From a virus, in IMG/VR virus record IMGVR_UViG_3300013119_000728, positions 1 through 60,232 of that record: a stretch of DNA of 60,232 nt. One strand, 5' to 3'. Of the stretch, positions 1 to 60,232 are shown piece after piece. Under the pieces are notes generated by a model. That model searched no databases and was not told the DNA's origin. It saw only the letters and a list, made by a program, of their open reading frames with translations. Made by a program: the position numbers and the translations under genes. Each line of letters begins with the position of its first letter. Position 1 is the first letter of the stretch.

Positions 1-1
1 G

Positions 2-100
2 GTTGGTGCAACTAAGCTTGTTAACGAAGAAGCCAAGATTGAACAACCCTCAGAGATGAGCTTTCACGGGATGATGGACGCAATGGGAATTACAGGATGA
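2..100 (+). CDS. C-terminal end of an unidentified protein (cut by window edge)
   Basis: An open frame runs from the window edge to a TGA at 98-100. The last 32 residues include KIEQPSEMSFHGMMDAMGITG. The stop overlaps the next start as ATGA, the coupling used throughout this window, which supports it being a real gene. The family is not recognisable from this fragment. Confidence 0.45.
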   Translation, partial: VGATKLVNEEAKIEQPSEMSFHGMMDAMGITG

Positions 101-300
101 TCAACTACAGCTTCAAACCGGGTGATCTCGTATTCTATTATGCTGTAGCAACTCTCGACCCGAGAAATAACAAGCCAACATTCCTAATAAGCGAATGGGA
201 AAACGGGTTCGTTGGCTTGATCGACGGGAAGAGGCACTACATAAATAAAAATTGCCTATGGCGAAGTCAATACATCAATAACAAGATTGTGTATAATTGA
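97..300 (+). CDS. Small SH3-like barrel protein
   Basis: 67 residues. It starts with FKPGDLVFYY and ends with a short strand-rich stretch (GFVGLIDGKRHYI then CLWR). The pattern GDLV, then a G-V-hydrophobic strand, then a terminal W or H-x-D/E-L strand is shared by about fifteen small proteins here and resembles KOW/SH3-like barrels. Role unknown. It overlaps the end of the preceding gene by four bases. Confidence 0.6.
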   Translation: MINYSFKPGDLVFYYAVATLDPRNNKPTFLISEWENGFVGLIDGKRHYINKNCLWRSQYINNKIVYN

Positions 301-316
301 AACTGTGATATATAAT
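287..316 (+). promoter_or_regulatory. Promoter, TTGTGTATA / TATAAT
   Basis: TTGTGTATA at 287-295, 15 bases, then TATAAT at 311-316, 18 bases before the rhodanese start. The -35 overlaps the end of the preceding gene. It fits the window-wide consensus except for its last bases. Confidence 0.5.
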
Positions 317-333
317 ATCTACAGAGGATACAG

Positions 334-582
334 ATGAAGCAAACATTCTTTTTAGACGTTCGAACCCAAGAAGAACATGCCCGAAGCAATATTCCGGGAG
401 ACCTCAACATCAGTTCAATCGAAATCCAGAACCACCTGACTGACCTACCGATGGACAAGACAATCTTGATCTACTGCCGATCCGGAAAACGTGCTGAATA
501 TACAAAGCATATTTTGTTAGCAAAGGGGTTTCAAGCTGAGAACGTTGGAACTGTAGAGGCTGCAAGGAAGTTGCATGACTAA
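334..582 (+). CDS. Single-domain rhodanese-like sulfurtransferase
   Basis: 82 residues, the length of a minimal PspE/GlpE-type rhodanese. The N-terminal FLDVRTQEEHARSNIPG is the typical DVR-x-x-E-x-x-x-H-I-x-G strand-loop and the active loop is CRSGKRA with the catalytic Cys at residue 48. Rhodaneses move sulfane sulfur to acceptors such as cyanide or tRNA-modification proteins. No signal peptide, so cytosolic. It overlaps the next gene by eight bases, suggesting coupled translation. Confidence 0.8.
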   Translation: MKQTFFLDVRTQEEHARSNIPGDLNISSIEIQNHLTDLPMDKTILIYCRSGKRAEYTKHILLAKGFQAENVGTVEAARKLHD

Positions 583-1321
583 GCTCCTCCTCTTGTCTGA
601 TCTTCACTTCGAATTCCACCGTGACATGCCAGAGTTTGTCGAAGGCCTCGATAACGATGTGGATGTGCTGGTGTTGGCAGGTGATATCACTGTGAATGAC
701 CAGATCGAGGACACTCTGGGCTTGTTCTGTGGCCGGTTCGAAAACGTGGTATTTGTACCAGGCAACCACGAATATTATCACTCAAGCCCACAAGCAATCA
801 GTGATATCAGAGATCGATGCCTCAAACGCCATGCCAATCTTGACTGGCTCAATAATAACGTTGCAGTAATCAATGGACAGCGTTTCCTCGGGAGCACAGG
901 TTGGTTCCGTGATCATCCGACAAACTTCCCTTACGAGCGCAACATGTCAGATTTTAACGTGATCAATGACTTCAAACCGTGGGTATACGAAGAGCAAGCA
1001 AGGTTTGAGCAGTTCCTCGAGGCAAACCTACAAGTTGATGATATCGTTGTGACCCACCACCTGCCGAGTGAGGTATGCATCGATGATTTTTTTAAAGGTT
1101 CGTTTTTGAACCGATTCTTCGCCTGTGACTATTCGAACTTGATTTATAGTCGAGGGCCAAAGCTCTGGATGTATGGTCACACCCATTTCGAACAAGATCA
1201 AACGATTAGTAACACAAGGCTGGTCTGCAATCCTCGGGGATATCCGCACGAAAGAAACGCATTTGATCCCAGCGATAACGGAAAACAAAGCACTTACACA
1301 GGTAAGCTAATTACTGTATAA
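575..1321 (+). CDS. Calcineurin-like metallophosphoesterase
   Basis: 248 residues. The metal-binding motifs appear in order: SDLHFEFH (D9, H11), LAGDI (D37), GNHEYY (residues 63-68), THHLPS in the middle and YGHTHFEQ near the C-terminus. This is the full set for a binuclear-metal phosphoesterase. Substrate cannot be told. A second, shorter phosphoesterase lies at 41.7 kb. Confidence 0.85.
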   Translation: MTKLLLLSDLHFEFHRDMPEFVEGLDNDVDVLVLAGDITVNDQIEDTLGLFCGRFENVVFVPGNHEYYHSSPQAISDIRDRCLKRHANLDWLNNNVAVINGQRFLGSTGWFRDHPTNFPYERNMSDFNVINDFKPWVYEEQARFEQFLEANLQVDDIVVTHHLPSEVCIDDFFKGSFLNRFFACDYSNLIYSRGPKLWMYGHTHFEQDQTISNTRLVCNPRGYPHERNAFDPSDNGKQSTYTGKLITV

Positions 1322-1339
1322 TATTACTGCAGCAACCAT

Positions 1340-1347
1340 ATATTTAT
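1340..1347 (+). promoter_or_regulatory. Candidate late-type promoter ATATTTAT
   Basis: ATATTTAT 27 bases upstream of the first helix-tagged gene, in a short intergenic gap and followed by a GGGAGGGG-type ribosome-binding site. No -35 of the TTGTGYAAA type lies at the right distance. The same 8-mer precedes several other structural-type or exported genes. Confidence 0.4.
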
Positions 1348-1374
1348 TTGTAGACACACCCGGGAGGGGTAATA

Positions 1375-1725
1375 ATGGAAATCAAAGCAAACACACTTCG
1401 TCAGATCATTCGTGAAGAGCTATCAAAGCTAAATGAGCAACCAGCAGACGGAGCCAATGAGTTCTATTCTGCCAAGGTAGGATTGCTCACCCAACTTATG
1501 GACAATCTAGACGAAGCACATAGCGCACTTGATGCAGTTGCTGAGTTAGCACAGAGCCTCGCAGCACACGAGCAATCAGCCGCTGCAGAAGACGCTGAGT
1601 TTATGGAGCAAATGCTCAAGCTAGAAGATGACTCTGTAAATCATCGTGACAATTCACTTGACCCTGACCTAAGATATGTCAAGGGCGAGCTTGATGCAGT
1701 TCAGGCAATGTTTCACGGGGAATAA
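1375..1725 (+). CDS. Helix-tagged protein 1 (candidate virion protein)
   Basis: 116 residues. Residues 7-21 (TLRQIIREELSKLNE) form the shared amphipathic tag, ending in LNE before Q22, a T4-prohead-protease-like (L/I)xE site. The rest is acidic and helical (DEAHSALDAVAELAQSLAAHEQ) with no family I recognise. The start has a strong CGGGAGGGG site. First of three consecutive tagged genes. Confidence 0.7.
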   Translation: MEIKANTLRQIIREELSKLNEQPADGANEFYSAKVGLLTQLMDNLDEAHSALDAVAELAQSLAAHEQSAAAEDAEFMEQMLKLEDDSVNHRDNSLDPDLRYVKGELDAVQAMFHGE

Positions 1726-1731
1726 GAGAAA

Positions 1732-2349
1732 GTGAAAACAACACTCAGCAACCTTAGGCAGATCATTCGCGAGGAGCTCACACGAGTTCTGGCTGAAGCT
1801 GATAGTGACGGTGACGGTGAACTTAGCCCTGATGAACTCAGGGACTTGGCAGACAAGCTCGACAACGACACGGTTGATATCGTTGATGTAGAAACCGGCG
1901 AGGTGCTTTACATCGGCGCCGGCACTCAAAGAGGTATACCTGCTGCCAAAGCCGATGAGTTTATCGAAAAGCTTAGGCTGTCCGTCATCGTCGACGACAA
2001 AGACGGAACTGAACGAAGCATCGAGCTGAGCAAGGCCGATTTTGAAAAGCTTGAGGCGCACATCGATGATGTCTATGACAGACCCGAAAGAGAAAAGGCC
2101 GCTGCTGCCCGCAAAGCAGAGGAAGAACGGCTGGATCCCAGAAGGCTCAAAGACGAACTCAGTCGAAGAGCAAAGATCGCCGGCGAAGAATACATGGCGG
2201 ACAATCCAGATGCAAGCCTTGAGGATGTAGCTTTAGATCTGGCTGCCTCGGTTCTATACTCATTTGAACAGGATGAGCAAGAAGAGCTTCGATACGCCTT
2301 TGACGACGACGAATATCAGCTTAACTTGTACGCAGCAGAAAGCATGTAG
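1732..2349 (+). CDS. Helix-tagged protein 2 with an EF-hand loop
   Basis: 205 residues from a GTG start. The tag (LRQIIREELTRVLAE, residues 8-22) is followed at once by DSDGDGELSPDE (residues 24-35), which fits the 12-residue EF-hand calcium loop D-x-D-x-D-G-x-x-x-x-x-E. The predicted cut LAE|A would leave the calcium loop at the new N-terminus. The remainder is acidic, helical and of unknown family. Probably a virion or prohead protein with a Ca2+ site. Confidence 0.65.
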   Translation: MKTTLSNLRQIIREELTRVLAEADSDGDGELSPDELRDLADKLDNDTVDIVDVETGEVLYIGAGTQRGIPAAKADEFIEKLRLSVIVDDKDGTERSIELSKADFEKLEAHIDDVYDRPEREKAAAARKAEEERLDPRRLKDELSRRAKIAGEEYMADNPDASLEDVALDLAASVLYSFEQDEQEELRYAFDDDEYQLNLYAAESM

Positions 2350-2357
2350 AAAATAAC

Positions 2358-2822
2358 ATGAAGATCACAAAAAGCAGACTACAACAGATCATTCAGGAAG
2401 AGCTCAAGAGAGTTTTGACTGAGAGCAGCGACTGGCACAGTGATGAACATGAAACGCTGGCTGATCGTAAATTTGCTGACAGAGATTGGGCACCACCCGA
2501 GGCTGATCTACCCGAAGATATCAAAGATGCCATAAGAAATTCAGCGGCAAATCTTATTCATGATCCTATTCATTCCAGATCAACGCCGGCTGACATAGCT
2601 GTCCAAGCCCTGCTCCATGTCAGGATCCCGCCTGATATGGGTGAGGAAGCCCTAGCTTTCGCTAATGATTTCATTCAAGATAGCTTCGAAGATGAGCCCG
2701 AAGAAGAGATGCACCCAGACGAGATTGCTGCACAAGAATTCGACCGCAAGGCATTCGGCAAGAATTCAGGTAGTGATAAGAAAATTCGATTCACAGCAAA
2801 AGACGTATTCCTCGACAAATAA
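2358..2822 (+). CDS. Helix-tagged protein 3
   Basis: 154 residues. The tag RLQQIIQEELKRVLTE occupies residues 7-22 and ends in LTE before S. The body is acidic (PEADLPEDIKDAIRNSAANL and DEPEEEMHPDEI) and unrecognised. It follows tagged protein 2 by eight bases, so the three tagged genes look like one transcription unit. Confidence 0.65.
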   Translation: MKITKSRLQQIIQEELKRVLTESSDWHSDEHETLADRKFADRDWAPPEADLPEDIKDAIRNSAANLIHDPIHSRSTPADIAVQALLHVRIPPDMGEEALAFANDFIQDSFEDEPEEEMHPDEIAAQEFDRKAFGKNSGSDKKIRFTAKDVFLDK

Positions 2823-2825
2823 TCA

Positions 2826-2855
2826 GGTGTAAACCCCTCGAACCCGCAGTATAAT
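2826..2855 (+). promoter_or_regulatory. Promoter, GGTGTAAAC / TATAAT
   Basis: GGTGTAAA near 2826-2833, 16 bases, TATAAT at 2850-2855, 29 bases before the next start. Matches the TTGTGYAAA...TATAAT class. Confidence 0.6.
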
Positions 2856-2884
2856 ATTTAAGATACAAAGCTAGGGGATCATCG

Positions 2885-3415
2885 ATGTCTGATAAATATG
2901 AGTTTGAATACACCGAAGATGGTGATACAGTAATCAGATCTGAAGAAGATCTGGACGAGCTCTTTAGGCAAATGCGTGATCAGCCGTGGTATGTGCATCT
3001 GTGGTCGGCGATCCTTCGCAATACAGACGAATATCTTTCTCCCGAAATGATCTACAAGCGATTTGTTAAATGGCCATACCAGCGCCTGACACGCGGCTTC
3101 GATGACCGTGAACTATGGAGTTTGTACAATACTATATCTGAGTTTGTTCTCCCGAGGCTCAAGGCGTATAAGAAGACTACACACTTCTATGGATATCCGG
3201 CCGAACTCGAAGATGGTAATACAAAAAACCCAGACGAAGTGTGGGACAACATGCTGGATGAAATGATCTGGGCTCATGAGTTCGTCGCAGCTAACAACGG
3301 AATGGATATGCCTGATTACCCGTGGGACGATAAAGAACGCCGCGATTCATGGGAAAATCGATACGAGGCAGGCATGGCGCTATACACGAAATATTACAGA
3401 GGGATCTGGCAATAG
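2885..3415 (+). CDS. Unknown acidic, Trp/Tyr-rich protein
   Basis: 176 residues starting MSDKYEFEYTEDGD, rich in W, Y, D and E, with no signal peptide. No motif of a known family was seen. It has its own promoter and a GGGGATC ribosome-binding region. The next gene begins one base after its stop codon. Confidence 0.6.
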   Translation: MSDKYEFEYTEDGDTVIRSEEDLDELFRQMRDQPWYVHLWSAILRNTDEYLSPEMIYKRFVKWPYQRLTRGFDDRELWSLYNTISEFVLPRLKAYKKTTHFYGYPAELEDGNTKNPDEVWDNMLDEMIWAHEFVAANNGMDMPDYPWDDKERRDSWENRYEAGMALYTKYYRGIWQ

Positions 3416-3416
3416 C

Positions 3417-3602
3417 ATGTTCGAACTGGGAGAGCTTGTAAGGGTAAAAGCAGATCCCTTGGGCATGCTTATGAACAGCAAGCTTATCGGCAAGACAGGA
3501 TTGATTGTCAAAAATCAATTTAGTATCTATACGATCCTGATTGACGGAAAGAAGATTGATATGCTAGATATCATGATCGAAAGCATGGTCAAAGAATCAT
3601 GA
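3417..3602 (+). CDS. Small SH3-like barrel protein
   Basis: 61 residues from the ATG at 3417 (MFELGELVRVKADP), chosen because upstream starts would lie deep inside the previous gene. It has the GELVRV, GKTGLIVK and ILIDGKKID strand pattern of the small-barrel family. It overlaps the next start by four bases. Confidence 0.6.
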   Translation: MFELGELVRVKADPLGMLMNSKLIGKTGLIVKNQFSIYTILIDGKKIDMLDIMIESMVKES

Positions 3603-3865
3603 AAGAAATCCTCATCGCCGGCGACATGGTGTCAGTCTATGACGGCAGAAAGAACCCTGTATGGATTGATAACGGCGTCTGGCTTGGAATGACAAAGAAG
3701 AATGTTCCGAGAGTTATGGGCACGTTCAACAATCAAAGTGATCATCAGACTGAAAAAGTAGATGCACATGATGTACTTGTCAAAGGGAAAAGGGTATTAT
3801 ATGAAGCCAGACGTTGGTACATAAAGAAAGGATGGCCCACACATGACAAAGAAGAGAGACAATGA
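3599..3865 (+). CDS. Small SH3-like barrel protein
   Basis: 88 residues. AGDMVSVYDG near the N-terminus, then NGVWLGMTKK and a VDAHDVLVKGKRVLYEARRWYI tail-like end. Family as above. It overlaps both neighbours, so it sits in a chain of coupled small genes from 3417 to 4013. Confidence 0.55.
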   Translation: MKEILIAGDMVSVYDGRKNPVWIDNGVWLGMTKKNVPRVMGTFNNQSDHQTEKVDAHDVLVKGKRVLYEARRWYIKKGWPTHDKEERQ

Positions 3866-4013
3866 AATCAGAGCATACTTGAATATACTTGAAGCAGCAT
3901 GGAGAATCCATCCAGAGCTTCGATTGGGACAACTAATTACCAGCGCATCAGGAGAAATTGATTCATTCTATATTGAAGATGATGTTTTGATGCAAGGACT
4001 AGAAGAATTGTAA
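3843..4013 (+). CDS. Small protein with PELRLGQLI motif
   Basis: 56 residues, overlapping the previous gene by 23 bases. It reads as a helix (EIRAYLNILEAAWRIH), then PELRLGQLITSASGE, then FYIEDDVLMQGLEEL. A helix followed by P-x-L-R-L-G-Q-L-I and a late EDD-x-L is a layout I recall from many phage and bacterial small proteins of unknown role, so this is likely real despite its size. Confidence 0.6.
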   Translation: MTKKRDNEIRAYLNILEAAWRIHPELRLGQLITSASGEIDSFYIEDDVLMQGLEEL

Positions 4014-4052
4014 ACGATACTGCTGTGTGATAGAATATTATATGGAGGTTTA

Positions 4053-4943
4053 ATGACCAAGATTCTGACAAAAGATATGCAATGGCTATATGATCAGGTG
4101 CCCGACGCCGAGGGTGTTCTTGCTCAATTCCAGCCATTTTTTGACCACGGCGCATTTTTAGCAGGAGGCTTTCTTCGTACTGCAATTACAGAGGGGTCTG
4201 CAGTCAAGGCGTTCGATCGGACCCACAGGCCAGGTGACATGGACTTCTTCTTCAGATCACCAGAGCACGCTGAACGCTTTACAAAGAAAATCCGGGATGA
4301 TCGTGTCAATCTTGGGCGAGTTTCACTTCATCCCTATCATACAAAGCAATGGGCTTCCGGGCCGAACTCAATGATGAAGTATGCTTACGATGCTTCATTT
4401 ACCCTTGCCGATCACTCCGGGATGATGCAATTGATCCACAAGTTCGGCGGAACCCCAAGCCAAATCCTCCAGAGCTTTGATATCGCCAACTGCAAGATCG
4501 CCACTGACGGCAAACAGATCTATATCCGCGAAGGCTGGGAGAAGCTAGAAGAAGATAAGCTGATCCACATCGACGACTACCAGGATCTTGTTCCGTGGCG
4601 AGTTATCAAGTACATAAACAAAGGTGCAACGAAAGACAAGCCTTCACCCTACAGTCTCTCAGACGACTCAAAGGTTGGGATCCTCGAGCACGTCATGTCT
4701 AAGATGTCATCAGGTCAGTGGGGCAAGCTAATCAATCCTTTGCAAAGGGTCAAGGCACTCCTTACACACTCAAAGCAGTTAATCAAGACCGAGGACGTCC
4801 TGTTCTTCATGAACAAGCTGGGAACCGTCATGATAAGCGAGGCAGGTCCCGGATCTGACCCGTATGACGTGATTGAGAGAAGGATGAAGACAAAGGACTT
4901 TGCTATTCACACTTATGAGCAACGAAAGAAGAAAGAGAAATGA
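4053..4943 (+). CDS. Putative nucleotidyltransferase-fold protein
   Basis: 296 residues. LAGGFLRTAI about residue 37 followed by RPGDMDFFF about residue 62 resembles the G-G-x-x-R...D-x-D core of polymerase-beta-type nucleotidyltransferases, such as the head of CCA-adding enzymes. The C-terminal half (DDYQDLVPWRVIKYINKGA) is helical and unrecognised. Substrate unknown. It overlaps the next gene by ATGA. Confidence 0.5.
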   Translation: MTKILTKDMQWLYDQVPDAEGVLAQFQPFFDHGAFLAGGFLRTAITEGSAVKAFDRTHRPGDMDFFFRSPEHAERFTKKIRDDRVNLGRVSLHPYHTKQWASGPNSMMKYAYDASFTLADHSGMMQLIHKFGGTPSQILQSFDIANCKIATDGKQIYIREGWEKLEEDKLIHIDDYQDLVPWRVIKYINKGATKDKPSPYSLSDDSKVGILEHVMSKMSSGQWGKLINPLQRVKALLTHSKQLIKTEDVLFFMNKLGTVMISEAGPGSDPYDVIERRMKTKDFAIHTYEQRKKKEK

Positions 4944-5167
4944 AGCTGTTCAGCGCTGGAACATTGGTCTGGTATTCATCTCTATTCTGGCTCGGCGATG
5001 AGTTGCCTCAAAAAGCCGTGATAACTAAATCCGAGTCAGCCGATCACATAGAGATTCTTGTAAATGAAAAGATTGTCGTATGCATTCAAGACGAGCTAGC
5101 ACCCGTCAATGACAAGAACATAGATGATCACAACTGGATTCATGAGTGGGGCCAACCTGAAGCATGA
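4940..5167 (+). CDS. Small SH3-like barrel protein
   Basis: 75 residues. FSAGTLVWYSS, KAVITKSESADHIEILVNEKIV and QDELAPV follow the small-barrel pattern. Starts inside the stop of the preceding gene and is followed by another coupled small gene. Confidence 0.55.
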   Translation: MKLFSAGTLVWYSSLFWLGDELPQKAVITKSESADHIEILVNEKIVVCIQDELAPVNDKNIDDHNWIHEWGQPEA

Positions 5168-5439
5168 AGAAGGTGTATGTAAAAGATCTGTCAAGAGGTG
5201 AGTGCTATAAATATGTTCCGTATAGCTGGCCCAACAGTCTAGCCAATCTGGTCGAACCGGGCGTTGTCCAGTACGTTGGATCGTATAAGCACGCATACAA
5301 AGACGGAAGCAAGTGGAAGAAGCATAGATTTTTATGGATAAAAAAGCCTGAAAAGTTGCAGCATGGTTACAGCTACGAAGGAAAAGCAACCATCGAACTT
5401 TACGGTGACAATATTCGCGGATGTCTGAGATTCATGTGA
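5164..5439 (+). CDS. Small basic, aromatic-rich protein
   Basis: 91 residues, basic and rich in Tyr and Lys, with LVEPGVVQYVGS and HRFLWIKKPEK strands. It may be a distant member of the SH3-like family, but this is weaker than for its neighbours. Overlaps the neighbours on both sides. Confidence 0.5.
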   Translation: MKKVYVKDLSRGECYKYVPYSWPNSLANLVEPGVVQYVGSYKHAYKDGSKWKKHRFLWIKKPEKLQHGYSYEGKATIELYGDNIRGCLRFM

Positions 5440-5609
5440 TCAAAAAGGGTGACCTAATCAGAGTCCGCACAGAAATCAGTTCATTCCCTGACGACAAAGG
5501 TATCGTCCTCGCAGTAGACGAAGATGATGCCGGGACACTGCGATACAAAGTTCTTCTTAAGAATGAAATGTGGTGGGTGCATCAAGATGAAATAGAAGCT
5601 ATAGCCTAA
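5421..5609 (+). CDS. Small SH3-like barrel protein
   Basis: 62 residues. IKKGDLIRVRTEIS, DDKGIVLAVDEDD and YKVLLKNEMWWVHQDEI: a clear example of the GDL-x-R-V, K-G-I-V-L, W-x-H-x-D-E-I layout that defines this family. Overlaps the previous gene by 19 bases. Confidence 0.65.
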   Translation: MSEIHVIKKGDLIRVRTEISSFPDDKGIVLAVDEDDAGTLRYKVLLKNEMWWVHQDEIEAIA

Positions 5610-5818
5610 TGATTGCTGTGAATCCAAAAGTAGCTTTTAAAGAAGGTATGATGATCAAGATCGTCGGAAGCATATTCAAAAACTCTGTAGGCCTTGTTCT
5701 CGAAACACCAAAGTCATTTGATACATTTCTCTGGGTATTCGTTGACAATGAGCCTCAATGGATTCATATTAATGATTGCGAAGCAGCCGAGGAAGACAAT
5801 GGTAAAGCCTACATATGA
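5609..5818 (+). CDS. Small SH3-like barrel protein
   Basis: 69 residues. FKEGMMIKIVGS, NSVGLVLETPKS and EPQWIHINDCE align with the preceding protein, suggesting tandem duplication. Its ATG overlaps the stop of the previous gene by one base (TAATG). Confidence 0.6.
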   Translation: MIAVNPKVAFKEGMMIKIVGSIFKNSVGLVLETPKSFDTFLWVFVDNEPQWIHINDCEAAEEDNGKAYI

Positions 5819-6071
5819 TCATCACTCGTGGATAAAAGAAGCTATGCCCGAGTATGATCCTGACAGAGAGTTGAACTTGAAGCCCGGAGATCTGGTGATA
5901 GGAACTGGAACGTCATACCGTATGACAAAAAACCTCAAGGGGTTCATAATTAGAAAGACGCAAGCAAGACGTCCGCACAGAACTGATGTATATCTCGTCA
6001 GGTTCCAGAACGAAGAACCGAAAGAAGTAGATGAGCGATGGCTTCAAAGGATAGAAAATGAAGAAGGGTGA
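5799..6071 (+). CDS. Small SH3-like barrel protein with N-terminal extension
   Basis: 90 residues from the ATG at 5799, which has GAGGA at the right distance; an upstream in-frame start would lie inside the previous gene. About 30 residues (MVKPTYDHHSWIKEAMPEY) precede LKPGDLVIGTG, then LKGFIIRKT, YLVRFQNEEP and VDERWLQRIE. Family as above. Confidence 0.6.
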   Translation: MVKPTYDHHSWIKEAMPEYDPDRELNLKPGDLVIGTGTSYRMTKNLKGFIIRKTQARRPHRTDVYLVRFQNEEPKEVDERWLQRIENEEG

Positions 6072-6255
6072 CATGGTCCGGTTCCGAACTGTAATCAATC
6101 ACCGCGCTGAGGAGCTGTCTGAGTGGAAATACGGTGTTGTCGTCAAGGAGTATGAATCCTGGGAGAAGATCGTTTCTATTCTCCACGCCGGCACAGTCGT
6201 AAGAATCAAGGCAGCTCATGTTCAAATCCACCAGCGTGGCCCGGAAAAAAGGTAG
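6058..6255 (+). CDS. Small SH3-like barrel protein
   Basis: 65 residues. KKGDMVRFRTVI, KYGVVVKEYES and a final IKAAHVQIHQ. Last of five overlapping barrel genes from 4940. It is followed by an AT-rich gap (AATATATATTATTATT) that may promote the next gene. Confidence 0.6.
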   Translation: MKKGDMVRFRTVINHRAEELSEWKYGVVVKEYESWEKIVSILHAGTVVRIKAAHVQIHQRGPEKR

Positions 6256-6290
6256 CTCTGTCTAATATATATTATTATTAGGGGCAGATC

Positions 6291-6503
6291 ATGATTAAAA
6301 TAACTGCAAAACAACTCCGCGAGCTAATAAGAGAAGTTGCTAAACGTCGACCCGATGGTTGGTTGCCTTCAACTGCTAAGAACCTTCACTTAGACAAGAA
6401 GTTTAAGTCCGCCGGCGGATGGCCTGAAGGTGAGTATGACCCGCCTGTCAATGTCAGAATCAGCAACTATCTCAAGTCCCTCGGCCTTTTAGACGAAGAT
6501 TAA
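6291..6503 (+). CDS. Helix-tagged protein 4, short
   Basis: 70 residues. It begins MIKITAKQLRELIREVAKRR, the shared tag but without the terminal LxE. The rest (PDGWLPSTAKNLHLDKKF, then YDPPVNVRISNYLKSLGLLDED) is unrecognised. Possibly an uncleaved minor virion component. Confidence 0.6.
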   Translation: MIKITAKQLRELIREVAKRRPDGWLPSTAKNLHLDKKFKSAGGWPEGEYDPPVNVRISNYLKSLGLLDED

Positions 6504-6547
6504 AAATATAGAGCTCTGCATAGTTATACTATACACGGAGGTAATAT

Positions 6548-6754
6548 ATGAAGAGTGATGATGTCACAAAGATACAAGAAGTACATGATAAAAGATTAAG
6601 TAGATTTGCAAAGATCAAAGGGGAGCTTACGCTGCTTATGATCTTGTGTCGCAAGTTAATCACATTTAAAATGCCGTGGCAATACTATTTTCTCGGTGCA
6701 ATGCTATGGGCTGACGGAATGTTGGCAGGCTGGTTATGCTCAAACCCTTTTTAA
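6548..6754 (+). CDS. Small membrane protein
   Basis: 68 residues. A charged N-terminal half (VHDKRLSRFAKIKGEL) is followed by hydrophobic segments at about residues 27-35 and 42-66 (YYFLGAMLWADGMLAGWL). Good CGGAGG ribosome-binding site. Overlaps the next gene by 19 bases. Unknown function. Confidence 0.5.
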   Translation: MKSDDVTKIQEVHDKRLSRFAKIKGELTLLMILCRKLITFKMPWQYYFLGAMLWADGMLAGWLCSNPF

Positions 6755-7161
6755 TAACGGGGGTAGGTATTCTACTGGCTGCTTGTATTTTTGCAGCGTC
6801 TAGACAACAAACACACCAGTTCAAGGCTGTAATTACCGGACATGATAATACATGGGTCAATAATTACGCACATGCTAGAATCTCTATGATCCCGGAAAAG
6901 GGTTGGTTCATTAAGCCCGAAGCACCAGTAAAGATATCCATCAAACACACTCAGAATATTGAGCTTAGCCAGACAGAACTTACGATCAAAGACGTGCGCT
7001 GGGGTAAAAAAGTAAAGTCAGCAAACTTTGACATACTAATCAAAGGTAAGAAGGTTGGCATAGCAGAGATTGATGCTGATCTCGTATTCTCTACATGCAA
7101 TAAAAGTGTCTGTATAGAAAATACCGGGCGCCTAACGAAGACCATAATAGTAAAGCCATGA
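6736..7161 (+). CDS. Exported protein, DsbD-alpha-like beta domain (tentative)
   Basis: 141 residues. A signal or anchor (FLITGVGILLAACIFAAS) is followed by KGWFIKPEAPVKISIKHTQ and, near the end, LVFSTCNKSVC. The order 'GW/H-I-N-P-E-P-K', long beta stretch, then F-x-x-C-x-x-x-x-C recalls the N-terminal domain of DsbD-type thiol proteins, so it may be a periplasmic redox or binding protein. The two Cys of the CNKSVC motif are the clearest evidence. Confidence 0.4.
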   Translation: MLKPFLITGVGILLAACIFAASRQQTHQFKAVITGHDNTWVNNYAHARISMIPEKGWFIKPEAPVKISIKHTQNIELSQTELTIKDVRWGKKVKSANFDILIKGKKVGIAEIDADLVFSTCNKSVCIENTGRLTKTIIVKP

Positions 7162-7382
7162 AATACAATCCCGGCGACATGGTTATAATAAAAGAATGTT
7201 CAGACTATACAGCAAGTTCAAAAAGCTGGACGTGGAAAGATAAGTCTGGAATTGTTATTAACTGCTTAGATCCACTTGTAATGGCAATTGCTGATGCAGG
7301 AACTGGCGGATACGACTACCAGATCTTCCTCGCCGGAGAACTTGTTTATTTCCACGAGGATGAATTAATCAGGGTAGGATAG
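7158..7382 (+). CDS. Small SH3-like barrel protein
   Basis: 74 residues. YNPGDMVIIKE, DKSGIVINCL and LVYFHEDELIRVG: all three family signatures are present. Overlaps the previous gene by ATGA and is followed by the dnaJ gene after six bases. Confidence 0.6.
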   Translation: MKYNPGDMVIIKECSDYTASSKSWTWKDKSGIVINCLDPLVMAIADAGTGGYDYQIFLAGELVYFHEDELIRVG

Positions 7383-7388
7383 TATTAC

Positions 7389-8405
7389 GTGAAGAACTAT
7401 TACGATATCTTGGGTGTAAAGAAAGATGCTACTCAAGCACAAATCAAAAAGTCATATAGAAACCTGGCTAAGAGATATCACCCAGACACTTCAAAAGAGA
7501 CAAACGCAGAAGAGCTGTTCAAAGAAGTCGCTGAAGCATACACAGTCTTAGGCGATAAGGACAAAAGAAAATCATACGATAATCCTGCACCAAAAGGGTT
7601 CCCGCCTCCAGGTCCAGGCTTCGGTGATTTCTTTAGCCAGTTTACGGGCGGGTTTGAAGATTTATTCACAAGTCGCCGAGGCTACAAGCAGAACCCAAAG
7701 CCTACAAATCTTCGCTATCGACTTAATATCGATTTCTTCGCAGCAGCGATAGGAAAAGTAATCGATCTAAAGGTTGAGCGTATGGTGCCATGCAAGACAT
7801 GCGATGGGTCAGGAAGCACAGACAAGACTGTCAAGGCTGTATGCAAGAAGTGTCACGGGCAAGGTAACACTACTTTTTTGCAAGGCTTCTTCCAGATGAC
7901 ACGAACATGTGAGGAATGCAATGGTAAAGGCACAAATATAACGAATCCATGCAATTCATGTCTGGGCAAGGGCTTGAAAAACACACACGAGTCTATCAAG
8001 GTCAACATCCCAGCAGGAGTCGAAAATAACAACGTAATCAAAGTCAAGGGATACGGACATCAAAATGTAAAAGGCTCACCTCCTGGCGATCTTTTTCTAG
8101 AAGTAAGAGTAGGTGAGCATGGTAACTTCAAGCGGGTGGGAAACGATATTCATACCAGCGTTGTTATTTCTATACCTGAATCAATATTGGGTTGCCGAAG
8201 AGAGATTGAAACGGTCGCCGGCCCGGCCAAGCGATTAGTAATTCCTGACTGCACCAAGCCCGGAGACACGATTCGTCTCAAAGGTGAAGGTGTCAACGGC
8301 GGCGATCACGTTGTCACAATAAGGGTAACATTTCCCAGAACCCTTAGCAAAGAATTAGAAGACGCTTACGAGCAAGTTTATGAAGTTACTCACCCGAAAG
8401 GATAA
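7389..8405 (+). CDS. dnaJ: DnaJ (Hsp40) co-chaperone
   Basis: 338 residues from a GTG start. J-domain with HPD at 31-33, a Gly/Phe/Pro-rich linker (GFPPPGPGFGDFFSQFTGGF), four CxxCxGxG zinc motifs at about residues 135-195 (CKTCDGSG, CKKCHGQG, CEECNGKG, CNSCLGKG) and a complete C-terminal substrate-binding region. DnaJ stimulates DnaK ATPase and delivers unfolded clients. Near full length (E. coli 376), so it should work with host DnaK. Full DnaJ is uncommon in phages. No dnaK or grpE nearby. Confidence 0.93.
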   Translation: MKNYYDILGVKKDATQAQIKKSYRNLAKRYHPDTSKETNAEELFKEVAEAYTVLGDKDKRKSYDNPAPKGFPPPGPGFGDFFSQFTGGFEDLFTSRRGYKQNPKPTNLRYRLNIDFFAAAIGKVIDLKVERMVPCKTCDGSGSTDKTVKAVCKKCHGQGNTTFLQGFFQMTRTCEECNGKGTNITNPCNSCLGKGLKNTHESIKVNIPAGVENNNVIKVKGYGHQNVKGSPPGDLFLEVRVGEHGNFKRVGNDIHTSVVISIPESILGCRREIETVAGPAKRLVIPDCTKPGDTIRLKGEGVNGGDHVVTIRVTFPRTLSKELEDAYEQVYEVTHPKG

Positions 8406-8413
8406 TTATTAAT

Positions 8414-9223
8414 ATGTTAACATTCGTCGGTATTATTACATTCGTCGTATTTGTTCATGAATTTGGACATTACCTTGCTGCAAAGTCAGTAGGGATCCCA
8501 GTCAAGACATTCTCCCTCGGCTTCGGCCCCAAACTCCTCAGCTTCAATGCACGAGGAACTGAGTGGAGATTATCGCTTATACCTCTCGGCGGATACGTTC
8601 GCCTGGAAGGTGACGATGATTATGAGAACCTTGCAGAGGATCCTAATTCATTCTGGGGATGTAAACCTTGGAAGCGGATTCTAATTGCAGTGGCGGGTCC
8701 CGTGGTAAACCTAGCACTACCTCTGGCACTATTCTTTGGCTATTACTATGGTCAAAAGGTTGAAGTTGAGCATCAAACCCCGGCCGGAGTCATGGTAAAA
8801 GTTCACGAGGTAGATGCAAAGGTTGCAGCTCAAGCGTCCTATAGGATGACGAAAGACATGTATGCATCAATCGGTCGCGCAGTTAGTCACCTCAAGCAAA
8901 GCGGGGTCAAGAAAGAAGATCTCGGCGGGCCAGTAGCAATATATAATGAGACGCAAAGAGCTGTAAGGAAATCTGAGGAGACTAAAGACTGGGGATTCCT
9001 AATTCAGTGGATCGCTTTCTTCTCAATCAATCTGGGCGCCATGAATCTACTACCTATACCACTATTGGACGGCGGGCATATTATGCTGTCTACCTATGAA
9101 TGGATCACTCGCAAGCGCATATCAATGTCAGTCCGAGGCAAGCTTCATTTCGTAGGATTGTTATTTGTCTGTGCACTAATGGGCTTGGCAATCTATACCG
9201 ATGTAGCTAGACTAATTGGCTAA
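8414..9223 (+). CDS. Site-2 intramembrane metalloprotease (RseP/M50 family), PDZ-reduced
   Basis: 269 residues. Zinc motif HEFGH at 15-19 in the first membrane helix and NLLPIPLLDGGH at 211-222 supplying the third zinc ligand (D219) define the M50 family. Between them are the RseP-type GFGPKLL...LIPLGGYVRLEGDDD and WKRILIAVAGPVVN motifs. E. coli RseP is 450 residues with two PDZ domains; here most of the periplasmic part is missing. It would cut membrane-anchored regulators. It ends in a four-base convergent overlap with the minus-strand operon. Confidence 0.88.
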   Translation: MLTFVGIITFVVFVHEFGHYLAAKSVGIPVKTFSLGFGPKLLSFNARGTEWRLSLIPLGGYVRLEGDDDYENLAEDPNSFWGCKPWKRILIAVAGPVVNLALPLALFFGYYYGQKVEVEHQTPAGVMVKVHEVDAKVAAQASYRMTKDMYASIGRAVSHLKQSGVKKEDLGGPVAIYNETQRAVRKSEETKDWGFLIQWIAFFSINLGAMNLLPIPLLDGGHIMLSTYEWITRKRISMSVRGKLHFVGLLFVCALMGLAIYTDVARLIG

Positions 9224-10482
9224 CCACCGGTGCAGATATTGAGGAAGATCCTGCGCAAGGATTCAAATACCTCATTGGTTGTAGGATGATCACCAAGCGG
9301 GTGGAAGTTGTCTCGAACCCTAAAGATATCATCAAAGCTATCATAGAATCCATTGTCTGAATATACGTGCACGATGAATGGTGAGTTTGCCACAATGGCT
9401 CCTACTTCTGCTTCTCTGTGTTGAGGGATTGCTAGATCATGTGTCTGGCCTTCTTCATCTGTCATGAGAATGATAACCTTGTTTGACCCAGGCCGAAATG
9501 ATAATCTAAAGGTGTTCTCAACGACATAGCGAATAGCATCCCACGATGGCTCATCACCGCCTCCACGACTTCTTGCCATCTCTAGCGCAGTCTCAAGATG
9601 TTGCAAGAACTCATCTCGTGGCACAAAGTCTGTAATCAATCTCATCTTGCCATCGAGGTAGTTGGCACCCGGAATAGAATGAGAGCCAATCACAACGAGA
9701 CTGAACTTAAAGTTGCGTGTAAGATCGTCTTCGAGCAGAGGAGCAATACCGTAAATGGTTCGTTCAATCTCATCGTCAAAGGATCCGGACACATCAATGA
9801 TAAACGTAAGGTCAACACTGCCCGTGTCAAAGCCTTCGTCAATCTCACCATCACAATCATTGTCTTTGCCATCGCAAAGTTCCGGGGAAGGCAAAACCAT
9901 GCCAACGCAATCAGACTCCATTGATCCGTCAACACAATATCTAATACCCGGCTTGCATTCACCTACAAGAATCGTCTCCTGCGGACCGTCATAGCAGACT
10001 TCCATCGTAGTGTTGGGAAGCTGATCATCAACTACACCGTTACAATCATTGTCAATGCTGTCGCAAACCTCAGGGCTCGGACCAGCATGACCATCGCACC
10101 TCAGGTATCCGTCATAGCACATCCAGACACCGGGACTGCATATGCCCACACCGTATTCGATATCATCTTGCATACCGCAAAGCTGTGCTTGCTCTGGATA
10201 GTCTTCGTCAATTGCGCCATCACAATCATTGTCAAGGCCGTCACAAACTTCTGCTGTCGGGTCGGTGACACCTTCACATTCTGACCACCCAGCGTATGAG
10301 CATGTCTGCTTGCCCCACGAGCATATTCCGGTTCTGACTTTTTTATCTTCCCACGTCCGGCCAGCACCGTCACAATATAGAATACTGCCAGGTGTGCAGT
10401 CAAGCGCGATAAGCTTATCATCTTCACATGCCCCTGCAAGAAGCAATGCCACTGAGATGGAAACGACCGCAGCCCATTTCAT
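9220..10482 (-). CDS. Lipoprotein with three MopE-type repeats and a von Willebrand A domain
   Basis: 420 residues. Lipobox LLLAGAC with Cys 19. Three Cys/Asp repeats start at C80, C140 and C203 (CDGLDNDCDGAIDED, CDSIDNDCNGVVDDQ, CDGKDNDCDGEIDEG), the putative metal-binding MopE motif known from myxobacterial and methanotroph surface proteins. A VWA domain follows from about residue 223 with MIDAS DVSGS (230-234) and a later MTDEEGQ. Expected to be a surface or periplasmic metal-dependent adhesion or binding protein. Very unusual for a phage. Confidence 0.8.
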   Translation of the reverse strand: MKWAAVVSISVALLLAGACEDDKLIALDCTPGSILYCDGAGRTWEDKKVRTGICSWGKQTCSYAGWSECEGVTDPTAEVCDGLDNDCDGAIDEDYPEQAQLCGMQDDIEYGVGICSPGVWMCYDGYLRCDGHAGPSPEVCDSIDNDCNGVVDDQLPNTTMEVCYDGPQETILVGECKPGIRYCVDGSMESDCVGMVLPSPELCDGKDNDCDGEIDEGFDTGSVDLTFIIDVSGSFDDEIERTIYGIAPLLEDDLTRNFKFSLVVIGSHSIPGANYLDGKMRLITDFVPRDEFLQHLETALEMARSRGGGDEPSWDAIRYVVENTFRLSFRPGSNKVIILMTDEEGQTHDLAIPQHREAEVGAIVANSPFIVHVYSDNGFYDSFDDIFRVRDNFHPLGDHPTTNEVFESLRRIFLNICTGG

Positions 10483-10943
10483 TTTAGCTCCTCCATGCCT
10501 TTAATACATGATTCCCGGGAGCTATAAAAAGGAATTGTAAGGACTGAGCTCTTAAGCCATCTAAACCTAATGCTTTTGATCGGGGTGTCTTTGCCCCCTA
10601 GATTACCCATCATAACAACTGGCAAAGCTTTTTGCTGGGAAGTTAAATTATATGAGAGGACTGCAATGTCACCGTGAACCTCAAGCACGCCAACAATAGA
10701 TCCTCGAACCTCAGCTTTGGGTATGCCGATGAAGACACGTGAGAAGCTACCGCGTTCCCGAGTAACATCGTTCTCAATGTACCCAACCCAGTCACAAAGA
10801 CCGTTCTTACCCGGGATGTAGTATGTGGTCTCAGCGGCAAAGATGATCTCAGGCTTTTGGTCAGCTGAGATGATGTAAGTGAATCCGGCTATTATTAATA
10901 GACCGAGTAGAATTGAAAGTCTTGAAAACTTTTCCCGTATCAT
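10479..10943 (-). CDS. Membrane-anchored exported protein, unknown
   Basis: 154 residues with one N-terminal hydrophobic anchor (LSILLGLLIIAGFTYIISA) and a beta-rich exported domain holding Cys in GLCDWVGYI and SCIKGMEEL. Middle gene of a three-gene minus-strand operon, overlapping both partners by about four bases, so probably made together with the MopE/VWA lipoprotein. Confidence 0.6.
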   Translation of the reverse strand: MIREKFSRLSILLGLLIIAGFTYIISADQKPEIIFAAETTYYIPGKNGLCDWVGYIENDVTRERGSFSRVFIGIPKAEVRGSIVGVLEVHGDIAVLSYNLTSQQKALPVVMMGNLGGKDTPIKSIRFRWLKSSVLTIPFYSSRESCIKGMEELK

Positions 10944-11224
10944 TCACCCTCGCTTGACTGACGCTCCACTGTAATAAAAGGCATCTTTATCAATTGTGCT
11001 TTGACTTCTGTGTTAGATGCATTGAAACCTGCAGCAGTAAAAAAGACTTGGTGCTTCATCTTTGGCTTCTGATTTGCTACTGCCCACTCACCTTTAACTA
11101 CATGCCACATCTGTGGAATCTTAGTAATTTTTGGCTGGGTATCAATATCATTTGCCATTGCCGAGAGGCTGGTAGAAAGAACAACTGACCCCATCAAAAG
11201 GACTCTTGTTAAATTCGCAAACAT
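10940..11224 (-). CDS. Small secreted protein, unknown
   Basis: 94 residues with a clear signal peptide (LLMGSVVLSTSLSAMA, cut before ND). The mature part is basic and without Cys. First gene of the minus-strand operon. Confidence 0.6.
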   Translation of the reverse strand: MFANLTRVLLMGSVVLSTSLSAMANDIDTQPKITKIPQMWHVVKGEWAVANQKPKMKHQVFFTAAGFNASNTEVKAQLIKMPFITVERQSSEGE

Positions 11225-11258
11225 GTTTTGTGCTCCTGTTGCTTCATACGCGCCATTT

Positions 11259-11266
11259 ATAAATAT
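11259..11266 (-). promoter_or_regulatory. Candidate late-type promoter ATATTTAT (minus strand)
   Basis: ATAAATAT on the + strand, so ATATTTAT reading into the minus-strand operon, 34 bases from its first start. It faces the + strand copy at 11290 in a short divergent gap. Confidence 0.4.
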
Positions 11267-11289
11267 GGACTTATAAGCTAAATTCGTCT

Positions 11290-11297
11290 ATATTTAT
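11290..11297 (+). promoter_or_regulatory. Candidate late-type promoter ATATTTAT
   Basis: ATATTTAT five bases upstream of the protease start codon. If it is a -10 element the transcript would be nearly leaderless; no Shine-Dalgarno site is seen at that start, which agrees. Confidence 0.35.
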
Positions 11298-11302
11298 ACT
11301 TG

Positions 11303-12151
11303 ATGGATATAAAAAACCTTAAAAAGTATATAATTTTATGCATAATCATGATTGTGACTTCTTCATGTGCGTCATCTTATTGCGCTGTTAAAGATCTTTC
11401 AAGGACCGTAGAAGAAAAACTACCCAGACAATCTTTTGCATTGATACAAAATTCTTTAGACCTCAAGGCATGCAAATCAATCGGAACTAATCTTCTCTCT
11501 GCATGTCAAACTGCAACGCTCGGATCCGCGTCCTCGGGTATGTTCGTAGGCAGAAGCAAGATCGACAGCACAGTAGGCTACGTTTTGACTGCAGGTCATA
11601 GCTGTGATGCGCAAGGCTTCAAGAAAAGATATGATAAGCCAGACGTCATCATCACAGTCGAGGCGCAAAGAATGAATATTGTTACGTATCATGGGCAATC
11701 ATACCCGGCAACAATCGTCAAGATGAATCATCAATATGATATGTGCTTGCTACAGGTTCACGGCATCGGAGATCATCCAGCTCCAGTTCGCGTATCAGAG
11801 ACCCCCCCGGTCCGCACACAAAAATCATACAACATCGCCGCTCCGCTCGGAATATTTAATACGAAGATGGTGTTCATGTTCAAGGGCTTGTTCTCAGGAT
11901 ACAACAAGCAAGGTTACGCACTATATACACTGCCTACAAAGCCTGGATCAAGCGGATCATCAATCTTAAATGCTGATGGTGAGATTATAGGCATGATCTT
12001 TGCAGGCTACCGCGGAATTGAAAGCATTGCTATCTCCTCACCGCATCATGCGCTTAAGGCGTTTATTGAGGATAATATAAAAATGGGTGAGCTAGCATTG
12101 CACACCCGCCAAAAAATGCTTGAAGCAAGAATCCTTGATCTTATAAGATAA
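11303..12151 (+). CDS. Trypsin-like (DegS/S1-type) serine protease, lipoprotein
   Basis: 282 residues from ATG 11303. Hydrophobic signal with lipobox VTSSC (Cys 22). Catalytic triad visible as TAGHS (H99), YDMCLL (D146) and GSSGSS (S217 by analogy with GNSGG). No PDZ domain follows, so it is shorter than DegS or DegP. It would act in the periplasm from a membrane anchor. Together with the intramembrane protease 2 kb away it suggests a two-step envelope proteolysis system. Confidence 0.8.
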   Translation: MDIKNLKKYIILCIIMIVTSSCASSYCAVKDLSRTVEEKLPRQSFALIQNSLDLKACKSIGTNLLSACQTATLGSASSGMFVGRSKIDSTVGYVLTAGHSCDAQGFKKRYDKPDVIITVEAQRMNIVTYHGQSYPATIVKMNHQYDMCLLQVHGIGDHPAPVRVSETPPVRTQKSYNIAAPLGIFNTKMVFMFKGLFSGYNKQGYALYTLPTKPGSSGSSILNADGEIIGMIFAGYRGIESIAISSPHHALKAFIEDNIKMGELALHTRQKMLEARILDLIR

Positions 12152-12232
12152 ACATTCCCACAGCTCAAATTATAATCTATCATACTAACAGACGGGTTAT
12201 ATGAAATTCAATCTACAGACAAAGGCATCCGA

Positions 12233-12442
12233 TTGAGATCACCAAAAGCTGGCGATCTAGTCGAGGTTCTTGTATACGAGCTTGATATCTCCGGAGCCAA
12301 AGAACCTGTATGGAAGAACGGCGTCTTGCTCAATCTTCCTGCATCCGTTCCGTTCGATGAATTGCTGTGGGTAGAAGTATTAATTAGCGGACAGAAGATA
12401 ATGACAACGCCTGACAAGGTAGAAATAATGAAAAGGAGCTAA
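12233..12442 (+). CDS. Small SH3-like barrel protein
   Basis: 69 residues from TTG at 12233, which has AAAGG seven bases upstream. PKAGDLVEVLVYELD, KNGVLLNLP and LWVEVLISGQKIM are family features. A TATAAT at 12171-12176 may be its promoter, though no good -35 is seen. Confidence 0.55.
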   Translation: MRSPKAGDLVEVLVYELDISGAKEPVWKNGVLLNLPASVPFDELLWVEVLISGQKIMTTPDKVEIMKRS

Positions 12443-12443
12443 C

Positions 12444-12671
12444 ATGTCAGAGGCACTGAAAAGTGAGATCAATGAGTTCATGAGTCGGCTTATGAACATC
12501 GAGGGAGAGATAGAGACGCTCAAGGAGGATCGAAAGATTCTGTTCAATGAGTTCAAGGACAAGCTCGACACCAAGGCACTCAAAGCAGCACTCAGTATCT
12601 ATAAGATTCGATTGAAAAACATTGACTCTTCAAGCACAATCGAGACAATGATTGATATCCTCGAGGCATAA
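12444..12671 (+). CDS. GapR-like (DUF2312) coiled-coil protein, tentative
   Basis: 75 residues. The N-terminal coiled coil EINEFMSRLMNIEGEIETLK then KEDRKILFNEFKDK and LDTKALKAALSIYKIRLKN follow the order seen in GapR/DUF2312: an E-R-I-E-R-L-E-E-E-K helix, D-I-x-x-V-x-x-E-A-K, then D-x-K-A-L-R-x-x-I-x-L-R. GapR binds overtwisted DNA. The match is by pattern only. Confidence 0.45.
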   Translation: MSEALKSEINEFMSRLMNIEGEIETLKEDRKILFNEFKDKLDTKALKAALSIYKIRLKNIDSSSTIETMIDILEA

Positions 12672-12983
12672 ATGAAGAAATATGACAAGCTTGTCCGCGA
12701 TAACATCCCGAAGATCATTCGAAGGTCAGGACAAAAGTGCAAGACCCGGAAGGTCAAAGACAAAGAGCTAACGTCATACCTCAGGAAGAAAGTGCTTGAG
12801 GAAGTGAATGAGCTCTTCGAGGATCCGTGTGCAGAGGAATTTGCCGACGTTATTGAGATCCTCGAAGAGTTCCGCCGACACATGGGGATCACAATCGAAG
12901 ATGTTCTCGAGGAGAAGTCCACCAAACATGATAGTCGAGGCGGCTTTAAAAAAGGCATAGTATTGCTCGAGATTAGTGATTAA
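12672..12983 (+). CDS. MazG-like NTP pyrophosphohydrolase (house-cleaning type)
   Basis: 103 residues. KYDKLVRDNIPKII at the start, KKVLEEVNELFED and EEFADVIEILEEF (the E-x-x-E...E-x-x-D metal site) and GGFKKGIVLLE at the end match the predicted noncanonical-NTP pyrophosphatase family of the MazG superfamily. It would hydrolyse modified or non-canonical nucleotides. Starts one base after the stop codon of the preceding gene. Confidence 0.8.
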   Translation: MKKYDKLVRDNIPKIIRRSGQKCKTRKVKDKELTSYLRKKVLEEVNELFEDPCAEEFADVIEILEEFRRHMGITIEDVLEEKSTKHDSRGGFKKGIVLLEISD

Positions 12984-12997
12984 ATCCCTGTATACGA

Positions 12998-13005
12998 ATA
13001 TTTAT
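12998..13005 (+). promoter_or_regulatory. Candidate late-type promoter ATATTTAT
   Basis: ATATTTAT 20 bases before the start of the large zincin/M23 gene, followed by AAGGA. Confidence 0.45.
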
Positions 13006-13025
13006 CTTAGCAAGGATTGTCATAC

Positions 13026-15281
13026 ATGAAAATCAAAATAAATAATGAGCTCGAGCATATTACAGATCGGACTGGTCTTCTCCAAGACTTCATTGTCTTC
13101 ACGTGCAAAGATTTGCAATGCATGCCCTGTGACGTTGATATTGTTAATGGGCGAGATGAAGCTGGTTTAAAGACAACTGCACAATACGATCCGAACAGTC
13201 AGTATATCACAGTGAATGGCAAGAATCGTCACTTCGGTGATGTGCTTAGATCAATTGCACACGAGCTGGTTCATCATAAGCAAAATGTAAACGGCGAACT
13301 TGAAGCAGTTGTCCAAGATGTTGGCGGTGATATCGAGGATGAGGCAAATGCAAGAGCAGGTGCAATGCTTAAATCCTTTGCATACAATGTGGGCCCTGAG
13401 CGGATTTATGAGGGACGTTCACTTATAAGCGAAAAAGAAGAGTCTGCAAGCAAAAAGCTAGAATCTCAATTAAGCACCTTCCTTAAAAATATCAAAGCAG
13501 ATGTTTCATCTAGCGAAGACGAAGATGAGGAAGAAGAATCTGACTCATTGAGCGTGAAAAAATTTTCTAATAATAGGCTACCTCACGCAGCTGAAAAACA
13601 AAAATCGCTTGAAATTTTAGCAATGTCAAGGTATGAAAAGAAGCCATTCGAACCAATCTTAGGAATGCCTGCCCCAAGCCTGTCAGATGATACAAAAAAA
13701 ATATATAAGATTGAAGGTCACGGAGTACCGGTACATGCAATCTTTTCTGGTTTTGTTCTTAAAATAGGAAATGAAAAAGAAAAAGGAAATTTCATAGAAA
13801 TTCTTAGCAATGTTCAAAGCAAAGATAAAAAAACAATATCTCAATACATTACTGATTATATGCACTTAGGCGAAAAAACAAACAAAATCAAGCCGGGGGA
13901 GAATATAAGACAAGGAGAAATTATTGGATATACATCTCCCGATATAAAAGATGACAAAGATGATAATAATTTTTCAAATGATTATTTTGAAATAAGAATA
14001 GTACATATATCAAATATTGAAGTAAACGATCCAGAAGATCCAAATGATGATAAGCGAACACGCGCCAAAGATCAAATCAAAGATCTCGAGACATTTACAA
14101 TTAATGAGGCAGCTAACAATCTTCTTTCTCTTAAAAATCAATTTATTAAAAAAGTTTTCAAAGTAGTTCCTCCTGCTAAAAAAATGGAGATATCGTCACC
14201 GTACGGTTCAAGAACAACTACAATTGTTGGCGAAGACGGAAAGCCAAAAGAGATTAATAATACGCACCGAGGCATCGATATAAGAACAGATCCTCTAGGT
14301 GAATCTGGAAAAACGACAGTTTATTCTTCTGTATATGGAGTTGTTGCTGATATACGTGATGGTAAAAAATCTTATAATTTAAAAACAGATAAGTGCCCAC
14401 CCGGCACTGCAGCCGGAAATTATATAAAAATCAAACCAATCTATTCGGTTGGAGATCAAAATTTAACACTATTTTTTGCACACCTTCATGAAGGTTCAAT
14501 TTTTCCGGAAGTAGGTGACCTTGTTGAGCCCGGAAAAGCAATTGGTTTAATGGGTATGTCTGGTTGCACTACAGGTCCCCATCTTCACTTTGAAATAAGA
14601 AAAGGTGGAAAAAATTGGAATTTAGCACACAAACATAGTAATACTACAGGTCGCCTAAAATCATATGAAAGCTTAAAAGATGAAATTACTTCTGTTGCTG
14701 ATAAATTTAAAAGTGTAATAAGCGATGATGAAAAGTTTTTAAAGCTTTTTGAAGCAACAATACCAGAACAATTTAGAAAACCCGAGAAAAGCATGTCAGA
14801 ATCTAAAGTCCCAGGCACCAATATTATTAAGCAATATATTAATGAAGTTGTGTCAGCATATGGTGTAGGAAGAATTGATCCTACACAAGGTGGTGTGGGC
14901 CAAATGTTTAGGATGGGTGTTGATTATAAGAATGCAAGCACAAATATCCCACATGCTGCTGCGGGATATGTTGATCGAACTCGATCATTGCCATATGAAA
15001 TTTCAATACGCTCTGATCGAGATGCAAAGAAGCTTTATGAAACATTTTTCAAAGGTGGGTTTGTTGATGATAAAATAGTGATCCAGCCTGATGATGTTCA
15101 TTATACTACTGACGGCTTTAAAATGGATTGCCATGTATCAACCGGCTCAAATGCAGGAAATGATCGAGATGTTAACCTTATACAGCGACAACTCTATTCA
15201 TCAATGCTAGGAATTCCGAGCATGCCCAAGAATGCTTCGATCATCATTGATGTTATTCCAAAAGAAACAAAGATAAAATAA
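13026..15281 (+). CDS. Large multidomain zincin + M23 peptidase (candidate tail/baseplate wall-degrading protein)
   Basis: 751 residues from ATG 13026; AAGGA lies nine bases upstream, whereas the TTG at 13017 would have no spacing. Residues 70-90 hold SIAHELVHH (HExxH, H79/E80/H83), a zincin-type site. A degenerate M23-like fold follows (GVPVHAIFSGFVLKIG), then a full M23 endopeptidase (SPYGSRTTT, HRGIDIRTD, LFFAHLHEGS, GPHLHFEIRKGG). The C-terminal 150 residues are unrecognised. Third-position bases turn AT-rich in the middle part. Likely cuts peptidoglycan during entry. Confidence 0.75.
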   Translation: MKIKINNELEHITDRTGLLQDFIVFTCKDLQCMPCDVDIVNGRDEAGLKTTAQYDPNSQYITVNGKNRHFGDVLRSIAHELVHHKQNVNGELEAVVQDVGGDIEDEANARAGAMLKSFAYNVGPERIYEGRSLISEKEESASKKLESQLSTFLKNIKADVSSSEDEDEEEESDSLSVKKFSNNRLPHAAEKQKSLEILAMSRYEKKPFEPILGMPAPSLSDDTKKIYKIEGHGVPVHAIFSGFVLKIGNEKEKGNFIEILSNVQSKDKKTISQYITDYMHLGEKTNKIKPGENIRQGEIIGYTSPDIKDDKDDNNFSNDYFEIRIVHISNIEVNDPEDPNDDKRTRAKDQIKDLETFTINEAANNLLSLKNQFIKKVFKVVPPAKKMEISSPYGSRTTTIVGEDGKPKEINNTHRGIDIRTDPLGESGKTTVYSSVYGVVADIRDGKKSYNLKTDKCPPGTAAGNYIKIKPIYSVGDQNLTLFFAHLHEGSIFPEVGDLVEPGKAIGLMGMSGCTTGPHLHFEIRKGGKNWNLAHKHSNTTGRLKSYESLKDEITSVADKFKSVISDDEKFLKLFEATIPEQFRKPEKSMSESKVPGTNIIKQYINEVVSAYGVGRIDPTQGGVGQMFRMGVDYKNASTNIPHAAAGYVDRTRSLPYEISIRSDRDAKKLYETFFKGGFVDDKIVIQPDDVHYTTDGFKMDCHVSTGSNAGNDRDVNLIQRQLYSSMLGIPSMPKNASIIIDVIPKETKIK

Positions 15282-15340
15282 CAATTAAAGTATAAAGAAA
15301 TATATAATATTGTCACAAGACAAAAGGAGTACAATCTTAA

Positions 15341-16123
15341 ATGAGTAATAATAATGATAATCGCTGGCTAAAGATGGCAGGAGTTTTAAACGAAGCTAAA
15401 GATCCATCTGAAAACCAAGAGGTCAAAACAGTCTTAGCTGAGCAAAAAGTTCGACGAATCATAAGAACACAAATTAAAAAGATTCTTACTGAGGCACGCA
15501 ATCCAACTCGCGAGGATGTTGTAACACTGCAAGCTACGCTAAATACATTAAAGCCAAACTCAGCTAAGCCTGACGGAATTTACGGCAAAGAGACTGCAAA
15601 TGCTATTGCACAATTTCAAAAAGATGCTAATCTTACCGTTGATGGTGTTGCAGGTCCTGAAACTTACGCAGCACTTGCATCTGCACTTGAGGCTGAAGAG
15701 TGGCCGTCAGAAGATGTTATGGGCGCTCTATTGACAGATGGACCGATTATTGGGCGCAAAGGTGTAGCAGATTTATCTCCTGCAGAGGTCGAAATGCCCA
15801 CAATTAACTTAGTTGCCGGCGATAAAGAAAGCGATGCTGCAGTAGCTGATGCTTTACGTATGATAATCGGAGATACCAAAGTTGATGTAGGTATCACAGA
15901 AGAAGATCGTTTGGCCGTCGCCCGCGCAATGGGTCAAGGTGATGATGCAGAAATAGTAAAATCCAGCCCCGAAGAAGTCGAAGTCAAAGTTGGCGGTAAG
16001 CAAGGTCTCGAACCAGTGATAATTAAAATTCATGACAGATCTGGCGCTAGCCTTGATATTGAAGAGCCAACACAATTGTCAGACAAGTTTATGTCTGGTG
16101 ATCTTATGATCAAAATGCCGTAA
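15341..16123 (+). CDS. Peptidoglycan-binding protein with internal helix tag
   Basis: 260 residues. The N-terminus (NRWLKMAGVLNEAK) precedes an internal copy of the tag, VRRIIRTQIKKILTEA (about residues 37-52). Three (L/V)xE sites occur: VLNE|A, VLAE|Q and ILTE|A. A PG_binding_1 domain follows (TLQATLNTL, DGIYGKETANAIAQFQKDAN, VDGVAGPETYAAL). The acidic C-terminal half is unknown. Probably a virion wall-binding protein. Confidence 0.75.
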   Translation: MSNNNDNRWLKMAGVLNEAKDPSENQEVKTVLAEQKVRRIIRTQIKKILTEARNPTREDVVTLQATLNTLKPNSAKPDGIYGKETANAIAQFQKDANLTVDGVAGPETYAALASALEAEEWPSEDVMGALLTDGPIIGRKGVADLSPAEVEMPTINLVAGDKESDAAVADALRMIIGDTKVDVGITEEDRLAVARAMGQGDDAEIVKSSPEEVEVKVGGKQGLEPVIIKIHDRSGASLDIEEPTQLSDKFMSGDLMIKMP

Positions 16124-16131
16124 TCAATATT

Positions 16132-16425
16132 ATGAAAAACACTATTAGGAAAAATTCATTCATATACTTGATTGCAGCTTTGCTAACTATCTTATTTTTT
16201 AGCACGATCTCTGATGCAAAAGCCTCCGATGTCAAAAGAGAAGAAGATAAAATTTCATATCGAAAGAAAACATCAATCGATTTTTCAGATATCAACATCA
16301 CCGGTGAGTTAGTTAAACCCGAAGGTGCATATGTGGGAGTTAGAAAGAACATAAGGTTTAAGAACTTTATTAAAGTAAGATCAAATTTTAGGCACGAACT
16401 ATTTGATTCAGAAGACAATATATGA
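16132..16425 (+). CDS. Small exported protein
   Basis: 97 residues with a signal peptide (YLIAALLTILFFSTISDAKA). The mature part contains ISYRKKTSIDFSDINITGEL, then VKPEGAYVGVRKNIRFKNF. A 'D-F-x-D-x-x-I-x-G-E-L-x-K-P-x-G-x-Y' stretch recalls short periplasmic proteins of Myxococcota, from memory and not checked. Overlaps the next gene by ATGA. Confidence 0.5.
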   Translation: MKNTIRKNSFIYLIAALLTILFFSTISDAKASDVKREEDKISYRKKTSIDFSDINITGELVKPEGAYVGVRKNIRFKNFIKVRSNFRHELFDSEDNI

Positions 16426-16712
16426 TCGCAGCGTTAGCATCCATGATATCAATGGATACGTGGCCGCTTTATGATGACGAAAGAAAAAAAGCGCTTCTTA
16501 AGCTTCGGCATTGGTATAAAGCGACGCTTGACTGGGCAAAGATTTACGAGGATGACAATCATTCACTTCGAACTCGAAACCTCCTGGAAGACATAGAGAG
16601 AGTTGCCAGAGATATCGGCGAAGAAGACTCAGGTTGGCAATGGTATGATGACTGGGATGATGAGATGAATGCAATTTGGGCAACAATGAAACGAATGGGT
16701 GTCATAGAATGA
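16422..16712 (+). CDS. Unknown helical protein, distant member of the RIKNL/KRLGI family
   Basis: 96 residues. SLRTRNLLEDIERVARDI and a terminal WATMKRMGVIE align by eye with three small proteins at 30.9-32.3 kb (NPRIKNLLDDI ... TSRRLGI). Function unknown. Coupled to the genes on both sides by four-base overlaps. Confidence 0.55.
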   Translation: MIAALASMISMDTWPLYDDERKKALLKLRHWYKATLDWAKIYEDDNHSLRTRNLLEDIERVARDIGEEDSGWQWYDDWDDEMNAIWATMKRMGVIE

Positions 16713-17134
16713 AAATCACTCTGGGTAGCTTGAAAAAGATAATTAAAGAGCATGCTCAGCCCGCATTACTTTCACATCAAATTATCACTGTCGAAGGTCA
16801 TAAGATTGATTGCGAGATTGCAAATACTGACGCAGCAAGAATGCAAGGCCTCATGCATCGAACTGATCTTCCGCAAGACACGGGTATGCTCTTCGTATTC
16901 CCATGGGCAGACCAGCAATCATTTTGGATGCGGGACACACACATTCCTCTCGACGTAGCATTTGCTGACATCCATGGCAAGATACTGAATATTGAGACAG
17001 GAAACCCGCTGTCTGAGAAGAAGATGCTATCACAAGGCCCGGCCATGTATGTGCTTGAAGCACCCAAAGGGTGGTTTAGTCTTCACGATCTCGGAGAAGG
17101 ATCTGTAATAGACTTAAATAGCATTAACATTTAA
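16709..17134 (+). CDS. Helix-tagged DUF192 protein
   Basis: 141 residues from ATG 16709, which overlaps the previous stop. MKITLGSLKKIIKEH is the shared tag without LxE. The rest is a complete DUF192 domain: CEIANTDAARMQGLMHRTDL, DTGMLFVFPW, SFWMRDTHIPLDVAF and MYVLEAPKGWF. DUF192 is a small beta fold of unknown biochemical role, known from bacteria and some phages. The tag implies it is packaged or virion-bound here. Confidence 0.8.
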   Translation: MKITLGSLKKIIKEHAQPALLSHQIITVEGHKIDCEIANTDAARMQGLMHRTDLPQDTGMLFVFPWADQQSFWMRDTHIPLDVAFADIHGKILNIETGNPLSEKKMLSQGPAMYVLEAPKGWFSLHDLGEGSVIDLNSINI

Positions 17135-17157
17135 TAGTCAAAGCGATATATATTATA

Positions 17158-17169
17158 GACAATATTGTC
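17158..17169. promoter_or_regulatory. 12-base palindrome GACAATATTGTC
   Basis: Perfect palindrome between an ATATATTATA stretch and the AGGGGG ribosome-binding site of the next gene. A related imperfect site (ATTGTCACAAGACAA, 15312-15326) sits in the same place before the peptidoglycan-binding gene. It could be an operator or a small hairpin. Confidence 0.35.
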
Positions 17170-17183
17170 AAGGGGGCTAAATC

Positions 17184-17591
17184 ATGTTAGAGCTACTACA
17201 ATCATTATGGGGCCTAGTATCCCTCGTCGCAATCGCAGCTTGGTCACTAGGCCTCGCATTACTAGCAGGAGCCTGGGATCTATTGATGGTTCTTCACGTT
17301 GATGCACCTCGTCTTGAAGGCCTGTTGGTCGGAATTGCACTTGCATGGCTGCTAGCACGCAGAGACAAACATCCGCTCCTCAGAGCAGCATCAGCACCCC
17401 TCAAGCTTGTATTGGATATCCTTGACCTTGCATGGGATCAGGTTGTCGAATCAGCATCAGACGTTTGCGACGCAGGTTGCGGAGCAGTTCGCTGGTCATG
17501 GAATAAGAAGGTTAGCTGGGTCAAGGCTGGCTGGTCATGGTGCATGAGTCGCCTTGTAGCGCTCAAAGAAAAACTTAGCCACAAGGAATAA
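17184..17591 (+). CDS. Membrane protein (possible holin-like)
   Basis: 135 residues. Two hydrophobic segments at about residues 8-38 and 45-57 (LVSLVAIAAWSLGLALLAGA and LLVGIALAWLLA), then an amphipathic Trp-rich tail (WSWNKKVSWVKAGWSW) with Lys at the end. The layout would suit a holin, but nothing is specific. It is followed by tagged and wall-binding genes. Confidence 0.45.
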   Translation: MLELLQSLWGLVSLVAIAAWSLGLALLAGAWDLLMVLHVDAPRLEGLLVGIALAWLLARRDKHPLLRAASAPLKLVLDILDLAWDQVVESASDVCDAGCGAVRWSWNKKVSWVKAGWSWCMSRLVALKEKLSHKE

Positions 17592-17602
17592 GGAAAAATC
17601 AA

Positions 17603-18529
17603 ATGAAAATGTCAGGCAAGATCTTAAGAAAGATTATTAACGAAGAGATCCAGCTCCTTAGTGAGGCAAAATATAATCCTACACATGACGATGTCAAAAC
17701 TTTACAGTCTGCAATTAATTTTATTGTCGATGTTGATAATGACGAAGACATAGATCTAGATAATCTAGAAAAAGATTTAAAAGACGTGCTCAATGTTGAT
17801 GGAATCTTTGGAAGAAATACAGATAGAGAGCTTAGAAAAGCGCAAAGTCAATTAGGAGTAAAGCCCGACGGTTTGGCCGGCCCAAAGACAATGATAAAAA
17901 TGTCAGAAGCTATTAATGAGTTTATTCTTGAAATTGAGAATGAAGCTGCTGGAGATTTCGCAGAAGAGGAATTCGGGCCGATCGCAGATGATTTGAAGCG
18001 CTTAATAGATTTACGAGCAGTAATGGGAATGTCAAGAGGCAAGCCCAAAAAGAAAAAATCTAAACCTGAACCAGAAGAAAAAGAAATGTCTGTCGGGGGT
18101 AAAGATAGCGAAGCAGAATCTAGCGTGAATGCACGAGGCTATGATATCAGCAAAGGCCCAATTAAAAGAAATAGTAAACAAAGTCACGTAGACTATCTCA
18201 ATAAAGAAGGAATCAAAAAAGCAGTTCTTGATGGAATCAATTATTTGTTTTTAAACAATAAAATAAAAAACAAAGACATGGCAATGCATGTTTTGTCAAC
18301 ACTTCCGAAAAAGTCAAAAAAAGAAGGAAGAATATCTGAGCTCCATGCGACACTTCTAGATGTTGCTGAAGCCCGCGGAATCAAGCTTATAAATCACTAT
18401 AATCGACTTCTTAAAGGCTATAAAGGAATTCTCCAGCGAACTAATAAAGACAATAGAGATAACATGAAAGCGAAGCTCGAGAAAAGAATTGGCGCCGGAG
18501 CAAAAGAATTTAAAAAAGCCTTAAGCTAG
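17603..18529 (+). CDS. Helix-tagged peptidoglycan-binding protein
   Basis: 308 residues. The tag ILRKIINEEIQLLSE (residues 7-21) ends in LSE before A. A PG_binding_1-like domain follows (LQSAINFIVD, DGIFGRNTDRELRKAQSQLG, PDGLAGPKTM). The C-terminal 150 residues are Lys-rich and helical. Same architecture as 15341 but with the tag at the very N-terminus. Confidence 0.7.
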   Translation: MKMSGKILRKIINEEIQLLSEAKYNPTHDDVKTLQSAINFIVDVDNDEDIDLDNLEKDLKDVLNVDGIFGRNTDRELRKAQSQLGVKPDGLAGPKTMIKMSEAINEFILEIENEAAGDFAEEEFGPIADDLKRLIDLRAVMGMSRGKPKKKKSKPEPEEKEMSVGGKDSEAESSVNARGYDISKGPIKRNSKQSHVDYLNKEGIKKAVLDGINYLFLNNKIKNKDMAMHVLSTLPKKSKKEGRISELHATLLDVAEARGIKLINHYNRLLKGYKGILQRTNKDNRDNMKAKLEKRIGAGAKEFKKALS

Positions 18530-18540
18530 CAGGCAAGTAA

Positions 18541-20013
18541 ATGAATACAACACTTCGAAACATAGTTCAAAATGAAATTAAACAATTGCTGTCAGAACAA
18601 GATGAGAAATCTGTATCAAAAAAACGAAAGCTAAAATCTGAAGATTCCCGCATTATGTCTGCCGATCGCGGCCCATTTCGTGACAAGATGAAAGGTGACC
18701 CGTTTGAATATACAATTGTCGGAGATCCATGCGATGATCCCGAGGGTATAAAGTTTAAAGTAACGGGATTTTCTAAGCTCGCAAAAAGAAAGTTTCGCAA
18801 TAAGTGGAAGAAGATAACCGCCGGCCAAAGACAAAGAACACTAGAAAAAGATAAATACATCTGGAAAAGAGGAAAGCTCAAAGGGCAAGATTCCTGGGAG
18901 ATTCTTCGAAAGACACTCGGCGGTGCAGATTTAATTTGCCAGCGGGTAACTGAAGCTGAGAAGAAGCATGAGAAGAAATCTAAGCTAGACTTTACAGATC
19001 AAGAGCCGATGCAAGACCCAACAATTAGAGGTAAGAAGAAGGCCAAAAAAGACGGAATAGGCGGTAAAGATCAAAAGATTGATAACACGTTTCCTCGAGG
19101 ATCACTTCGATACTATATTAAAAATAATACCACGGGAATTGACCCGAAGGTTAAAAAATATATAAAGAGCTTCGCTGAAAACGATGATACAAAGTCGCTG
19201 TTTAGAGATGCAGTTAAAAAAATCATATCAAAACAATATGACAAAGAAATCTACAAGCCGATCAATATGGGCTATAGCTTTATGCAGTTATCTGATGATC
19301 CCATTTCGGGAGCGTCAGCTCGTCTGGATGCAGCACTAAAACTAATTTTTAATAAATCTCTTCCTCGAGAAATTCAAATGCGGGCTCTAGACTTATCTGA
19401 AAGAATATATGATAAGCTAGGCTCATGGGAAAAGGTCGATGATCTAGCAAAGAAAGAATCAGATATATTGGCATCTGAGCTTAAGATGCCGTATTTCGGA
19501 ACTGTATCAGATGCTAAGACTAAAAAAGAAGAAGAACCCGAAGTTGTTAAAAAAGAAAAAGAGATAGCTAAAGAGCCCGCAGCAAAGAAGAAATTAAAAT
19601 ATCCGCAAGGCAATCTCATGAATAAAGAGTTTGATATTGAGGGTATGAAAATGAAAGTTACTGAAGATCGATTAATTCTAGACGGAAAGCCTTACAAGGC
19701 CACAGTATTCGGATCTAATATGAGCTTTAATAATATGAGCTTTAAAAAAATCGTTGGTAAACCAGACTCTATTGAAATAACCGGTTCTGCTTTGTTTAAA
19801 ACAGTCACAACAAATATTACATGGGCCGACCTCATACAGAATGCCAAAGATCTCAGAGGTAAAAACAAAACAACTATATCGACCCCGGGAAATCCTGACA
19901 TAAAAATTACACCCGCTTCTTCTGCTGTTAGTGAATCCCGCCAAGTTACACCAGCCCAGCTAAACCAAATAATACTCAGAGAAATGAAAAGAATCCAAAA
20001 TGAAAATAGATGA
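18541..20013 (+). CDS. Protein with the helix tag at both ends
   Basis: 490 residues. N-terminal tag TTLRNIVQNEIKQLLSE (residues 3-19, LSE before Q). The C-terminus, VTPAQLNQIILREMKRIQNE, repeats the tag pattern. The body is basic and unrecognised, with a repeated FNNMSF stretch. Two tags on one protein suggest either end can be docked. It follows the previous gene by 11 bases and overlaps the next. Confidence 0.65.
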   Translation: MNTTLRNIVQNEIKQLLSEQDEKSVSKKRKLKSEDSRIMSADRGPFRDKMKGDPFEYTIVGDPCDDPEGIKFKVTGFSKLAKRKFRNKWKKITAGQRQRTLEKDKYIWKRGKLKGQDSWEILRKTLGGADLICQRVTEAEKKHEKKSKLDFTDQEPMQDPTIRGKKKAKKDGIGGKDQKIDNTFPRGSLRYYIKNNTTGIDPKVKKYIKSFAENDDTKSLFRDAVKKIISKQYDKEIYKPINMGYSFMQLSDDPISGASARLDAALKLIFNKSLPREIQMRALDLSERIYDKLGSWEKVDDLAKKESDILASELKMPYFGTVSDAKTKKEEEPEVVKKEKEIAKEPAAKKKLKYPQGNLMNKEFDIEGMKMKVTEDRLILDGKPYKATVFGSNMSFNNMSFKKIVGKPDSIEITGSALFKTVTTNITWADLIQNAKDLRGKNKTTISTPGNPDIKITPASSAVSESRQVTPAQLNQIILREMKRIQNENR

Positions 20014-20164
20014 AAAACTAAGGCAGGCAATAATCGCAGAGGTCACAAAGAAGGTCCAAGAGATCCTACCCGTAATCATCAAAGAGATTGTGCAAAAGCA
20101 GGTCGATGACACAGTAGATGATCACTATGCACTGCACTTCGACGACGGTAACGATTATTATTAA
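20000..20164 (+). CDS. Small helical protein, tag-like
   Basis: 54 residues, overlapping the previous gene. KLRQAIIAEVTKKVQEIL resembles the shared tag in spacing (LRQ-II-E-...-V-E-IL), but is followed only by a further helix and an acidic tail (DDTVDDHYALHFDDG). Possibly a free tag-like peptide. Confidence 0.45.
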   Translation: MKIDEKLRQAIIAEVTKKVQEILPVIIKEIVQKQVDDTVDDHYALHFDDGNDYY

Positions 20165-20190
20165 TCGGTAATCAAATCATCTATTTGTGT

Positions 20191-20196
20191 TATAAT
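20191..20196 (+). promoter_or_regulatory. -10-like TATAAT before apt
   Basis: TATAAT preceded by TTTGTGT and followed by AAGGAAG before the apt start. The usual -35 is not at the right distance. Confidence 0.35.
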
Positions 20197-20219
20197 CTTC
20201 TGTAAAACAAGGAAGATAT

Positions 20220-20714
20220 ATGATAAATTTCAAAAGCTTAATTAGAGAAGTTAATGATTGGCCCAAGCCCGGCGTAGGATTTAAAGATATCACATCAATA
20301 CTGGGGACAGATAAGTTTCCTGAGCTAATTGATGCAATGGCCGAGCAGCTCGTTGATATTGACACCATCGATGCTTTCGTAGGTATTGAATCACGAGGAT
20401 ATATCTTTGCGTCAGCATTGGCATACAAGCTTGGCAAGGGAGTAATATTAGCAAGAAAGCCCGGAAAACTTCCGCCGCCCGTAAAGTCAGTTGAGTATTC
20501 ATTGGAGTATGGCACAGATAGCTTAGAAATGCAAGCCGGCTCCGGTCGCGTCGTAATTGTTGATGATGTAGTTGCTACTGGCGGAACCCTGACTGCTGCA
20601 GAACAACTTGCAAAGGATTGCGGGTATGACGTTGTTGATTCACTTTGCTTTATTGACTTGAGGTTTATTCATGATAGAAGCCTTGACACGAAATGTGTAG
20701 TAACGTATGACTGA
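20220..20714 (+). CDS. apt: Adenine phosphoribosyltransferase
   Basis: 164 residues, close to the usual 170-180. Signatures in order: INFKSLIREVNDWPKPGVGF then KDITSIL, VGIESRGYIFASALAY, RKPGKLP and the PRPP-binding VVIVDDVVATGGTL. It makes AMP from adenine and PRPP. It overlaps the nucleosidase gene by eight bases, which would supply the adenine. Confidence 0.9.
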   Translation: MINFKSLIREVNDWPKPGVGFKDITSILGTDKFPELIDAMAEQLVDIDTIDAFVGIESRGYIFASALAYKLGKGVILARKPGKLPPPVKSVEYSLEYGTDSLEMQAGSGRVVIVDDVVATGGTLTAAEQLAKDCGYDVVDSLCFIDLRFIHDRSLDTKCVVTYD

Positions 20715-21279
20715 TATCATAATGATCAGCGCTCTAAGAGATGAAACACAAGATCTTTTTGATGATGTTCTTCCAGTGATTTATAGCGGAGTAGGTAAGG
20801 TTAATGCTGCTCTCACCACTGCAAAGGCCATTGAGCAATACAAGCCTAAACTCATCATCAACTTTGGCACCGCCGGAAGTCACAGTATCAAACCACATAC
20901 ATTAGTTGATTGTAATAAATTTATTCAAAGAGACATGCATATTGATGCACTTGGATTTGGCTACGGCATTACACCTTTCGAAGAAGACATACCCAGAGTC
21001 ATAGAGTTTTCCTCGAGTGGTAATATGAATATGGTGTGTGGAACCGGAGATAACTTCGTGGCTGCGTCAGATAAACTAGAATGCGACGTAGTAGACATGG
21101 AAGCATATGCCATAGCAAAATCATGCCATCTATCTAGCGTCGATTTCGTATCATACAAATATATCACAGATGGCGCAGATGAAAATGCAGCTAATCAATG
21201 GAAAGAGAATTGCGCAAAGGGCGCCATAAAGTTTTACGATATTTTGAAAAGTGTCATACAAGACTATAATAAATCTTAA
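20707..21279 (+). CDS. mtnN: MTA/SAH nucleosidase
   Basis: 190 residues (E. coli 232). SGVGKVNAALTTAKAI, NFGTAGS, RDMHIDALGFGYG, VCGTGDNFV, VDMEAYAIAKSC and YITDGAD follow the 5'-methylthioadenosine/S-adenosylhomocysteine nucleosidase order. It cleaves MTA or SAH to adenine. Coupled to apt, so SAH made by methylases would be recycled to AMP. Confidence 0.82.
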   Translation: MTDIIMISALRDETQDLFDDVLPVIYSGVGKVNAALTTAKAIEQYKPKLIINFGTAGSHSIKPHTLVDCNKFIQRDMHIDALGFGYGITPFEEDIPRVIEFSSSGNMNMVCGTGDNFVAASDKLECDVVDMEAYAIAKSCHLSSVDFVSYKYITDGADENAANQWKENCAKGAIKFYDILKSVIQDYNKS

Positions 21280-21316
21280 TAATTAAAAGAAAACTTCAGC
21301 CAGAAAGGTTTTTCAA

Positions 21317-21727
21317 TTGACAACCAGACTAACAATCTTATTTTTAATAGCATCTTGCACGCCTGCAATCCCAGAGGTGGAAGCAAAAACTTCAGCAAAT
21401 ATTGACACTATATCCGGTATAACTTTATCTGAAAGAGGAAAGGCAATTTTTTATGGCGACGGAACAGTAAATTGTTCAACATGTCATACTGCAGGCATGC
21501 ATAATGCACCGCATTTAATTGGGTTCTCTCATAGAAAGACAATTGCAGGAACACTGCCAAACACGCCTGACAATCTGAGAAAGTGGCTAACAGATCCACA
21601 ATCAGTCAAGCCGTCAACAGAGATGGCAACACACATACTTCCAATTCACCCAGATCCTATAAAGAAATTTATAAAGATTCCTGATGCAGAAATAACAGCC
21701 CTAATTGCATACCTCCAAACTTTATAA
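21317..21727 (+). CDS. Cytochrome c lipoprotein, caa3-oxidase-type domain
   Basis: 136 residues from TTG 21317, with AGAAAGG eight bases upstream. Lipobox LIASC (Cys 14). Haem motif CSTCH at 53-57. The stretch HRKTIAGTLPNTPDNLRKWL, then DPQSVKPSTEM and ALIAYLQTL closely resembles the C-terminal cytochrome c domain of cytochrome oxidase subunit II (CtaC) of caa3 type. It would be membrane-tethered in the periplasm and needs host haem ligation. No oxidase subunits nearby. Confidence 0.85.
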   Translation: MTTRLTILFLIASCTPAIPEVEAKTSANIDTISGITLSERGKAIFYGDGTVNCSTCHTAGMHNAPHLIGFSHRKTIAGTLPNTPDNLRKWLTDPQSVKPSTEMATHILPIHPDPIKKFIKIPDAEITALIAYLQTL

Positions 21728-21735
21728 TTACCTGC

Positions 21736-22146
21736 ATGACTAATAAAGAAATCAAGGCTGAGCTAGAAAAGCAACTCGACACTGGCAAGATCCGCGTCAT
21801 CATCGACACTGGGCATCGAGGTGTCAAAGTCCCAGTATCATTCATGAACGTGGGCCCAACGGTCTTCATCCTTGCGTGGGATTATCCGGGAATTGATATC
21901 GAGATAAACACACGTTCAGTCAAAGCAACACTCAGATTCAAAGGCACACCATTCAGGTGCACATTCCCGATCAAGTCAATCAAGAGCATCATCTCAATGA
22001 ACTCGGCGCAAACTCCGCCCGAGCCTACAAAGAAGAAGCTGAAGGATCCCAGAGACCAGAGCGCAGGTCCAGGTCTCAAGATCATTGAAAAGGAATTCCC
22101 GATCACCGGCCTGGGTCACAAAGGCACATTAACCCAGCTGAAGTAA
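21736..22146 (+). CDS. SspB-like ClpXP adaptor
   Basis: 136 residues. IRVIIDTGHRGVKVPVSF, an ATLRFKGTPFRCTFPI strand pair and KSIKSIISMNS follow the SspB fold order (V-x-V-D-x-x-x-x-G-V-x-V-P, then L-x-F-x-G-x-P-x-x-x-x-x-P, then A-V-x-x-I). A loose tail ends in basic residues, as SspB ends in a ClpX-binding tail. SspB delivers ssrA-tagged proteins and cleaved RseA to ClpXP. Confidence 0.6.
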   Translation: MTNKEIKAELEKQLDTGKIRVIIDTGHRGVKVPVSFMNVGPTVFILAWDYPGIDIEINTRSVKATLRFKGTPFRCTFPIKSIKSIISMNSAQTPPEPTKKKLKDPRDQSAGPGLKIIEKEFPITGLGHKGTLTQLK

Positions 22147-22177
22147 TTGTGTAAACTTCGCATCCCTGTGTTATAAT
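22147..22177 (+). promoter_or_regulatory. Promoter, TTGTGTAAA / TATAAT
   Basis: TTGTGTAAA at 22147-22155, 16 bases, TATAAT at 22172-22177. It drives the DNA ligase gene and begins right at the stop of the SspB-like gene. Confidence 0.75.
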
Positions 22178-22196
22178 ACAATCACACGGAGATATA

Positions 22197-23486
22197 ATGA
22201 GCTTCCTCAGAACCCAAGACTTTATGACATCGATGGCGGAAACGTCATCTGTCCTTGATAAGATCGCGATCCTGGAGTCAGTCGATTTCACAACTCGACG
22301 AGTTCTCTACTGGACATATAATAAATACAAGCAATTCCACGTTGGGCCTGACAATGTCAGGAAACGCAAGGATTTGTGTGCTGAGACATGCGACTACCTC
22401 GATCTGTTCGATCTGCTTGAGGATCTGAATGCACGTGAGATCACAGGCCACGACGCTATCTCGCAGGTCAATGCATATATCCGCGACAACCCGGAGAACG
22501 AGGAGCTGGTCTATCTAATCCTTGACCGCAACCTCAAGATCCGTGCGTCAGAGAAGCTGATCAACCGTGCGTGCGATAACCTGATTCCGACGTTTGATGT
22601 TGCTCTTGCAGGATCTTACGATGAGAAGACAGCAAAGAAGGTTGACTTCGAACGCCAGCAGTGGATGGTATCACGAAAGCTGGATGGTGTTCGTTGTCTG
22701 GTGATCGTCGATGAGAACGGTCGAGCAACCTCATGGGCACGCTCCGGCAAGCAGTTCCAAACTTTGCGGAAGGTCGAAGAAGAGATCGAAGCACTAAACA
22801 TGAAGAACGTGGTCTTTGACGGCGAGATGTGCATCATCGATGAAAACGGTGACGAAGATTTCCAGAACTGCATGAAGCAGATCCGGCGCAAGGATCACAC
22901 GATCACAAACGGTCTGTATCAAGCATTCGACCTGATCGATCTGCTCGACTTCCAGCAAGGAACCTCAGGCGACACATTCTTTACGCGACTCGGCCGACTA
23001 CGTTCTGTGATCGGCGACGATGCAAAGATGCTCTCGGTCCTTCATCAAGAGCAGATCACTGGCGACAATCACTTCCAGGAGTGGCGACAGGATTCACAGG
23101 ATGCTGGATGGGAAGGTTTAATGCTCCGCCTCGATGTTCCATATAAGGGCAAACGCTCAAAGGACATCCTGAAGGTCAAGACAATGCATGACGCTGAATA
23201 TCGTGTGAAGGATATCGCCACCGGACCCTTCCGCTACGTGGTCGACGGCCGAGAGGTCGAAGAAGAAATGCTGTCAGCAGTAATGATCGAGCACAAAGGA
23301 AACACGGTCAGGGTCGGAAGCGGATTCACCATCGAACAGCGCAAAGAATTTTACCACCGGCCGTCAAATATTTTGGGAAAACTCGTATGCGTACAGTACT
23401 TCGAAGAATCAGTATCAAAACAAGGGACATATAGTCTTCGATTTCCTGTACTTAAGCACATTTATGCCGGCAAAAGAGATACTTGA
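22197..23486 (+). CDS. ATP-dependent DNA ligase
   Basis: 429 residues. Adenylation motif I KLDGVR with Lys 161, motif III FDGEMCII, motif IV GWEGLMLR and motif V ILKVK are all present, and a C-terminal OB-fold region follows (GNTVRVGSGF ... YFEESV). It seals nicks in duplex DNA during replication and repair. About 150 residues precede the core. Confidence 0.92.
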   Translation: MSFLRTQDFMTSMAETSSVLDKIAILESVDFTTRRVLYWTYNKYKQFHVGPDNVRKRKDLCAETCDYLDLFDLLEDLNAREITGHDAISQVNAYIRDNPENEELVYLILDRNLKIRASEKLINRACDNLIPTFDVALAGSYDEKTAKKVDFERQQWMVSRKLDGVRCLVIVDENGRATSWARSGKQFQTLRKVEEEIEALNMKNVVFDGEMCIIDENGDEDFQNCMKQIRRKDHTITNGLYQAFDLIDLLDFQQGTSGDTFFTRLGRLRSVIGDDAKMLSVLHQEQITGDNHFQEWRQDSQDAGWEGLMLRLDVPYKGKRSKDILKVKTMHDAEYRVKDIATGPFRYVVDGREVEEEMLSAVMIEHKGNTVRVGSGFTIEQRKEFYHRPSNILGKLVCVQYFEESVSKQGTYSLRFPVLKHIYAGKRDT

Positions 23487-23540
23487 TATTTTGAAGAGAC
23501 ATAATCTCACATAGTTCCTATATATTAATAGGCGGTGCTT

Positions 23541-24347
23541 ATGTTTTATGTTTATTTTTATAGAGACCCAATAACAAAAAATATCGTTTATATCGGAAAA
23601 GGAAAGAACAAAAGAGATATATCACATTGGGAAAAAAGAAACGACGACCACGGTAGCAATATATGGTTCAAAAGATATCTGAGAAAACTTGATAGATGCG
23701 GTCAAAAACCCATCATAGAAAGATATCAAGAAAATCTAACTAATGTTGATGCATATATGATTGAACACGATCTGATCAAAGAGCATGGAAGAAAAGGCGT
23801 AGATGACGAAGGAAGCCTTTATAATAGATCTATAGGGTTTGAGCATTTCAATGTAAGCAAGCTTGATAGAGATTCGATTTCTAAGTATCTGGATGAATTC
23901 ACACACTTTAATTTCATTCCGGTCTATGATAATATAAAGAAAGAAATTTGTAAGGATTATGTAAAAAATCATATGGGCCTCGTTGCATTGTCAAGAAAGT
24001 TTTCAATAGGTTCCGGAAAGATAAAAAATGTTTTATTAGAGATGGGCATAGAAATAAAAACTCGCGGCGCCCAGCCTGGAGTCTTGAACGGCATGGCAGG
24101 AAAGAAAAGAGGACCAAACAATTATTTTAAAGGAAGAAAACACACAGATGAAACAAAAAAGAAAATATCTGAATCGATTAAACAAAAAGCAAGGGGCATA
24201 AGAGTAAGAGTGAATGATCAAGAATTTTATTCTCTTAAAGCTGCAGCCACATATGTAGAAGTATCTCCCTCGACAATAGCCAGATATTCAAAGTCAGGAA
24301 AGAAATTGATAAAAAATGGTAATAAATTTTCAATCTCTGTTGTATAG
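23541..24347 (+). CDS. Free-standing GIY-YIG homing endonuclease
   Basis: 268 residues from ATG 23541 (GGCGG upstream). FYVYFYRDP ... IVYIGKGKNKR is the GIY-YIG module, GPNNYFKGRKHTDETKKK a NUMOD3-like motif, and SLKAAATYVEVSPSTIARY a NUMOD1-type helix-turn-helix near the C-terminus. The gene is more AT-rich than the ligase before it, as expected of a recently moved homing gene. Confidence 0.85.
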   Translation: MFYVYFYRDPITKNIVYIGKGKNKRDISHWEKRNDDHGSNIWFKRYLRKLDRCGQKPIIERYQENLTNVDAYMIEHDLIKEHGRKGVDDEGSLYNRSIGFEHFNVSKLDRDSISKYLDEFTHFNFIPVYDNIKKEICKDYVKNHMGLVALSRKFSIGSGKIKNVLLEMGIEIKTRGAQPGVLNGMAGKKRGPNNYFKGRKHTDETKKKISESIKQKARGIRVRVNDQEFYSLKAAATYVEVSPSTIARYSKSGKKLIKNGNKFSISVV

Positions 24348-24442
24348 TCTATAGAGCCAAAATCAAAACGGCACATTCAGCCTGAGATTCCCGGTAGTCA
24401 AAGTAATTCACGGAGACAAGAGAACATGCTAGGAAGTAACAA

Positions 24443-24700
24443 GTGAGACAGTTGAAGTTTAAGTTAATAGGTGATTTCGCATTGTCAATCAATGATGAGC
24501 CGTGGAATGAAGATGACCCCCGAGGACCGGGCGGCCAGTATGTATTCAATTGCAATGCCATCGCCGGCGGAGACATTTATGCATGCCGCCACTTTACATA
24601 CTCAGGTGATCCAGAAGATGAACATGCAGTTATGAAGCTTGGACAGGCTGAGAATGCATACAATGAAACCCTTCGAATGATCGAGAGTAACATTCTGTGA
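24443..24700 (+). CDS. Unknown small protein
   Basis: 85 residues from GTG with AGGAAG upstream. It contains GDFALSINDEPWNEDDPRG and a Cys pair. Unrecognised. The 95 bases before it, after the homing gene, hold no other gene. Overlaps the next gene by four bases. Confidence 0.55.
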   Translation: MRQLKFKLIGDFALSINDEPWNEDDPRGPGGQYVFNCNAIAGGDIYACRHFTYSGDPEDEHAVMKLGQAENAYNETLRMIESNIL

Positions 24701-25032
24701 AACTTTACGGCCTAGCTCTGACACTGATAATGGGATGCAGCCATGCTGCAGTCGATCGATGTCGTCCGAGCTCTGGAAATGCGCCCGTTGATATCTGCGG
24801 AAATGATCCATCACACGCAGCCAGCTCCGACTTAAAAGGGCTTGACGTAGGCAAAAATGACAAACAGTATGTTACAGAGATAAAAGAAGCTGTAATCATC
24901 AATCGTCTAAAACAGTTCGAAAGACTTTGTATCTCATTAGAAAGGTACAGTAAGATTATAATCTCGGGAGAGGCAGCAAAGCAAATCAAGTCCGGGTTGT
25001 CAGATTGCTACTGGGTGTTTGAAGCAAAGTAA
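24697..25032 (+). CDS. Small lipoprotein, unknown
   Basis: 111 residues. Signal with lipobox LIMGC (ALTLIMGCSH) and four further Cys. The C-terminal half is helical (INRLKQFERLCISLERYSK). Ten bases upstream of tRNA-Leu. Confidence 0.55.
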   Translation: MKLYGLALTLIMGCSHAAVDRCRPSSGNAPVDICGNDPSHAASSDLKGLDVGKNDKQYVTEIKEAVIINRLKQFERLCISLERYSKIIISGEAAKQIKSGLSDCYWVFEAK

Positions 25033-25042
25033 GATGAGATCA

Positions 25043-25118
25043 GGGGCGGTATCCCAACGGCAGAGGACCTCGACTTAAAATCGACTCAGTGTGGGTTCGA
25101 ATCCCACTCGCCCTACCA
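25043..25118 (+). tRNA. tRNA-Leu(TAA), short variable arm
   Basis: 76 bases with encoded CCA. Acceptor GGGGCGG/TCGCCCT with two G-U pairs, anticodon loop CTTAAAA (TAA at 25076-25078), T-loop TTCGAAT. Leucine tRNAs normally have a long variable arm; this one has a short class-I loop, so the charging identity is open. Confidence 0.85.
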
Positions 25119-25153
25119 GAAACTTAAACGCCGAGAGGCAAAAGGAGAATAAG

Positions 25154-25363
25154 ATGAACGTAGATCAACACTTAAAGGTTGCCCAGTGGCATATGGAACA
25201 AGCACGACTTCATGCAACATCAAAGCATAGTTGCGGTTGCCCAGCAAATGAGCACGATCAAAAGGCTATCGATGCAATTGAAGCAATGCTATCAGCACTC
25301 GAGCAGACAGGCAATGAGATTACTGAAGATCAAGAGGCAGCATGCTCAATCACAGGTGAGTAA
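25154..25363 (+). CDS. Small helical protein
   Basis: 69 residues from ATG 25154 (AAAGGAG upstream). HLKVAQWHMEQARLH ... CGCPANEHDQKAIDAIEAML. It has a CxC pair near the middle. Unrecognised. It lies between tRNA genes. Confidence 0.55.
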   Translation: MNVDQHLKVAQWHMEQARLHATSKHSCGCPANEHDQKAIDAIEAMLSALEQTGNEITEDQEAACSITGE

Positions 25364-25464
25364 TGTCAAACCTTATGTTTGAAAATCTTGAAACAACAAT
25401 CGATATCATCCTTGCTATCGGAGGTCTATTAGTGACTATCCTAAGCATAGTGGGAGGCCCATAA
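25363..25464 (+). CDS. 33-residue membrane peptide
   Basis: One transmembrane helix (TIDIILAIGGLLVTILSIVGG). Its ATG and stop overlap both neighbours, which is the main support for it being real. Confidence 0.5.
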   Translation: MSNLMFENLETTIDIILAIGGLLVTILSIVGGP

Positions 25465-25958
25465 TGAACATAATACCTGCATCAATCTTCAATCCAAACT
25501 CAGAAAATACCAATATGGGATTTGTATTCGAACGGCGAGTCATGAGAGATCTTGAGAAAGCAGGCCTTCACCCTGTGCTGGTGTCTGACTGGCTCGAGCG
25601 TCAATTCCCAGATATCAATCAGGTCGGCTTGAATGCCACTGCAAAGATGATGGGCGATATTATGGTTGTATCTCCAAAGACAGGAGCCCCGGTATTTATT
25701 GAATGTTGTTCAATGAACCCGCCGCCAGGGAAAACTAGGTTTACCACGTCCAAGCCTGAAAACTTTAATGGCCTATGTCGATGGTATGCTCTGGGATATC
25801 CGAGAGCTGAAAATGTTACATACATAAGATCATCAACATGGAATAAGTATGTTCGCAAGACAGACCTGAACGGTGCATATTACGTGTTCCCAACGAAGTA
25901 TATCAACAGCCTCAGCTCAGCAATCCGGAGTTCTCTATCATTCGCCGCGAGCGTCTAA
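25464..25958 (+). CDS. Possible PD-(D/E)XK-type nuclease or unknown
   Basis: 164 residues. FERRVMRDLEKAG, then MGDIMVVSPKTGAPVFIECC. A D-x-x-V...V-F-I-E strand pair resembles the core of restriction-endonuclease-like folds, but the expected second acidic/Lys motif is E-C-C rather than E-x-K. Treat as tentative. Confidence 0.4.
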   Translation: MNIIPASIFNPNSENTNMGFVFERRVMRDLEKAGLHPVLVSDWLERQFPDINQVGLNATAKMMGDIMVVSPKTGAPVFIECCSMNPPPGKTRFTTSKPENFNGLCRWYALGYPRAENVTYIRSSTWNKYVRKTDLNGAYYVFPTKYINSLSSAIRSSLSFAASV

Positions 25959-25960
25959 CC

Positions 25961-26122
25961 ATGGATAGCAAAGAAGTAATCGTGGCACACCTCAATCGTC
26001 TCCGGGATGAAATACCAACCTCAGGCACAATCATGGACGCTGAGGTGACGCGGTGGTTGGACAGAGTCGGTGAGGTGCTAGAAGAATATTACATGTGCAT
26101 TGCGGAGGAGGAAGATGTTTGA
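25961..26122 (+). CDS. Small acidic helical protein
   Basis: 53 residues (MDSKEVIVAHLNRLRDEIP ... EVLEEYYMCIAEEEDV). Unrecognised. Overlaps the next start by eight bases. Confidence 0.45.
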   Translation: MDSKEVIVAHLNRLRDEIPTSGTIMDAEVTRWLDRVGEVLEEYYMCIAEEEDV

Positions 26123-26237
26123 AGAACCAAAGCCGCACAAGACAATAAACGAGATCAGGCCCTGGGAAACTATCAGTCTTGTTGTCGGTAACTGCTTGAT
26201 AATTGCATACATTGTTTTCAAGACTACAGGTAATTAA
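26115..26237 (+). CDS. 40-residue membrane peptide
   Basis: One hydrophobic helix (TISLVVGNCLIIAYIVF) after a charged start; GGAGGAGGAAG upstream. Last gene before the promoter of the tRNA-Lys/Glu group. Confidence 0.45.
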   Translation: MFEEPKPHKTINEIRPWETISLVVGNCLIIAYIVFKTTGN

Positions 26238-26239
26238 AA

Positions 26240-26269
26240 TGTGTAAATCCAAATCAGCTAAGTTATAAT
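26240..26269 (+). promoter_or_regulatory. Promoter, TGTGTAAA / TATAAT for tRNA group
   Basis: TGTGTAAA 26240-26247, 16 bases, TATAAT 26264-26269. The next feature is tRNA-Lys 111 bases downstream; no gene lies between. Confidence 0.7.
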
Positions 26270-26380
26270 GTCTACGTAATAAAGATCATAACCTCCCTGA
26301 GGAAATGGCTTGGATGTTATTTGATATATGAATACAAGATGAATCGCGCTCGTTATGGGTATTTTCACGCTGCTAATTGT

Positions 26381-26456
26381 GGGTGTGTAGCTTAGCGGCC
26401 AAAGCATCTCACTTTTAATGAGTTGATCGTGAGTTCGAGTCTCACCACACCTACCA
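26381..26456 (+). tRNA. tRNA-Lys(TTT)
   Basis: 76 bases with CCA. Acceptor GGGTGTG/CACACCT, anticodon loop CTTTTAA, T-loop TTCGAGT. Confidence 0.93.
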
Positions 26457-26504
26457 TAGAGTGCGATTCTAGCATAGGATTGATCCACCTCAACGGATCA
26501 CTAT

Positions 26505-26579
26505 GGCCCTGTCGTCTATCGGTTAGGACATCAGGTTTTCATCCTGGTAAGCGGGGTTCGATTCCCCGCAGGGTCACCA
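26505..26579 (+). tRNA. tRNA-Glu(TTC)
   Basis: 75 bases with CCA. Acceptor GGCCCTG/CAGGGTC, anticodon loop TTTTCAT between CAGG and CCTG, T-loop TTCGATT. Confidence 0.93.
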
Positions 26580-26598
26580 AAGAAAAAGGAGAAATAAG

Positions 26599-26742
26599 AT
26601 GTCAACAGCAGGCTTATTAAAAGAAATCAATCGTCTTGCAAGTATAAACGAAAAGCTTGCGGCTGAAAACAAGAAGCTGCTAGCATTAAACAAATCACTT
26701 TCAGCACAATTATATAGTAAACATCAAACAGGAGTAGAATAA
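26599..26742 (+). CDS. 47-residue coiled-coil protein
   Basis: LLKEINRLASINEKLAAENK is a leucine-zipper-like heptad pattern. AAAAGGAGAAAT upstream. The stop is directly followed by the next ATG. Unknown role. Confidence 0.55.
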   Translation: MSTAGLLKEINRLASINEKLAAENKKLLALNKSLSAQLYSKHQTGVE

Positions 26743-27114
26743 ATGAGTTACAAAACAATGGCAGCAGTAATGAACGCGTATGGTAGTGATCATGCCGGAG
26801 CACAAATGTCAGTCCTAAAGCACAAAAAATCAGGAGAGGCATTCTGGTTTCCTAAGATTAGCAATCCAAGCCCTGGGTGGAAAAATACATATAGAGGAAA
26901 TGTAATTCAAGAGACCGGTCTAACGACAGACAATAAGCAGAGATTGCTTGCTGTTCTAAATCAAAAGCAAAACAGCGATATCCCAGTCAGTCGGAGACAT
27001 TTCCGCAAGGCATTCGGAAAAATCAATGGATCTTATTCGTATTTGGGAGACTTTGAGCTAGATGTAGAAAGCTCAACCAAGTCAGGAACTCTTATTTGGC
27101 GAAAGGTATCATAG
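26743..27114 (+). CDS. Unknown protein
   Basis: 123 residues, basic. FWFPKISNPSPGWKNTYRGN and DIPVSRRHFRKAFGKING. It may bind nucleic acid, but no family is recognised. Seven bases before tRNA-Ile. Confidence 0.5.
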   Translation: MSYKTMAAVMNAYGSDHAGAQMSVLKHKKSGEAFWFPKISNPSPGWKNTYRGNVIQETGLTTDNKQRLLAVLNQKQNSDIPVSRRHFRKAFGKINGSYSYLGDFELDVESSTKSGTLIWRKVS

Positions 27115-27121
27115 AATAAAT

Positions 27122-27198
27122 TGGCTCATAGCTCAGCTGGTTAGAGCTTTCGCCTGATAAGCGAGAGGTGGGAGGTTCGAATCCTCCTGGGCCAACCA
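27122..27198 (+). tRNA. tRNA-Ile(GAT)
   Basis: 77 bases with CCA. Acceptor TGGCTCA/TGGGCCA, anticodon loop CTGATAA in TTCGC/GCGAG, T-loop TTCGAAT. Confidence 0.93.
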
Positions 27199-27269
27199 TG
27201 ATACATTTACCGGGAACGGTATAGAATAGAGAAGTTCAAATCATCTACAACACAAAGAAGGAGAATTAG

Positions 27270-27701
27270 ATGAGCACAGTAGAGACAGGAAACACAGTCA
27301 ACGTCCACTATCGAGGCACTCTTGACGACGGATCAGAGTTTGATAGTTCACACGACCGCGGAGAGACACTAACATTCGAGGTCGGCGCCGGACAAATGAT
27401 CCCGGGTTTCGATGCAGCATTGCCAGGAATGGAAGTTGGCGAGACCAAGAGCATCACAATTAGCGCTGAGCAAGCATATGGTGAGTCAAATCCTGAGGCA
27501 GTTGCTGATGTTCCAAAGGCTAGCTTCCCTGAGAACTATGAGTTCGAAGTTGATGCAATGGTTCAAGGACAAAATGACTCAGGTGAATCAGTCGTTGGAA
27601 TTATCAACGAAGTAAATGATGAGTTTGTAACAATTAATTTCAATCATCCTCTCGCTGGCAAGTCACTGAACTTTGAGATTGAGCTAGTAAGCATCGATTA
27701 G
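27270..27701 (+). CDS. FKBP-type peptidyl-prolyl isomerase (SlyD-like)
   Basis: 143 residues. VNVHYRGTLDDGSEFDSSHD, LTFEVGAGQMIPGFDAALPG, MEVGETKSI and NHPLAGKSLNFEIELV give a FKBP fold with an inserted flap (residues about 70-120), as in SlyD. The His-rich metal tail of SlyD is missing. It speeds proline isomerisation in the cytosol. Confidence 0.88.
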   Translation: MSTVETGNTVNVHYRGTLDDGSEFDSSHDRGETLTFEVGAGQMIPGFDAALPGMEVGETKSITISAEQAYGESNPEAVADVPKASFPENYEFEVDAMVQGQNDSGESVVGIINEVNDEFVTINFNHPLAGKSLNFEIELVSID

Positions 27702-27709
27702 GATTAAAG

Positions 27710-27988
27710 ATGACAGTTGACAAAGAAAGACTAAAGCGCTCAAGATACGTGATCATATCAGATGAAGAGCGTCTGAGGTTGAATGATATCGAGGGCGTAG
27801 AATCTCCGATGGATTATCCACCCGAGTTCATGTCATCACCCATCTTTTATAACAACTTGCCCGTTGGGTCCGTAAGTAGAAGCAATAGAAACGTGATTAC
27901 AAATATTGCTTTCGCACTTAAACACCTTAAGAACGTTGAGTATTATTACGGTGACGTTGATCCAGATAGAAAAAGCAAAGGACCTTAA
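27710..27988 (+). CDS. Unknown protein upstream of MT-A70 methylase
   Basis: 92 residues, charged, SDEERLRLNDIEGVESP. No recognised family. Its stop overlaps the methylase start (TAATG), so translation is coupled. Confidence 0.5.
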   Translation: MTVDKERLKRSRYVIISDEERLRLNDIEGVESPMDYPPEFMSSPIFYNNLPVGSVSRSNRNVITNIAFALKHLKNVEYYYGDVDPDRKSKGP

Positions 27989-28605
27989 TGTTCAAGACAG
28001 TTCTAATTGATCCGCCCTGGAAGAAGACAACAGGTGGAGTAGGACACAAGACACTGGCACCATCAACACATTACGACGTTCAGAATCGTCATCAAGTTCT
28101 GGCAACGCTTGAAGGTTGGTTTGACAAACATGAAGTTGCACCCGAGGCACACCTTTACCTGTGGACGATCAACTCATTCACAGCGGGAAAAGATCAGGGT
28201 ATCATTCCGGGAATGGAGCTTTGCAAGAAGCTTGGCTTCACCCCGGTAACCTTGATTCCGTGGGTCAAGAACGGCGCAGGAAGTCCCACGCCATATGGCA
28301 TGAGGCATACTGAGATGTGCATCTTCGGTGTCAGGTATCGAAAAGGCATGGGTAAAAACACACGCTACAGTGGCACTGAGGATCCTGAGAATGTTGTTAA
28401 CGGGAAAGGATTATGCTCATCTCGAGATTACATCATTGAACCACGTCGCGAGCATTCTCGTAAGCCTGATGCATTCTATGAGTATGTTGAGAAGAGAAGT
28501 GCTGGTCCCTATCTTGAGCTCTATTCACGAACCTCCCGGCCCGGGTGGGTTGCAGAAGGAAATCAAACGGGCACGTGGGGTCCTAAAAAAGATTTAAACA
28601 AATAA
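27988..28605 (+). CDS. MT-A70 family adenine-N6 methyltransferase
   Basis: 205 residues. DPPW at 8-11, HLYLWTINSF (the W-x-x-N/T strand) and the RHTEMCIFGVRYRKG and EPRREHSRKPDAFYEYVE motifs match the MT-A70 class of DNA/RNA adenine-N6 methylases, which includes phage DNA-protection enzymes. Uses SAM, so makes SAH, the substrate of the nucleosidase at 20.7 kb. Confidence 0.85.
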   Translation: MFKTVLIDPPWKKTTGGVGHKTLAPSTHYDVQNRHQVLATLEGWFDKHEVAPEAHLYLWTINSFTAGKDQGIIPGMELCKKLGFTPVTLIPWVKNGAGSPTPYGMRHTEMCIFGVRYRKGMGKNTRYSGTEDPENVVNGKGLCSSRDYIIEPRREHSRKPDAFYEYVEKRSAGPYLELYSRTSRPGWVAEGNQTGTWGPKKDLNK

Positions 28606-28638
28606 TGGCAGCATAATATAATTTATGCATATTGAGTA

Positions 28639-28646
28639 ATATTTAT
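28639..28646 (+). promoter_or_regulatory. Candidate late-type promoter ATATTTAT for a structured RNA
   Basis: ATATTTAT three bases before the 5' stem of the structured RNA at 28650, so the RNA could begin within about ten bases of it. Confidence 0.4.
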
Positions 28647-28649
28647 GTT

Positions 28650-28801
28650 GGACCCCTGGCATTCATATTACGCCTCCAAGGGAGTTTTGGTGGGACCGCC
28701 ATCCTATCATGCTTCCTGATCCTGGCGGGGATCGAAACACTATTAGTTAAATGCTGGGTTACTACTTAACCAGCTTAAAAACCAAGTAGAACCCAGGGGT
28801 C
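28650..28801 (+). ncRNA. Structured RNA with 9-bp closing stem, unknown class
   Basis: GACCCCTGG (28651-28659) pairs perfectly with CCAGGGGTC (28793-28801). Inside are a CCGCCA/TGGCGG hairpin (28696-28701/28723-28728), a GCTGG/CCAGC hairpin (28753-28757/28770-28774) and a weaker CCTCCAA/TTGGTGG stem. No open frame of note fills it. It lies five bases before tRNA-Thr. It is not a tRNA, and no tmRNA features are seen. Confidence 0.6.
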
Positions 28802-28806
28802 ATTTT

Positions 28807-28882
28807 GCCGGTTTAGCTCAGTTGGAAGAGCATCTGATTTGTAACCAGAAGGCCGGGGGCTCGATTCCTCCAACCGGCACCA
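28807..28882 (+). tRNA. tRNA-Thr(TGT)
   Basis: 76 bases with CCA. Acceptor GCCGGTT/AACCGGC, anticodon loop TTTGTAA. The last anticodon-stem pair is A-C. Confidence 0.92.
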
Positions 28883-28903
28883 AAAATTGATTGTGTGAAT
28901 ATC

Positions 28904-29233
28904 ATGTATGAATATAGTGCAAAAGTTACAAAGGTCTATGATGGAGACACGATCACGGTTGACTTCGATTTAGGTTTTGGTATCGTTCTGAGAAAACAAA
29001 AGATTCGATTGCTTGGGATCAACACACCCGAAGTCAGGGGAAAATCCCGTGAGCAGGGTCTGATATCAAGGGACCGGCTTCGCGAGAGGATCATGGGAGA
29101 AAATGTCATCATCAAGACGACCAAAGACCGCAAGGGAAAGTATGGTCGTTGGCTCGGCGAGGTGTTTATAAAAGATGAGAATATAAATCAGTGGCTTTTA
29201 AACGAAGGCTTGGCTGAGAAGTATAATAAGTAG
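28904..29233 (+). CDS. Staphylococcal-nuclease-like (thermonuclease) protein
   Basis: 109 residues from ATG 28904; a GTG nine bases earlier is possible. VTKVYDGDTITVDFDLG, KIRLLGINTPEVRG (Arg and Glu of the site) and KGKYGRWLGEV (second Arg) are the SNase signatures. No signal peptide, unlike secreted SNase, so it may act inside the cell on DNA or RNA. Confidence 0.85.
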   Translation: MYEYSAKVTKVYDGDTITVDFDLGFGIVLRKQKIRLLGINTPEVRGKSREQGLISRDRLRERIMGENVIIKTTKDRKGKYGRWLGEVFIKDENINQWLLNEGLAEKYNK

Positions 29234-29243
29234 AAAGGAATAG

Positions 29244-29319
29244 GCGGCCATAACTCAATTGGTAGAGTACCAGTTTTCCAAACTGGATGTTGTGGGATCA
29301 TGCCCCACTGGCCGCTCCA
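29244..29319 (+). tRNA. tRNA-Gly(TCC), odd T-loop
   Basis: 76 bases with CCA. Acceptor GCGGCCA/TGGCCGC, anticodon loop TTTCCAA between CCAGT and ACTGG. The T-stem GTGGG/CCCAC encloses ATCATGC instead of the usual TTCRANY. Confidence 0.85.
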
Positions 29320-29357
29320 GAAGTTAAAATATATAGGGTTAATTGCTCTACCAAACG

Positions 29358-29365
29358 ATATTTAT
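29358..29365 (+). promoter_or_regulatory. Candidate late-type promoter ATATTTAT
   Basis: ATATTTAT 18 bases before the homing-endonuclease start, followed by GAGGTAGG. Confidence 0.4.
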
Positions 29366-29383
29366 TATTAGAGGTAGGTGATT

Positions 29384-30088
29384 ATGATAAGTGAAAAAAG
29401 TCAACTAAGAATAAAAGAAGAATGGAAAAACAAAGACGGTCTATATGATTGTCCGTATTGTGAAAAATCGTATGTAAAACGCGGAATCAGTACACATATT
29501 TGGCGTAATCATTCTGCTCAAGGTCAGGAATTTAACAAAAACTCAATCAACAATCAGGGCTATGCAAACGGAACAAGAACAGCCTGGAATAAAGGACTAA
29601 CAAAAGAAATGCACCCAAGCCTCAAGAAGGCCGGAGAAACGTATAAAAAGAAAATTGCTTCTGGTGAAATAATTGTAAAAAGCATTCCGCTATCTGAGTT
29701 ACATAAAGAGAAAATATCAAATGGAATGAAATCTGCTCATGCAGAAGGCAGGGCCTGGAACATAGGAAGATCTAGATGGAATAATGAACCAAGCTGGCCA
29801 GAAAAATTCTTTAAACAAGTTATCGAGAATGAGTTTGATAACAAAAAGTTTAAGATGGAATATCCAGTATCTATTTATTCTTGCGATTTTGCGTGGCCAG
29901 AGATTAAAAAATGCATAGAAATTGACGGCGCTCAACATCAGCGGTTCGATGAAGTAAAAGAGAGAGACAAAAGGAAAGATGAATGTTTAAAAGAAAATGG
30001 ATGGGAAGTTCTAAGAATACCTTGGAAAGATTTTTATAAAAACACAAAGAAGTGGATAAAATTAAGTAACGAATTTATTGGAGAGTAA
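29384..30088 (+). CDS. Vsr/EDxHD-like homing endonuclease with zinc finger
   Basis: 234 residues from ATG 29384. Zinc-finger-like CPYCEKSYVKRGISTHIWRN (C2H2), a NUMOD3-like middle (AWNKGLTKEMHPSLKK), and a C-terminal nuclease domain YSCDFAWPEIKKCIEIDGAQ, then GWEVLRIPWKD, of the Vsr/DUF559 type. Sits inside the tRNA array and its last ten bases form the 5' end of tRNA-Asn. Confidence 0.75.
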   Translation: MISEKSQLRIKEEWKNKDGLYDCPYCEKSYVKRGISTHIWRNHSAQGQEFNKNSINNQGYANGTRTAWNKGLTKEMHPSLKKAGETYKKKIASGEIIVKSIPLSELHKEKISNGMKSAHAEGRAWNIGRSRWNNEPSWPEKFFKQVIENEFDNKKFKMEYPVSIYSCDFAWPEIKKCIEIDGAQHQRFDEVKERDKRKDECLKENGWEVLRIPWKDFYKNTKKWIKLSNEFIGE

Positions 30089-30153
30089 CTCAATGGAAGA
30101 GTGCGAAGCTGTTAACTTTGTGGTTGTGGGTTCGAGCCCCTCCTCTCCAGCCA
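30079..30153 (+). tRNA. tRNA-Asn(GTT), overlapped by a homing gene
   Basis: 75 bases with CCA. Acceptor TGGAGAG/CTCTCCA, anticodon loop CTGTTAA, T-loop TTCGAGC. Bases 30079-30088 are also the last codons and stop of the endonuclease. Confidence 0.9.
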
Positions 30154-30182
30154 AAAGTTAGGTTTCTTTAAAAAACCATAGT

Positions 30183-30270
30183 GGAAAGTTGGCCGAGCGG
30201 TCGAAGGCGATGGATTTGAAATCCATTGAGGTGCAAGTCTCCGAGGGTTCGAATCCCTCACTTTCCTCCA
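30183..30270 (+). tRNA. tRNA-Ser(TGA)
   Basis: 88 bases with CCA and a long variable arm. Acceptor GGAAAGT/ACTTTCC, anticodon loop TTTGAAA. Confidence 0.94.
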
Positions 30271-30272
30271 CT

Positions 30273-30348
30273 GGGGATATAGCTCATCTGGTAGAGCACC
30301 TGCTTTGCACGCAGGATGTGATCGGTTCGATCCCGATTATCTCCACCA
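30273..30348 (+). tRNA. tRNA-Ala(TGC)
   Basis: 76 bases with CCA. Acceptor GGGGATA/TATCTCC, anticodon loop TTTGCAC between CCTGC and GCAGG. Confidence 0.94.
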
Positions 30349-30374
30349 TAGACCGAAATGTCTGTAAACTACGT

Positions 30375-30451
<77 letters not shown>

Positions 30452-30466
30452 ACCTTGAGGAGATAC

Positions 30467-30940
30467 ATGAAGAACGTAGATAATAAGACAAATTGGGGCA
30501 AGGCGGCAGCATGGACCGCATTCGTTGCTGCAATTACATGTGCAATCTTTGTGGCAATCATTGTATTTGCAGTCCAGACGACAGGCTACCTAGACAAAGA
30601 ATCTGATGCTGACAAGATATCACGTCAAGTTACAGCAAAGATAACAGTATTAACGTCAGAAGTTAGATCTCTTCGAGAGCAAGGAGAGAAGATTCGCAAG
30701 TACCTCGAGCTATGGACACCGATGAAATGCAGGAAGGAGCTTAGCATAAAAGAGGAGTGGGTTTTACCTGGCTACGGAGTTCCAAAGATTGTTCCGAGGT
30801 CATATATATACGTAGAGCAAGAGGATATACTTGAATGTAGCCCCGCGGGAGAGTTCTATGCAAATGATAAGCATGGCGCAGTCGACAAGATACGAGATGT
30901 ATCGACTCCTCAGAAGGGTCCGAGATCTAGAAAAAACTGA
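30467..30940 (+). CDS. Membrane-anchored coiled-coil protein
   Basis: 157 residues from ATG 30467 (GAGGAGA upstream). One membrane helix (AWTAFVAAITCAIFVAIIVF), then a coiled coil (VLTSEVRSLREQGEKIRKYL) and a Cys-containing C-terminal part. A spanin-like role is possible but unsupported. Confidence 0.5.
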   Translation: MKNVDNKTNWGKAAAWTAFVAAITCAIFVAIIVFAVQTTGYLDKESDADKISRQVTAKITVLTSEVRSLREQGEKIRKYLELWTPMKCRKELSIKEEWVLPGYGVPKIVPRSYIYVEQEDILECSPAGEFYANDKHGAVDKIRDVSTPQKGPRSRKN

Positions 30941-31118
30941 TCCTGCATTTCAGAATTCCAGAGTCAAAAATCTCAAGCAAGATATTCGACAATTTCAAAG
31001 AGATCTAAGGCAATTATCAAAGGCTGATGTCGAGGCAACGTGGCCACCCGGAATGTTCCAAGCATACACAGATATTTATGAAACAGTAAAGCGACTTGGA
31101 ATCTCTCTCGATGTCTAG
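30858..31118 (+). CDS. RIKNL/KRLGI family protein 1
   Basis: 86 residues; start at 30858 chosen for the GGGAGAG upstream. NSRVKNLKQDIRQFQRDL ... TWPPGMFQAYTDIYETVKRL then GI. Shares the 'R-x-K-N-L-x-x-D-I...W-P...K-R-L-G-I' pattern with the next gene, 31965 and, more distantly, 16422. Overlaps the preceding gene. Confidence 0.55.
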   Translation: MQMISMAQSTRYEMYRLLRRVRDLEKTDPAFQNSRVKNLKQDIRQFQRDLRQLSKADVEATWPPGMFQAYTDIYETVKRLGISLDV

Positions 31119-31133
31119 CCTACGTATATTGCT

Positions 31134-31430
31134 ATGTCTATAATAATAAAAGATTATCCAGAACATCCGTCATTGCTTTTTATTAAAGGCTTGCTTAACG
31201 GGATTGATATGCAAATTAAGAAAGATCCAACAATTATGAATCCAAGAATTAAAAACTTGTTAGACGATATTATTGATTTAGATTGTGACATTTTAGCGCA
31301 GACATTTCACAAGCCCAATATATTACTCCCGTCAAATCTTAAAGCTAGGTTGACAGATGTAATCCAGACTTCGCGCCGTCTTGGCATATACCCAGATTTT
31401 TTAACGCCAAAAATACCACAAAAATTCTGA
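31134..31430 (+). CDS. RIKNL/KRLGI family protein 2
   Basis: 98 residues. NPRIKNLLDDIIDLDCDIL ... LPSNLKARLTDVIQTSRRLGI. Paralogue of the proteins before and after it. All helical, no known function. Confidence 0.55.
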   Translation: MSIIIKDYPEHPSLLFIKGLLNGIDMQIKKDPTIMNPRIKNLLDDIIDLDCDILAQTFHKPNILLPSNLKARLTDVIQTSRRLGIYPDFLTPKIPQKF

Positions 31431-31448
31431 CTTAACGCTGAATAAGCA

Positions 31449-31456
31449 ATATTTAT
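31449..31456 (+). promoter_or_regulatory. Candidate late-type promoter ATATTTAT
   Basis: ATATTTAT six bases before the ferritin-like gene, which lacks a ribosome-binding site; a near-leaderless mRNA would follow. Confidence 0.35.
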
Positions 31457-31462
31457 AAACGA

Positions 31463-31948
31463 ATGGCTGATATGGAAAAAGAATACTTAGAAAATTATCT
31501 CATCAATTACGTTGGATCACTGCGTGCAATCCAGCTATGGTTCCATTCTGCACATATTTTGACTAAAGGCGCAGGATTTGCAGGTGATCATGTCAATATT
31601 TATGGCCGAATCTATGATGAGGTTACACATGATATCGATGCAGCAATAGAAAAATCAGTAGGTATAACTAATAATGAGTCAATGGGATGCCCAAGAATAA
31701 TCACGTACAAAGCGATGGAAGTATTGATGGATTATCCTGTTCCGACGAATGCTGCGCCTTTAAAGATTGCACTGAGCGCATTAGCTTTGGTTAAATCGTA
31801 CCTTTCATTTGTTGATCATATGTTTGAAGTGCTGGAAGATCATAATGTAATGACGCTCGGACTAAATGATTTTCTTTCACAGTCAGCAAATACATTTGAA
31901 GGTTATGTATATCAACTACAGCAACGAGTAAAACAGACTACAGAATAG
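31463..31948 (+). CDS. Ferritin/Dps-like protein (tentative)
   Basis: 161 residues, all helical. LRAIQLWFHSAHILTKGAGF, then DHVNIYGRIYDEVTHDIDAAIE places H-x-x-H, D-H and D-E-V-x-x-D-I-D as in Dps-type ferroxidase helices; LGLNDFLSQSANTFEGYVYQ follows. Phages sometimes carry such proteins. Role in metal or DNA protection is inferred from pattern only. Confidence 0.5.
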   Translation: MADMEKEYLENYLINYVGSLRAIQLWFHSAHILTKGAGFAGDHVNIYGRIYDEVTHDIDAAIEKSVGITNNESMGCPRIITYKAMEVLMDYPVPTNAAPLKIALSALALVKSYLSFVDHMFEVLEDHNVMTLGLNDFLSQSANTFEGYVYQLQQRVKQTTE

Positions 31949-31964
31949 ATATGGGTATTTAGTG

Positions 31965-32255
31965 ATGCCGCCAATTATTACAAGAAGACATATTCGTTAC
32001 AAGGGAACGAAGACATTCAAAGAATCAGCTCAAAGACAGCTGTCTAGGTTTAGAGATAAAATTAATGAAGCGTGTAAAGACGATCCTTCATTCTGGAATC
32101 CTCGTATTAAGAATCTAATGGAAGATATTGATGATCTTAATTGGGATGTAGACAAACTAAGCGATACAGAATTATGGCCATCAGATTTCACTGAAAGATT
32201 CAAAAATATTAATGATACTATAAAAAGACTGGGAATTAACGTAGGCTTAATATAG
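31965..32255 (+). CDS. RIKNL/KRLGI family protein 3
   Basis: 96 residues from ATG 31965. NPRIKNLMEDIDDLNWDVDK, LWPSDFTERFKNINDTIKRL then GI. Closest to family protein 2. Confidence 0.55.
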   Translation: MPPIITRRHIRYKGTKTFKESAQRQLSRFRDKINEACKDDPSFWNPRIKNLMEDIDDLNWDVDKLSDTELWPSDFTERFKNINDTIKRLGINVGLI

Positions 32256-32266
32256 TTATAATTTTT

Positions 32267-32296
32267 TTGTGCAAATCTGATTTTTAGATCTATAAT
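32267..32296 (+). promoter_or_regulatory. Promoter, TTGTGCAAA / TATAAT
   Basis: TTGTGCAAA 32267-32275, 15 bases, TATAAT 32291-32296; M23 peptidase start at 32306, so the leader is very short. Confidence 0.7.
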
Positions 32297-32305
32297 ATCA
32301 CTGTT

Positions 32306-32872
32306 ATGAATACTACAATTATTTTATTATCCGCACTTTGCTTTAGCCCGATATCTCCCAATGAAGGGGTTGTATCTTCTCATTTTGGTTATCGCGTTTA
32401 TCCTGGAAGCACTAAAAAGACTTTACATGTAGGCGTTGATATTGCTGCAATGCATGGTGAACCAATTCACTCAGTTACTGAAGGCGTTGTAATATTCGCA
32501 GGTGTTGATCCTGATGGCGGAGGCCTTATTGTTGAAATCTTAACAAAGCACCGAGGACGCCTAAAGATTATTCGATATTTTCATATGAGTCGTATATTTG
32601 CCAAGTCCGGGTGGAAAGTAAGGCGAGATCAAATCATAGGAAGAGTTGGATCAACAGGTAGATCTACAGGGCCACATGTGCATATTGAGATCGCAATAGT
32701 CAGAAATGGTCAAAAGCCAGAATATGAAGATCCTGCCAAGTTTCTCTGTGAGTACAAAGAGGATATTAAAATTCCGCACTTTGACATCGATCATAAATTT
32801 ACCTTAAAGAAAGATAAAAGAATCTATTTGAGAAATCTAAATCAGATCGCATTACGACATGTTCATCATTAA
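32306..32872 (+). CDS. Secreted M23 peptidase
   Basis: 188 residues. A short hydrophobic start (IILLSALCFSPIS) is followed by a single M23 domain: HVGVDI (H41, D45), YFHMS (H93) and GPHVHIEI (H124, H126). All zinc and catalytic His are present, so it should cut peptidoglycan cross-links. Candidate endolysin or entry enzyme. Confidence 0.85.
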   Translation: MNTTIILLSALCFSPISPNEGVVSSHFGYRVYPGSTKKTLHVGVDIAAMHGEPIHSVTEGVVIFAGVDPDGGGLIVEILTKHRGRLKIIRYFHMSRIFAKSGWKVRRDQIIGRVGSTGRSTGPHVHIEIAIVRNGQKPEYEDPAKFLCEYKEDIKIPHFDIDHKFTLKKDKRIYLRNLNQIALRHVHH

Positions 32873-32893
32873 TACAGATTAAAATGAAATAAA

Positions 32894-32923
32894 TGTGTAA
32901 ATTTTGCAATCACGCGTTATAAT
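32894..32923 (+). promoter_or_regulatory. Promoter, TGTGTAAA / TATAAT
   Basis: TGTGTAAA 32894-32901, 16 bases, TATAAT 32918-32923. It precedes the coiled-coil gene and the sigma factor. Confidence 0.7.
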
Positions 32924-33013
32924 CAAAGAGGTAAAACAATATGTCTTAAATATCGTTTTGAAAAGCTAGTTAATAATTTTAGGAAAGGATCAATATAAAT
33001 GAAGGAGGATCCA

Positions 33014-33250
33014 GTGAAAAAGATAAGTGAGCTTGCTATTAAGAGAACGTCTGATGCTGAGTTGAAAAATACTGCTCGACGTCTTGAGGCTAAGATTGGA
33101 AAGCTAAACAGGGAGCGCAAAAATGCAAGATCTTTTGAGGAAGAGGTGTGCTACATTCAGAGAGAGCTAGAACTTCGGAAAAAGTTTGGGCATTTTCAAA
33201 TTATTGATGATGCAAATAGTGAAAATCTTTTAGAATTTGATAAAGTATAA
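33014..33250 (+). CDS. Small coiled-coil protein
   Basis: 78 residues from GTG 33014, chosen because AAGGAGG lies six bases upstream; an ATG at 32999 has only a weaker site. Mostly charged helix (LKNTARRLEAKIGKLNRERK). Directly upstream of the sigma factor and probably co-transcribed. Confidence 0.55.
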   Translation: MKKISELAIKRTSDAELKNTARRLEAKIGKLNRERKNARSFEEEVCYIQRELELRKKFGHFQIIDDANSENLLEFDKV

Positions 33251-33268
33251 ATAGACTAAGGAGTTAAT

Positions 33269-34042
33269 GTGGCTATCGCAGCAAAATCAAACGCCTCAGG
33301 CTTGGGTCGATACCTAAAAGAAATTGGAAAAGACCGCCTCCTTACAAGGAGTGAAGAGGTTGATCTTTCAATTCAATCTCGAAAGGGTGATAAGAGAGCT
33401 CGAGATATCTTGATTCAACGAAATCTACGACTCGCAGTATCTGTTGCCAAGAAAATGCAGAAAAAAGGCACAGATCTTGAAGATCTAATCCAAGAAGCAA
33501 ACATCGGATTGATGCGCGCAGTTGAGCGATTTGACCCTACAAAGGGATTTAGATTTTCAACCTATGCACACTGGTGGATTCGTCAAGCAGTAGGCCGCCA
33601 TATCCAAATGCACAGTCGCAGTATTCGAATTCCATCTCATGCCCAAGGCTTATCTGCAAAGATTCATGTTGCTAGTAAAGAGTTTGAAAAAGAGTTTGGG
33701 TGTTTGCCGACTGCCGATGAGATCGCAGATATTCTGGGGGCTACAAAGTCCTCAGTTGAGGCAGCAATGAGTGCTCCAGCGTTTACGCTTTCTCTTGACG
33801 CTCCCAAGTATCGTAATGATTCTGGTGATGGAACACTAGGCAGCTCAATTGAAGATATCTGGTCTGAAAATGCAGAAGATAAGATTGCTAGAGATGAAAT
33901 GAGAAGAATTGTGCTAGCGTCTACGAGCAAACTTTCTCCTCGAGAGCAGGCAGTAATTCGCCTAAGGTTCGGCATCTCAGATCCGGATGATACACAGAAT
34001 TATCATATCGATCTTGATGATCATAAGTATCTAAAGGCTTAA
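33269..34042 (+). CDS. Sigma-70 family factor lacking region 4.2
   Basis: 257 residues from GTG with TAAGGAG upstream. Region 1.2 at about 10-45, region 2 at 50-115 (DLIQEANIGLMRAVERFDP, then GFRFSTYAHWWIRQAV), region 3 at 120-170 (RIPSHAQ ... LPTADEIADILG) and region 4.1 LSPREQAVIRLRFGI at 222-236. The helix-turn-helix of region 4.2 should come next; instead the protein ends in an acidic 20-residue tail. It can therefore read -10 but not normal -35 elements. Confidence 0.88.
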   Translation: MAIAAKSNASGLGRYLKEIGKDRLLTRSEEVDLSIQSRKGDKRARDILIQRNLRLAVSVAKKMQKKGTDLEDLIQEANIGLMRAVERFDPTKGFRFSTYAHWWIRQAVGRHIQMHSRSIRIPSHAQGLSAKIHVASKEFEKEFGCLPTADEIADILGATKSSVEAAMSAPAFTLSLDAPKYRNDSGDGTLGSSIEDIWSENAEDKIARDEMRRIVLASTSKLSPREQAVIRLRFGISDPDDTQNYHIDLDDHKYLKA

Positions 34043-34044
34043 TA

Positions 34045-34509
34045 ATGATTACACCGCCAACAAGATATCGATTAATTACACCCAATCTTACGATTAGTGC
34101 TCCACTGCTAGAAGATAACATCGAGTTTCTTCATAATTCTGGTTGCCGAAAAATTATGACAATTTCTGGCGGCTTCGTAAATGCAGATGTTGTTGTTAAT
34201 CTTAAAAAGAAAGCAATGGAAGTAACACACTTTCCTTTAGACGTAGTTTCTTCAAAGCTGACAGTTGACGAAAAGGTTTCAAGAATTATTGACAAGTCTG
34301 TTGAGCAACTTCATCGAGGGTCAAAGATGCATATTGTGTGTGGAGCAGAAATGATCGAAGTAGCAGCTATTACTGGAATCTTAAGAAGAATTATTTGTGA
34401 CTGGGATTTATCAAGTGCGCTATCTGAGTCACTAGATATTTGCAGGTTCATGGATTCTGAAGTTGTAACATCAATAATTCTAAACACTGACATTAGTCGC
34501 TGGAAATAA
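34045..34509 (+). CDS. Possible dual-specificity-phosphatase-like protein, degenerate site
   Basis: 154 residues. PPTRYRLITPNLTISAPLLE, SGCRKIMTISGGF and MHIVCGAEMIEVAAITGIL recall the order of Siw14-like tyrosine phosphatases, but the H-C-x5-R loop is C-G-A-E-M-I-E without Arg, so it is likely inactive if this reading is right. Two bases after the sigma gene. Confidence 0.35.
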   Translation: MITPPTRYRLITPNLTISAPLLEDNIEFLHNSGCRKIMTISGGFVNADVVVNLKKKAMEVTHFPLDVVSSKLTVDEKVSRIIDKSVEQLHRGSKMHIVCGAEMIEVAAITGILRRIICDWDLSSALSESLDICRFMDSEVVTSIILNTDISRWK

Positions 34510-34530
34510 TAAAACAAAGGAGAAAAAAGA

Positions 34531-34824
34531 ATGGCTATGCCAAAGGGTCACAAGATGAGTCAAGGATATGTAACTGTAGCTGAAGGTCTAGATTATAGAA
34601 CTATTTCTGAGATCATGTCTGAGAATGGTTTTAAGATGAATCATGCAACAGCCCGCAATGTGCTGTTAAGTGCTATGAGATCTCTTGCTACTGATGTATT
34701 GAAAGCACACGGAGAAGATCTTGATCTAGATAAGGTAGATTCAATTGCCAGGTCTCCACAATTTCAAACTGGAATTGCAAGCATGATGTCAGACTTGTAT
34801 ACAATGGGAGTTTTGTCTGCTTGA
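34531..34824 (+). CDS. Helix-turn-helix protein, possible detached sigma region 4.2
   Basis: 97 residues, AAAGGAG upstream. LDYRTISEIMSENGFKMNHA then TARNVLLSAMRSLATDV has the layout of a winged or sigma-4-type helix-turn-helix (Y-R-x-I-A-x-I-M ... N-H-x-T-A-R-x-x-x-x-x-A-M-x-x-L). It lies in the same operon as the sigma factor that lacks this module. Its stop overlaps the next start (TGATG). Confidence 0.6.
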   Translation: MAMPKGHKMSQGYVTVAEGLDYRTISEIMSENGFKMNHATARNVLLSAMRSLATDVLKAHGEDLDLDKVDSIARSPQFQTGIASMMSDLYTMGVLSA

Positions 34825-35231
34825 TGGGTTTTAAAGAAGACTGGCTATTTATAGTGCAATCTAAGCTAAGAATGCCTTTGCACGATTGGCTTAAAAAACG
34901 AAAGATAGTATCCTATGAAGAAGCAGTTAATGCCCTTAAGAGATCTGGCTTACCAGTGGGAACGCGTGATGAGGTGGTTGCGCAGCTTCCCGTCTCTCCC
35001 AAGAAGAACGCTTCTGATTCTGATTCTGATTCCTCTACCCGTTCTAGTTCTGTGGTACGCAATAAAAAAAGTTCTGTCACAAAAAAGCGCGCCCCAGTGG
35101 AAGACAGCAAAGAGCCGAAGTCGCCTGCAGAAAAAGCAGCTGACGCCATTACAAAAAGCGTTGCTGTTAAGGCGCCTAAGGCAAAAACAGCAAGAAAGCG
35201 ACGAACTAAAAAGTCGCCAACAAAAAAATAA
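34824..35231 (+). CDS. Protein with long basic histone-like tail
   Basis: 135 residues. The first 50 are ordinary (DWLKKRKIVSYEEAVNALKR). The rest is Ser/Asp then Lys/Ala/Pro-rich (KKRAPVEDSKEPKSPAEK, then AKTARKRRTKKSPTKK), like H1-type basic tails. May bind DNA or RNA near the transcription genes. Confidence 0.6.
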   Translation: MGFKEDWLFIVQSKLRMPLHDWLKKRKIVSYEEAVNALKRSGLPVGTRDEVVAQLPVSPKKNASDSDSDSSTRSSSVVRNKKSSVTKKRAPVEDSKEPKSPAEKAADAITKSVAVKAPKAKTARKRRTKKSPTKK

Positions 35232-35252
35232 TCCAGAAAAGGAAGACAAGAC

Positions 35253-35450
35253 TTGACCGTCGCAGATTTAATTAAGAAGCTACAGGAGCTAGATCAAACA
35301 GCGCCTATCCTTATTTCCAATCAAATTGACTTTGTTGAAATAGATACTGTCATGGAAACAGAAAATATGTTCCAGGCATTCAAAGGTTCTCGAACCTGGA
35401 TGGATGGTGAAATCGGAGACGGTGGCAGAACCTGCTTTGTTTTGAGATAG
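35253..35450 (+). CDS. DLIKKL-type small protein
   Basis: 65 residues from TTG with GGAAG upstream. TVADLIKKLQELDQTAPILI matches the first strand-helix of a common phage family also seen at 36256 (VKDLIKQLNHFDPNEDIVL). Function unknown. Confidence 0.6.
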   Translation: MTVADLIKKLQELDQTAPILISNQIDFVEIDTVMETENMFQAFKGSRTWMDGEIGDGGRTCFVLR

Positions 35451-35458
35451 ATTAAAAT

Positions 35459-35488
35459 TTGTGCAATTTCCAGCTGCTGCTGTATAAT
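35459..35488 (+). promoter_or_regulatory. Promoter, TTGTGCAA / TATAAT
   Basis: TTGTGCAA 35459-35466, 16 bases, TATAAT 35483-35488, GAGGAAA then ATG 35509. Confidence 0.7.
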
Positions 35489-35508
35489 AGTAGTGAATAG
35501 GAGGAAAC

Positions 35509-36012
35509 ATGGATCATATCTATCCAGGCGACCCACAATACTTCAGGATGCTTAATGCCCCCGAGGATATTGAGGCAGCATTTGAAAAGATCATTTCGTA
35601 TCTTGACGAAGTCGAAGAGATGTCAAACGTTCGAAGCTACAATCATCTGGCAAAAGTAATTCGCGCTGTTAACTCCCTATCCAGAAATCACCTGAACAAG
35701 ACACATGAGTGGTCTAACCAGATCTACTATGAGAAAAAGGCTGCAACACAGAAGGCTAAAATTGATCGAATCAAAGGTTTCGAGATCGGACAGCTAGTTA
35801 AGTTCCGCCCGAAGGGAGATCATCATTACAAAGATGGTCACTCCCCCTATTTGATTGCGCATGTGATTGGCAAGGTAGTTCGTCGAAACCGACACACTGT
35901 CTCAGTAGTTGAAGTCTCTCGCCGTCGAATGTCCTCCGAAGCCGAAGACACACGCTCCTCCGGCGCTCGCTGGCGCATGTCCCCCCAAGCTGATACGATC
36001 ATTGGAGAATAA
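35509..36012 (+). CDS. Unknown protein with KOW-like middle
   Basis: 167 residues. A helical N-terminal half is followed by EIGQLVKFRPKG ... VIGKVVRRNRHTVSVVEV, an SH3-like strand pattern, and a Ser/Arg-rich tail. Own promoter. Confidence 0.5.
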   Translation: MDHIYPGDPQYFRMLNAPEDIEAAFEKIISYLDEVEEMSNVRSYNHLAKVIRAVNSLSRNHLNKTHEWSNQIYYEKKAATQKAKIDRIKGFEIGQLVKFRPKGDHHYKDGHSPYLIAHVIGKVVRRNRHTVSVVEVSRRRMSSEAEDTRSSGARWRMSPQADTIIGE

Positions 36013-36013
36013 G

Positions 36014-36259
36014 ATGACAAAGCTTACAAACGTAGCAGGAACTGAGTTCGATAAACGCCCAGAGGAATGCCCGCATTGCAAGTCAGGTCTCCGGAGTCAC
36101 GTAAGACTAAATGAATCCGAGTGGCCTAACTTTTGCGTAACTCCTGAGAACCCCTATCTTTACAGCACAACAGAGGTCTGGAATACAACGACAGACAAGA
36201 GATCCGGATGGCTATGCGGATTCTGCAACAAACGGTTCAAAGACGGAGAAGAGCAATGA
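36014..36259 (+). CDS. Zinc-ribbon protein
   Basis: 81 residues from ATG 36014. CPHC (about residue 19) and CGFC (about residue 70) suggest one zinc ribbon with a 50-residue insert. Overlaps the next gene by ATGA. Confidence 0.6.
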   Translation: MTKLTNVAGTEFDKRPEECPHCKSGLRSHVRLNESEWPNFCVTPENPYLYSTTEVWNTTTDKRSGWLCGFCNKRFKDGEEQ

Positions 36260-36423
36260 AAGTTAAAGATCTAATCAAGCAACTCAATCATTTCGATCCC
36301 AATGAGGATATCGTCCTCAAAGAAAAGGATGGTCGAGAAACCCCGATCAACCTCAACCTCCGCGTTTACAAGTGGGAAGGCCGCACGATTATCGACGGAT
36401 ACAACCGGGAGAGAAAAGATTGA
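36256..36423 (+). CDS. DLIKQL-type small protein
   Basis: 55 residues. KVKDLIKQLNHFDPNEDIVL, then INLNLRVYKWEG. Paralogue of 35253. Overlaps both neighbours. Confidence 0.6.
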   Translation: MKVKDLIKQLNHFDPNEDIVLKEKDGRETPINLNLRVYKWEGRTIIDGYNRERKD

Positions 36424-36608
36424 TCTGGCGTCTGCAACTTTTGTTCAGTGTAATTCTTATGAAGCTTGGTAGAATGATTATGAATAATTTCAAAAGCATC
36501 ATTGGCTACGGGTTTCACAACATCGGCATGCATCATGCAATTCAGGCCGGCATCAAACGAATCCGCTATGAAAAGAAACTAAAAGAGAAGCAAAAGAATA
36601 AAAAATGA
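36420..36608 (+). CDS. Small basic protein with hydrophobic start
   Basis: 62 residues from TTG 36420, which overlaps the previous stop (ATTGA). WRLQLLFSVILMKLG then a Lys-rich end. Unknown. Overlaps the next gene by ATGA. Confidence 0.45.
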   Translation: MIWRLQLLFSVILMKLGRMIMNNFKSIIGYGFHNIGMHHAIQAGIKRIRYEKKLKEKQKNKK

Positions 36609-37081
36609 GATATCAAGGCGGAAAGAATGGATACATTGTTATGGGTGAACATGTCTATAAGGATGAAATTCAAGATGGTGATATCAACATTATTAAAAAT
36701 TTTCTAGACTTTGGTGACAAGCATATTAATAATCTTCTTGGGCAAGAGGTCGACTTCTATGGTGCTGAGTCACAAGCATTCAAAGTTAATGACATGGTGA
36801 TCGAGGTTCTTGAAGACGAAGACGATGGCTATCGATCATATCTCGGTGGATATCTTGCAACTGATGAAAGCAAATACAACTTCTATTCTCAGCCTTTCGC
36901 TAAGGTAAAGCTAGAAGAATATAATGAAGACAGAGAAATTAACGATTATGAGAGACATGAGTTCACAGGATTCCGATTAGTTGATGTTGACGATGGTCAT
37001 GTCTGGCTGATGTTTGGCACAGATAGATCAAGTGATTATTATCCTCGATTTGTTTTTAGCTGTTCTCCAAAAATGAAATAG
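36605..37081 (+). CDS. Unknown acidic protein
   Basis: 158 residues rich in Asp, Gly and Tyr (VLEDEDDGYRSYLGGYLATD). No family recognised. Confidence 0.55.
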   Translation: MRYQGGKNGYIVMGEHVYKDEIQDGDINIIKNFLDFGDKHINNLLGQEVDFYGAESQAFKVNDMVIEVLEDEDDGYRSYLGGYLATDESKYNFYSQPFAKVKLEEYNEDREINDYERHEFTGFRLVDVDDGHVWLMFGTDRSSDYYPRFVFSCSPKMK

Positions 37082-37102
37082 TTATGATCAGGAGATAAAA
37101 AC

Positions 37103-37357
37103 ATGTATGACAACTATGACGAAGACACAGTTGAGATAATCATTGGCAGGATGTCACAAAAAATTGAAATACTCGAGGTTCAAATTGAGCAGCTTACAAG
37201 AATCATTGAGCTTCAAGCAACGGCACACAGCGGAATATGCGAGCTTCTTTATGAGGCACAATTGCCTGACGACGGAAACCCAAACATTGACCCATCAAAG
37301 ATTCCAACGATTGTAAACTCACCGAAGAAGCCCGTGAAACCGCCGAGTCATTTATAA
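37103..37357 (+). CDS. Small coiled-coil protein
   Basis: 84 residues. IIGRMSQKIEILEVQIEQLT is a coiled coil, followed by a Pro-rich tail (PKKPVKPPSHL). Unknown. Confidence 0.5.
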   Translation: MYDNYDEDTVEIIIGRMSQKIEILEVQIEQLTRIIELQATAHSGICELLYEAQLPDDGNPNIDPSKIPTIVNSPKKPVKPPSHL

Positions 37358-37385
37358 GTGTAAGATATACTTATAGACGTATAAT
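37357..37385 (+). promoter_or_regulatory. Promoter, AGTGTAAG / TATAAT
   Basis: AGTGTAAG 37357-37364, 15 bases, TATAAT 37380-37385. Upstream of a helix-tagged gene, so the tagged genes are not exclusively under the ATATTTAT class. Confidence 0.55.
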
Positions 37386-37415
37386 AAATTACATCATCAA
37401 CAAAAAGAGGATATT

Positions 37416-37799
37416 ATGCAAACAACAAACAAGCAATTACGTCAGATCATTCGTGAAGAGATCGAAAAGGTAATCAACGAAGACAATCAGGCGGGTGTTC
37501 AAGTATTCCCGTTCAATAGTCCTATCGAAATGGTAAAACTTATAACAGACCTTGTCCACAATCAGGGTCTTGAGGCAAGAACCTCGCCACAAATGAATGG
37601 CACAAATGTTGTTGTCATCGCATCAAGTGATTCAAAATTGCTAGATGATTATGTAGCTCGTGCATCTGCTCTTCGTGCAGAGAAGACACCGCCTCGCCCA
37701 GAGCATCAACCTGCTCCTGTGGCACCAGATGAACACTGGGTAGATCGTGAAAATCGCAAAGCTCGCCAACGTGGCAAAAACGTATCAGCTTGGTCTTGA
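37416..37799 (+). CDS. Helix-tagged protein, unknown cargo
   Basis: 127 residues. The tag LRQIIREEIEKVINE (residues 8-22) ends in INE before D. The cargo (NSPIEMVKLITDLVHNQGLE, then VVVIASSDSKLLDDYVARA) looks like a small alpha/beta domain, then a Pro-rich and basic tail. Confidence 0.65.
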   Translation: MQTTNKQLRQIIREEIEKVINEDNQAGVQVFPFNSPIEMVKLITDLVHNQGLEARTSPQMNGTNVVVIASSDSKLLDDYVARASALRAEKTPPRPEHQPAPVAPDEHWVDRENRKARQRGKNVSAWS

Positions 37800-37834
37800 T
37801 ACATTCACGAAGCTTTAGATAAGATAAAACTAGA

Positions 37835-37994
37835 AAAGGAAAGATTGCGATAGATGGACGAGCTTTTGATTTCTAGTACACTGCGATAATGCAGTGGGTC
37901 AAGAGCGGGAAATAACATACATGTACACCAGGTGAACGGGAAACTTGTTTTCTATCTCAACCCCAAGTAACCTCCTTTTCGCTTTCTTTCCTTT
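37835..37994 (+). ncRNA. Structured non-coding RNA, unknown class
   Basis: In the 210-base gap before 38010: AAAGGAAAG/CTTTCCTTT (37835-37843/37986-37994), GATAGA/TCTATC (37849-37854/37951-37956), GCTTTTGA/TCAAGAGC (37862-37869/37899-37906, one G-U) and CACTGC/GCAGTG (37879-37884/37891-37896, loop GATAAT), all nested. No open frame fills it. It resembles no RNA I can name. Confidence 0.55.
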
Positions 37995-38009
37995 CTTATC
38001 GAGGTGTGA

Positions 38010-38420
38010 ATGAGCTTTACTAAGCGCAAGCTATTGATCGAACTTGAATATATGAATCGAGGATTGATTCCGCGTAATGTCAAGTCAACAGATGTAACTT
38101 CCGACTGGACACCCACCGCACTAAAAACATATCACCGAAAATTCCGCAAGGTATTTAGAAGAGCTCTCAAATGGGAGTCGAAGAACCTGATATCTGTTGT
38201 GTCAAGAGGCCGAGCTAACCCTAAAGAAATCATACGAAAATATCTCGACGAAAACTACTATGCTAGCTGGTCCTATCCCACAAGCGAAAAAGGTCACAAG
38301 GCAGCGTCCCGTCGGTACATGATGGCTTCCCGACGACGATTGGTACATCGTTACATCTGCTGGCTAGTTGATTGCAAACAAACGAACCTGATGAAGAAGA
38401 AGTCAAATCCTTCTTATTAG
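38010..38420 (+). CDS. Unknown basic protein
   Basis: 136 residues, strongly basic, with many Arg and Tyr (KTYHRKFRKVFRRALKWESK). Ends in an 18-base convergent overlap with the HNH gene, so a homing gene may have invaded its 3' end. Confidence 0.5.
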   Translation: MSFTKRKLLIELEYMNRGLIPRNVKSTDVTSDWTPTALKTYHRKFRKVFRRALKWESKNLISVVSRGRANPKEIIRKYLDENYYASWSYPTSEKGHKAASRRYMMASRRRLVHRYICWLVDCKQTNLMKKKSNPSY

Positions 38421-39041
38421 ACCTTCAAGATAATCTTGACCCAGTACTTTATGTGCTTCAACATGACAATCTACACATAAAAGAATCCCATTATCAACAT
38501 CAAACCGCATGCTAGGAAATTGCTTTTTTGGTTTGATGTGATGTGCATGAAGCTTGTCATTAGCAGCATTGCAATTTTCACATTTATAGTTTGCACGATC
38601 TCTTACTAAGAACCCCCATAGTTTTTCCTCTTTTCTTTCGTGCGGCAGATTTTTAAACTCTTCTGATTCCCATCTTCTCTTTTGACTTTTAGACATTGCT
38701 ATTTTTGTTTTATCGGAGTGCTTCTTTCCAAACATTCCGTTCTTTTTTCCGAGCTTGGCTTTTGATATATTTTTACACATTTCTTGTGAAAATTCTTTTC
38801 CAAGCCAGCAGCCTTTTCTTCCCATGTTCGATTTGCTTATTTTTCTCTTATGTTCTTCTGAAAGTTTTTTGCCCTTGTTTTTCTTAGACAGATTATCTCT
38901 TGTATCCTGATTTGACATTACTTTTTTCTGGCTACACGAGAGGCAATGAGAATTATTTTGATTGGCTCGTTTGACACTATGTTTGTTTGCATAGTGAAGC
39001 TCTTTGTTGCATCCTGGACATAATCTTGTGATAGTCTTCAT
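38403..39041 (-). CDS. HNH homing endonuclease
   Basis: 212 residues. N-terminal four-Cys finger (CPGCNKELHYANKH ... CLSC), NUMOD3-like Lys-rich repeats (KKLSEEHKRKISKSNMGRKG, KKNGMFGKKHSDKTK) and a C-terminal HNH domain with two CxxC pairs (CENC, CVDC) around LHAHHIKPKKQFP and DNGILLC. One of few minus-strand genes, AT-rich, hence probably mobile. Confidence 0.85.
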   Translation of the reverse strand: MKTITRLCPGCNKELHYANKHSVKRANQNNSHCLSCSQKKVMSNQDTRDNLSKKNKGKKLSEEHKRKISKSNMGRKGCWLGKEFSQEMCKNISKAKLGKKNGMFGKKHSDKTKIAMSKSQKRRWESEEFKNLPHERKEEKLWGFLVRDRANYKCENCNAANDKLHAHHIKPKKQFPSMRFDVDNGILLCVDCHVEAHKVLGQDYLEGLIRRI

Positions 39042-39132
39042 GTTTGATTATACCAAAATGTGTTGTAAATTTAAACTACAATTGAGTATTATTACTTGTT
39101 ATCATCTTGCATAGCAGAAGGAGAGGCATGAG

Positions 39133-39643
39133 ATGGGCGCAGACATCCACGGGTTTCTGGGAAGTGAAGCAACCATCTGGAAAGTGGGTTGCTTTCCGTG
39201 ATATCCCAACCAACCGAGACTACACGTGGTTCCGCATTATTGCAGGTGTCAGAGGTTACGGAGACAATACGTTTCATCACCACCGCGGCATGCCAGCGGA
39301 TTCGTCTGATTGCTGGAAGGACTACGTTGGAAATGATGATCTCCACTCGCACACATGGCTAACCCCGGATGAGGTACTAGATTGCTTTGAGGAATGGCTA
39401 GAAGCTGTCAAACGCGATTATAATGAGTTGCCAGATGATGCCCCGAAATCTCGATCAAAGATGTGTGTCTTCCCGGAGGAGCCCATTAAACGCCTCCTCT
39501 TCAGGTATTTCTGGGATGACACAGTCGGCCAGTGGGGTGATCGTGCTTACAAATCAATTCCGTGGGTAGGCACATTAAAAGACCTGATAGGGGATCAAGA
39601 TTTTGAACAGTCAGTCCGCATGGTGATTGCGTTTGATAGCTAG
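39133..39643 (+). CDS. MGADIH-type phage protein, needs a +1 frameshift
   Basis: About 169 residues if translation starts at ATG 39133 (AAGGAG nine bases upstream) as MGADIHGF and shifts +1 at TTT-C (39054-39057 plus 100, i.e. 39154-39157) into the frame WEVKQPSGKWVAFRD. Without a shift the frame starts at ATG 39128 as MRWAQTSTGFWEVK. The family (MGADIH then F/Y-x-E-V, RDY, AGVRG, RGMPADSS, HSHTWLT) is common in phages and expects MGADIH. Real shift or an extra base in the sequence. Confidence 0.6.
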
Positions 39644-39868
39644 ATGACCAAGAAGAAATTCAAAGAGGGCGACCTCATTACGATGGAATCCAAGTGGCTA
39701 CCAAAGTCGGGTGTCATTATATCATTTGCCCACTATGCTCCACTAGCAAGGGCTCACGCGCAAGGAAACAGAACACCCTGCTGGAATGTCTTGTGTGACA
39801 CCGGAAACAAGTTTATAGTCGGAGAAGCATATATGAGATTGGTGCAGAGAAATGAAACAATTAATTAG
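39644..39868 (+). CDS. Small SH3-like barrel protein
   Basis: 74 residues. KFKEGDLITMESKW, KSGVIISFAHYA and a terminal GEAYMRLVQ. Starts directly after the previous stop and overlaps the lipoprotein gene by 17 bases. Confidence 0.55.
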   Translation: MTKKKFKEGDLITMESKWLPKSGVIISFAHYAPLARAHAQGNRTPCWNVLCDTGNKFIVGEAYMRLVQRNETIN

Positions 39869-40217
39869 TCTAGCATTGCTATTATGCGCATGCCCTGAAG
39901 AAGTAGCACATGTGACACCAGATCAATCATATTCAGGTCAATGGCTGCAGCTTGATCAATACTTCCCGGAGAGCTGCTTCATTCTTGACGAGGATACAAA
40001 AACGGTATGGGTATTTGACGATGGGGATGAAGAACAAGAACACAAGGATGATTGGCTTTGGGAGTTCAACCAGCAAGATCGCTATACATTTGATGACAGC
40101 ATCGATCTATACGTAGCTGAGACTGAGAATGACTGCTGGCGAATGTCTATCTGGGGAGTCGATGTCAATGCATGCCCGTGCTCATATGCAATCCCTCCGC
40201 AACCACCCGAAGAATAA
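39852..40217 (+). CDS. Small acidic lipoprotein
   Basis: 121 residues. Lipobox ALLLCAC with Cys in the first 14 residues. The mature part is very acidic (VWVFDDGDEEQEHKDDW) and Trp-rich, with a Cys pair near the end (ACPC). Unknown. Confidence 0.6.
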   Translation: MKQLISLALLLCACPEEVAHVTPDQSYSGQWLQLDQYFPESCFILDEDTKTVWVFDDGDEEQEHKDDWLWEFNQQDRYTFDDSIDLYVAETENDCWRMSIWGVDVNACPCSYAIPPQPPEE

Positions 40218-40237
40218 GATAAATCTCACGAATAAAT

Positions 40238-40245
40238 ATATTTAT
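40238..40245 (+). promoter_or_regulatory. Candidate late-type promoter ATATTTAT
   Basis: ATATTTAT 22 bases before the C-terminally tagged gene at 40268. Confidence 0.4.
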
Positions 40246-40267
40246 AACGTAAGCTTGGATAGACTAT

Positions 40268-41608
40268 ATGAACCACAGCAGAATACTTGAAGTAGCTGAG
40301 CAAATTGTTCTCTTGCAAGAGGGCGGCAATGCCAAAGCAATTGATATCGAGACTGGAGAAGTAAAGCAATTCAATGGCCGGCCGGCCAATGCTGAGCAGA
40401 TTCCATTGCGCAAGATTGACATTGCAAAGTTCACTGCTACATTCCGCAAACTCTTCTTCAGGCTTGATGATATGTTCATGTCACGGTTTGATCGTGGCCT
40501 CTGGCCAGAACGTAAGGCTTTCGAAGACGGCATGAATTCTGGTTCGTGGTTCTCGGGCTCGTCATCTGTAATGTTCGACCCGAAGGTAAAAGGTAAAGAC
40601 ATATCTGACGTCAAAGAAGAAGCAGGCGACATTGACGTTCAAATGCCACTCACCAACATTCCCGACCTGTTTGTATTCCTTCACGAGATTGAAGGGCAAG
40701 AGATCCTGCCGGGAGTCACATACATCGGAAACAATGACAAGACCGCTCAGGCAGCAGCCGATCAGATTCATGGAGTCTTTGCTTATGACGCAGGGTTAGA
40801 AAATCCAATCTTCGTCCAGATTGATTTTGAAGGCGTTGATTTTGAGGATGACCAACCAGAGGAGTTCGTCCAGTTTGGCCGATCGTCATCATTCTCAGAT
40901 ATGAAGCAGGGCCTAAAAGGTGTTGCGCACAAGTTCTTGCTCATGAACCTTGCTCGTGCATCGTCACAGCGCCCAGGAATGAAGGTTGCAAAGGGCTCTG
41001 CGACAATTGAAAAGCTATCACAAAACCTCGAGAAGCAACTATCAAAATCAAAGAAGTATAAAAGCCCATCAACATTGGCATTCTCAGTTCGCAAAGGAAT
41101 GAGAGACAAGTTTGAAAAGTTTGCCACAATCGGTGAAGAAGAGATCTATAAGGCACTGACATCGGCAAACTCAACATACACAACCGCAGTGGCTGCCATC
41201 TTTGAGAGATTCTTCGGCAAGCAACCAACTGAACAAGAATTTGATATGTTCTGGTCGTATACAGGCGCACTTAAGCTCATTAATGATATCCTCGGCCCGC
41301 AGGTATTAAAAGATACAATGAAGCTCATGATCGACAAGAGCTTGTATGGCCCATTCGAATCACAGATGCTATACAACAACGACCGTGAACGTGACGAGAA
41401 GACAAAGATGCGCATGATTACTGCTGCTGTAGAACTATTTCCGCATCTAAGTGAGGTTGTTGCTGACCTCGATGAGAAGAAAGAAGCATATTATGACAGA
41501 AAGATTGAGAAGGATGAGCCCGAAGAAGAGCTCAAGACATTCGAACCTGTAGCAGAATCCACCCAGCTTCTCCGCAAGCTCATAAAAGAAATGATAATCA
41601 ACCGATAG
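40268..41608 (+). CDS. Nucleotidyltransferase-like protein with C-terminal helix tag
   Basis: 446 residues. SGSSSVMFDP about residue 97 and EEAGDIDVQMP about residue 120 resemble the G-S...D-x-D core of nucleotidyltransferase folds. The last 16 residues, TQLLRKLIKEMIIN, repeat the shared tag at the C-terminus after VAES, a V-x-E site. Long helical C-terminal half. Probably packaged with the capsid. Confidence 0.55.
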   Translation: MNHSRILEVAEQIVLLQEGGNAKAIDIETGEVKQFNGRPANAEQIPLRKIDIAKFTATFRKLFFRLDDMFMSRFDRGLWPERKAFEDGMNSGSWFSGSSSVMFDPKVKGKDISDVKEEAGDIDVQMPLTNIPDLFVFLHEIEGQEILPGVTYIGNNDKTAQAAADQIHGVFAYDAGLENPIFVQIDFEGVDFEDDQPEEFVQFGRSSSFSDMKQGLKGVAHKFLLMNLARASSQRPGMKVAKGSATIEKLSQNLEKQLSKSKKYKSPSTLAFSVRKGMRDKFEKFATIGEEEIYKALTSANSTYTTAVAAIFERFFGKQPTEQEFDMFWSYTGALKLINDILGPQVLKDTMKLMIDKSLYGPFESQMLYNNDRERDEKTKMRMITAAVELFPHLSEVVADLDEKKEAYYDRKIEKDEPEEELKTFEPVAESTQLLRKLIKEMIINR

Positions 41609-41639
41609 TTGTGTAAACCGAATATGCATGCTGTATAAT
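41609..41639 (+). promoter_or_regulatory. Promoter, TTGTGTAAA / TATAAT
   Basis: TTGTGTAAA 41609-41617, 16 bases, TATAAT 41634-41639, starting right after the preceding stop. Confidence 0.75.
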
Positions 41640-41658
41640 ATGCATGAGGAAAAGCGCA

Positions 41659-42171
41659 ATGAAGTTCGACAATCCAGCAAGAGTGTTCTTTGTCAGTGAC
41701 ACACATTTCTTTCATAAGAACATAATCAAATATTGCCACCGACCATTTGCAGATGCAGATGAGATGAATCAGCACATGATCGACCAATGGAACTCAACCG
41801 TCGCCCCGGATGATATCGTGATCCACGTCGGAGATGTGTTCATGGGTAGGTTCGATAGCATTCTCAAGTCTGGACTGATCAAATCACTCAACGGCCAGAA
41901 GATCCTAATCAAAGGAAATCACGACAGATCCTCAGGTTATATGAAGCAGCTTGGCTTCGATGAGGTTTACAAGTCAGTCATCCTCGATCTGCCCAATGGT
42001 AAGACAGCACTGCTCAAGCACATCCCGCAAGATGACCTCGAAGGTTGCGACTATCAATTTCACGGTCACACTCATTCACGGCTAAGAATGGTAGGCCAGC
42101 ACGTGAACTTCACAGTCGAAGCATGGGATTACAAACCTGTCTCGCTGCAAGATGTGATGGAGTTTATTTAG
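41659..42171 (+). CDS. Small metallophosphoesterase
   Basis: 170 residues from ATG 41659; the in-frame ATG at 41644 lies at or upstream of the expected transcript start, while GAGGAAA precedes 41659. FFVSDTHFFHKNII, HVGDVFMG, IKGNHDRSS, LLKHIP and FHGHTHSRL give all metal motifs of this small calcineurin-like family. Confidence 0.88.
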   Translation: MKFDNPARVFFVSDTHFFHKNIIKYCHRPFADADEMNQHMIDQWNSTVAPDDIVIHVGDVFMGRFDSILKSGLIKSLNGQKILIKGNHDRSSGYMKQLGFDEVYKSVILDLPNGKTALLKHIPQDDLEGCDYQFHGHTHSRLRMVGQHVNFTVEAWDYKPVSLQDVMEFI

Positions 42172-42174
42172 ATT

Positions 42175-42387
42175 ATGGCTCCCGGAGATCTGATTCAAGT
42201 ATTGTCTCGCCCTTTATTGCTTATGCGCAAAGGCACGATTCTAAAAGTGATCGGATCCGATGATCGCTATTCTAAAGTTAAGATAATGTGGCACGAGCAT
42301 GATGAAATGCCAACCGAGATATCAACTCACATGGCATCGATGATTGCCTCACACTGCACGATCTTGTGCAAAACCGAGAAGTTATAA
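42175..42387 (+). CDS. Small SH3-like barrel protein
   Basis: 70 residues. APGDLIQVLSRP, RKGTILKVIGSD and VKIMWHEHDE. Family as above. Confidence 0.55.
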   Translation: MAPGDLIQVLSRPLLLMRKGTILKVIGSDDRYSKVKIMWHEHDEMPTEISTHMASMIASHCTILCKTEKL

Positions 42388-42394
42388 CTATAAT
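42364..42394 (+). promoter_or_regulatory. Promoter, TTGTGCAAA / TATAAT
   Basis: TTGTGCAAA 42364-42372 inside the end of the preceding gene, 16 bases, TATAAT 42389-42394. Confidence 0.65.
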
Positions 42395-42414
42395 AGTTTA
42401 GACAAGGAGATAAT

Positions 42415-42726
42415 ATGTCATACACAATCTACAAGCAAAGATACGAAGACCTATACTACAGCTCCGGCAAGAAGAAAGACCGCCGCAAGGAAAGCCGCGA
42501 GTATCTAAAGCAACTCAACGTTCAGGTAGGTGACAAGTTTACCAAGATGTTTCGAGGCAAGTACCAGCAAGCCGCAATCGGCGAGATCATGATAATTCAG
42601 GATTCATTTGAACACGGTGTCAAGATCAAAGTTAACTGGACCACACTCTCAGGCCGCCACCGATATCCGTCGTGGATGTCAATTCTATCTCTAAAGCCGA
42701 CGATGCTTGGCAGAGATTCTGTGTAG
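42415..42726 (+). CDS. Unknown protein, KOW-like end
   Basis: 103 residues. Basic N-terminal helix then VQVGDKFTKMFRG, AAIGEIMIIQDSFEHGVKIK and YPSWMSILSL, a possible SH3-like barrel. AAGGAGAT upstream. Confidence 0.5.
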   Translation: MSYTIYKQRYEDLYYSSGKKKDRRKESREYLKQLNVQVGDKFTKMFRGKYQQAAIGEIMIIQDSFEHGVKIKVNWTTLSGRHRYPSWMSILSLKPTMLGRDSV

Positions 42727-42743
42727 ATCCTCGAGTAACAACG

Positions 42744-42772
42744 AGTGCAAATCGCAGGGAGCACCTTATAAT
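42744..42772 (+). promoter_or_regulatory. Promoter, AGTGCAAA / TATAAT
   Basis: AGTGCAAA 42744-42751, 15 bases, TATAAT 42767-42772. Confidence 0.65.
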
Positions 42773-42791
42773 AAAACATAAGGAAAACAAG

Positions 42792-43109
42792 ATGATCAAT
42801 AACACTGGTCTACTCAAGACGATCGAAAATGTAATGTATGCTGGAACTATGGGCGGAACTTATATGTTCGACATTGACAACATTGATTTGCGAGATTATA
42901 AAGGCCTCAGATCCCAAATCAAAGAGAATCTCAAACCAAACATTGACGCCCTATCCGAGATGGACGACGAAATGTGTGCCTCACTTGGAACTCTGCTGGC
43001 AAAGAACTGCAATCAGACTTACAGTTGGGACATGAATGGCTACGAAAACGATACAGAAGAGGTTCGCAATATGATTATTGACCTCGATGAAGCTTGTGAC
43101 TTTGTGTAA
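42792..43109 (+). CDS. Unknown acidic protein
   Basis: 105 residues from ATG 42792 (AAGGAAA upstream). Ends F-V-stop, where GTGTAA is also a -35-like element of a promoter copy that has lost its TATAAT (43103-43130). Confidence 0.5.
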   Translation: MINNTGLLKTIENVMYAGTMGGTYMFDIDNIDLRDYKGLRSQIKENLKPNIDALSEMDDEMCASLGTLLAKNCNQTYSWDMNGYENDTEEVRNMIIDLDEACDFV

Positions 43110-43140
43110 AACCCACAGAGCTCTTTGCTAACGCATTGAT

Positions 43141-43170
43141 TTGTGCAAACAAATTATAATGCGGTATAAT
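43141..43170 (+). promoter_or_regulatory. Promoter, TTGTGCAAA / TATAAT
   Basis: TTGTGCAAA 43141-43149, 15 bases, TATAAT 43165-43170; AAGGAGAA before ATG 43206. Confidence 0.7.
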
Positions 43171-43205
43171 AAAAACATAAATCCAAACTAACAAGGAGAA
43201 ATTAA

Positions 43206-43583
43206 ATGGATACGCAATATCACATCGATAAAATCCTAAATGCTACCGGCGTCAACGCTGCATTGGCATGGCATGCATTTTCAACCGAAGCAAGCGACGC
43301 CCACTCGGTAATTATTGAAGTTCACCACGTTGTCTCTGCACACCTTAAGCGTGAGTTGAAGGCTGCCCAAAAAACTAAACCGATCGTATTGTGGATTAGT
43401 GACGATGGAAAAAAGAGGGTTGATGGATATCCCATGGGAAATAATAAAATCGGGTTAACTGTTAAGACATGGCCCGCGGCATGGGACAGAACAGATGCAC
43501 TGCACCTCCTAGGAGGTGCAGCAGGTTCCAGCGATGTTGTCAAAACTTCGGAAATTTCTGCATGGATCGATGCTAATGTGTAA
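43206..43583 (+). CDS. Unknown protein containing a 22-base palindrome
   Basis: 125 residues (ATGVNAALAWHAFSTEASDA, VLWISDDGKKRVDGYPMG). No family recognised. The codons for ALHLLGGAAG carry a perfect DNA palindrome at 43500-43521. Confidence 0.5.
   Translation: MDTQYHIDKILNATGVNAALAWHAFSTEASDAHSVIIEVHHVVSAHLKRELKAAQKTKPIVLWISDDGKKRVDGYPMGNNKIGLTVKTWPAAWDRTDALHLLGGAAGSSDVVKTSEISAWIDANV
43500..43521. repeat. Perfect 22-base palindrome inside a gene
   Basis: Arms CTGCACCTCCT and AGGAGGTGCAG with no spacer. Could form a strong mRNA hairpin or cruciform, or bind a dimeric protein. Confidence 0.6.
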
Positions 43584-43605
43584 AACCCACAGAGCTCTTT
43601 ATAAT
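43577..43605 (+). promoter_or_regulatory. Promoter, TGTGTAAA / TATAAT
   Basis: TGTGTAAA 43577-43584 containing the previous stop codon, 15 bases, TATAAT 43600-43605. The 23 bases from GTGTAAAACCC are repeated at 43103. Drives the MoxR gene. Confidence 0.75.
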
Positions 43606-43643
43606 AAAAGCACAATCCTAACAATCACCCCCAAGGAGGAACA

Positions 43644-44690
43644 ATGGATTTCAAAACCTTTAATCTCGTAACCCAGGCTTTGCCTAAAGAGATTGCTGTA
43701 CTCACTCGAGGCCCACACGGTATCGGTAAGTCCCAAGCGGTTCGCCAGCTGGCCGATCACTTTGACATGCCCATGATCGATCTCCGGCTCGGCCAAACCA
43801 CCGAAGGCGACCTGATCGGCATCCTGGATGATGATGACACTGTCGTTAACGGCTTCAAGTCGGTGGCATTCCGTCGACCGAAGTGGTTGTTGGGTTGTGT
43901 TGAAACGCCTACGCTCATTCACTTCGACGAGATCAACCGTGGCTCTCCGGAGGTTTTGCAAGCTGTATTCCAGCTCATCCTCGATCGTGAGATCTGGGGT
44001 TTGAAGATCCACCCGGACTGCCGAATCTTTGCATCAATCAATGCATCAGCTGAATATCAGGTGAACGAGATGGATCCGGCTCTCCGAGATCGCTTCTTCA
44101 TCGTGGATCTTGAGCCTACCACCGAGGACTGGTTGGACTGGGCAGCAGGAAAGATCGACTCTGGTTTGATCGACTTCGTCCGGCAGAATCCGCAGCATCT
44201 CGAATGCAAAGAGAATGTTGAGGCAGATCGAATCACTCCTTCTCGTCGATCTTGGGAACGTGTCAATCATGCTCTCACTAATGCGGGGGTTGTTGATAAG
44301 CCTACTGATCAACTCTTCTACCCGCTCTGCATGGGCTTGATCGGTCCGGAGGCTTCGATCGCTCTCACCGAGTTCATCAAGAAGTATGACCGCCAGATCT
44401 CGGCCGAGGACATCCTAGATAAATGGAGCATGAAGGTCAAGAAGAAGGTAAAGGAAGCACCGCAGGAGCAACTCAACGGTGTGGTCGAGAAGGTTTGCGA
44501 TCACGCAGACAAGGGTGAGTGGAACCAGAAGCAGGTTGATAATGCCTTCAAGTTCATGAAGGTGCTTCCCGGCGAACTGGTTATCGCATTCTGGACCAAG
44601 ATCACTGATCGGAACTTCAAGAACGCGCAGAAGCTTCACAAGCAATGCTCTCAGCTTCTACTCGAGGTGATTGGTGAGACGAATGCCTGA
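43644..44690 (+). CDS. MoxR-type AAA+ ATPase
   Basis: 348 residues. Walker A GPHGIGKS (23-30), Walker B LIHFDEINR (about 92-100), sensor-1 ASINASAEY and an arginine-finger region DPALRDRF. MoxR ATPases remodel proteins together with a VWA partner, here found 550 bases downstream at 45243. AAGGAGG upstream. Confidence 0.88.
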   Translation: MDFKTFNLVTQALPKEIAVLTRGPHGIGKSQAVRQLADHFDMPMIDLRLGQTTEGDLIGILDDDDTVVNGFKSVAFRRPKWLLGCVETPTLIHFDEINRGSPEVLQAVFQLILDREIWGLKIHPDCRIFASINASAEYQVNEMDPALRDRFFIVDLEPTTEDWLDWAAGKIDSGLIDFVRQNPQHLECKENVEADRITPSRRSWERVNHALTNAGVVDKPTDQLFYPLCMGLIGPEASIALTEFIKKYDRQISAEDILDKWSMKVKKKVKEAPQEQLNGVVEKVCDHADKGEWNQKQVDNAFKFMKVLPGELVIAFWTKITDRNFKNAQKLHKQCSQLLLEVIGETNA

Positions 44691-44901
44691 TTCAATTAAG
44701 GCAGGTGGCGAGGCCGGGGCAAAAGCTCCGGTCTCTCCGTTTGTGCCTGGGGATCTGGTTGAAGAAAAATCCACAGGCAAACAAGGCACGATCACTCGAA
44801 CGCCATCAAACTACTATTCAGAGGTTCATATGGATGGCATTAGGAGAATGATTCCCAACGAATGGTTGGTTGTGTGCAACTTATTAGAAGACCCAGTATA
44901 A
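44683..44901 (+). CDS. Small SH3-like barrel protein
   Basis: 72 residues from ATG 44683. A Gly/Ala-rich start, then FVPGDLVEEKSTGKQGTITR, YSEVHMDG and IPNEWLVV. Overlaps the MoxR gene end. Lies between MoxR and its partner. Confidence 0.55.
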   Translation: MPDSIKAGGEAGAKAPVSPFVPGDLVEEKSTGKQGTITRTPSNYYSEVHMDGIRRMIPNEWLVVCNLLEDPV

Positions 44902-44902
44902 T
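44871..44902 (+). promoter_or_regulatory. Promoter, TGTGTGCAAC / TATAAT
   Basis: TGTGTGCAAC 44871-44880 inside the preceding gene, 16 bases, TATAAT 44897-44902 overlapping its stop codon. Confidence 0.6.
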
Positions 44903-44918
44903 AAGCACAGGAGGAGCG

Positions 44919-45200
44919 ATGAACATCGGAGACATGATCAAGCCGCGTCGAACACTCGAGCTTTTCAACGGAAAGCTCTATCCCTACTATAGTGCCGAAG
45001 GCACCGATTTTGAAATTTGCAATGCGAAAACGGGAGAAACTTATTCTGCCGCAATGATTATCGGACAAGAACGGGTTAAACGCCCATCGCGACGCAGGCG
45101 CGGCACTCCGACAATGTCAGTTTTGGTTCGGGTTTTGATCGCAGGGCAAAAGGTATTGATGTCAAAGAATGAATTAAATGCCCTGTTTGAAGCTGTGTAA
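44919..45200 (+). CDS. SH3-like barrel protein with insert
   Basis: 93 residues from ATG 44919 (GGAGGAGC upstream). MNIGDMIKPRRTLE ... VLVRVLIAGQKVLMSKNEL; the end matches 12233 (LWVEVLISGQKIM). Confidence 0.55.
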   Translation: MNIGDMIKPRRTLELFNGKLYPYYSAEGTDFEICNAKTGETYSAAMIIGQERVKRPSRRRRGTPTMSVLVRVLIAGQKVLMSKNELNALFEAV

Positions 45201-45222
45201 GTTTCAAATGTATGTATACAAT
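45193..45222 (+). promoter_or_regulatory. Promoter, CTGTGTAAG / TACAAT
   Basis: CTGTGTAAG 45193-45201 overlapping the stop, 15 bases, TACAAT 45217-45222. Confidence 0.6.
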
Positions 45223-45242
45223 AAGGGCACAAGGAGAAAGTA

Positions 45243-46754
45243 ATGAGTAAAGACAAAGGCACTGCATCACTTCCAAAAGGCATTCAGGATCGCTTGAATG
45301 AGATCAGGAAGGATGCGAAAGCATATGCAAAGAAGGTTGAGGATGCGAAGGGATTTGAAATTGGTCCGCATCTGGTCTCCCTCATGTGGGATGAGCCTTT
45401 CTATTCTGCAGTGTCCCGCCGGATCACGAAGTCAAGAGTCCTTGACGTCCCGACCGCCGGAGTTTATGTTCAAGATGGTTCACCCACTCTGCTGTGGAAC
45501 CCGGTCTTCTTCAATGAGATGCCCAAAGAACATATCCGCGGAGTCCTAATCCACGAGTTCATGCATCTAGTCTATGATCACGTCACCTCCCGCCGTCGAG
45601 AGCCACACATGCTCTGGAATCTGGCTACCGATGCAGCGATCAACAGCATGATCCCCCGTAAAAACCTCCCCGACAATCTAGTCTTACCTGGAGAGAAAAA
45701 CGAACACGCCAAAGCTGACGACCCAATTTGGAATCTGATCGCTTCCTGGCCCAGAGAGAAATCATCTGACTGGTACATGAGCCAGCTGCTTAATGACGAC
45801 GACGTTCAAAAGCAACTACAGCAACAACAGCAATGCCCAGTGCACGGCGAAGATGCTGAGGATGACGATGACAACAGCAATGGCAGCCAGGCCTCGCCAG
45901 ACAGTGATGGCGATGATTCCGATGACGGAGATGGTGGCAACCAAGACGGCGAATCCGGAGATGATGGCGATCAACCTGGTGATGGCCACGGCCACGGCAA
46001 TAGTGACAAGGAATGCTCTTGCTCACACGGCAGCCCCGGATCTGGCATGGGCGATCACGAAGGATGGGGCGACATGTCCGATGCTGAACGTGAGCTGGTT
46101 AATGGCAAGATCCGCGAGATCCTCCGAGATGCTGTGAAAGAAGCAGACTCCCGCAATGGCTGGGGATCTGTCCCGTCCAACATGCGCGAAGAGCTCCGGC
46201 AAATGGTGTCAAACCAAGTCGACTGGAAAGCAATTCTCCGGCAGACAATCGGTCTTGCCCTAAGCTCCACCAAAACCTCCACCCGCAAAAAGCGGAATCG
46301 CAAATATAAATTCATCCATCCCGGCATCAAGCGGAAGCGTCAAGCCCGGGTATTCTGTGCGGTTGATGGATCCGGATCGGTCGGCAACGAAGACATTGAG
46401 CTTCTCTTCGGCGAACTCTCCGGCCTCGCAAAGCGAGTGGATATCGACGTCGGATTCTTCGACACCCGCATTGATGAGGAGTCAATCTTTACCTGGAAGC
46501 GAGGAACTCGAGTTGCCCCAACCCGACCTGTTTGCGGCGGCACAGACTTCAACGCACCCACTGAGTTTATCAACAAGCAGGTCAAAGGCCGCTACGATCT
46601 ATTGGTTATCTTGACCGACGGAGAAGCACCCGCCCCAATTCCCTGCAATGTCCGCAGAGCCTGGGTGATCTGCCCTGACCGGAAGCTGATGTTCGAGACC
46701 AAAGAAACTGTAATTCAAATGGATCGGAAAGATGAGAAAAAGAATGTTGCATGA
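45243..46754 (+). CDS. DUF2201-type putative metallopeptidase with VWA-like domain
   Basis: 503 residues. N-terminal zinc site IHEFMHLVYDH (H104, E105, H108), LWNLATDAAIN after it, a Gly/Asp/Ser-rich acidic linker (about residues 190-270) and a C-terminal VWA-like domain (FCAVDGSGSVGNEDI, GGTDFNAP, LVILTDGEAP). This is the usual VWA partner of MoxR ATPases. Function of the pair here is unknown. Confidence 0.82.
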   Translation: MSKDKGTASLPKGIQDRLNEIRKDAKAYAKKVEDAKGFEIGPHLVSLMWDEPFYSAVSRRITKSRVLDVPTAGVYVQDGSPTLLWNPVFFNEMPKEHIRGVLIHEFMHLVYDHVTSRRREPHMLWNLATDAAINSMIPRKNLPDNLVLPGEKNEHAKADDPIWNLIASWPREKSSDWYMSQLLNDDDVQKQLQQQQQCPVHGEDAEDDDDNSNGSQASPDSDGDDSDDGDGGNQDGESGDDGDQPGDGHGHGNSDKECSCSHGSPGSGMGDHEGWGDMSDAERELVNGKIREILRDAVKEADSRNGWGSVPSNMREELRQMVSNQVDWKAILRQTIGLALSSTKTSTRKKRNRKYKFIHPGIKRKRQARVFCAVDGSGSVGNEDIELLFGELSGLAKRVDIDVGFFDTRIDEESIFTWKRGTRVAPTRPVCGGTDFNAPTEFINKQVKGRYDLLVILTDGEAPAPIPCNVRRAWVICPDRKLMFETKETVIQMDRKDEKKNVA

Positions 46755-46755
46755 T

Positions 46756-46878
46756 ATGAAAGATGTGGCAGTGAACGTCACGACCATTGCAGCCACAGCC
46801 TTGATTAGCGTCGCATTCCTCGGCGCAATCGGATTGATCGTAACCCGCGAAGCTTACCTAGACTGGAGAAATAAATGA
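46756..46878 (+). CDS. 40-residue membrane peptide
   Basis: One membrane helix (ATALISVAFLGAIGLIV) then a charged end. Overlaps the next small membrane gene by ATGA. Confidence 0.5.
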   Translation: MKDVAVNVTTIAATALISVAFLGAIGLIVTREAYLDWRNK

Positions 46879-46997
46879 TTGCTGAATACACAATGAACTT
46901 TGCCCTGATTGTCGCCTTTCTTATGGGGTGCACAGGCTTTATCGCATGCGCACTCTTTGGGTGGCCGGAGACAAAAGATGATTCAAATGACGCTTAA
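46875..46997 (+). CDS. 40-residue membrane peptide
   Basis: One membrane helix (FALIVAFLMGCTGFIACALF). Overlaps the next gene by 20 bases. Second of three membrane genes in a row. Confidence 0.5.
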   Translation: MIAEYTMNFALIVAFLMGCTGFIACALFGWPETKDDSNDA

Positions 46998-47346
46998 CAC
47001 ACTAATAATCGGCCTTGTCTTATGGCTAGTTGTCTCAATTCTGGTAATTGTATATCGTGCTTATAAGCAGACCCAGCTATCTGATAGAGTTAATCAAATG
47101 ATTTATATTAAATCGATGCGTGAAAGTAGTTCAACTTCCAGTCTTGTCTCAAAAGCATCGCAACGCTCAATTGATATTATGACACTGGAAAAGATGGATT
47201 ATGCTGCACGAACTGAGGCACTTGTATATTCATGGACTCTTCTTCGATTCTTTTCCAGCACACGCAAGAAGCCGCATGACCCTCTGGTACGCCTTAATAG
47301 CGACTATAGGAAAGAAATTGAATCACGTCTCAACAAACTCAAATAA
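46978..47346 (+). CDS. Membrane-anchored protein
   Basis: 122 residues from ATG 46978. Membrane helix LIIGLVLWLVVSILVIVYRA then a Ser- and Arg-rich cytosolic part. Third of three coupled membrane genes. Confidence 0.5.
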   Translation: MIQMTLNTLIIGLVLWLVVSILVIVYRAYKQTQLSDRVNQMIYIKSMRESSSTSSLVSKASQRSIDIMTLEKMDYAARTEALVYSWTLLRFFSSTRKKPHDPLVRLNSDYRKEIESRLNKLK

Positions 47347-47347
47347 A

Positions 47348-47377
47348 AAGTGCAAATCGTCTAGGTTGCCCTAGAAT
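47348..47377 (+). promoter_or_regulatory. Promoter, AAGTGCAAA / TAGAAT
   Basis: AAGTGCAAA 47348-47356, 15 bases, TAGAAT 47372-47377. Confidence 0.55.
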
Positions 47378-47406
47378 AATATCAACAACTTATAAAGGAA
47401 ACTTAT

Positions 47407-48270
47407 ATGCCAAAATTTGAAATCGCCGATCGGATCAAGATCGATCGTAAAGAGTTGTTCGAAGGGGAAGAGACCGACTTTACCCCTTGGCTTTCACAGA
47501 ATCTGCATCGACTTCATGATGTGCTTGGCTTTGAGCTTGAGCTGGTGGATGTTGAGGCACGTGCTGGGTCGCGAGAGTGCGATATTCTCGCACGGGATCC
47601 CAACACTGGGGAGCTGGTCGCCATCGAGAATCAATACGGCAAGTCTGATCCCTCGCATGCCTGGCGGTTGCTGGAGTACTGGACGTTGCTTGACTGTACC
47701 AAGTGCATCCTGGTCGCTGAGTCTATTCATGACGGCACCCTGGCAACCTATCGGAAGCTTAACTCACTGGGAATGCAATGCTTTCTGGTTGAATTCTCAT
47801 GCTTCCGTACTGGAGATGAGATGTCCGTCGACTTTGATGTGAAGTTGCAGCCGTCTGAGTTTGAATGTGCCGGAGAAAAGAAGAAGGCCGCGATTCGCAA
47901 GAATTCTACTCGTCCGAAGTTCGATCTGACTCTCGATAACGATATGATTGCTGGGACTACGGCAGGTTCGATCGTCAAGAATACTGCGATTCTCCTGTCC
48001 CGAAACACCGAGACGGCTGACATTGTTAACACACTCAAAAACCTCAGTATCGAGGTGGGCTCTCGCGAGCTGCCCTTCGCTATCAGTGAATCAGATCGCA
48101 AGTGCTATGATACGCGGGGAGGTAAAAACATTTACACTGCTGCTCAAACTATTAACGGACAAAGCTTGGCGTTTCTGAATGCATTTGGTTATAATAATGC
48201 TGATCGCTTGGTGTCTATTCTTCGAGCAGATTTGAGCTCAATTTGTAACTTTGATATCGTGAAGGTGTAA
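47407..48270 (+). CDS. PD-(D/E)XK nuclease-like protein
   Basis: 287 residues. FTPWLSQNLHRLHDVLGFEL, SRECDILARDPNTGELVAIE then NQYGKSDPSHAWRLLEYW gives the E...D...E-N-Q core of a restriction-endonuclease-like family whose members guide nuclease activity on DNA. The C-terminal 100 residues (IEVGSRELPFAISES) are unrecognised. Confidence 0.65.
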   Translation: MPKFEIADRIKIDRKELFEGEETDFTPWLSQNLHRLHDVLGFELELVDVEARAGSRECDILARDPNTGELVAIENQYGKSDPSHAWRLLEYWTLLDCTKCILVAESIHDGTLATYRKLNSLGMQCFLVEFSCFRTGDEMSVDFDVKLQPSEFECAGEKKKAAIRKNSTRPKFDLTLDNDMIAGTTAGSIVKNTAILLSRNTETADIVNTLKNLSIEVGSRELPFAISESDRKCYDTRGGKNIYTAAQTINGQSLAFLNAFGYNNADRLVSILRADLSSICNFDIVKV

Positions 48271-48299
48271 TATATGAATGCGAAAAGAGGAAGCCTATA

Positions 48300-48599
48300 A
48301 TGGGACGTCAATATCCGGCAGCACTTGGAATTCGAGATTATAAAAAACTAATGGAGCAATCTGGCGAAACTCTGTCATGCCCATGGGATCGTCCCTGGGG
48401 ATCTGCCAGTGCTAGCACACCTTGGCATGTATATCAAGTTGGATGTTACGGGGGTGAAAAGCCCCATCGCATCTGGTCAATGAAGACGAGGCAGTCTGCA
48501 TACAATCAGGCAAAGGATGTTATCATGACATGGCGAAAGTCCGGGGGATACGCGATGGTTTTCAACTACCTAACCAATGAAACATTCACAGTCAAATGA
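48300..48599 (+). CDS. Unknown small protein upstream of tilS
   Basis: 99 residues, GAGGAAG upstream. SCPWDRPWGSASASTPWHVY and QSAYNQAKDVIMTWRKSGGY. Unrecognised. Overlaps tilS by ATGA, so the two are translated together. Confidence 0.5.
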   Translation: MGRQYPAALGIRDYKKLMEQSGETLSCPWDRPWGSASASTPWHVYQVGCYGGEKPHRIWSMKTRQSAYNQAKDVIMTWRKSGGYAMVFNYLTNETFTVK

Positions 48600-49210
48600 T
48601 CAAGCTCCTCGGCAATATTCCGCGAAAGTGCTACATCGCACTCAGTGGCGGCCCAGATTCAATGGCATTGTTGGACTTCTTGTCGAGGTCAAAGCGGGAG
48701 ATCGTTCTTTTGCACTTCGATCACGGGACAGTGCATGGTCATGAAGCAAGATATCATGTCATGCAACAGGCAATCAAATACGGATATAAGCCTGAGATTG
48801 GTAGCGTCACCCGAGAACGTGATGTCAACGAGTCAATGGAAGAATACTGGCGTAACGAACGATACAAGTTCTTCGACCAGTTCAAAGATGCACCAATCTT
48901 GACAGGACACAATCTCTCAGATGCAGTCGAATGGTGGGTCTTCTCGTCACTTCACGGCGAGAGCAAGCTAATTCCATATCGACGTGATAATGTGATCCGA
49001 CCTCTGCTTCTTACACCTAAGAAAGAGTTGCAGAAGTGGTGCCAGGATCACGACGTTGACTTCTGCATTGATCCGGGAAACCAAGACGATAGTTATATGA
49101 GGACAATCATTCGCCATCAAATATTGCCTCTGGCGGAGAGAGTAAATCCGGGAATTGAGAAGGTTGTCAAGAAAAAATTGATCAAAGCACACGGGGAAAA
49201 TGGAAAATGA
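48596..49210 (+). CDS. tilS: tRNA(Ile)-lysidine synthetase-like protein (TilS core)
   Basis: 204 residues. PP-loop LSGGPDSMALL (SGGPDS at 17-22), LLHFDHGTVHG, LTGHNLSDAVEWW, RPLLLTPKKEL and DPGNQDDSYMRTIIRHQILP all match the TilS N-terminal catalytic domain. TilS turns C34 of tRNA-Ile2(CAU) into lysidine. Shorter than E. coli TilS (432), as the C-terminal domains are missing. Two CAT-anticodon tRNAs lie downstream. Confidence 0.85.
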   Translation: MIKLLGNIPRKCYIALSGGPDSMALLDFLSRSKREIVLLHFDHGTVHGHEARYHVMQQAIKYGYKPEIGSVTRERDVNESMEEYWRNERYKFFDQFKDAPILTGHNLSDAVEWWVFSSLHGESKLIPYRRDNVIRPLLLTPKKELQKWCQDHDVDFCIDPGNQDDSYMRTIIRHQILPLAERVNPGIEKVVKKKLIKAHGENGK

Positions 49211-49557
49211 CAAATGAGATTATATTTGATTTAGTGTCTGATCTAACACCTTTTGTGGGATCGTTGTTCTTATTTTATTATTATGCTAACTCTACTAGCA
49301 GGATTCTTGATCGGATTGAGGCACAACTAGAGTTTTCAAATCGTGCGATTGAGACGCTTCGATATCATGCTAGAAACACTGCGGAGGGTGTTAACTTGGT
49401 ACGTCACGAAAGTGCAGAAAACATTGCTGACGCGACTAGACAAATTGAGGCGCAGCTAGCACGTTCAAATCAGTTGTTCGAGGGATTACGATATCAAGTC
49501 AAAGATATCGAAGAGTGCGTCGCCAGCATTCGCGATCGGGAAGAAGGGTTGCAGTGA
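49207..49557 (+). CDS. Membrane-anchored coiled-coil protein
   Basis: 116 residues. A short membrane segment (FVGSLFLFYYYA) is followed by two similar coiled-coil repeats: RIEAQLEFSNRAIETLRYHA and QIEAQLARSNQLFEGLRYQV. Unknown role. Confidence 0.55.
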   Translation: MTNEIIFDLVSDLTPFVGSLFLFYYYANSTSRILDRIEAQLEFSNRAIETLRYHARNTAEGVNLVRHESAENIADATRQIEAQLARSNQLFEGLRYQVKDIEECVASIRDREEGLQ

Positions 49558-49679
49558 TGCTTAACAAGAAATTCAAACTGTCATGCCGAGGATATAAGCA
49601 CTATCTGATTCCGCGATATTTTTACTTTGGGCGAGGACCGAGAAGCTTATGGAAAAAATGTGTAACTTCCAGGAAGTAG
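49557..49679 (+). CDS. 40-residue basic peptide
   Basis: MLNKKFKLSCRGYKHYLIPR and more Arg/Lys. Starts at TGATG of the preceding stop. Its 3' end contains the -35 of the next promoter. Confidence 0.45.
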   Translation: MLNKKFKLSCRGYKHYLIPRYFYFGRGPRSLWKKCVTSRK

Positions 49680-49687
49680 ATTATAAT
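49659..49687 (+). promoter_or_regulatory. Promoter, TGTGTAAC / TATAAT
   Basis: TGTGTAAC 49659-49666 in the preceding gene, 15 bases, TATAAT 49682-49687. Confidence 0.65.
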
Positions 49688-49707
49688 AATCACATAAGGA
49701 GATAACA

Positions 49708-49875
49708 ATGTTTTTCGTTATTGATGCAAATACGTCTGAGGTTCTTGATGGCTTTGTAAGTTACGATGAAGCTGCTACATTTATTGATACTAACGGATAC
49801 TTTGAGATCCTAGGGCCAAGCGATATTGATGCTGACAAGACTGCTATTTATGCTGATACTGGAGAAGAACAATGA
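49708..49875 (+). CDS. Small acidic protein, paralogue of 58441
   Basis: 55 residues. FFVIDANTSEVLDGFVSYDE aligns with FAIYNTNTGEILDEIADPRD at 58441. AAGGAGAT upstream. Unknown function. Confidence 0.55.
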   Translation: MFFVIDANTSEVLDGFVSYDEAATFIDTNGYFEILGPSDIDADKTAIYADTGEEQ

Positions 49876-50099
49876 TTAGATTTATCAAGTTTAGTAAAGA
49901 CGTAACAGACCTAGATGATGATTTCTATGTTAATCCAAACAACGTCTTGGGCGTTAAACAATTCCCGAATCCAGATAGGTGCGAAATTTATATGATTAGT
50001 GATGTTGTGTATCATAAAAACAGGATTTCTGTAGACATGTCTGCAAAAAGAGTATTAACCTTGCTCCAAATTGGGTCTGATCCGGATATTGATAATTAA
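49872..50099 (+). CDS. Unknown small protein
   Basis: 75 residues (IRFIKFSKDVTDLDDDFYVN, VLGVKQFPNPDRCEIYM). Overlaps the preceding gene by ATGA. Confidence 0.5.
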   Translation: MIRFIKFSKDVTDLDDDFYVNPNNVLGVKQFPNPDRCEIYMISDVVYHKNRISVDMSAKRVLTLLQIGSDPDIDN

Positions 50100-50100
50100 T

Positions 50101-50131
50101 TTGTGTAAATATCGAAAGAGCAGGTTATAAT
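50101..50131 (+). promoter_or_regulatory. Promoter, TTGTGTAAA / TATAAT for second tRNA group
   Basis: TTGTGTAAA 50101-50109, 16 bases, TATAAT 50126-50131. The next feature is the CAT tRNA at 50212. Confidence 0.75.
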
Positions 50132-50211
50132 AACTACATAATCAAGGATACAGGAAGACATAATCCTGCTTTTGTTAGAAAGGAATTTGATAAATTCGTT
50201 GAGCACATTGG

Positions 50212-50289
50212 GGACCTCTATCATAATCTGGTTAATGAACCCGCCTCATAAGCGTGCCTATGTAGGTTCGAGTCCTACGGGGTCTACCA
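50212..50289 (+). tRNA. tRNA with CAT anticodon (Met or Ile2)
   Basis: 78 bases with CCA. Acceptor GGACCTC/GGGGTCT with two G-U pairs, anticodon loop CTCATAA, T-loop TTCGAGT. With tilS 1 kb upstream, Ile2 is possible; identity cannot be read from the anticodon. Confidence 0.88.
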
Positions 50290-50328
50290 AGAAGTTAGCT
50301 GATCTTCTTGATTCAAAATCAGCCTTAA

Positions 50329-50405
<77 letters not shown>

Positions 50406-50412
50406 AGTGGGG

Positions 50413-50492
50413 AGTGCAGGGCAGAAAGATAGCTGGTAAGGCTTGCGAGCAATAAAGCTATCTTGTGTTTGCGTAAGCGTTTAGGCTGCACT
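50413..50492 (+). ncRNA. 80-base structured element between tRNAs
   Basis: AGTGCAG/CTGCACT (50413-50419/50486-50492) closes it; inside are a perfect 9-bp stem AAGATAGCT/AGCTATCTT (50426-50434/50456-50464) and a short GC-GTAA-GC GNRA hairpin (50470-50477). tRNA-sized but no T-loop or anticodon arm. Confidence 0.5.
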
Positions 50493-50523
50493 TAGATGAG
50501 GAAGATGGGAACCTTGTCGTCTG

Positions 50524-50603
50524 GTCGGGTGGTGGAATTGGTAGACACGCTAGATTTAGGTTCTAGTGCCTTAAGGTGTGAGAGTTCGAGTCTCTCCCCG
50601 ACT
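50524..50603 (+). tRNA. tRNA-Leu(TAG)
   Basis: 80 bases, long variable arm, anticodon loop TTTAGGT between CTAGA and TCTAG, acceptor GTCGGGT/CCCCGAC with one mismatch. CCA is not encoded (ACA follows), so it needs CCA addition. Confidence 0.88.
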
Positions 50604-50657
50604 ACAAAATAAACGGGTTGAATCAGGTCACTTTGCTATATTTACAAACGTGGTTTG

Positions 50658-50759
50658 ATGTACGCGGAGGAGAAAGGTTTGGCTTCCTTTAAGCATGATA
50701 TAAAAAGTCTTCGTCAGCGCCCCCGTCACGCCACACTTTCATTGGAGGAATGCAGATGA
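50658..50759 (+). CDS. Possible 33-residue peptide
   Basis: MYAEEKGLASFKHDIKSLRQ and more, basic. Overlaps the next start by ATGA, but has no clear ribosome-binding site. The rest of the gap from 50604 shows nothing else. Confidence 0.25.
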   Translation: MYAEEKGLASFKHDIKSLRQRPRHATLSLEECR

Positions 50760-50980
50760 TTAAGTCTAAGATCACAATGAATGACCTAGAAAAAACCATA
50801 AAAGCATATCGGGATATGGCAGACGAAGCCAAGTCTGCCGGCAATAACCTTGCCAGCTGCCAGTGCATAGCAATTGCTGATGAGTTGGCAAAATGTGCAA
50901 AATACACCCACGATTATTATAATAGTGATGCAAATAGCGACGGAGTCAACGATGAGAACACTCAAGGAAATCGAAGTTGA
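50756..50980 (+). CDS. Small helical protein
   Basis: 74 residues from ATG 50756, seven bases after GGAGG; an ATG at 50750 is too close. DLEKTIKAYRDMADEAKSAG, CQCIAIADELAKC. Unknown. Confidence 0.5.
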   Translation: MIKSKITMNDLEKTIKAYRDMADEAKSAGNNLASCQCIAIADELAKCAKYTHDYYNSDANSDGVNDENTQGNRS

Positions 50981-51776
50981 GTCTGGAAAGATTAGAACAA
51001 ACCTGTCAGACATCCTAATCAAGATTCAAAAAGATGCAGCTGATAATTTTAATTCCTCTGGTGGGTGTAATCGATGTCGTGGTCGTGGGTGGGTCGTAAC
51101 CTGGGACACGATGGATTACGTTCTCGGCGATGCAGCCGAGTTTGGCGCATGTCCATCACCGGGTTGCACGGATGAAACCCGACAAGCTTCTGGGATCAGT
51201 CCAGTCAATACAAAATATGATCTTCGTCACGGAACTACTTGGACCGCGGAGACGTCAGCAACTAAGTTCGATATTGCACGAATCAATCGACTTAAAACCC
51301 GACAACAAGAGTTGGACCTAGAACACTTCGAAGCATACGAGTTCAACAACCCGACGCGTGGCAAGCTGGTCGAGGTCGTAAAGAAATCTCGGTCTCGTAA
51401 CTCGGCCGAAGTCGGACTCGTTGGGAAAATCATTTGGACTGGAGTTAATTCTTACGGCACCCCCAAAGTCGGGATCCTCGACAAAGACGGAAACAAGCAC
51501 TGGACCACCAACGCTGCGATCAAAGTCCTTGCTGTCGACGCAGGGAAGGACTATCAAGAGAAGCATGACGATCAATACCCACTTCTTTGCAAAGTCGAGA
51601 AAGTCCGGGATAACTCGCTATTCGTGCATGGAATGAATGACAAGCATGGCACGTGGCTTCCGAAGTCACAGATTCTGAATATGGATCAAGTTAGCGAGCA
51701 GCTAGAGAATGGAAAAACAATCACAGCAATGTTACCTGTCTGGCTTGCGAAGAAAAAAGGTTACTTGAAATCGTAG
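50952..51776 (+). CDS. Zinc-finger protein with KOW-like C-terminus
   Basis: 274 residues from ATG 50952. CNRCRGRGW (DnaJ-type CxxCxGxG) with a distant CPSPGC, then RGKLVEVVKKSRSRNSAEVG, LVGKIIWTGVNSYGTPKVGI and VHGMNDKHGTWLPKSQI, which look like one or two SH3-like barrels. May bind nucleic acid. Confidence 0.55.
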   Translation: MRTLKEIEVESGKIRTNLSDILIKIQKDAADNFNSSGGCNRCRGRGWVVTWDTMDYVLGDAAEFGACPSPGCTDETRQASGISPVNTKYDLRHGTTWTAETSATKFDIARINRLKTRQQELDLEHFEAYEFNNPTRGKLVEVVKKSRSRNSAEVGLVGKIIWTGVNSYGTPKVGILDKDGNKHWTTNAAIKVLAVDAGKDYQEKHDDQYPLLCKVEKVRDNSLFVHGMNDKHGTWLPKSQILNMDQVSEQLENGKTITAMLPVWLAKKKGYLKS

Positions 51777-51861
51777 GTTTGTGCAGCAACTATCGGAAAT
51801 GATTGGTTTGCTATTCACTGGCAAGATGGTGTTGTAAGTATTAATCGGGAATGCAAGCAAG

Positions 51862-52323
51862 ATGTTTGAAATTGTCACTACATTAATACGACTAGCCATT
51901 GTAGCCGTATCTGTATATGGAATTTTTTGGCTATATACAAGTCCAATCAACCGGGGCGAGTGGTTTCTTAAGCTGCTAGGTACATGCTTCTATCTGTGGA
52001 TGATTTATTCCTTAGGGATATCTGCTACATTTCGGCAGTATCATCGACACTTTAGCGACTTGAGCTGGGAGGAGACAACTTGTTGCGTTGAGGAATATTG
52101 TGGTGAAGATCGGCACGGATCGCTGCGTTGTGAATGTGCAGAGGAAGTTGAATGCTTGCAAGAAGCTGTTATGGTAAAAGAGCTATATTGCTTTAGTATT
52201 TTAAAAGCTGACTGCCACTGGCTTGATAAGCCCTTGTTTGTCGGTACTGGTCAGGCCAAAGAGATACCGGGTACAAATTCACATAAAAGAATGACAAGGT
52301 TGGGATATGAGGTGGTTCAATGA
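51862..52323 (+). CDS. Membrane protein with Cys-rich exposed part
   Basis: 153 residues. Two membrane helices (LIRLAIVAVSVYGIFWLY and LGTCFYLWMIYSLGI), then seven Cys between residues about 74 and 118 (TTCCVEEYCGEDRHGSLRCE and on). Unknown. Confidence 0.55.
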   Translation: MFEIVTTLIRLAIVAVSVYGIFWLYTSPINRGEWFLKLLGTCFYLWMIYSLGISATFRQYHRHFSDLSWEETTCCVEEYCGEDRHGSLRCECAEEVECLQEAVMVKELYCFSILKADCHWLDKPLFVGTGQAKEIPGTNSHKRMTRLGYEVVQ

Positions 52324-52616
52324 CTAACTTTACTTACAAGCTCCCGCGAAAACCGATCACCTGCAAAGACGGATTCAAGATCAGCGTCCAAGCGGGTCAA
52401 ACAATGTACTCAGATCCCAAAAATGACGAAGGACCATATACCCACGTTGAATGTGGGTTCCCATCAGAGGCTGAGATCTTGTTGATCCCGTTTGCTGAAT
52501 CGTGTGAATCGCTAACTAAATCTGTATACCCTTATGTACCATCCGCGGTAATTGATAAAGTGATCAGGTTACACGGCGGCGTGGCTTCAGGTGAACTTCC
52601 CGAGCTAATTGTGTAA
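52320..52616 (+). CDS. Unknown protein
   Basis: 98 residues, overlapping the previous gene. ITCKDGFKISVQAGQTMYSD and YTHVECGFPSEAEILLIPF. Ends L-I-V-stop inside the next promoter. Confidence 0.5.
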   Translation: MTNFTYKLPRKPITCKDGFKISVQAGQTMYSDPKNDEGPYTHVECGFPSEAEILLIPFAESCESLTKSVYPYVPSAVIDKVIRLHGGVASGELPELIV

Positions 52617-52638
52617 AACTCCGAGAACGCTTTATAAT
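52609..52638 (+). promoter_or_regulatory. Promoter, TTGTGTAAA / TATAAT
   Basis: TTGTGTAAA 52609-52617 holding the previous stop, 15 bases, TATAAT 52633-52638. Confidence 0.75.
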
Positions 52639-52673
52639 AAAGGCGTAATCAATCAAGGTTCAAGGAGATCACA

Positions 52674-52985
52674 ATGGCTTTTGTAGCAGATTCAACCATC
52701 GACGTCAACGGTATGTCGCTTCAAGGCTATGTTAAACACGCCTCGATGCAAGCAATTCTGGATAAGTTTCCAGAAGGTCGCCTAGAAGGATATAACGATC
52801 CGGAACGCGGATATGATATGGACGAAGTTCTTTTCAAAGACACTGTTACGGGTCATACGTTCTATGTTTATGATCGATGGGGATCGGTAAGGATCGGAGC
52901 TAGATCAACAGTTCCTCAGTCTGCGGTAAAGAACCTCGAGCTATTCATTCAGGCTTCATTGCCAAAACTTGGGAGGGTGTCGTAA
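52674..52985 (+). CDS. Unknown protein
   Basis: 103 residues. MQAILDKFPEGRLEGYNDPE, VLFKDTVTGHTFYVYDRWGS. AAGGAGAT upstream. Followed by a TAATG-coupled gene. Confidence 0.5.
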   Translation: MAFVADSTIDVNGMSLQGYVKHASMQAILDKFPEGRLEGYNDPERGYDMDEVLFKDTVTGHTFYVYDRWGSVRIGARSTVPQSAVKNLELFIQASLPKLGRVS

Positions 52986-53296
52986 TGAGCGGCGGATTCT
53001 TTGAATACAAGCAATTTCAGATTCAACAAATCATTGAATCACTTGAAGATATCGTTGAGGGCCACACAAAATCTTCGCAGTTTATTCATGGTCAATGGGT
53101 CGACAATCTCCCAGAGATCGATGGATATTCAAAAGATACTAAAGATGAGTTTTTAAAAGGTCTTGAACTCTTGGAGAAAGCCCAAATCTATGCTCAGCGA
53201 ATCGACTGGCTTTTAAGCGGAGATGACGGCGAAGAATCATTCCATCGCCGGCTTCGACAGGACTTAGAAGAACTTAACGCGGAGGAACAATCATGA
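52985..53296 (+). CDS. Unknown acidic helical protein
   Basis: 103 residues. FQIQQIIESLEDIVEGHTKS, ELLEKAQIYAQRIDWLLSGD. Overlaps the next gene by ATGA. Confidence 0.5.
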   Translation: MSGGFFEYKQFQIQQIIESLEDIVEGHTKSSQFIHGQWVDNLPEIDGYSKDTKDEFLKGLELLEKAQIYAQRIDWLLSGDDGEESFHRRLRQDLEELNAEEQS

Positions 53297-53619
53297 TCTT
53301 GTCACTTATTCTTTTAATGGCACCTCCCGGGCTTTCCGTCGAGGATACTGATGTTCTCAATCAAAGCCACCCCGGATCAAAGATCACTTGCCCAGTATTC
53401 TATACCAATGCTGAGATCTTCGCTATGCACTCTGGCGAGATGCTCAGGGTCAAGCAGACAAGTGCTGGTCGGCTGATCAAGAAGATCCATTGTTACAAGA
53501 ACACAGTCATCCCTTTGACTAAGCGGTGCATTCAAGATGATCATTCTCCGAGGCTTTGCAAGCTTCGTGCTAGAAACTGGTGGAAGTATACGAGGAATGT
53601 GCAAACAGCTCTCCGCTAG
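53293..53619 (+). CDS. Small secreted Cys-containing protein
   Basis: 108 residues with a short signal-like start (MILSLILLMAPPGLS). Four Cys (KITCPVFYTN, KIHCYKN, RCIQDDHSPRLCKL) could form two disulfides in the periplasm. GGAGGA upstream. Its end overlaps a promoter. Confidence 0.55.
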   Translation: MILSLILLMAPPGLSVEDTDVLNQSHPGSKITCPVFYTNAEIFAMHSGEMLRVKQTSAGRLIKKIHCYKNTVIPLTKRCIQDDHSPRLCKLRARNWWKYTRNVQTALR

Positions 53620-53627
53620 GTTATAAT
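53598..53627 (+). promoter_or_regulatory. Promoter, TGTGCAAA / TATAAT
   Basis: TGTGCAAA 53598-53605 inside the preceding gene, 16 bases, TATAAT 53622-53627. Confidence 0.7.
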
Positions 53628-53656
53628 AAATACACAACAACCAAGGGAGAGAAAAG

Positions 53657-53977
53657 ATGTTAATCGGTATGGACGGTGAAGTTCGCAAGGAATACACACT
53701 CAGCATCACACGCCTGATGCGCAAGATCGATGAAGGCATTGACGAACTCGAGGATCACGACGCAGTTGACTTTGTCTCGCCCACAATCCGGGCAGCGCTG
53801 AGTATGCAACTTACACAGATGATCGACCAGCACTTCATTCAAGATCTTCTGCCTAGCGTCTACCTTGAGGATGATCCGCTTCGGGACAATTCTGTTATTG
53901 GTAGCTCCCCGATTACGAAAGAAGATCTGAACCTTTTTGCCTTCATGAGCGAGGAGGATTGCCCCGATGAGCTATAA
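53657..53977 (+). CDS. Unknown acidic protein
   Basis: 106 residues. YTLSITRLMRKIDEGIDELE, then IRAALSMQLTQMIDQHFIQD. No family. Overlaps the next gene by 11 bases. Confidence 0.5.
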   Translation: MLIGMDGEVRKEYTLSITRLMRKIDEGIDELEDHDAVDFVSPTIRAALSMQLTQMIDQHFIQDLLPSVYLEDDPLRDNSVIGSSPITKEDLNLFAFMSEEDCPDEL

Positions 53978-54155
53978 TAAAAGCACACATAGGTTCGAAG
54001 TATCATTCACATTCAAAGACAAATCCGGAGCTGATAGAACGGCTCACGCAATCTGGGATATTCTGTCTGACACTGCCGAAAATGCCGGGGTTGAAGTGAA
54101 GAATATGTTAGAAAACTATTGCGGGGGCGAGATAGTAAAGCGCATTAATGATTGA
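53967..54155 (+). CDS. Unknown small protein
   Basis: 62 residues (RFEVSFTFKDKSGADRTAHA). GAGGA upstream. Overlaps both neighbours. Confidence 0.5.
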   Translation: MSYNKSTHRFEVSFTFKDKSGADRTAHAIWDILSDTAENAGVEVKNMLENYCGGEIVKRIND

Positions 54156-54348
54156 CTACAAAAAACAAAAAGCAGTGATCATCCCCCAGTGGGTTCTAGA
54201 CATGATAATTGATCAGCTCGATATTCAGCTCGATTCTTTGCTTCAAGAATATGAATGGAATGCTAGAACGGGCGCAGAAATGAAAGAAATCACCAAAGAG
54301 GTGGGTCTCTACGAAGAAGCGCTAGCACAGCTTTCCAGTCAATGCTAA
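54148..54348 (+). CDS. Unknown small helical protein
   Basis: 66 residues (IIPQWVLDMIIDQLDIQLDS). The following 112 bases to 54460 hold only a TATAAT at 54435-54440. Confidence 0.5.
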   Translation: MIDYKKQKAVIIPQWVLDMIIDQLDIQLDSLLQEYEWNARTGAEMKEITKEVGLYEEALAQLSSQC

Positions 54349-54460
54349 GCAATCCTTAAGGACATAAATCGGACAATCGCAGCGACCAACGCAGAACCTC
54401 TGGCAGCTGTTATAAACATGCTTCCCAGGATGTGTATAATATTTTGGGAGTTTAGAACAA

Positions 54461-54553
54461 ATGATTCCGCCAGTGTTCAGTTTAGTAATTGCAAAAATGC
54501 ACGATCGCTTAGAAGAAGATCATCAAAAGCTTAATAAAAATCGAGGAAAATAA
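54461..54553 (+). CDS. 30-residue peptide upstream of methyltransferase
   Basis: MIPPVFSLVIAKMHDRLEED and a basic end. Its stop overlaps the methyltransferase start (TAATG), and TATAAT lies 20 bases upstream; may be a leader or coupling peptide. Confidence 0.4.
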   Translation: MIPPVFSLVIAKMHDRLEEDHQKLNKNRGK

Positions 54554-55341
54554 TGTCGTATACAGGATTTGTAGGGATCATGACGCAATATTGCTCTAAT
54601 TTAAAATCACCAACAGTTTTAGAAATCGGGGTAGATAAAGGGCAAACAACACTACCGCTAATTCATAATCTTATGCTTTATAATCCTGACTTTAAATATG
54701 TCGGCGTTGATATTCGAATGGATCACTTATTGATTGAGCAAATGGCGCAAATGAAGGGGATCAAGTCGATTGTAGCAAAATCTGATATTGACTCTTTGTC
54801 TAGCTATTTCTCTAATCCTTCGTGGGAGGATGACACTAGCTGGAACTCGATGTATATTGAGCAAAATAGTCTTGCATTTCTTCCAATGCTGGCAGAGTCC
54901 GGGGCCAAGTTTGATCTTGTCTTAATTGATGGAGATCATAACTACCCAACAGTCAAACAAGAACTTAAGTATCTGAAAGATATTACTCATCCTTCGAGCT
55001 TGGTAATTTGCGATGACTACAACAGCAAGAGACATTCCGGAAAAGATAGTTTCTATAGAGACACTGAATCTCACAAACATATCAAAGACAGCATTGATGT
55101 TATTCAAGCCGTTGATGGAAAATCTGGGGCGGATCAAGCCATCAATGAGTGGATTGAGCAAAACGAAGACTGGAATGTTAGTTTCACTGAAGACCTGGAA
55201 CCGGCGATTTTATCATCAAAATACTTGAAATACAGCATTGAAAACATGAATATGCTTTATAAAGCCATGGCAACGTTTGGCGTCACACCCGAAGGTGCAC
55301 ATAGATTCAAGATAGATAACGCACGTCGACAGATATCGTGA
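54553..55341 (+). CDS. Class I SAM methyltransferase (Methyltransf_24-like)
   Basis: 262 residues. Motif I VLEIGVDKGQTT, motif II YVGVDIR and motif IV DLVLIDGDHNYPTVKQEL, with VICDDYN after it, fit the small-molecule or glycan-modifying class I group with a D-G-D-H metal site. Substrate unknown. Confidence 0.75.
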   Translation: MSYTGFVGIMTQYCSNLKSPTVLEIGVDKGQTTLPLIHNLMLYNPDFKYVGVDIRMDHLLIEQMAQMKGIKSIVAKSDIDSLSSYFSNPSWEDDTSWNSMYIEQNSLAFLPMLAESGAKFDLVLIDGDHNYPTVKQELKYLKDITHPSSLVICDDYNSKRHSGKDSFYRDTESHKHIKDSIDVIQAVDGKSGADQAINEWIEQNEDWNVSFTEDLEPAILSSKYLKYSIENMNMLYKAMATFGVTPEGAHRFKIDNARRQIS

Positions 55342-55517
55342 ATTCATCTTTCCGGGAAGTCATAACAGAAACAACATAACTAGTTAGTCTATAGAGTAGA
55401 GACGCTAAAGAGTCTAGATAGCGTAGTAGCCACCCGCGTGCTAAGTCTCATACTACCTCAGCGCTCTGATTGCTAGTCATATGCTGTATCTTGTGTATGT
55501 CAGCGTCTTCTCTGCGT

Positions 55518-55567
55518 GGCAGTGGATATTTGTCCCGCCCAGCTGGGTCATCGAGGGGCAGTGGATA
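55518..55567 (+). repeat. Direct repeat GGCAGTGGATA x2 around a palindrome
   Basis: Copies at 55518-55528 and 55557-55567, 39 bases apart, with CCCAGCTGGG between them. Confidence 0.55.
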
Positions 55568-55853
55568 CGGGTCTACTGTTTATGGTAAATTCTGCGTCTG
55601 CTAGGATAGGGTGAAAAATGCTGGTGGTCGGTGAGGAGGCTGTAACTAGGGCCCCGCGCGCACCCTCCCGATATCTCGTTGTCTTAATTTGTCTCATATT
55701 GTCTAGCATTGTATCTAGATCTAGATTACAGTCTCAATTGAATTGCGTATAACATTATACATCTCTCATTCGTAGCGCTGATACTAGTCAGCTAGCATTT
55801 AAGCCAGTGCACGTTATTCATTTGGGCCGGGCGGGGTATAATAATATAGGTAG

Positions 55854-56015
55854 TTTTAGTCGACGCAGTTTTAGTCAACGAAAAGAAAAGCTCTGTCCCG
55901 GCGCAACTAAATTGTGGCGAGCATAGAGTTCAATTTTAGTCGACGATTAGGGCTAGCGATTTAAGCCAAGAAGGGCAGCACGGTCGATGACAGGCAGCAC
56001 TGATTTTAGTCGACG
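55854..56015 (+). repeat. Four copies of TTTTAGTCGACG
   Basis: At 55854-55865, 55869-55880 (one change, TCAACG), 55934-55945 and 56004-56015. They begin 12 bases after TATAAT 55837-55842 and end 18 bases before the gene at 56034, so they would lie in its leader. GTCGAC is itself a palindrome, as in operator or iteron sites. Confidence 0.7.
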
Positions 56016-56033
56016 CGTTTAAGCGAGGAAATT

Positions 56034-56198
56034 ATGACAAAAAACCTTACATCAAAAGAAGTTGAATTAATTCTCAGAAACAGTGCGATCGGCCAGATAA
56101 TGCTGTATGATACAATTGAGATGCCGGTGGTCCACTACTATAAAAACGATAAAGACGAGTTGAGATTCATTACACTGTGGCGACATAATTGGGTGTAA
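56034..56198 (+). CDS. 54-residue protein after the repeat region
   Basis: MTKNLTSKEVELILRNSAIG, then MPVVHYYKNDKDELRFITLW. Strong GAGGAAAT site. Could be the product regulated by the upstream repeats. Ends W-V-stop within the next promoter. Confidence 0.55.
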   Translation: MTKNLTSKEVELILRNSAIGQIMLYDTIEMPVVHYYKNDKDELRFITLWRHNWV

Positions 56199-56221
56199 AA
56201 TCTTCCGACTAAGTGTATAAT
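56192..56221 (+). promoter_or_regulatory. Promoter, GGTGTAAA / TATAAT
   Basis: GGTGTAAA 56192-56199 holding the stop, 16 bases, TATAAT 56216-56221. Confidence 0.7.
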
Positions 56222-56239
56222 GATATCATAGGAGATTAC

Positions 56240-56554
56240 ATGAGCTCACAAGATTCTATCACTTACTTCACAGTTATCGGACCGGGGTCGCGATCTCTCG
56301 CAAATTTTAGACTCGAGTCCGATGCACTCGAATTCAAAGAGCGTGTCGTCAATGCTCGGCTAGCTCAACTCGATCGGATCAAAGATCGACTCACTAGTGG
56401 TGAGCTCAGGGGCGAGCTTAACTTCAGGCGCAACGGCATTCGTATCGAGCAACAGACAATCGAGTTCATGTCCCAGAGCGAGTCACGCGATATCTCAGAC
56501 GAGAACTTGGTCGATGGCAGGTTCCTGATTCCAGTCGGCCGGCGCTCAATATGA
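56240..56554 (+). CDS. Unknown protein
   Basis: 104 residues from ATG 56240 (GGAG upstream). ALEFKERVVNARLAQLDRIK and an Arg-rich end. Unrecognised. Confidence 0.5.
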   Translation: MSSQDSITYFTVIGPGSRSLANFRLESDALEFKERVVNARLAQLDRIKDRLTSGELRGELNFRRNGIRIEQQTIEFMSQSESRDISDENLVDGRFLIPVGRRSI

Positions 56555-56566
56555 TCCGGTAAACAA

Positions 56567-56595
56567 TGTGCAATATTGGCGCTCGAGCTTATACT
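56567..56595 (+). promoter_or_regulatory. Promoter, TGTGCAAT / TATACT
   Basis: TGTGCAAT 56567-56574, 15 bases, TATACT 56590-56595. First of two tandem promoters before 56704. Confidence 0.55.
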
Positions 56596-56641
56596 CTAAG
56601 GGAGAGGTGGGCGGGGTAGGTCATTGTTTGGCTAGCGGCCA

Positions 56642-56670
56642 TGTGCAACTCTCGGCATGATGTATATAAT
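56642..56670 (+). promoter_or_regulatory. Promoter, TGTGCAAC / TATAAT
   Basis: TGTGCAAC 56642-56649, 15 bases, TATAAT 56665-56670. Confidence 0.65.
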
Positions 56671-56703
56671 AATATCACAACCGCCGGCTAAGGAGCCAAA
56701 ACA

Positions 56704-56922
56704 ATGGACTGCCACTACATCGACAAAGCTAATGGTCGCATCACCCTCTTCACGTTCAACTTCACTGATGAAGGCTTTAATCAGGTCTATGCCCGTGATG
56801 CAGAGGACGCATACGATATCGCAACCAGGGCCTTCGGTAGTAAACTCAAGGTTGACAAACGCACAATTCGCGAAGTCACCGACCGTGATGCATACTACAA
56901 CAACTTCCCACTGATGGATTGA
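56704..56922 (+). CDS. Unknown small protein
   Basis: 72 residues. DCHYIDKANGRITLFTFNFT, YARDAEDAYDIATRAFGS. Leader CACAACCGCCGGCTAAGGAG matches that of 57019. Confidence 0.5.
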   Translation: MDCHYIDKANGRITLFTFNFTDEGFNQVYARDAEDAYDIATRAFGSKLKVDKRTIREVTDRDAYYNNFPLMD

Positions 56923-56952
56923 TTGTGCAAATCCGGCAGAGCACTTTACAAC
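56923..56952 (+). promoter_or_regulatory. Promoter, TTGTGCAAA / TACAAC
   Basis: TTGTGCAAA 56923-56931, 15 bases, weak TACAAC 56947-56952. Confidence 0.45.
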
Positions 56953-56958
56953 TGCAAG

Positions 56959-56987
56959 TGTGCAGGTTGCCCAGCTAGCCGTATAAT
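56959..56987 (+). promoter_or_regulatory. Promoter, TGTGCAGG / TATAAT
   Basis: TGTGCAGG 56959-56966, 15 bases, TATAAT 56982-56987; second of a tandem pair before 57019. Confidence 0.55.
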
Positions 56988-57018
56988 ATAAACACAACCA
57001 CCGGCTAAGGAGCCAACC

Positions 57019-57366
57019 ATGTCTAATATCGATTCCCAACTTAATGATGCTATCCTCGATGCAGTCGGCCGCTATGCTGGTGAGATGCAAGACCGCTTTG
57101 ACACTGACGGCGATCCGAGCTTGACTAACCGCCCTCTCTGGAATGCTCAGGTTGCAGCTGCTACTAACATGCTTGAGAGCGAGCTCCGGCTTGAGATTGA
57201 GCAGGCTTTCCAACGTGTTAACGATTTGCTCGATGACGGTGACTTTATGGCTAGCGGCGAGGTTGTTATAACGCAGGCTTTTCTCCGGAAGCGGGAACTA
57301 GAGGCCAACACTCCCGGCATCGTCCCGCTTGAGGAATTGTGTAAAGTTCCCAACAACGTATTATAA
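57019..57366 (+). CDS. MSNIDSQL-family protein 1
   Basis: 115 residues. MSNIDSQLNDAILDAVGRYA ... ESELRLEIEQAFQRVNDLLD. A near copy follows at 57395. Its stop codon lies inside the next promoter's TATAAT, so the last residues (KVPNNVL) are promoter-encoded. Confidence 0.55.
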   Translation: MSNIDSQLNDAILDAVGRYAGEMQDRFDTDGDPSLTNRPLWNAQVAAATNMLESELRLEIEQAFQRVNDLLDDGDFMASGEVVITQAFLRKRELEANTPGIVPLEELCKVPNNVL

Positions 57367-57367
57367 T
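57337..57367 (+). promoter_or_regulatory. Promoter, TTGTGTAAA / TATAAT (copy 1)
   Basis: TTGTGTAAA 57337-57345, 16 bases, TATAAT 57362-57367, wholly within the 3' end of the preceding gene. Identical to the promoter at 57748. Confidence 0.75.
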
Positions 57368-57394
57368 AAATCTATACCAACCAAGGAGAACATA

Positions 57395-57715
57395 ATGTCT
57401 AATATCGATTCCCAACTTAATGATGCTATCCGATACGCAGCCCGCCGCTATGCTCGTGAGATGCAAGAACGCCTTAAAGCCAGCTTCGATCTGGGCTCGC
57501 GTGCCCACTTTCCCGGGATTGGTCAGGTTATAGCTGCTTCTAACATTCTTGAGAACGAGCTCCGGCTTAAGTTTGAACAAGACATGCTTGAGAACGAGCT
57601 CCGGCTTAAGTTTGAACAAGTCTTCCAGCGAGTTAACGATCTACTCGACAACGGTGACTTCATGGCCCACGTTGAGGTCAAGATACGTCAGGCTTGGCTC
57701 CGGGAGCGGAACTAA
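57395..57715 (+). CDS. MSNIDSQL-family protein 2, with internal repeat
   Basis: 106 residues from ATG 57395. Same start as 57019 (MSNIDSQLNDAIRYAARRYA) and same end pattern. A 13-residue unit (MLENELRLKFEQ) occurs twice in a row. Tandem paralogue. Confidence 0.55.
   Translation: MSNIDSQLNDAIRYAARRYAREMQERLKASFDLGSRAHFPGIGQVIAASNILENELRLKFEQDMLENELRLKFEQVFQRVNDLLDNGDFMAHVEVKIRQAWLRERN
57548..57620 (+). repeat. Two 34-base direct repeats in frame
   Basis: 57548-57581 and 57587-57620, period 39 bases (13 codons). The paralogue at 57019 has one copy, so this is a recent in-frame duplication. Confidence 0.8.
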
Positions 57716-57747
57716 GAGGCCGATACTTCCGTGCCCAACCTGAGTAA

Positions 57748-57778
57748 TTGTGTAAAGTTCCCAACAACGTATTATAAT
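57748..57778 (+). promoter_or_regulatory. Promoter, TTGTGTAAA / TATAAT (copy 2)
   Basis: TTGTGTAAA 57748-57756, 16 bases, TATAAT 57773-57778; same 33 bases as at 57337. Confidence 0.75.
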
Positions 57779-57812
57779 AATCATATAACCCAATCAACCA
57801 AAGGAGTCCACC

Positions 57813-58034
57813 ATGACTAAGTTTATTCTCGATACTCAAAACGTTGCATCAAAATCTACTGAGGTTGATATTAATGTTGAAGGTGACACTGCGCTGATTC
57901 AGTTTGGACATAGCTTTACCCTTCGTCTTGATGAGCTCAATATCGATATTCTTCGTGATCAACTTTTCGATGCTTCCCGGGAACTTGCTCGAAGCCGTTG
58001 CAACAAGGATGTGTGGGCTCGCGATGCTAGTTAA
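57813..58034 (+). CDS. Unknown small protein
   Basis: 73 residues (VASKSTEVDINVEGDTALIQ, LRDQLFDASRELARSR). AAAGGAG upstream. Overlaps the next gene by 11 bases. Confidence 0.5.
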   Translation: MTKFILDTQNVASKSTEVDINVEGDTALIQFGHSFTLRLDELNIDILRDQLFDASRELARSRCNKDVWARDAS

Positions 58035-58272
58035 GAATGCGATTACCAAAGCGATCAAAGCTGGTATGGTACCAGACGTTCGGGAACGAATGATCGAGAT
58101 CACCAATCCAGTTAACGGTCAGCGTTGCAGTTGCCGTCGTCAACAACTTGATCCGAACGAAACTGTTGGTCAATGGAAGGTTCATGGCTCTCAACCAGAT
58201 CAACCTCAGTTCGACAACTTCTATTCAACCTATGTTGACAATCTTACACAAGCACTGAGGTTGATTAAATAA
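58024..58272 (+). CDS. Unknown small protein
   Basis: 82 residues from ATG 58024. VKNAITKAIKAGMVPDVRER, CSCRRQQLDPNETVGQW. Weak ribosome-binding site, so translation is probably coupled to the gene before. Confidence 0.45.
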   Translation: MLVKNAITKAIKAGMVPDVRERMIEITNPVNGQRCSCRRQQLDPNETVGQWKVHGSQPDQPQFDNFYSTYVDNLTQALRLIK

Positions 58273-58298
58273 TACATTCTCTGTGAGTTACACAATCT

Positions 58299-58375
58299 GG
58301 GCTTGTATCTCAATTGGTTAGAGAACCCGCCTCATAAGCGGTTGGTTGAAAGTTCGAGTCTTTCCAGGCCTACCA
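58299..58375 (+). tRNA. tRNA with CAT anticodon (Met or Ile2)
   Basis: 77 bases with CCA. Acceptor GGGCTTG/CAGGCCT, anticodon loop CTCATAA, T-loop TTCGAGT. Second CAT tRNA in the window; one of the two may be tRNA-Ile2. Confidence 0.9.
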
Positions 58376-58380
58376 AATAA

Positions 58381-58409
58381 TGTGTAAAACGCAGAGAATG
58401 CTTTACAAT
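58381..58409 (+). promoter_or_regulatory. Promoter, TGTGTAAA / TACAAT
   Basis: TGTGTAAA 58381-58388, 15 bases, TACAAT 58404-58409, overlapping a further TATAAT at 58409-58414. Confidence 0.65.
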
Positions 58410-58440
58410 ATAATCACAACCACAACGCCGGGAGGCAATA

Positions 58441-58584
58441 ATGACCTTTGCTATTTACAACACTAACACCGGCGAGATTCTTGATGAGATCGCTGACCCA
58501 CGGGATGCTTGGGATCGTATGATCGATATCGAAGAAGAGACCGGACAGGATTGTGCACTTCGTGAGATGGAGGAAAGCAAATGA
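58441..58584 (+). CDS. Small acidic protein, paralogue of 49708
   Basis: 47 residues. FAIYNTNTGEILDEIADPRD then an acidic end. GGGAGG upstream. Overlaps the next gene by ATGA. Confidence 0.55.
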   Translation: MTFAIYNTNTGEILDEIADPRDAWDRMIDIEEETGQDCALREMEESK

Positions 58585-58751
58585 GCAATAACCTACACAA
58601 GCTGATCGCTGGATGCAAGAGGCAAATCCAAGAAGTAGAGGAAGAGATCTGTTACGCTAGGATCTCTGGTGCAAAGACTGTGGATCTTGAGGATCACCGC
58701 CGTCAATTGTGCAACCGTCTAGCCGAGTTTGAAAAAAGGCTATTTGACTAA
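58581..58751 (+). CDS. Small coiled-coil protein
   Basis: 56 residues. LHKLIAGCKRQIQEVEEEIC, HRRQLCNRLAEFEKRLF. Unknown. Confidence 0.5.
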   Translation: MSNNLHKLIAGCKRQIQEVEEEICYARISGAKTVDLEDHRRQLCNRLAEFEKRLFD

Positions 58752-58753
58752 TA

Positions 58754-58783
58754 TTGTGTAATACACACAGAACATAATATAAT
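58754..58783 (+). promoter_or_regulatory. Promoter, TTGTGTAAT / TATAAT
   Basis: TTGTGTAAT 58754-58762, 15 bases, TATAAT 58778-58783. Confidence 0.7.
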
Positions 58784-58814
58784 AAACATAGAAAACCAAC
58801 ACAGGAAATATAAA

Positions 58815-58949
58815 ATGACAAACGCTTTCATCGAAATGTACTTCGTAGCATGCAACGCAATCATCATCTACTATCTATATCAATTCAACAAGGATATCAG
58901 CGAATTCATCAATCATCGTGAGGTGCAAAACACCAAGAAGGACGTATAA
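58815..58949 (+). CDS. 44-residue membrane peptide
   Basis: One membrane helix (MYFVACNAIIIYYLYQF) and a polar tail ending KKDV. Its stop codon is part of the next TATAAT. Confidence 0.5.
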   Translation: MTNAFIEMYFVACNAIIIYYLYQFNKDISEFINHREVQNTKKDV

Positions 58950-58950
58950 T
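58922..58950 (+). promoter_or_regulatory. Promoter, GGTGCAAA / TATAAT
   Basis: GGTGCAAA 58922-58929, 15 bases, TATAAT 58945-58950; drives the RadA-like gene. Confidence 0.6.
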
Positions 58951-58978
58951 ATAATCACAACCAACCAAGGAGATATTA

Positions 58979-59722
58979 ATGCAGCTCAATACCCAACTTA
59001 AAGACTTTGCGCAAGGCACCAACATTCTCAGCATCGACATTCCACGACAGCTGGAAGAGACTGCTAAGACAGGCATCAGTTATATTGATCACGCCTTCGG
59101 TGGCCAGGGTATGACTCCTTCGGTTGCGACACTAATGACAGGCACCCCGGGTGCCGGCAAGACGACGCTGATGTTGCAATTGGCAGACAGTCTTACGCGT
59201 CAAGGGCACGCGGTTCTCTTCAACACAGCTGAGGAGAGCTTGTTCCAGGTTCGTAGGACGGTTAAGCGTCTCGGTCTTCGCAACGGCTTCTATGCAGGTC
59301 AGGACACTCACGTCCCTACCATCCTCAAGCACTGTGACAAGATCCGCGAAGAGAACCCAGGCAAGCAGTTCTTCGTCATTGTTGATAGCCTTCAAACGCT
59401 AGACGATGGCCACTTCAACTCCGGACGTATTACGACAGCGACGGCGGAGAGGTCATTGCAGCAGATTACTGATTACTGCAAAGAGAATTGGGCAATTGCA
59501 CTAGTGATTGGGCAGGTGAATAAAGCGGGCAAGTTTAGCGGAAGCTCCAAGCTTAAGCATATGGTCGATGCACACTGTCACCTCTTCGTTGACACAGATC
59601 AGAAGTCAGACAACTTTGGCTACCGGATCTTCGAGGTGCAAAAGAATCGGTTCGGCGGAGCAGGTCACGGGTATATCCTCGATATGACTCGATCTGGGCT
59701 TAAAGAATACGGCTCATTGTAA
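58979..59722 (+). CDS. RadA/Sms-like ATPase core
   Basis: 247 residues. TGISYIDHAFGG, Walker A GTPGAGKTT (55-63), AEESLFQVRRTVKRLG, Walker B VIVDSLQTL, VIGQVNKAGKFSG, LKHMVDAHCHLFV and the RadA-specific KNRFGG motif. The zinc finger and Lon-like domain of bacterial RadA are missing. RadA moves branch points in recombination. AAGGAG upstream. Confidence 0.85.
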   Translation: MQLNTQLKDFAQGTNILSIDIPRQLEETAKTGISYIDHAFGGQGMTPSVATLMTGTPGAGKTTLMLQLADSLTRQGHAVLFNTAEESLFQVRRTVKRLGLRNGFYAGQDTHVPTILKHCDKIREENPGKQFFVIVDSLQTLDDGHFNSGRITTATAERSLQQITDYCKENWAIALVIGQVNKAGKFSGSSKLKHMVDAHCHLFVDTDQKSDNFGYRIFEVQKNRFGGAGHGYILDMTRSGLKEYGSL

Positions 59723-59731
59723 GAGATAGGT

Positions 59732-59827
59732 TAAGAACGCTGTGGTTGGTCGTTCTTACTCCTTGGGTGGGGGACAGGTTGAGCTAAGTAGGATCGTGGT
59801 TGGTCCCTATGGTGCTCCCTGTCTCCC
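59732..59827 (+). ncRNA. Structured stretch after the RadA-like gene
   Basis: TAAGAACG/CGTTCTTA (59732-59739/59751-59758) forms an 8-bp hairpin; GGGGACAG pairs with CTGTC-T-CCC (about 59770-59777/59819-59827). The 10-mer GTGGTTGGTC occurs in both loops (59742-59751, 59796-59805). It may end transcription or be a small RNA. No gene lies in 59723-59901. Confidence 0.45.
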
Positions 59828-59847
59828 GTAATCCCTAAAATGCATTA

Positions 59848-59877
59848 TGTGCAATAATCCAGCCAACAAGCTATAAT
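59848..59877 (+). promoter_or_regulatory. Promoter, TGTGCAAT / TATAAT
   Basis: TGTGCAAT 59848-59855, 16 bases, TATAAT 59872-59877, then the CACAACCAAGGA leader. Confidence 0.7.
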
Positions 59878-59901
59878 ATAAACACAACCAAGGAACTAAT
59901 C

Positions 59902-60099
59902 ATGGCAACCGGATACAGCATTCAAAACCCCGACGGATCCTACCCAAAGTCTGCCTCTGCCGGTACGCCGATCTGGTGGAGTTCATATGATGCCGCCTGG
60001 AAGGGGTGGCAAAACGGCTACGGCGCATCAGCAGCCAATGTAGTCAAGGTCAATCTTCGACCATCACCCTTCGGCTACAATGGATACTCGATCGTTTGA
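59902..60099 (+). CDS. Unknown small protein
   Basis: 65 residues, Gly/Ser/Trp-rich (GTPIWWSSYDAAWKGWQNGY). No family. Own promoter and leader. Confidence 0.5.
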   Translation: MATGYSIQNPDGSYPKSASAGTPIWWSSYDAAWKGWQNGYGASAANVVKVNLRPSPFGYNGYSIV

Positions 60100-60129
60100 T
60101 TGTGCAATAATCAGAGAACCTTTTATAAT
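60100..60129 (+). promoter_or_regulatory. Promoter, TTGTGCAAT / TATAAT
   Basis: TTGTGCAAT 60100-60108, 15 bases, TATAAT 60124-60129, leader AACCAACCAAAGGA. Confidence 0.7.
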
Positions 60130-60159
60130 AACTACGTAACCAACCAAAGGAACTAAACT

Positions 60160-60232
60160 ATGTCCACTCGATCCACTATCGGCTATCAAGATTCAGACGG
60201 CAACTTCATCGGCGTTTACTGCCACTTCGACG
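60160..60232 (+). CDS. STRSTI...YCH-type protein, N-terminal part (cut by window edge)
   Basis: The first 24 residues, MSTRSTIGYQDSDGNFIGVY then CHFD, match a family common on phages and plasmids (S-T-R-S-T-I ... V-Y-C-H-W-D-G-Y). The gene continues past the window. Confidence 0.65.
   Translation, partial: MSTRSTIGYQDSDGNFIGVYCHFD

Follow-up and report, generated by a model that had tools for sequence, protein, structure and literature searches.

The gene-free region and its counterpart in a related phage

The question raised by positions 55342-56033 of the window, by which we mean the whole 60,232-base virus record analysed here, is what function is served by 692 bases of DNA without a gene. 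The window carries 14 tRNA genes and holds nearly all of its genes on the + strand, and the gap extends from directly behind the stop codon of a methyltransferase-like gene (55341) to the start codon (ATG) of a gene for a 54-aa protein (Table 1). A preliminary description had called it the longest gap in a compact window, and this was confirmed: no other stretch of the window free of open reading frames (ORFs) of at least 75 aa is as long, and in a rough gene model built from our own ORF calls the region has about twice the length of the next gap. No convincing ORF was found in the region on either strand, even when TAG was translated as a sense codon, and such recoding did not open a long frame.

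A syntenic region was found in a related phage, the 235,681-base contig G001, which was reached through a MoxR-like ATPase. The gene order common to the window and G001 consists of a methyltransferase homologue (51%), the gene-free region, a small ORF, small genes and a RadA-like ATPase (75%). The G001 region (10198-10880, 683-685 nt) exceeds all other gene-free stretches of that contig in length, once three larger apparent gaps are set aside that look like coding stretches overlooked by a quick gene finder. A core of 191 nt is 65% identical between the two phages (64 bits, E about 1e-14), while the highest score among 300 shuffles was 28.3. Translated comparison of the two regions gave weak and similar scores in several frames on both strands and a single dominant coding frame was not seen, which argues for conservation at the DNA level rather than of one coding frame. 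Four other stretches of the window called as gaps match G001 as well, at least one of which looks like a missed small gene, and we do not claim the region as the sole conserved intergenic stretch.

These observations bear on the possibility that the region is a decayed gene or a neutral spacer. The many stop codons across it and the lack of an ORF are what such a history would leave, but length, gene order, core and repeats are conserved although the adjacent methyltransferase is only 51% identical. The comparison with G001 makes decay or neutral spacing unlikely, and we attach very little weight to it. Judged from its sequence, the region is probably a cis-acting phage DNA control site. The earlier suggestion of an origin or an operator array thus stood as far as a cis-acting site is concerned, since position, length, array, core and promoter are kept in G001, in a comparison of two phages.

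Further relatives were sought in several ways. Protein patterns of the methyltransferase next to the region, of the 54-aa product and of the RadA-like protein returned no direct relatives from viral contigs, scans for patterns of the repeats, or of the GC block together with the TTGTCT array, matched G001 only, and the TTGTCT array was absent from 33 other related contigs. Likewise, BLASTN of the locus against a known phage collection gave no match, and related large phages had no counterpart of the locus. A candidate third region upstream of RadA in G009 was rejected, its similarity being no better than that of a reversed control, and the longest gaps of G013, G002, G020, G010 and G009 were considered and set aside as well. 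Repeated TGAAAGTCGGTGA 12-mers in G002 (29199-30530) and G009 (54143-55608) look like the common starts (MKVGD) of a family of tandem small genes and not like this motif.

Table 1. Features of the gene-free region and of the genes on either side, in window coordinates
Feature	Position	Strand	Remark
Methyltransferase-like gene	54553-55341		Pfam Methyltransf_24
Gene-free region between methyltransferase-like gene and 54-aa gene; proposed cis-acting DNA locus	55342-56033		Based on lack of ORF and G001 synteny
Left conserved block	55346-55402		67% identity to G001, weak, E=0.003
GGCAGTGGATA, first copy of conserved 11-nt direct repeat	55518-55528	+	
Conserved core	55519-55704		65% identity to G001 10431-10614
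Second CAGTGG copy within possible conserved hairpin (GGGC.GTGGNN....NNCTAC.GTTT)	55556-55581	+	
GC-rich block GGCCCCGCGCGC	55650-55661		Identical in G001
Least stable DNA of the region, possible unwinding element	55670-55770		Nearest-neighbour energies; lowest-stability 2% of window
Three units of TTGTCTNNNN and one degenerate unit TTGTATCTAG	55679-55718	+	Exact 10-nt period
Palindrome ATCTAGATCTAGAT	55713-55726		
Looser repeat-family member TTTAAGCCAG	55798-55807	+	
Predicted promoter -10 region, GCGGGG-TATAATAATATAG	55831-55849	+	-10 box at 55837
Repeat copy 1, TTTTAGTCGACG	55854-55865	+	
Repeat copy 2, TTTTAGTCAACG	55869-55880	+	
Repeat copy 3, TTTTAGTCGACG	55934-55945	+	
Looser repeat-family member TTTAAGCCAA	55960-55969	+	
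Repeat copy 4, TTTTAGTCGACG	56004-56015	+	
Repeat-family member TTTAAGCGAGG (TTTAAGCGAG at 56018)	56018-56028	+	Overlaps ribosome-binding site of 54-aa gene
54-aa protein	56034-56198	+	Weak G001 counterpart in the same place: 67 aa, 22% identical (two-sequence alignment)

Repeat families and a conserved layout

The array of four repeats reported earlier is real, with the qualification that it comprises three exact copies of a 12-mer and one variant with a single mismatch, besides looser relatives. The exact copies and the variant all lie on the + strand at irregular spacing and are absent from the rest of the window, and four copies of any 12-mer occurred in none of 500 dinucleotide shuffles. 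G001 has its own version of the 12-mer (TTTTAGCSAACG; TTTTAGCCAACG, TTTTAGCGAACG) in place of that of the window, and outside the locus the exact 12-mers are absent from the window and from G001, as would be expected of a single dedicated site and not of a regulon. A degenerate motif gave nine copies on the plus and none on the minus strand of each region (0.34 and 0.21 expected from the rate in each genome; maximum of 3 in 1000 shuffles), a 9:0 figure that is descriptive because the pattern was fitted to the copies of both regions, while the statistics of the exact repeats are unaffected. The exact repeats have diverged, and layout and length were kept. That the repeats changed together in the two phages would be expected if they track a DNA-binding partner.

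The second of the two direct repeat families described before is the TTGTCT array, whose 10-nt period was found in none of 1000 shuffles; three units stand in the same place in G001. In both phages the core holds two copies of CAGTGG and the GC-rich block in addition to this phased array, and the low-stability stretch (10657-10757 in G001), which is among the lowest 1-2.5% of each genome, adjoins the array. A palindrome was likewise recovered, as the preliminary description had it. Its remark on a different word composition was correct for the window, where the region contains 11 CTAG, compared with 1.6 on average per 692 nt; the G001 counterpart, however, contains no CTAG, so that CTAG richness is not conserved and is not a functional signature.

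Partition sites typically contain one-way repeat arrays and repeats phased at 10 bp, and a single site per genome would also suit another genome process, namely centromere-like partition, the start of packaging or a recombination hot spot. We regard this as improbable, since neither a ParM/TubZ-like nor a ParR/TubR-like gene could be recognised next to the locus, and a partial gene survey of G001 places its portal and capsid genes at a distance of about 105-115 kb.

A regulatory RNA had also been considered, and the possible hairpin in the core, which shows pair-keeping changes (z about -2 to -2.3, from two sequences only), together with a single-sequence fold of 55860-55979 that is stabler than its shuffles (z=-3.2), would agree with a structured noncoding RNA. 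This idea fared poorly otherwise, as the RNAalifold z values were -0.1 (core) and -0.3 (whole region, + strand), Rfam returned no match even at E=1, and most windows folded no better than shuffles, which leaves one short hairpin. Since the alifold comparison comprised only two sequences, it lowers the RNA reading rather than excluding it, and we consider such an RNA highly improbable.

The predicted promoter and possible control of the small gene

Among the TATAATA sites on the + strand of the window, 23 of 37 have GTG[C/T]AA exactly 22 or 23 nt upstream, a box that is found at none of the six minus-strand sites. This class (TTGTGYAAA followed by TATAATA, + strand only) occurs for example at window positions 22172, 41634, 43600, 52633, 57362 and 57773, and the same GTGYAA-TATAATA class is seen at 20 of 37 sites in G001. 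The window also encodes a sigma-70-like protein (33269-34042) that has regions 1.2, 2 and 3 but no more of region 4 than roughly its first 15 residues; tblastn found no homologue of it in G001 despite the common promoter class.

The site at 55837 lacks the GTGYAA box and has a G-rich spacer (GCGGGG-TATAAT) instead. This form, GCGGGG-TAYAAT, occurs once in the window and once in G001, at the matching place (GCGGGGGTACAAT), and 55837 is predicted from sequence to be a dedicated promoter outside the common GTGYAA class of the phage. In agreement with the earlier description of a promoter whose leader carries the repeats, all four exact or near-exact copies in the window follow the predicted promoter within 170 nt.

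The main rival of an origin is a transcriptional operator or leader, in which a phage regulator would bind the repeats, in DNA or in the mRNA leader, and control the 55837 promoter or the translation of the 54-aa gene and the genes downstream. The proximity of the repeats to the predicted promoter in the window, the conserved promoter form that is unique to the locus, and the last repeat-family member, which overlaps the ribosome-binding site of the small gene in both phages (TTCGAGCGAGG in G001), all speak for it, and this last overlap means that control of the small gene fits as well. However, seven of the nine G001 copies sit 220-415 nt upstream of the matching promoter, while the main repeats lie downstream in the window, an arrangement easier to reconcile with an origin than with a promoter-blocking operator. 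In an operator array one would expect repeats on or beside the promoter core, in the same position from phage to phage, but the one placement common to both phages is the copy on the ribosome-binding site. Moreover, for the control of one small gene a region of nearly 700 nt that includes a conserved core of 191 nt is long, and the motif is absent from other phage promoters. An operator or leader is in our judgement a serious candidate, albeit on balance an unlikely one.

The proposal that the small protein binds the repeats was not supported. The 54-aa protein has no family match, its structural model is of low confidence (pLDDT 56) and a structural search gave no useful match; its pI is 6.7, and the G001 counterpart is strongly acidic (pI 4.1, charge about -9). 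Further along the window, tandem paralogous small genes (57019-57366 and 57395-57715) start with MSNIDSQLNDAI, each with a promoter region of the GTGYAA-TATAATA type, and a minus-strand protein elsewhere (9220-10482) combines a von Willebrand-like stretch with several copies of a CDGxDNDCDG motif that, judged by eye, is MopE-like.

A candidate replication origin

The function that we tentatively favour as the most likely, with a confidence slightly short of even, is that of a replication origin with iterons, i.e. short direct repeats bound by an initiator. A phage protein would bind the same-facing TTTTAGYSRACG repeats, the easily melted stretch beside the GC block and the 10-bp-phased TTGTCT array would open, transcription from the nearby promoter, if active, might aid the melting, and helicase and polymerase would load after opening. 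An iteron origin is expected to show a significant cluster of same-facing short direct repeats, and such a cluster was found; an adjacent easily melted AT-rich stretch was also found, which would likewise be expected of a promoter. The location of the longest gap at the same place in both phages with near-equal length (692 vs 683) favours an origin, and the single site per genome, the same-facing repeats, the repeat turnover within a fixed layout, the low-stability stretch and the dedicated promoter fit it too.

Other results did not bear the origin out. GC skew, which had been put forward as a check, showed no switch at the G001 locus, either overall or at fourfold-degenerate sites. An initiator (Rep) gene was not recognised among ten window proteins tested, mostly neighbours, and in G001 the DNA polymerase and two helicases, one of them DnaB-like, are some 70-95 kb distant from the locus if that genome is circular. 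The irregular spacing of the repeats and the restriction of the locus to two phages also count against an origin. DnaA boxes (TTATNCACA) were represented by one copy with one mismatch in the window region and by none in that of G001, about the number expected by chance, and a DnaA-dependent origin of the oriC type was rejected for want of a DnaA-box cluster.

A more specific version of the origin proposal, which we regard as possible but rather doubtful, is that the locus represents a new origin type in an uncultured lineage of large phages with T4-like capsid genes and a PolIII-alpha type polymerase. A novel initiator would recognise a fast-changing 12-mer set in a fixed architecture of hairpin pair, GC block, 10-bp-phased TTGTCT array, AT-rich stretch and dedicated promoter. 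In G001, T4-like portal and Gp23 capsid genes occur with the bacterial PolIII-alpha type polymerase (172989-176879, 115569-117464, 122598-124514), and GroEL and an FtsH-like M41 protease are also encoded. Since origins of large phages are mostly unmapped beyond a few models, the region offers a compact candidate with a conserved relative; if its function as an origin is confirmed, it would show where replication starts in an uncultured lineage whose polymerase is of bacterial type, and would serve as a bait for the initiator.

Comparison with known systems

The T4 origins oriF and oriG resemble the locus in combining a promoter with an AT-rich unwinding element. Their promoter, however, is a middle (MotA) promoter, whereas ours lacks the common box, and their unwinding element lies downstream, while the AT-rich stretch of the locus lies upstream. 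A noncoding region with several direct-repeat families is shared with the iteron origins of plasmids and of the PLE satellite; in the latter, which uses RepA_N, the initiator binds one repeat family of the noncoding region, and replication depends on that family (PMC7145576). In contrast to these systems, no RepA_N or other Rep gene was recognised beside the locus, and our repeat is 12 nt long without inverted arms around a poly-A tract.

T4 oriE, the nearest known parallel to the locus, has been described as an evenly spaced cluster of 12-nt repeats with a promoter of early mode and a connection to RepEB, the role of the repeats never having been established (PMC3016281). In the T4 genome (NC_000866, 79426-79533) we observed that these repeats have a 24-bp period inside gene 5; as this corresponds to eight codons, they may be protein (coding) repeats rather than iterons. 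The T4 repeats (GTTRAAGGWAAT) thus lie within a gene at exact spacing, whereas ours are noncoding and irregular. There is no sequence likeness and no homology or synteny with the T4 arrangement (antisense in gene 5, repEA/repEB), and the polymerase of G001 is of the PolIII-alpha type and not that of T4. Our locus is not a homologue of oriE and at most works like it, the likeness lying in 12-nt direct repeats, a promoter of early rather than middle type, tiny linked proteins (45 and 50 aa in T4, 54 aa here) and the T4-like capsid and portal genes of G001.
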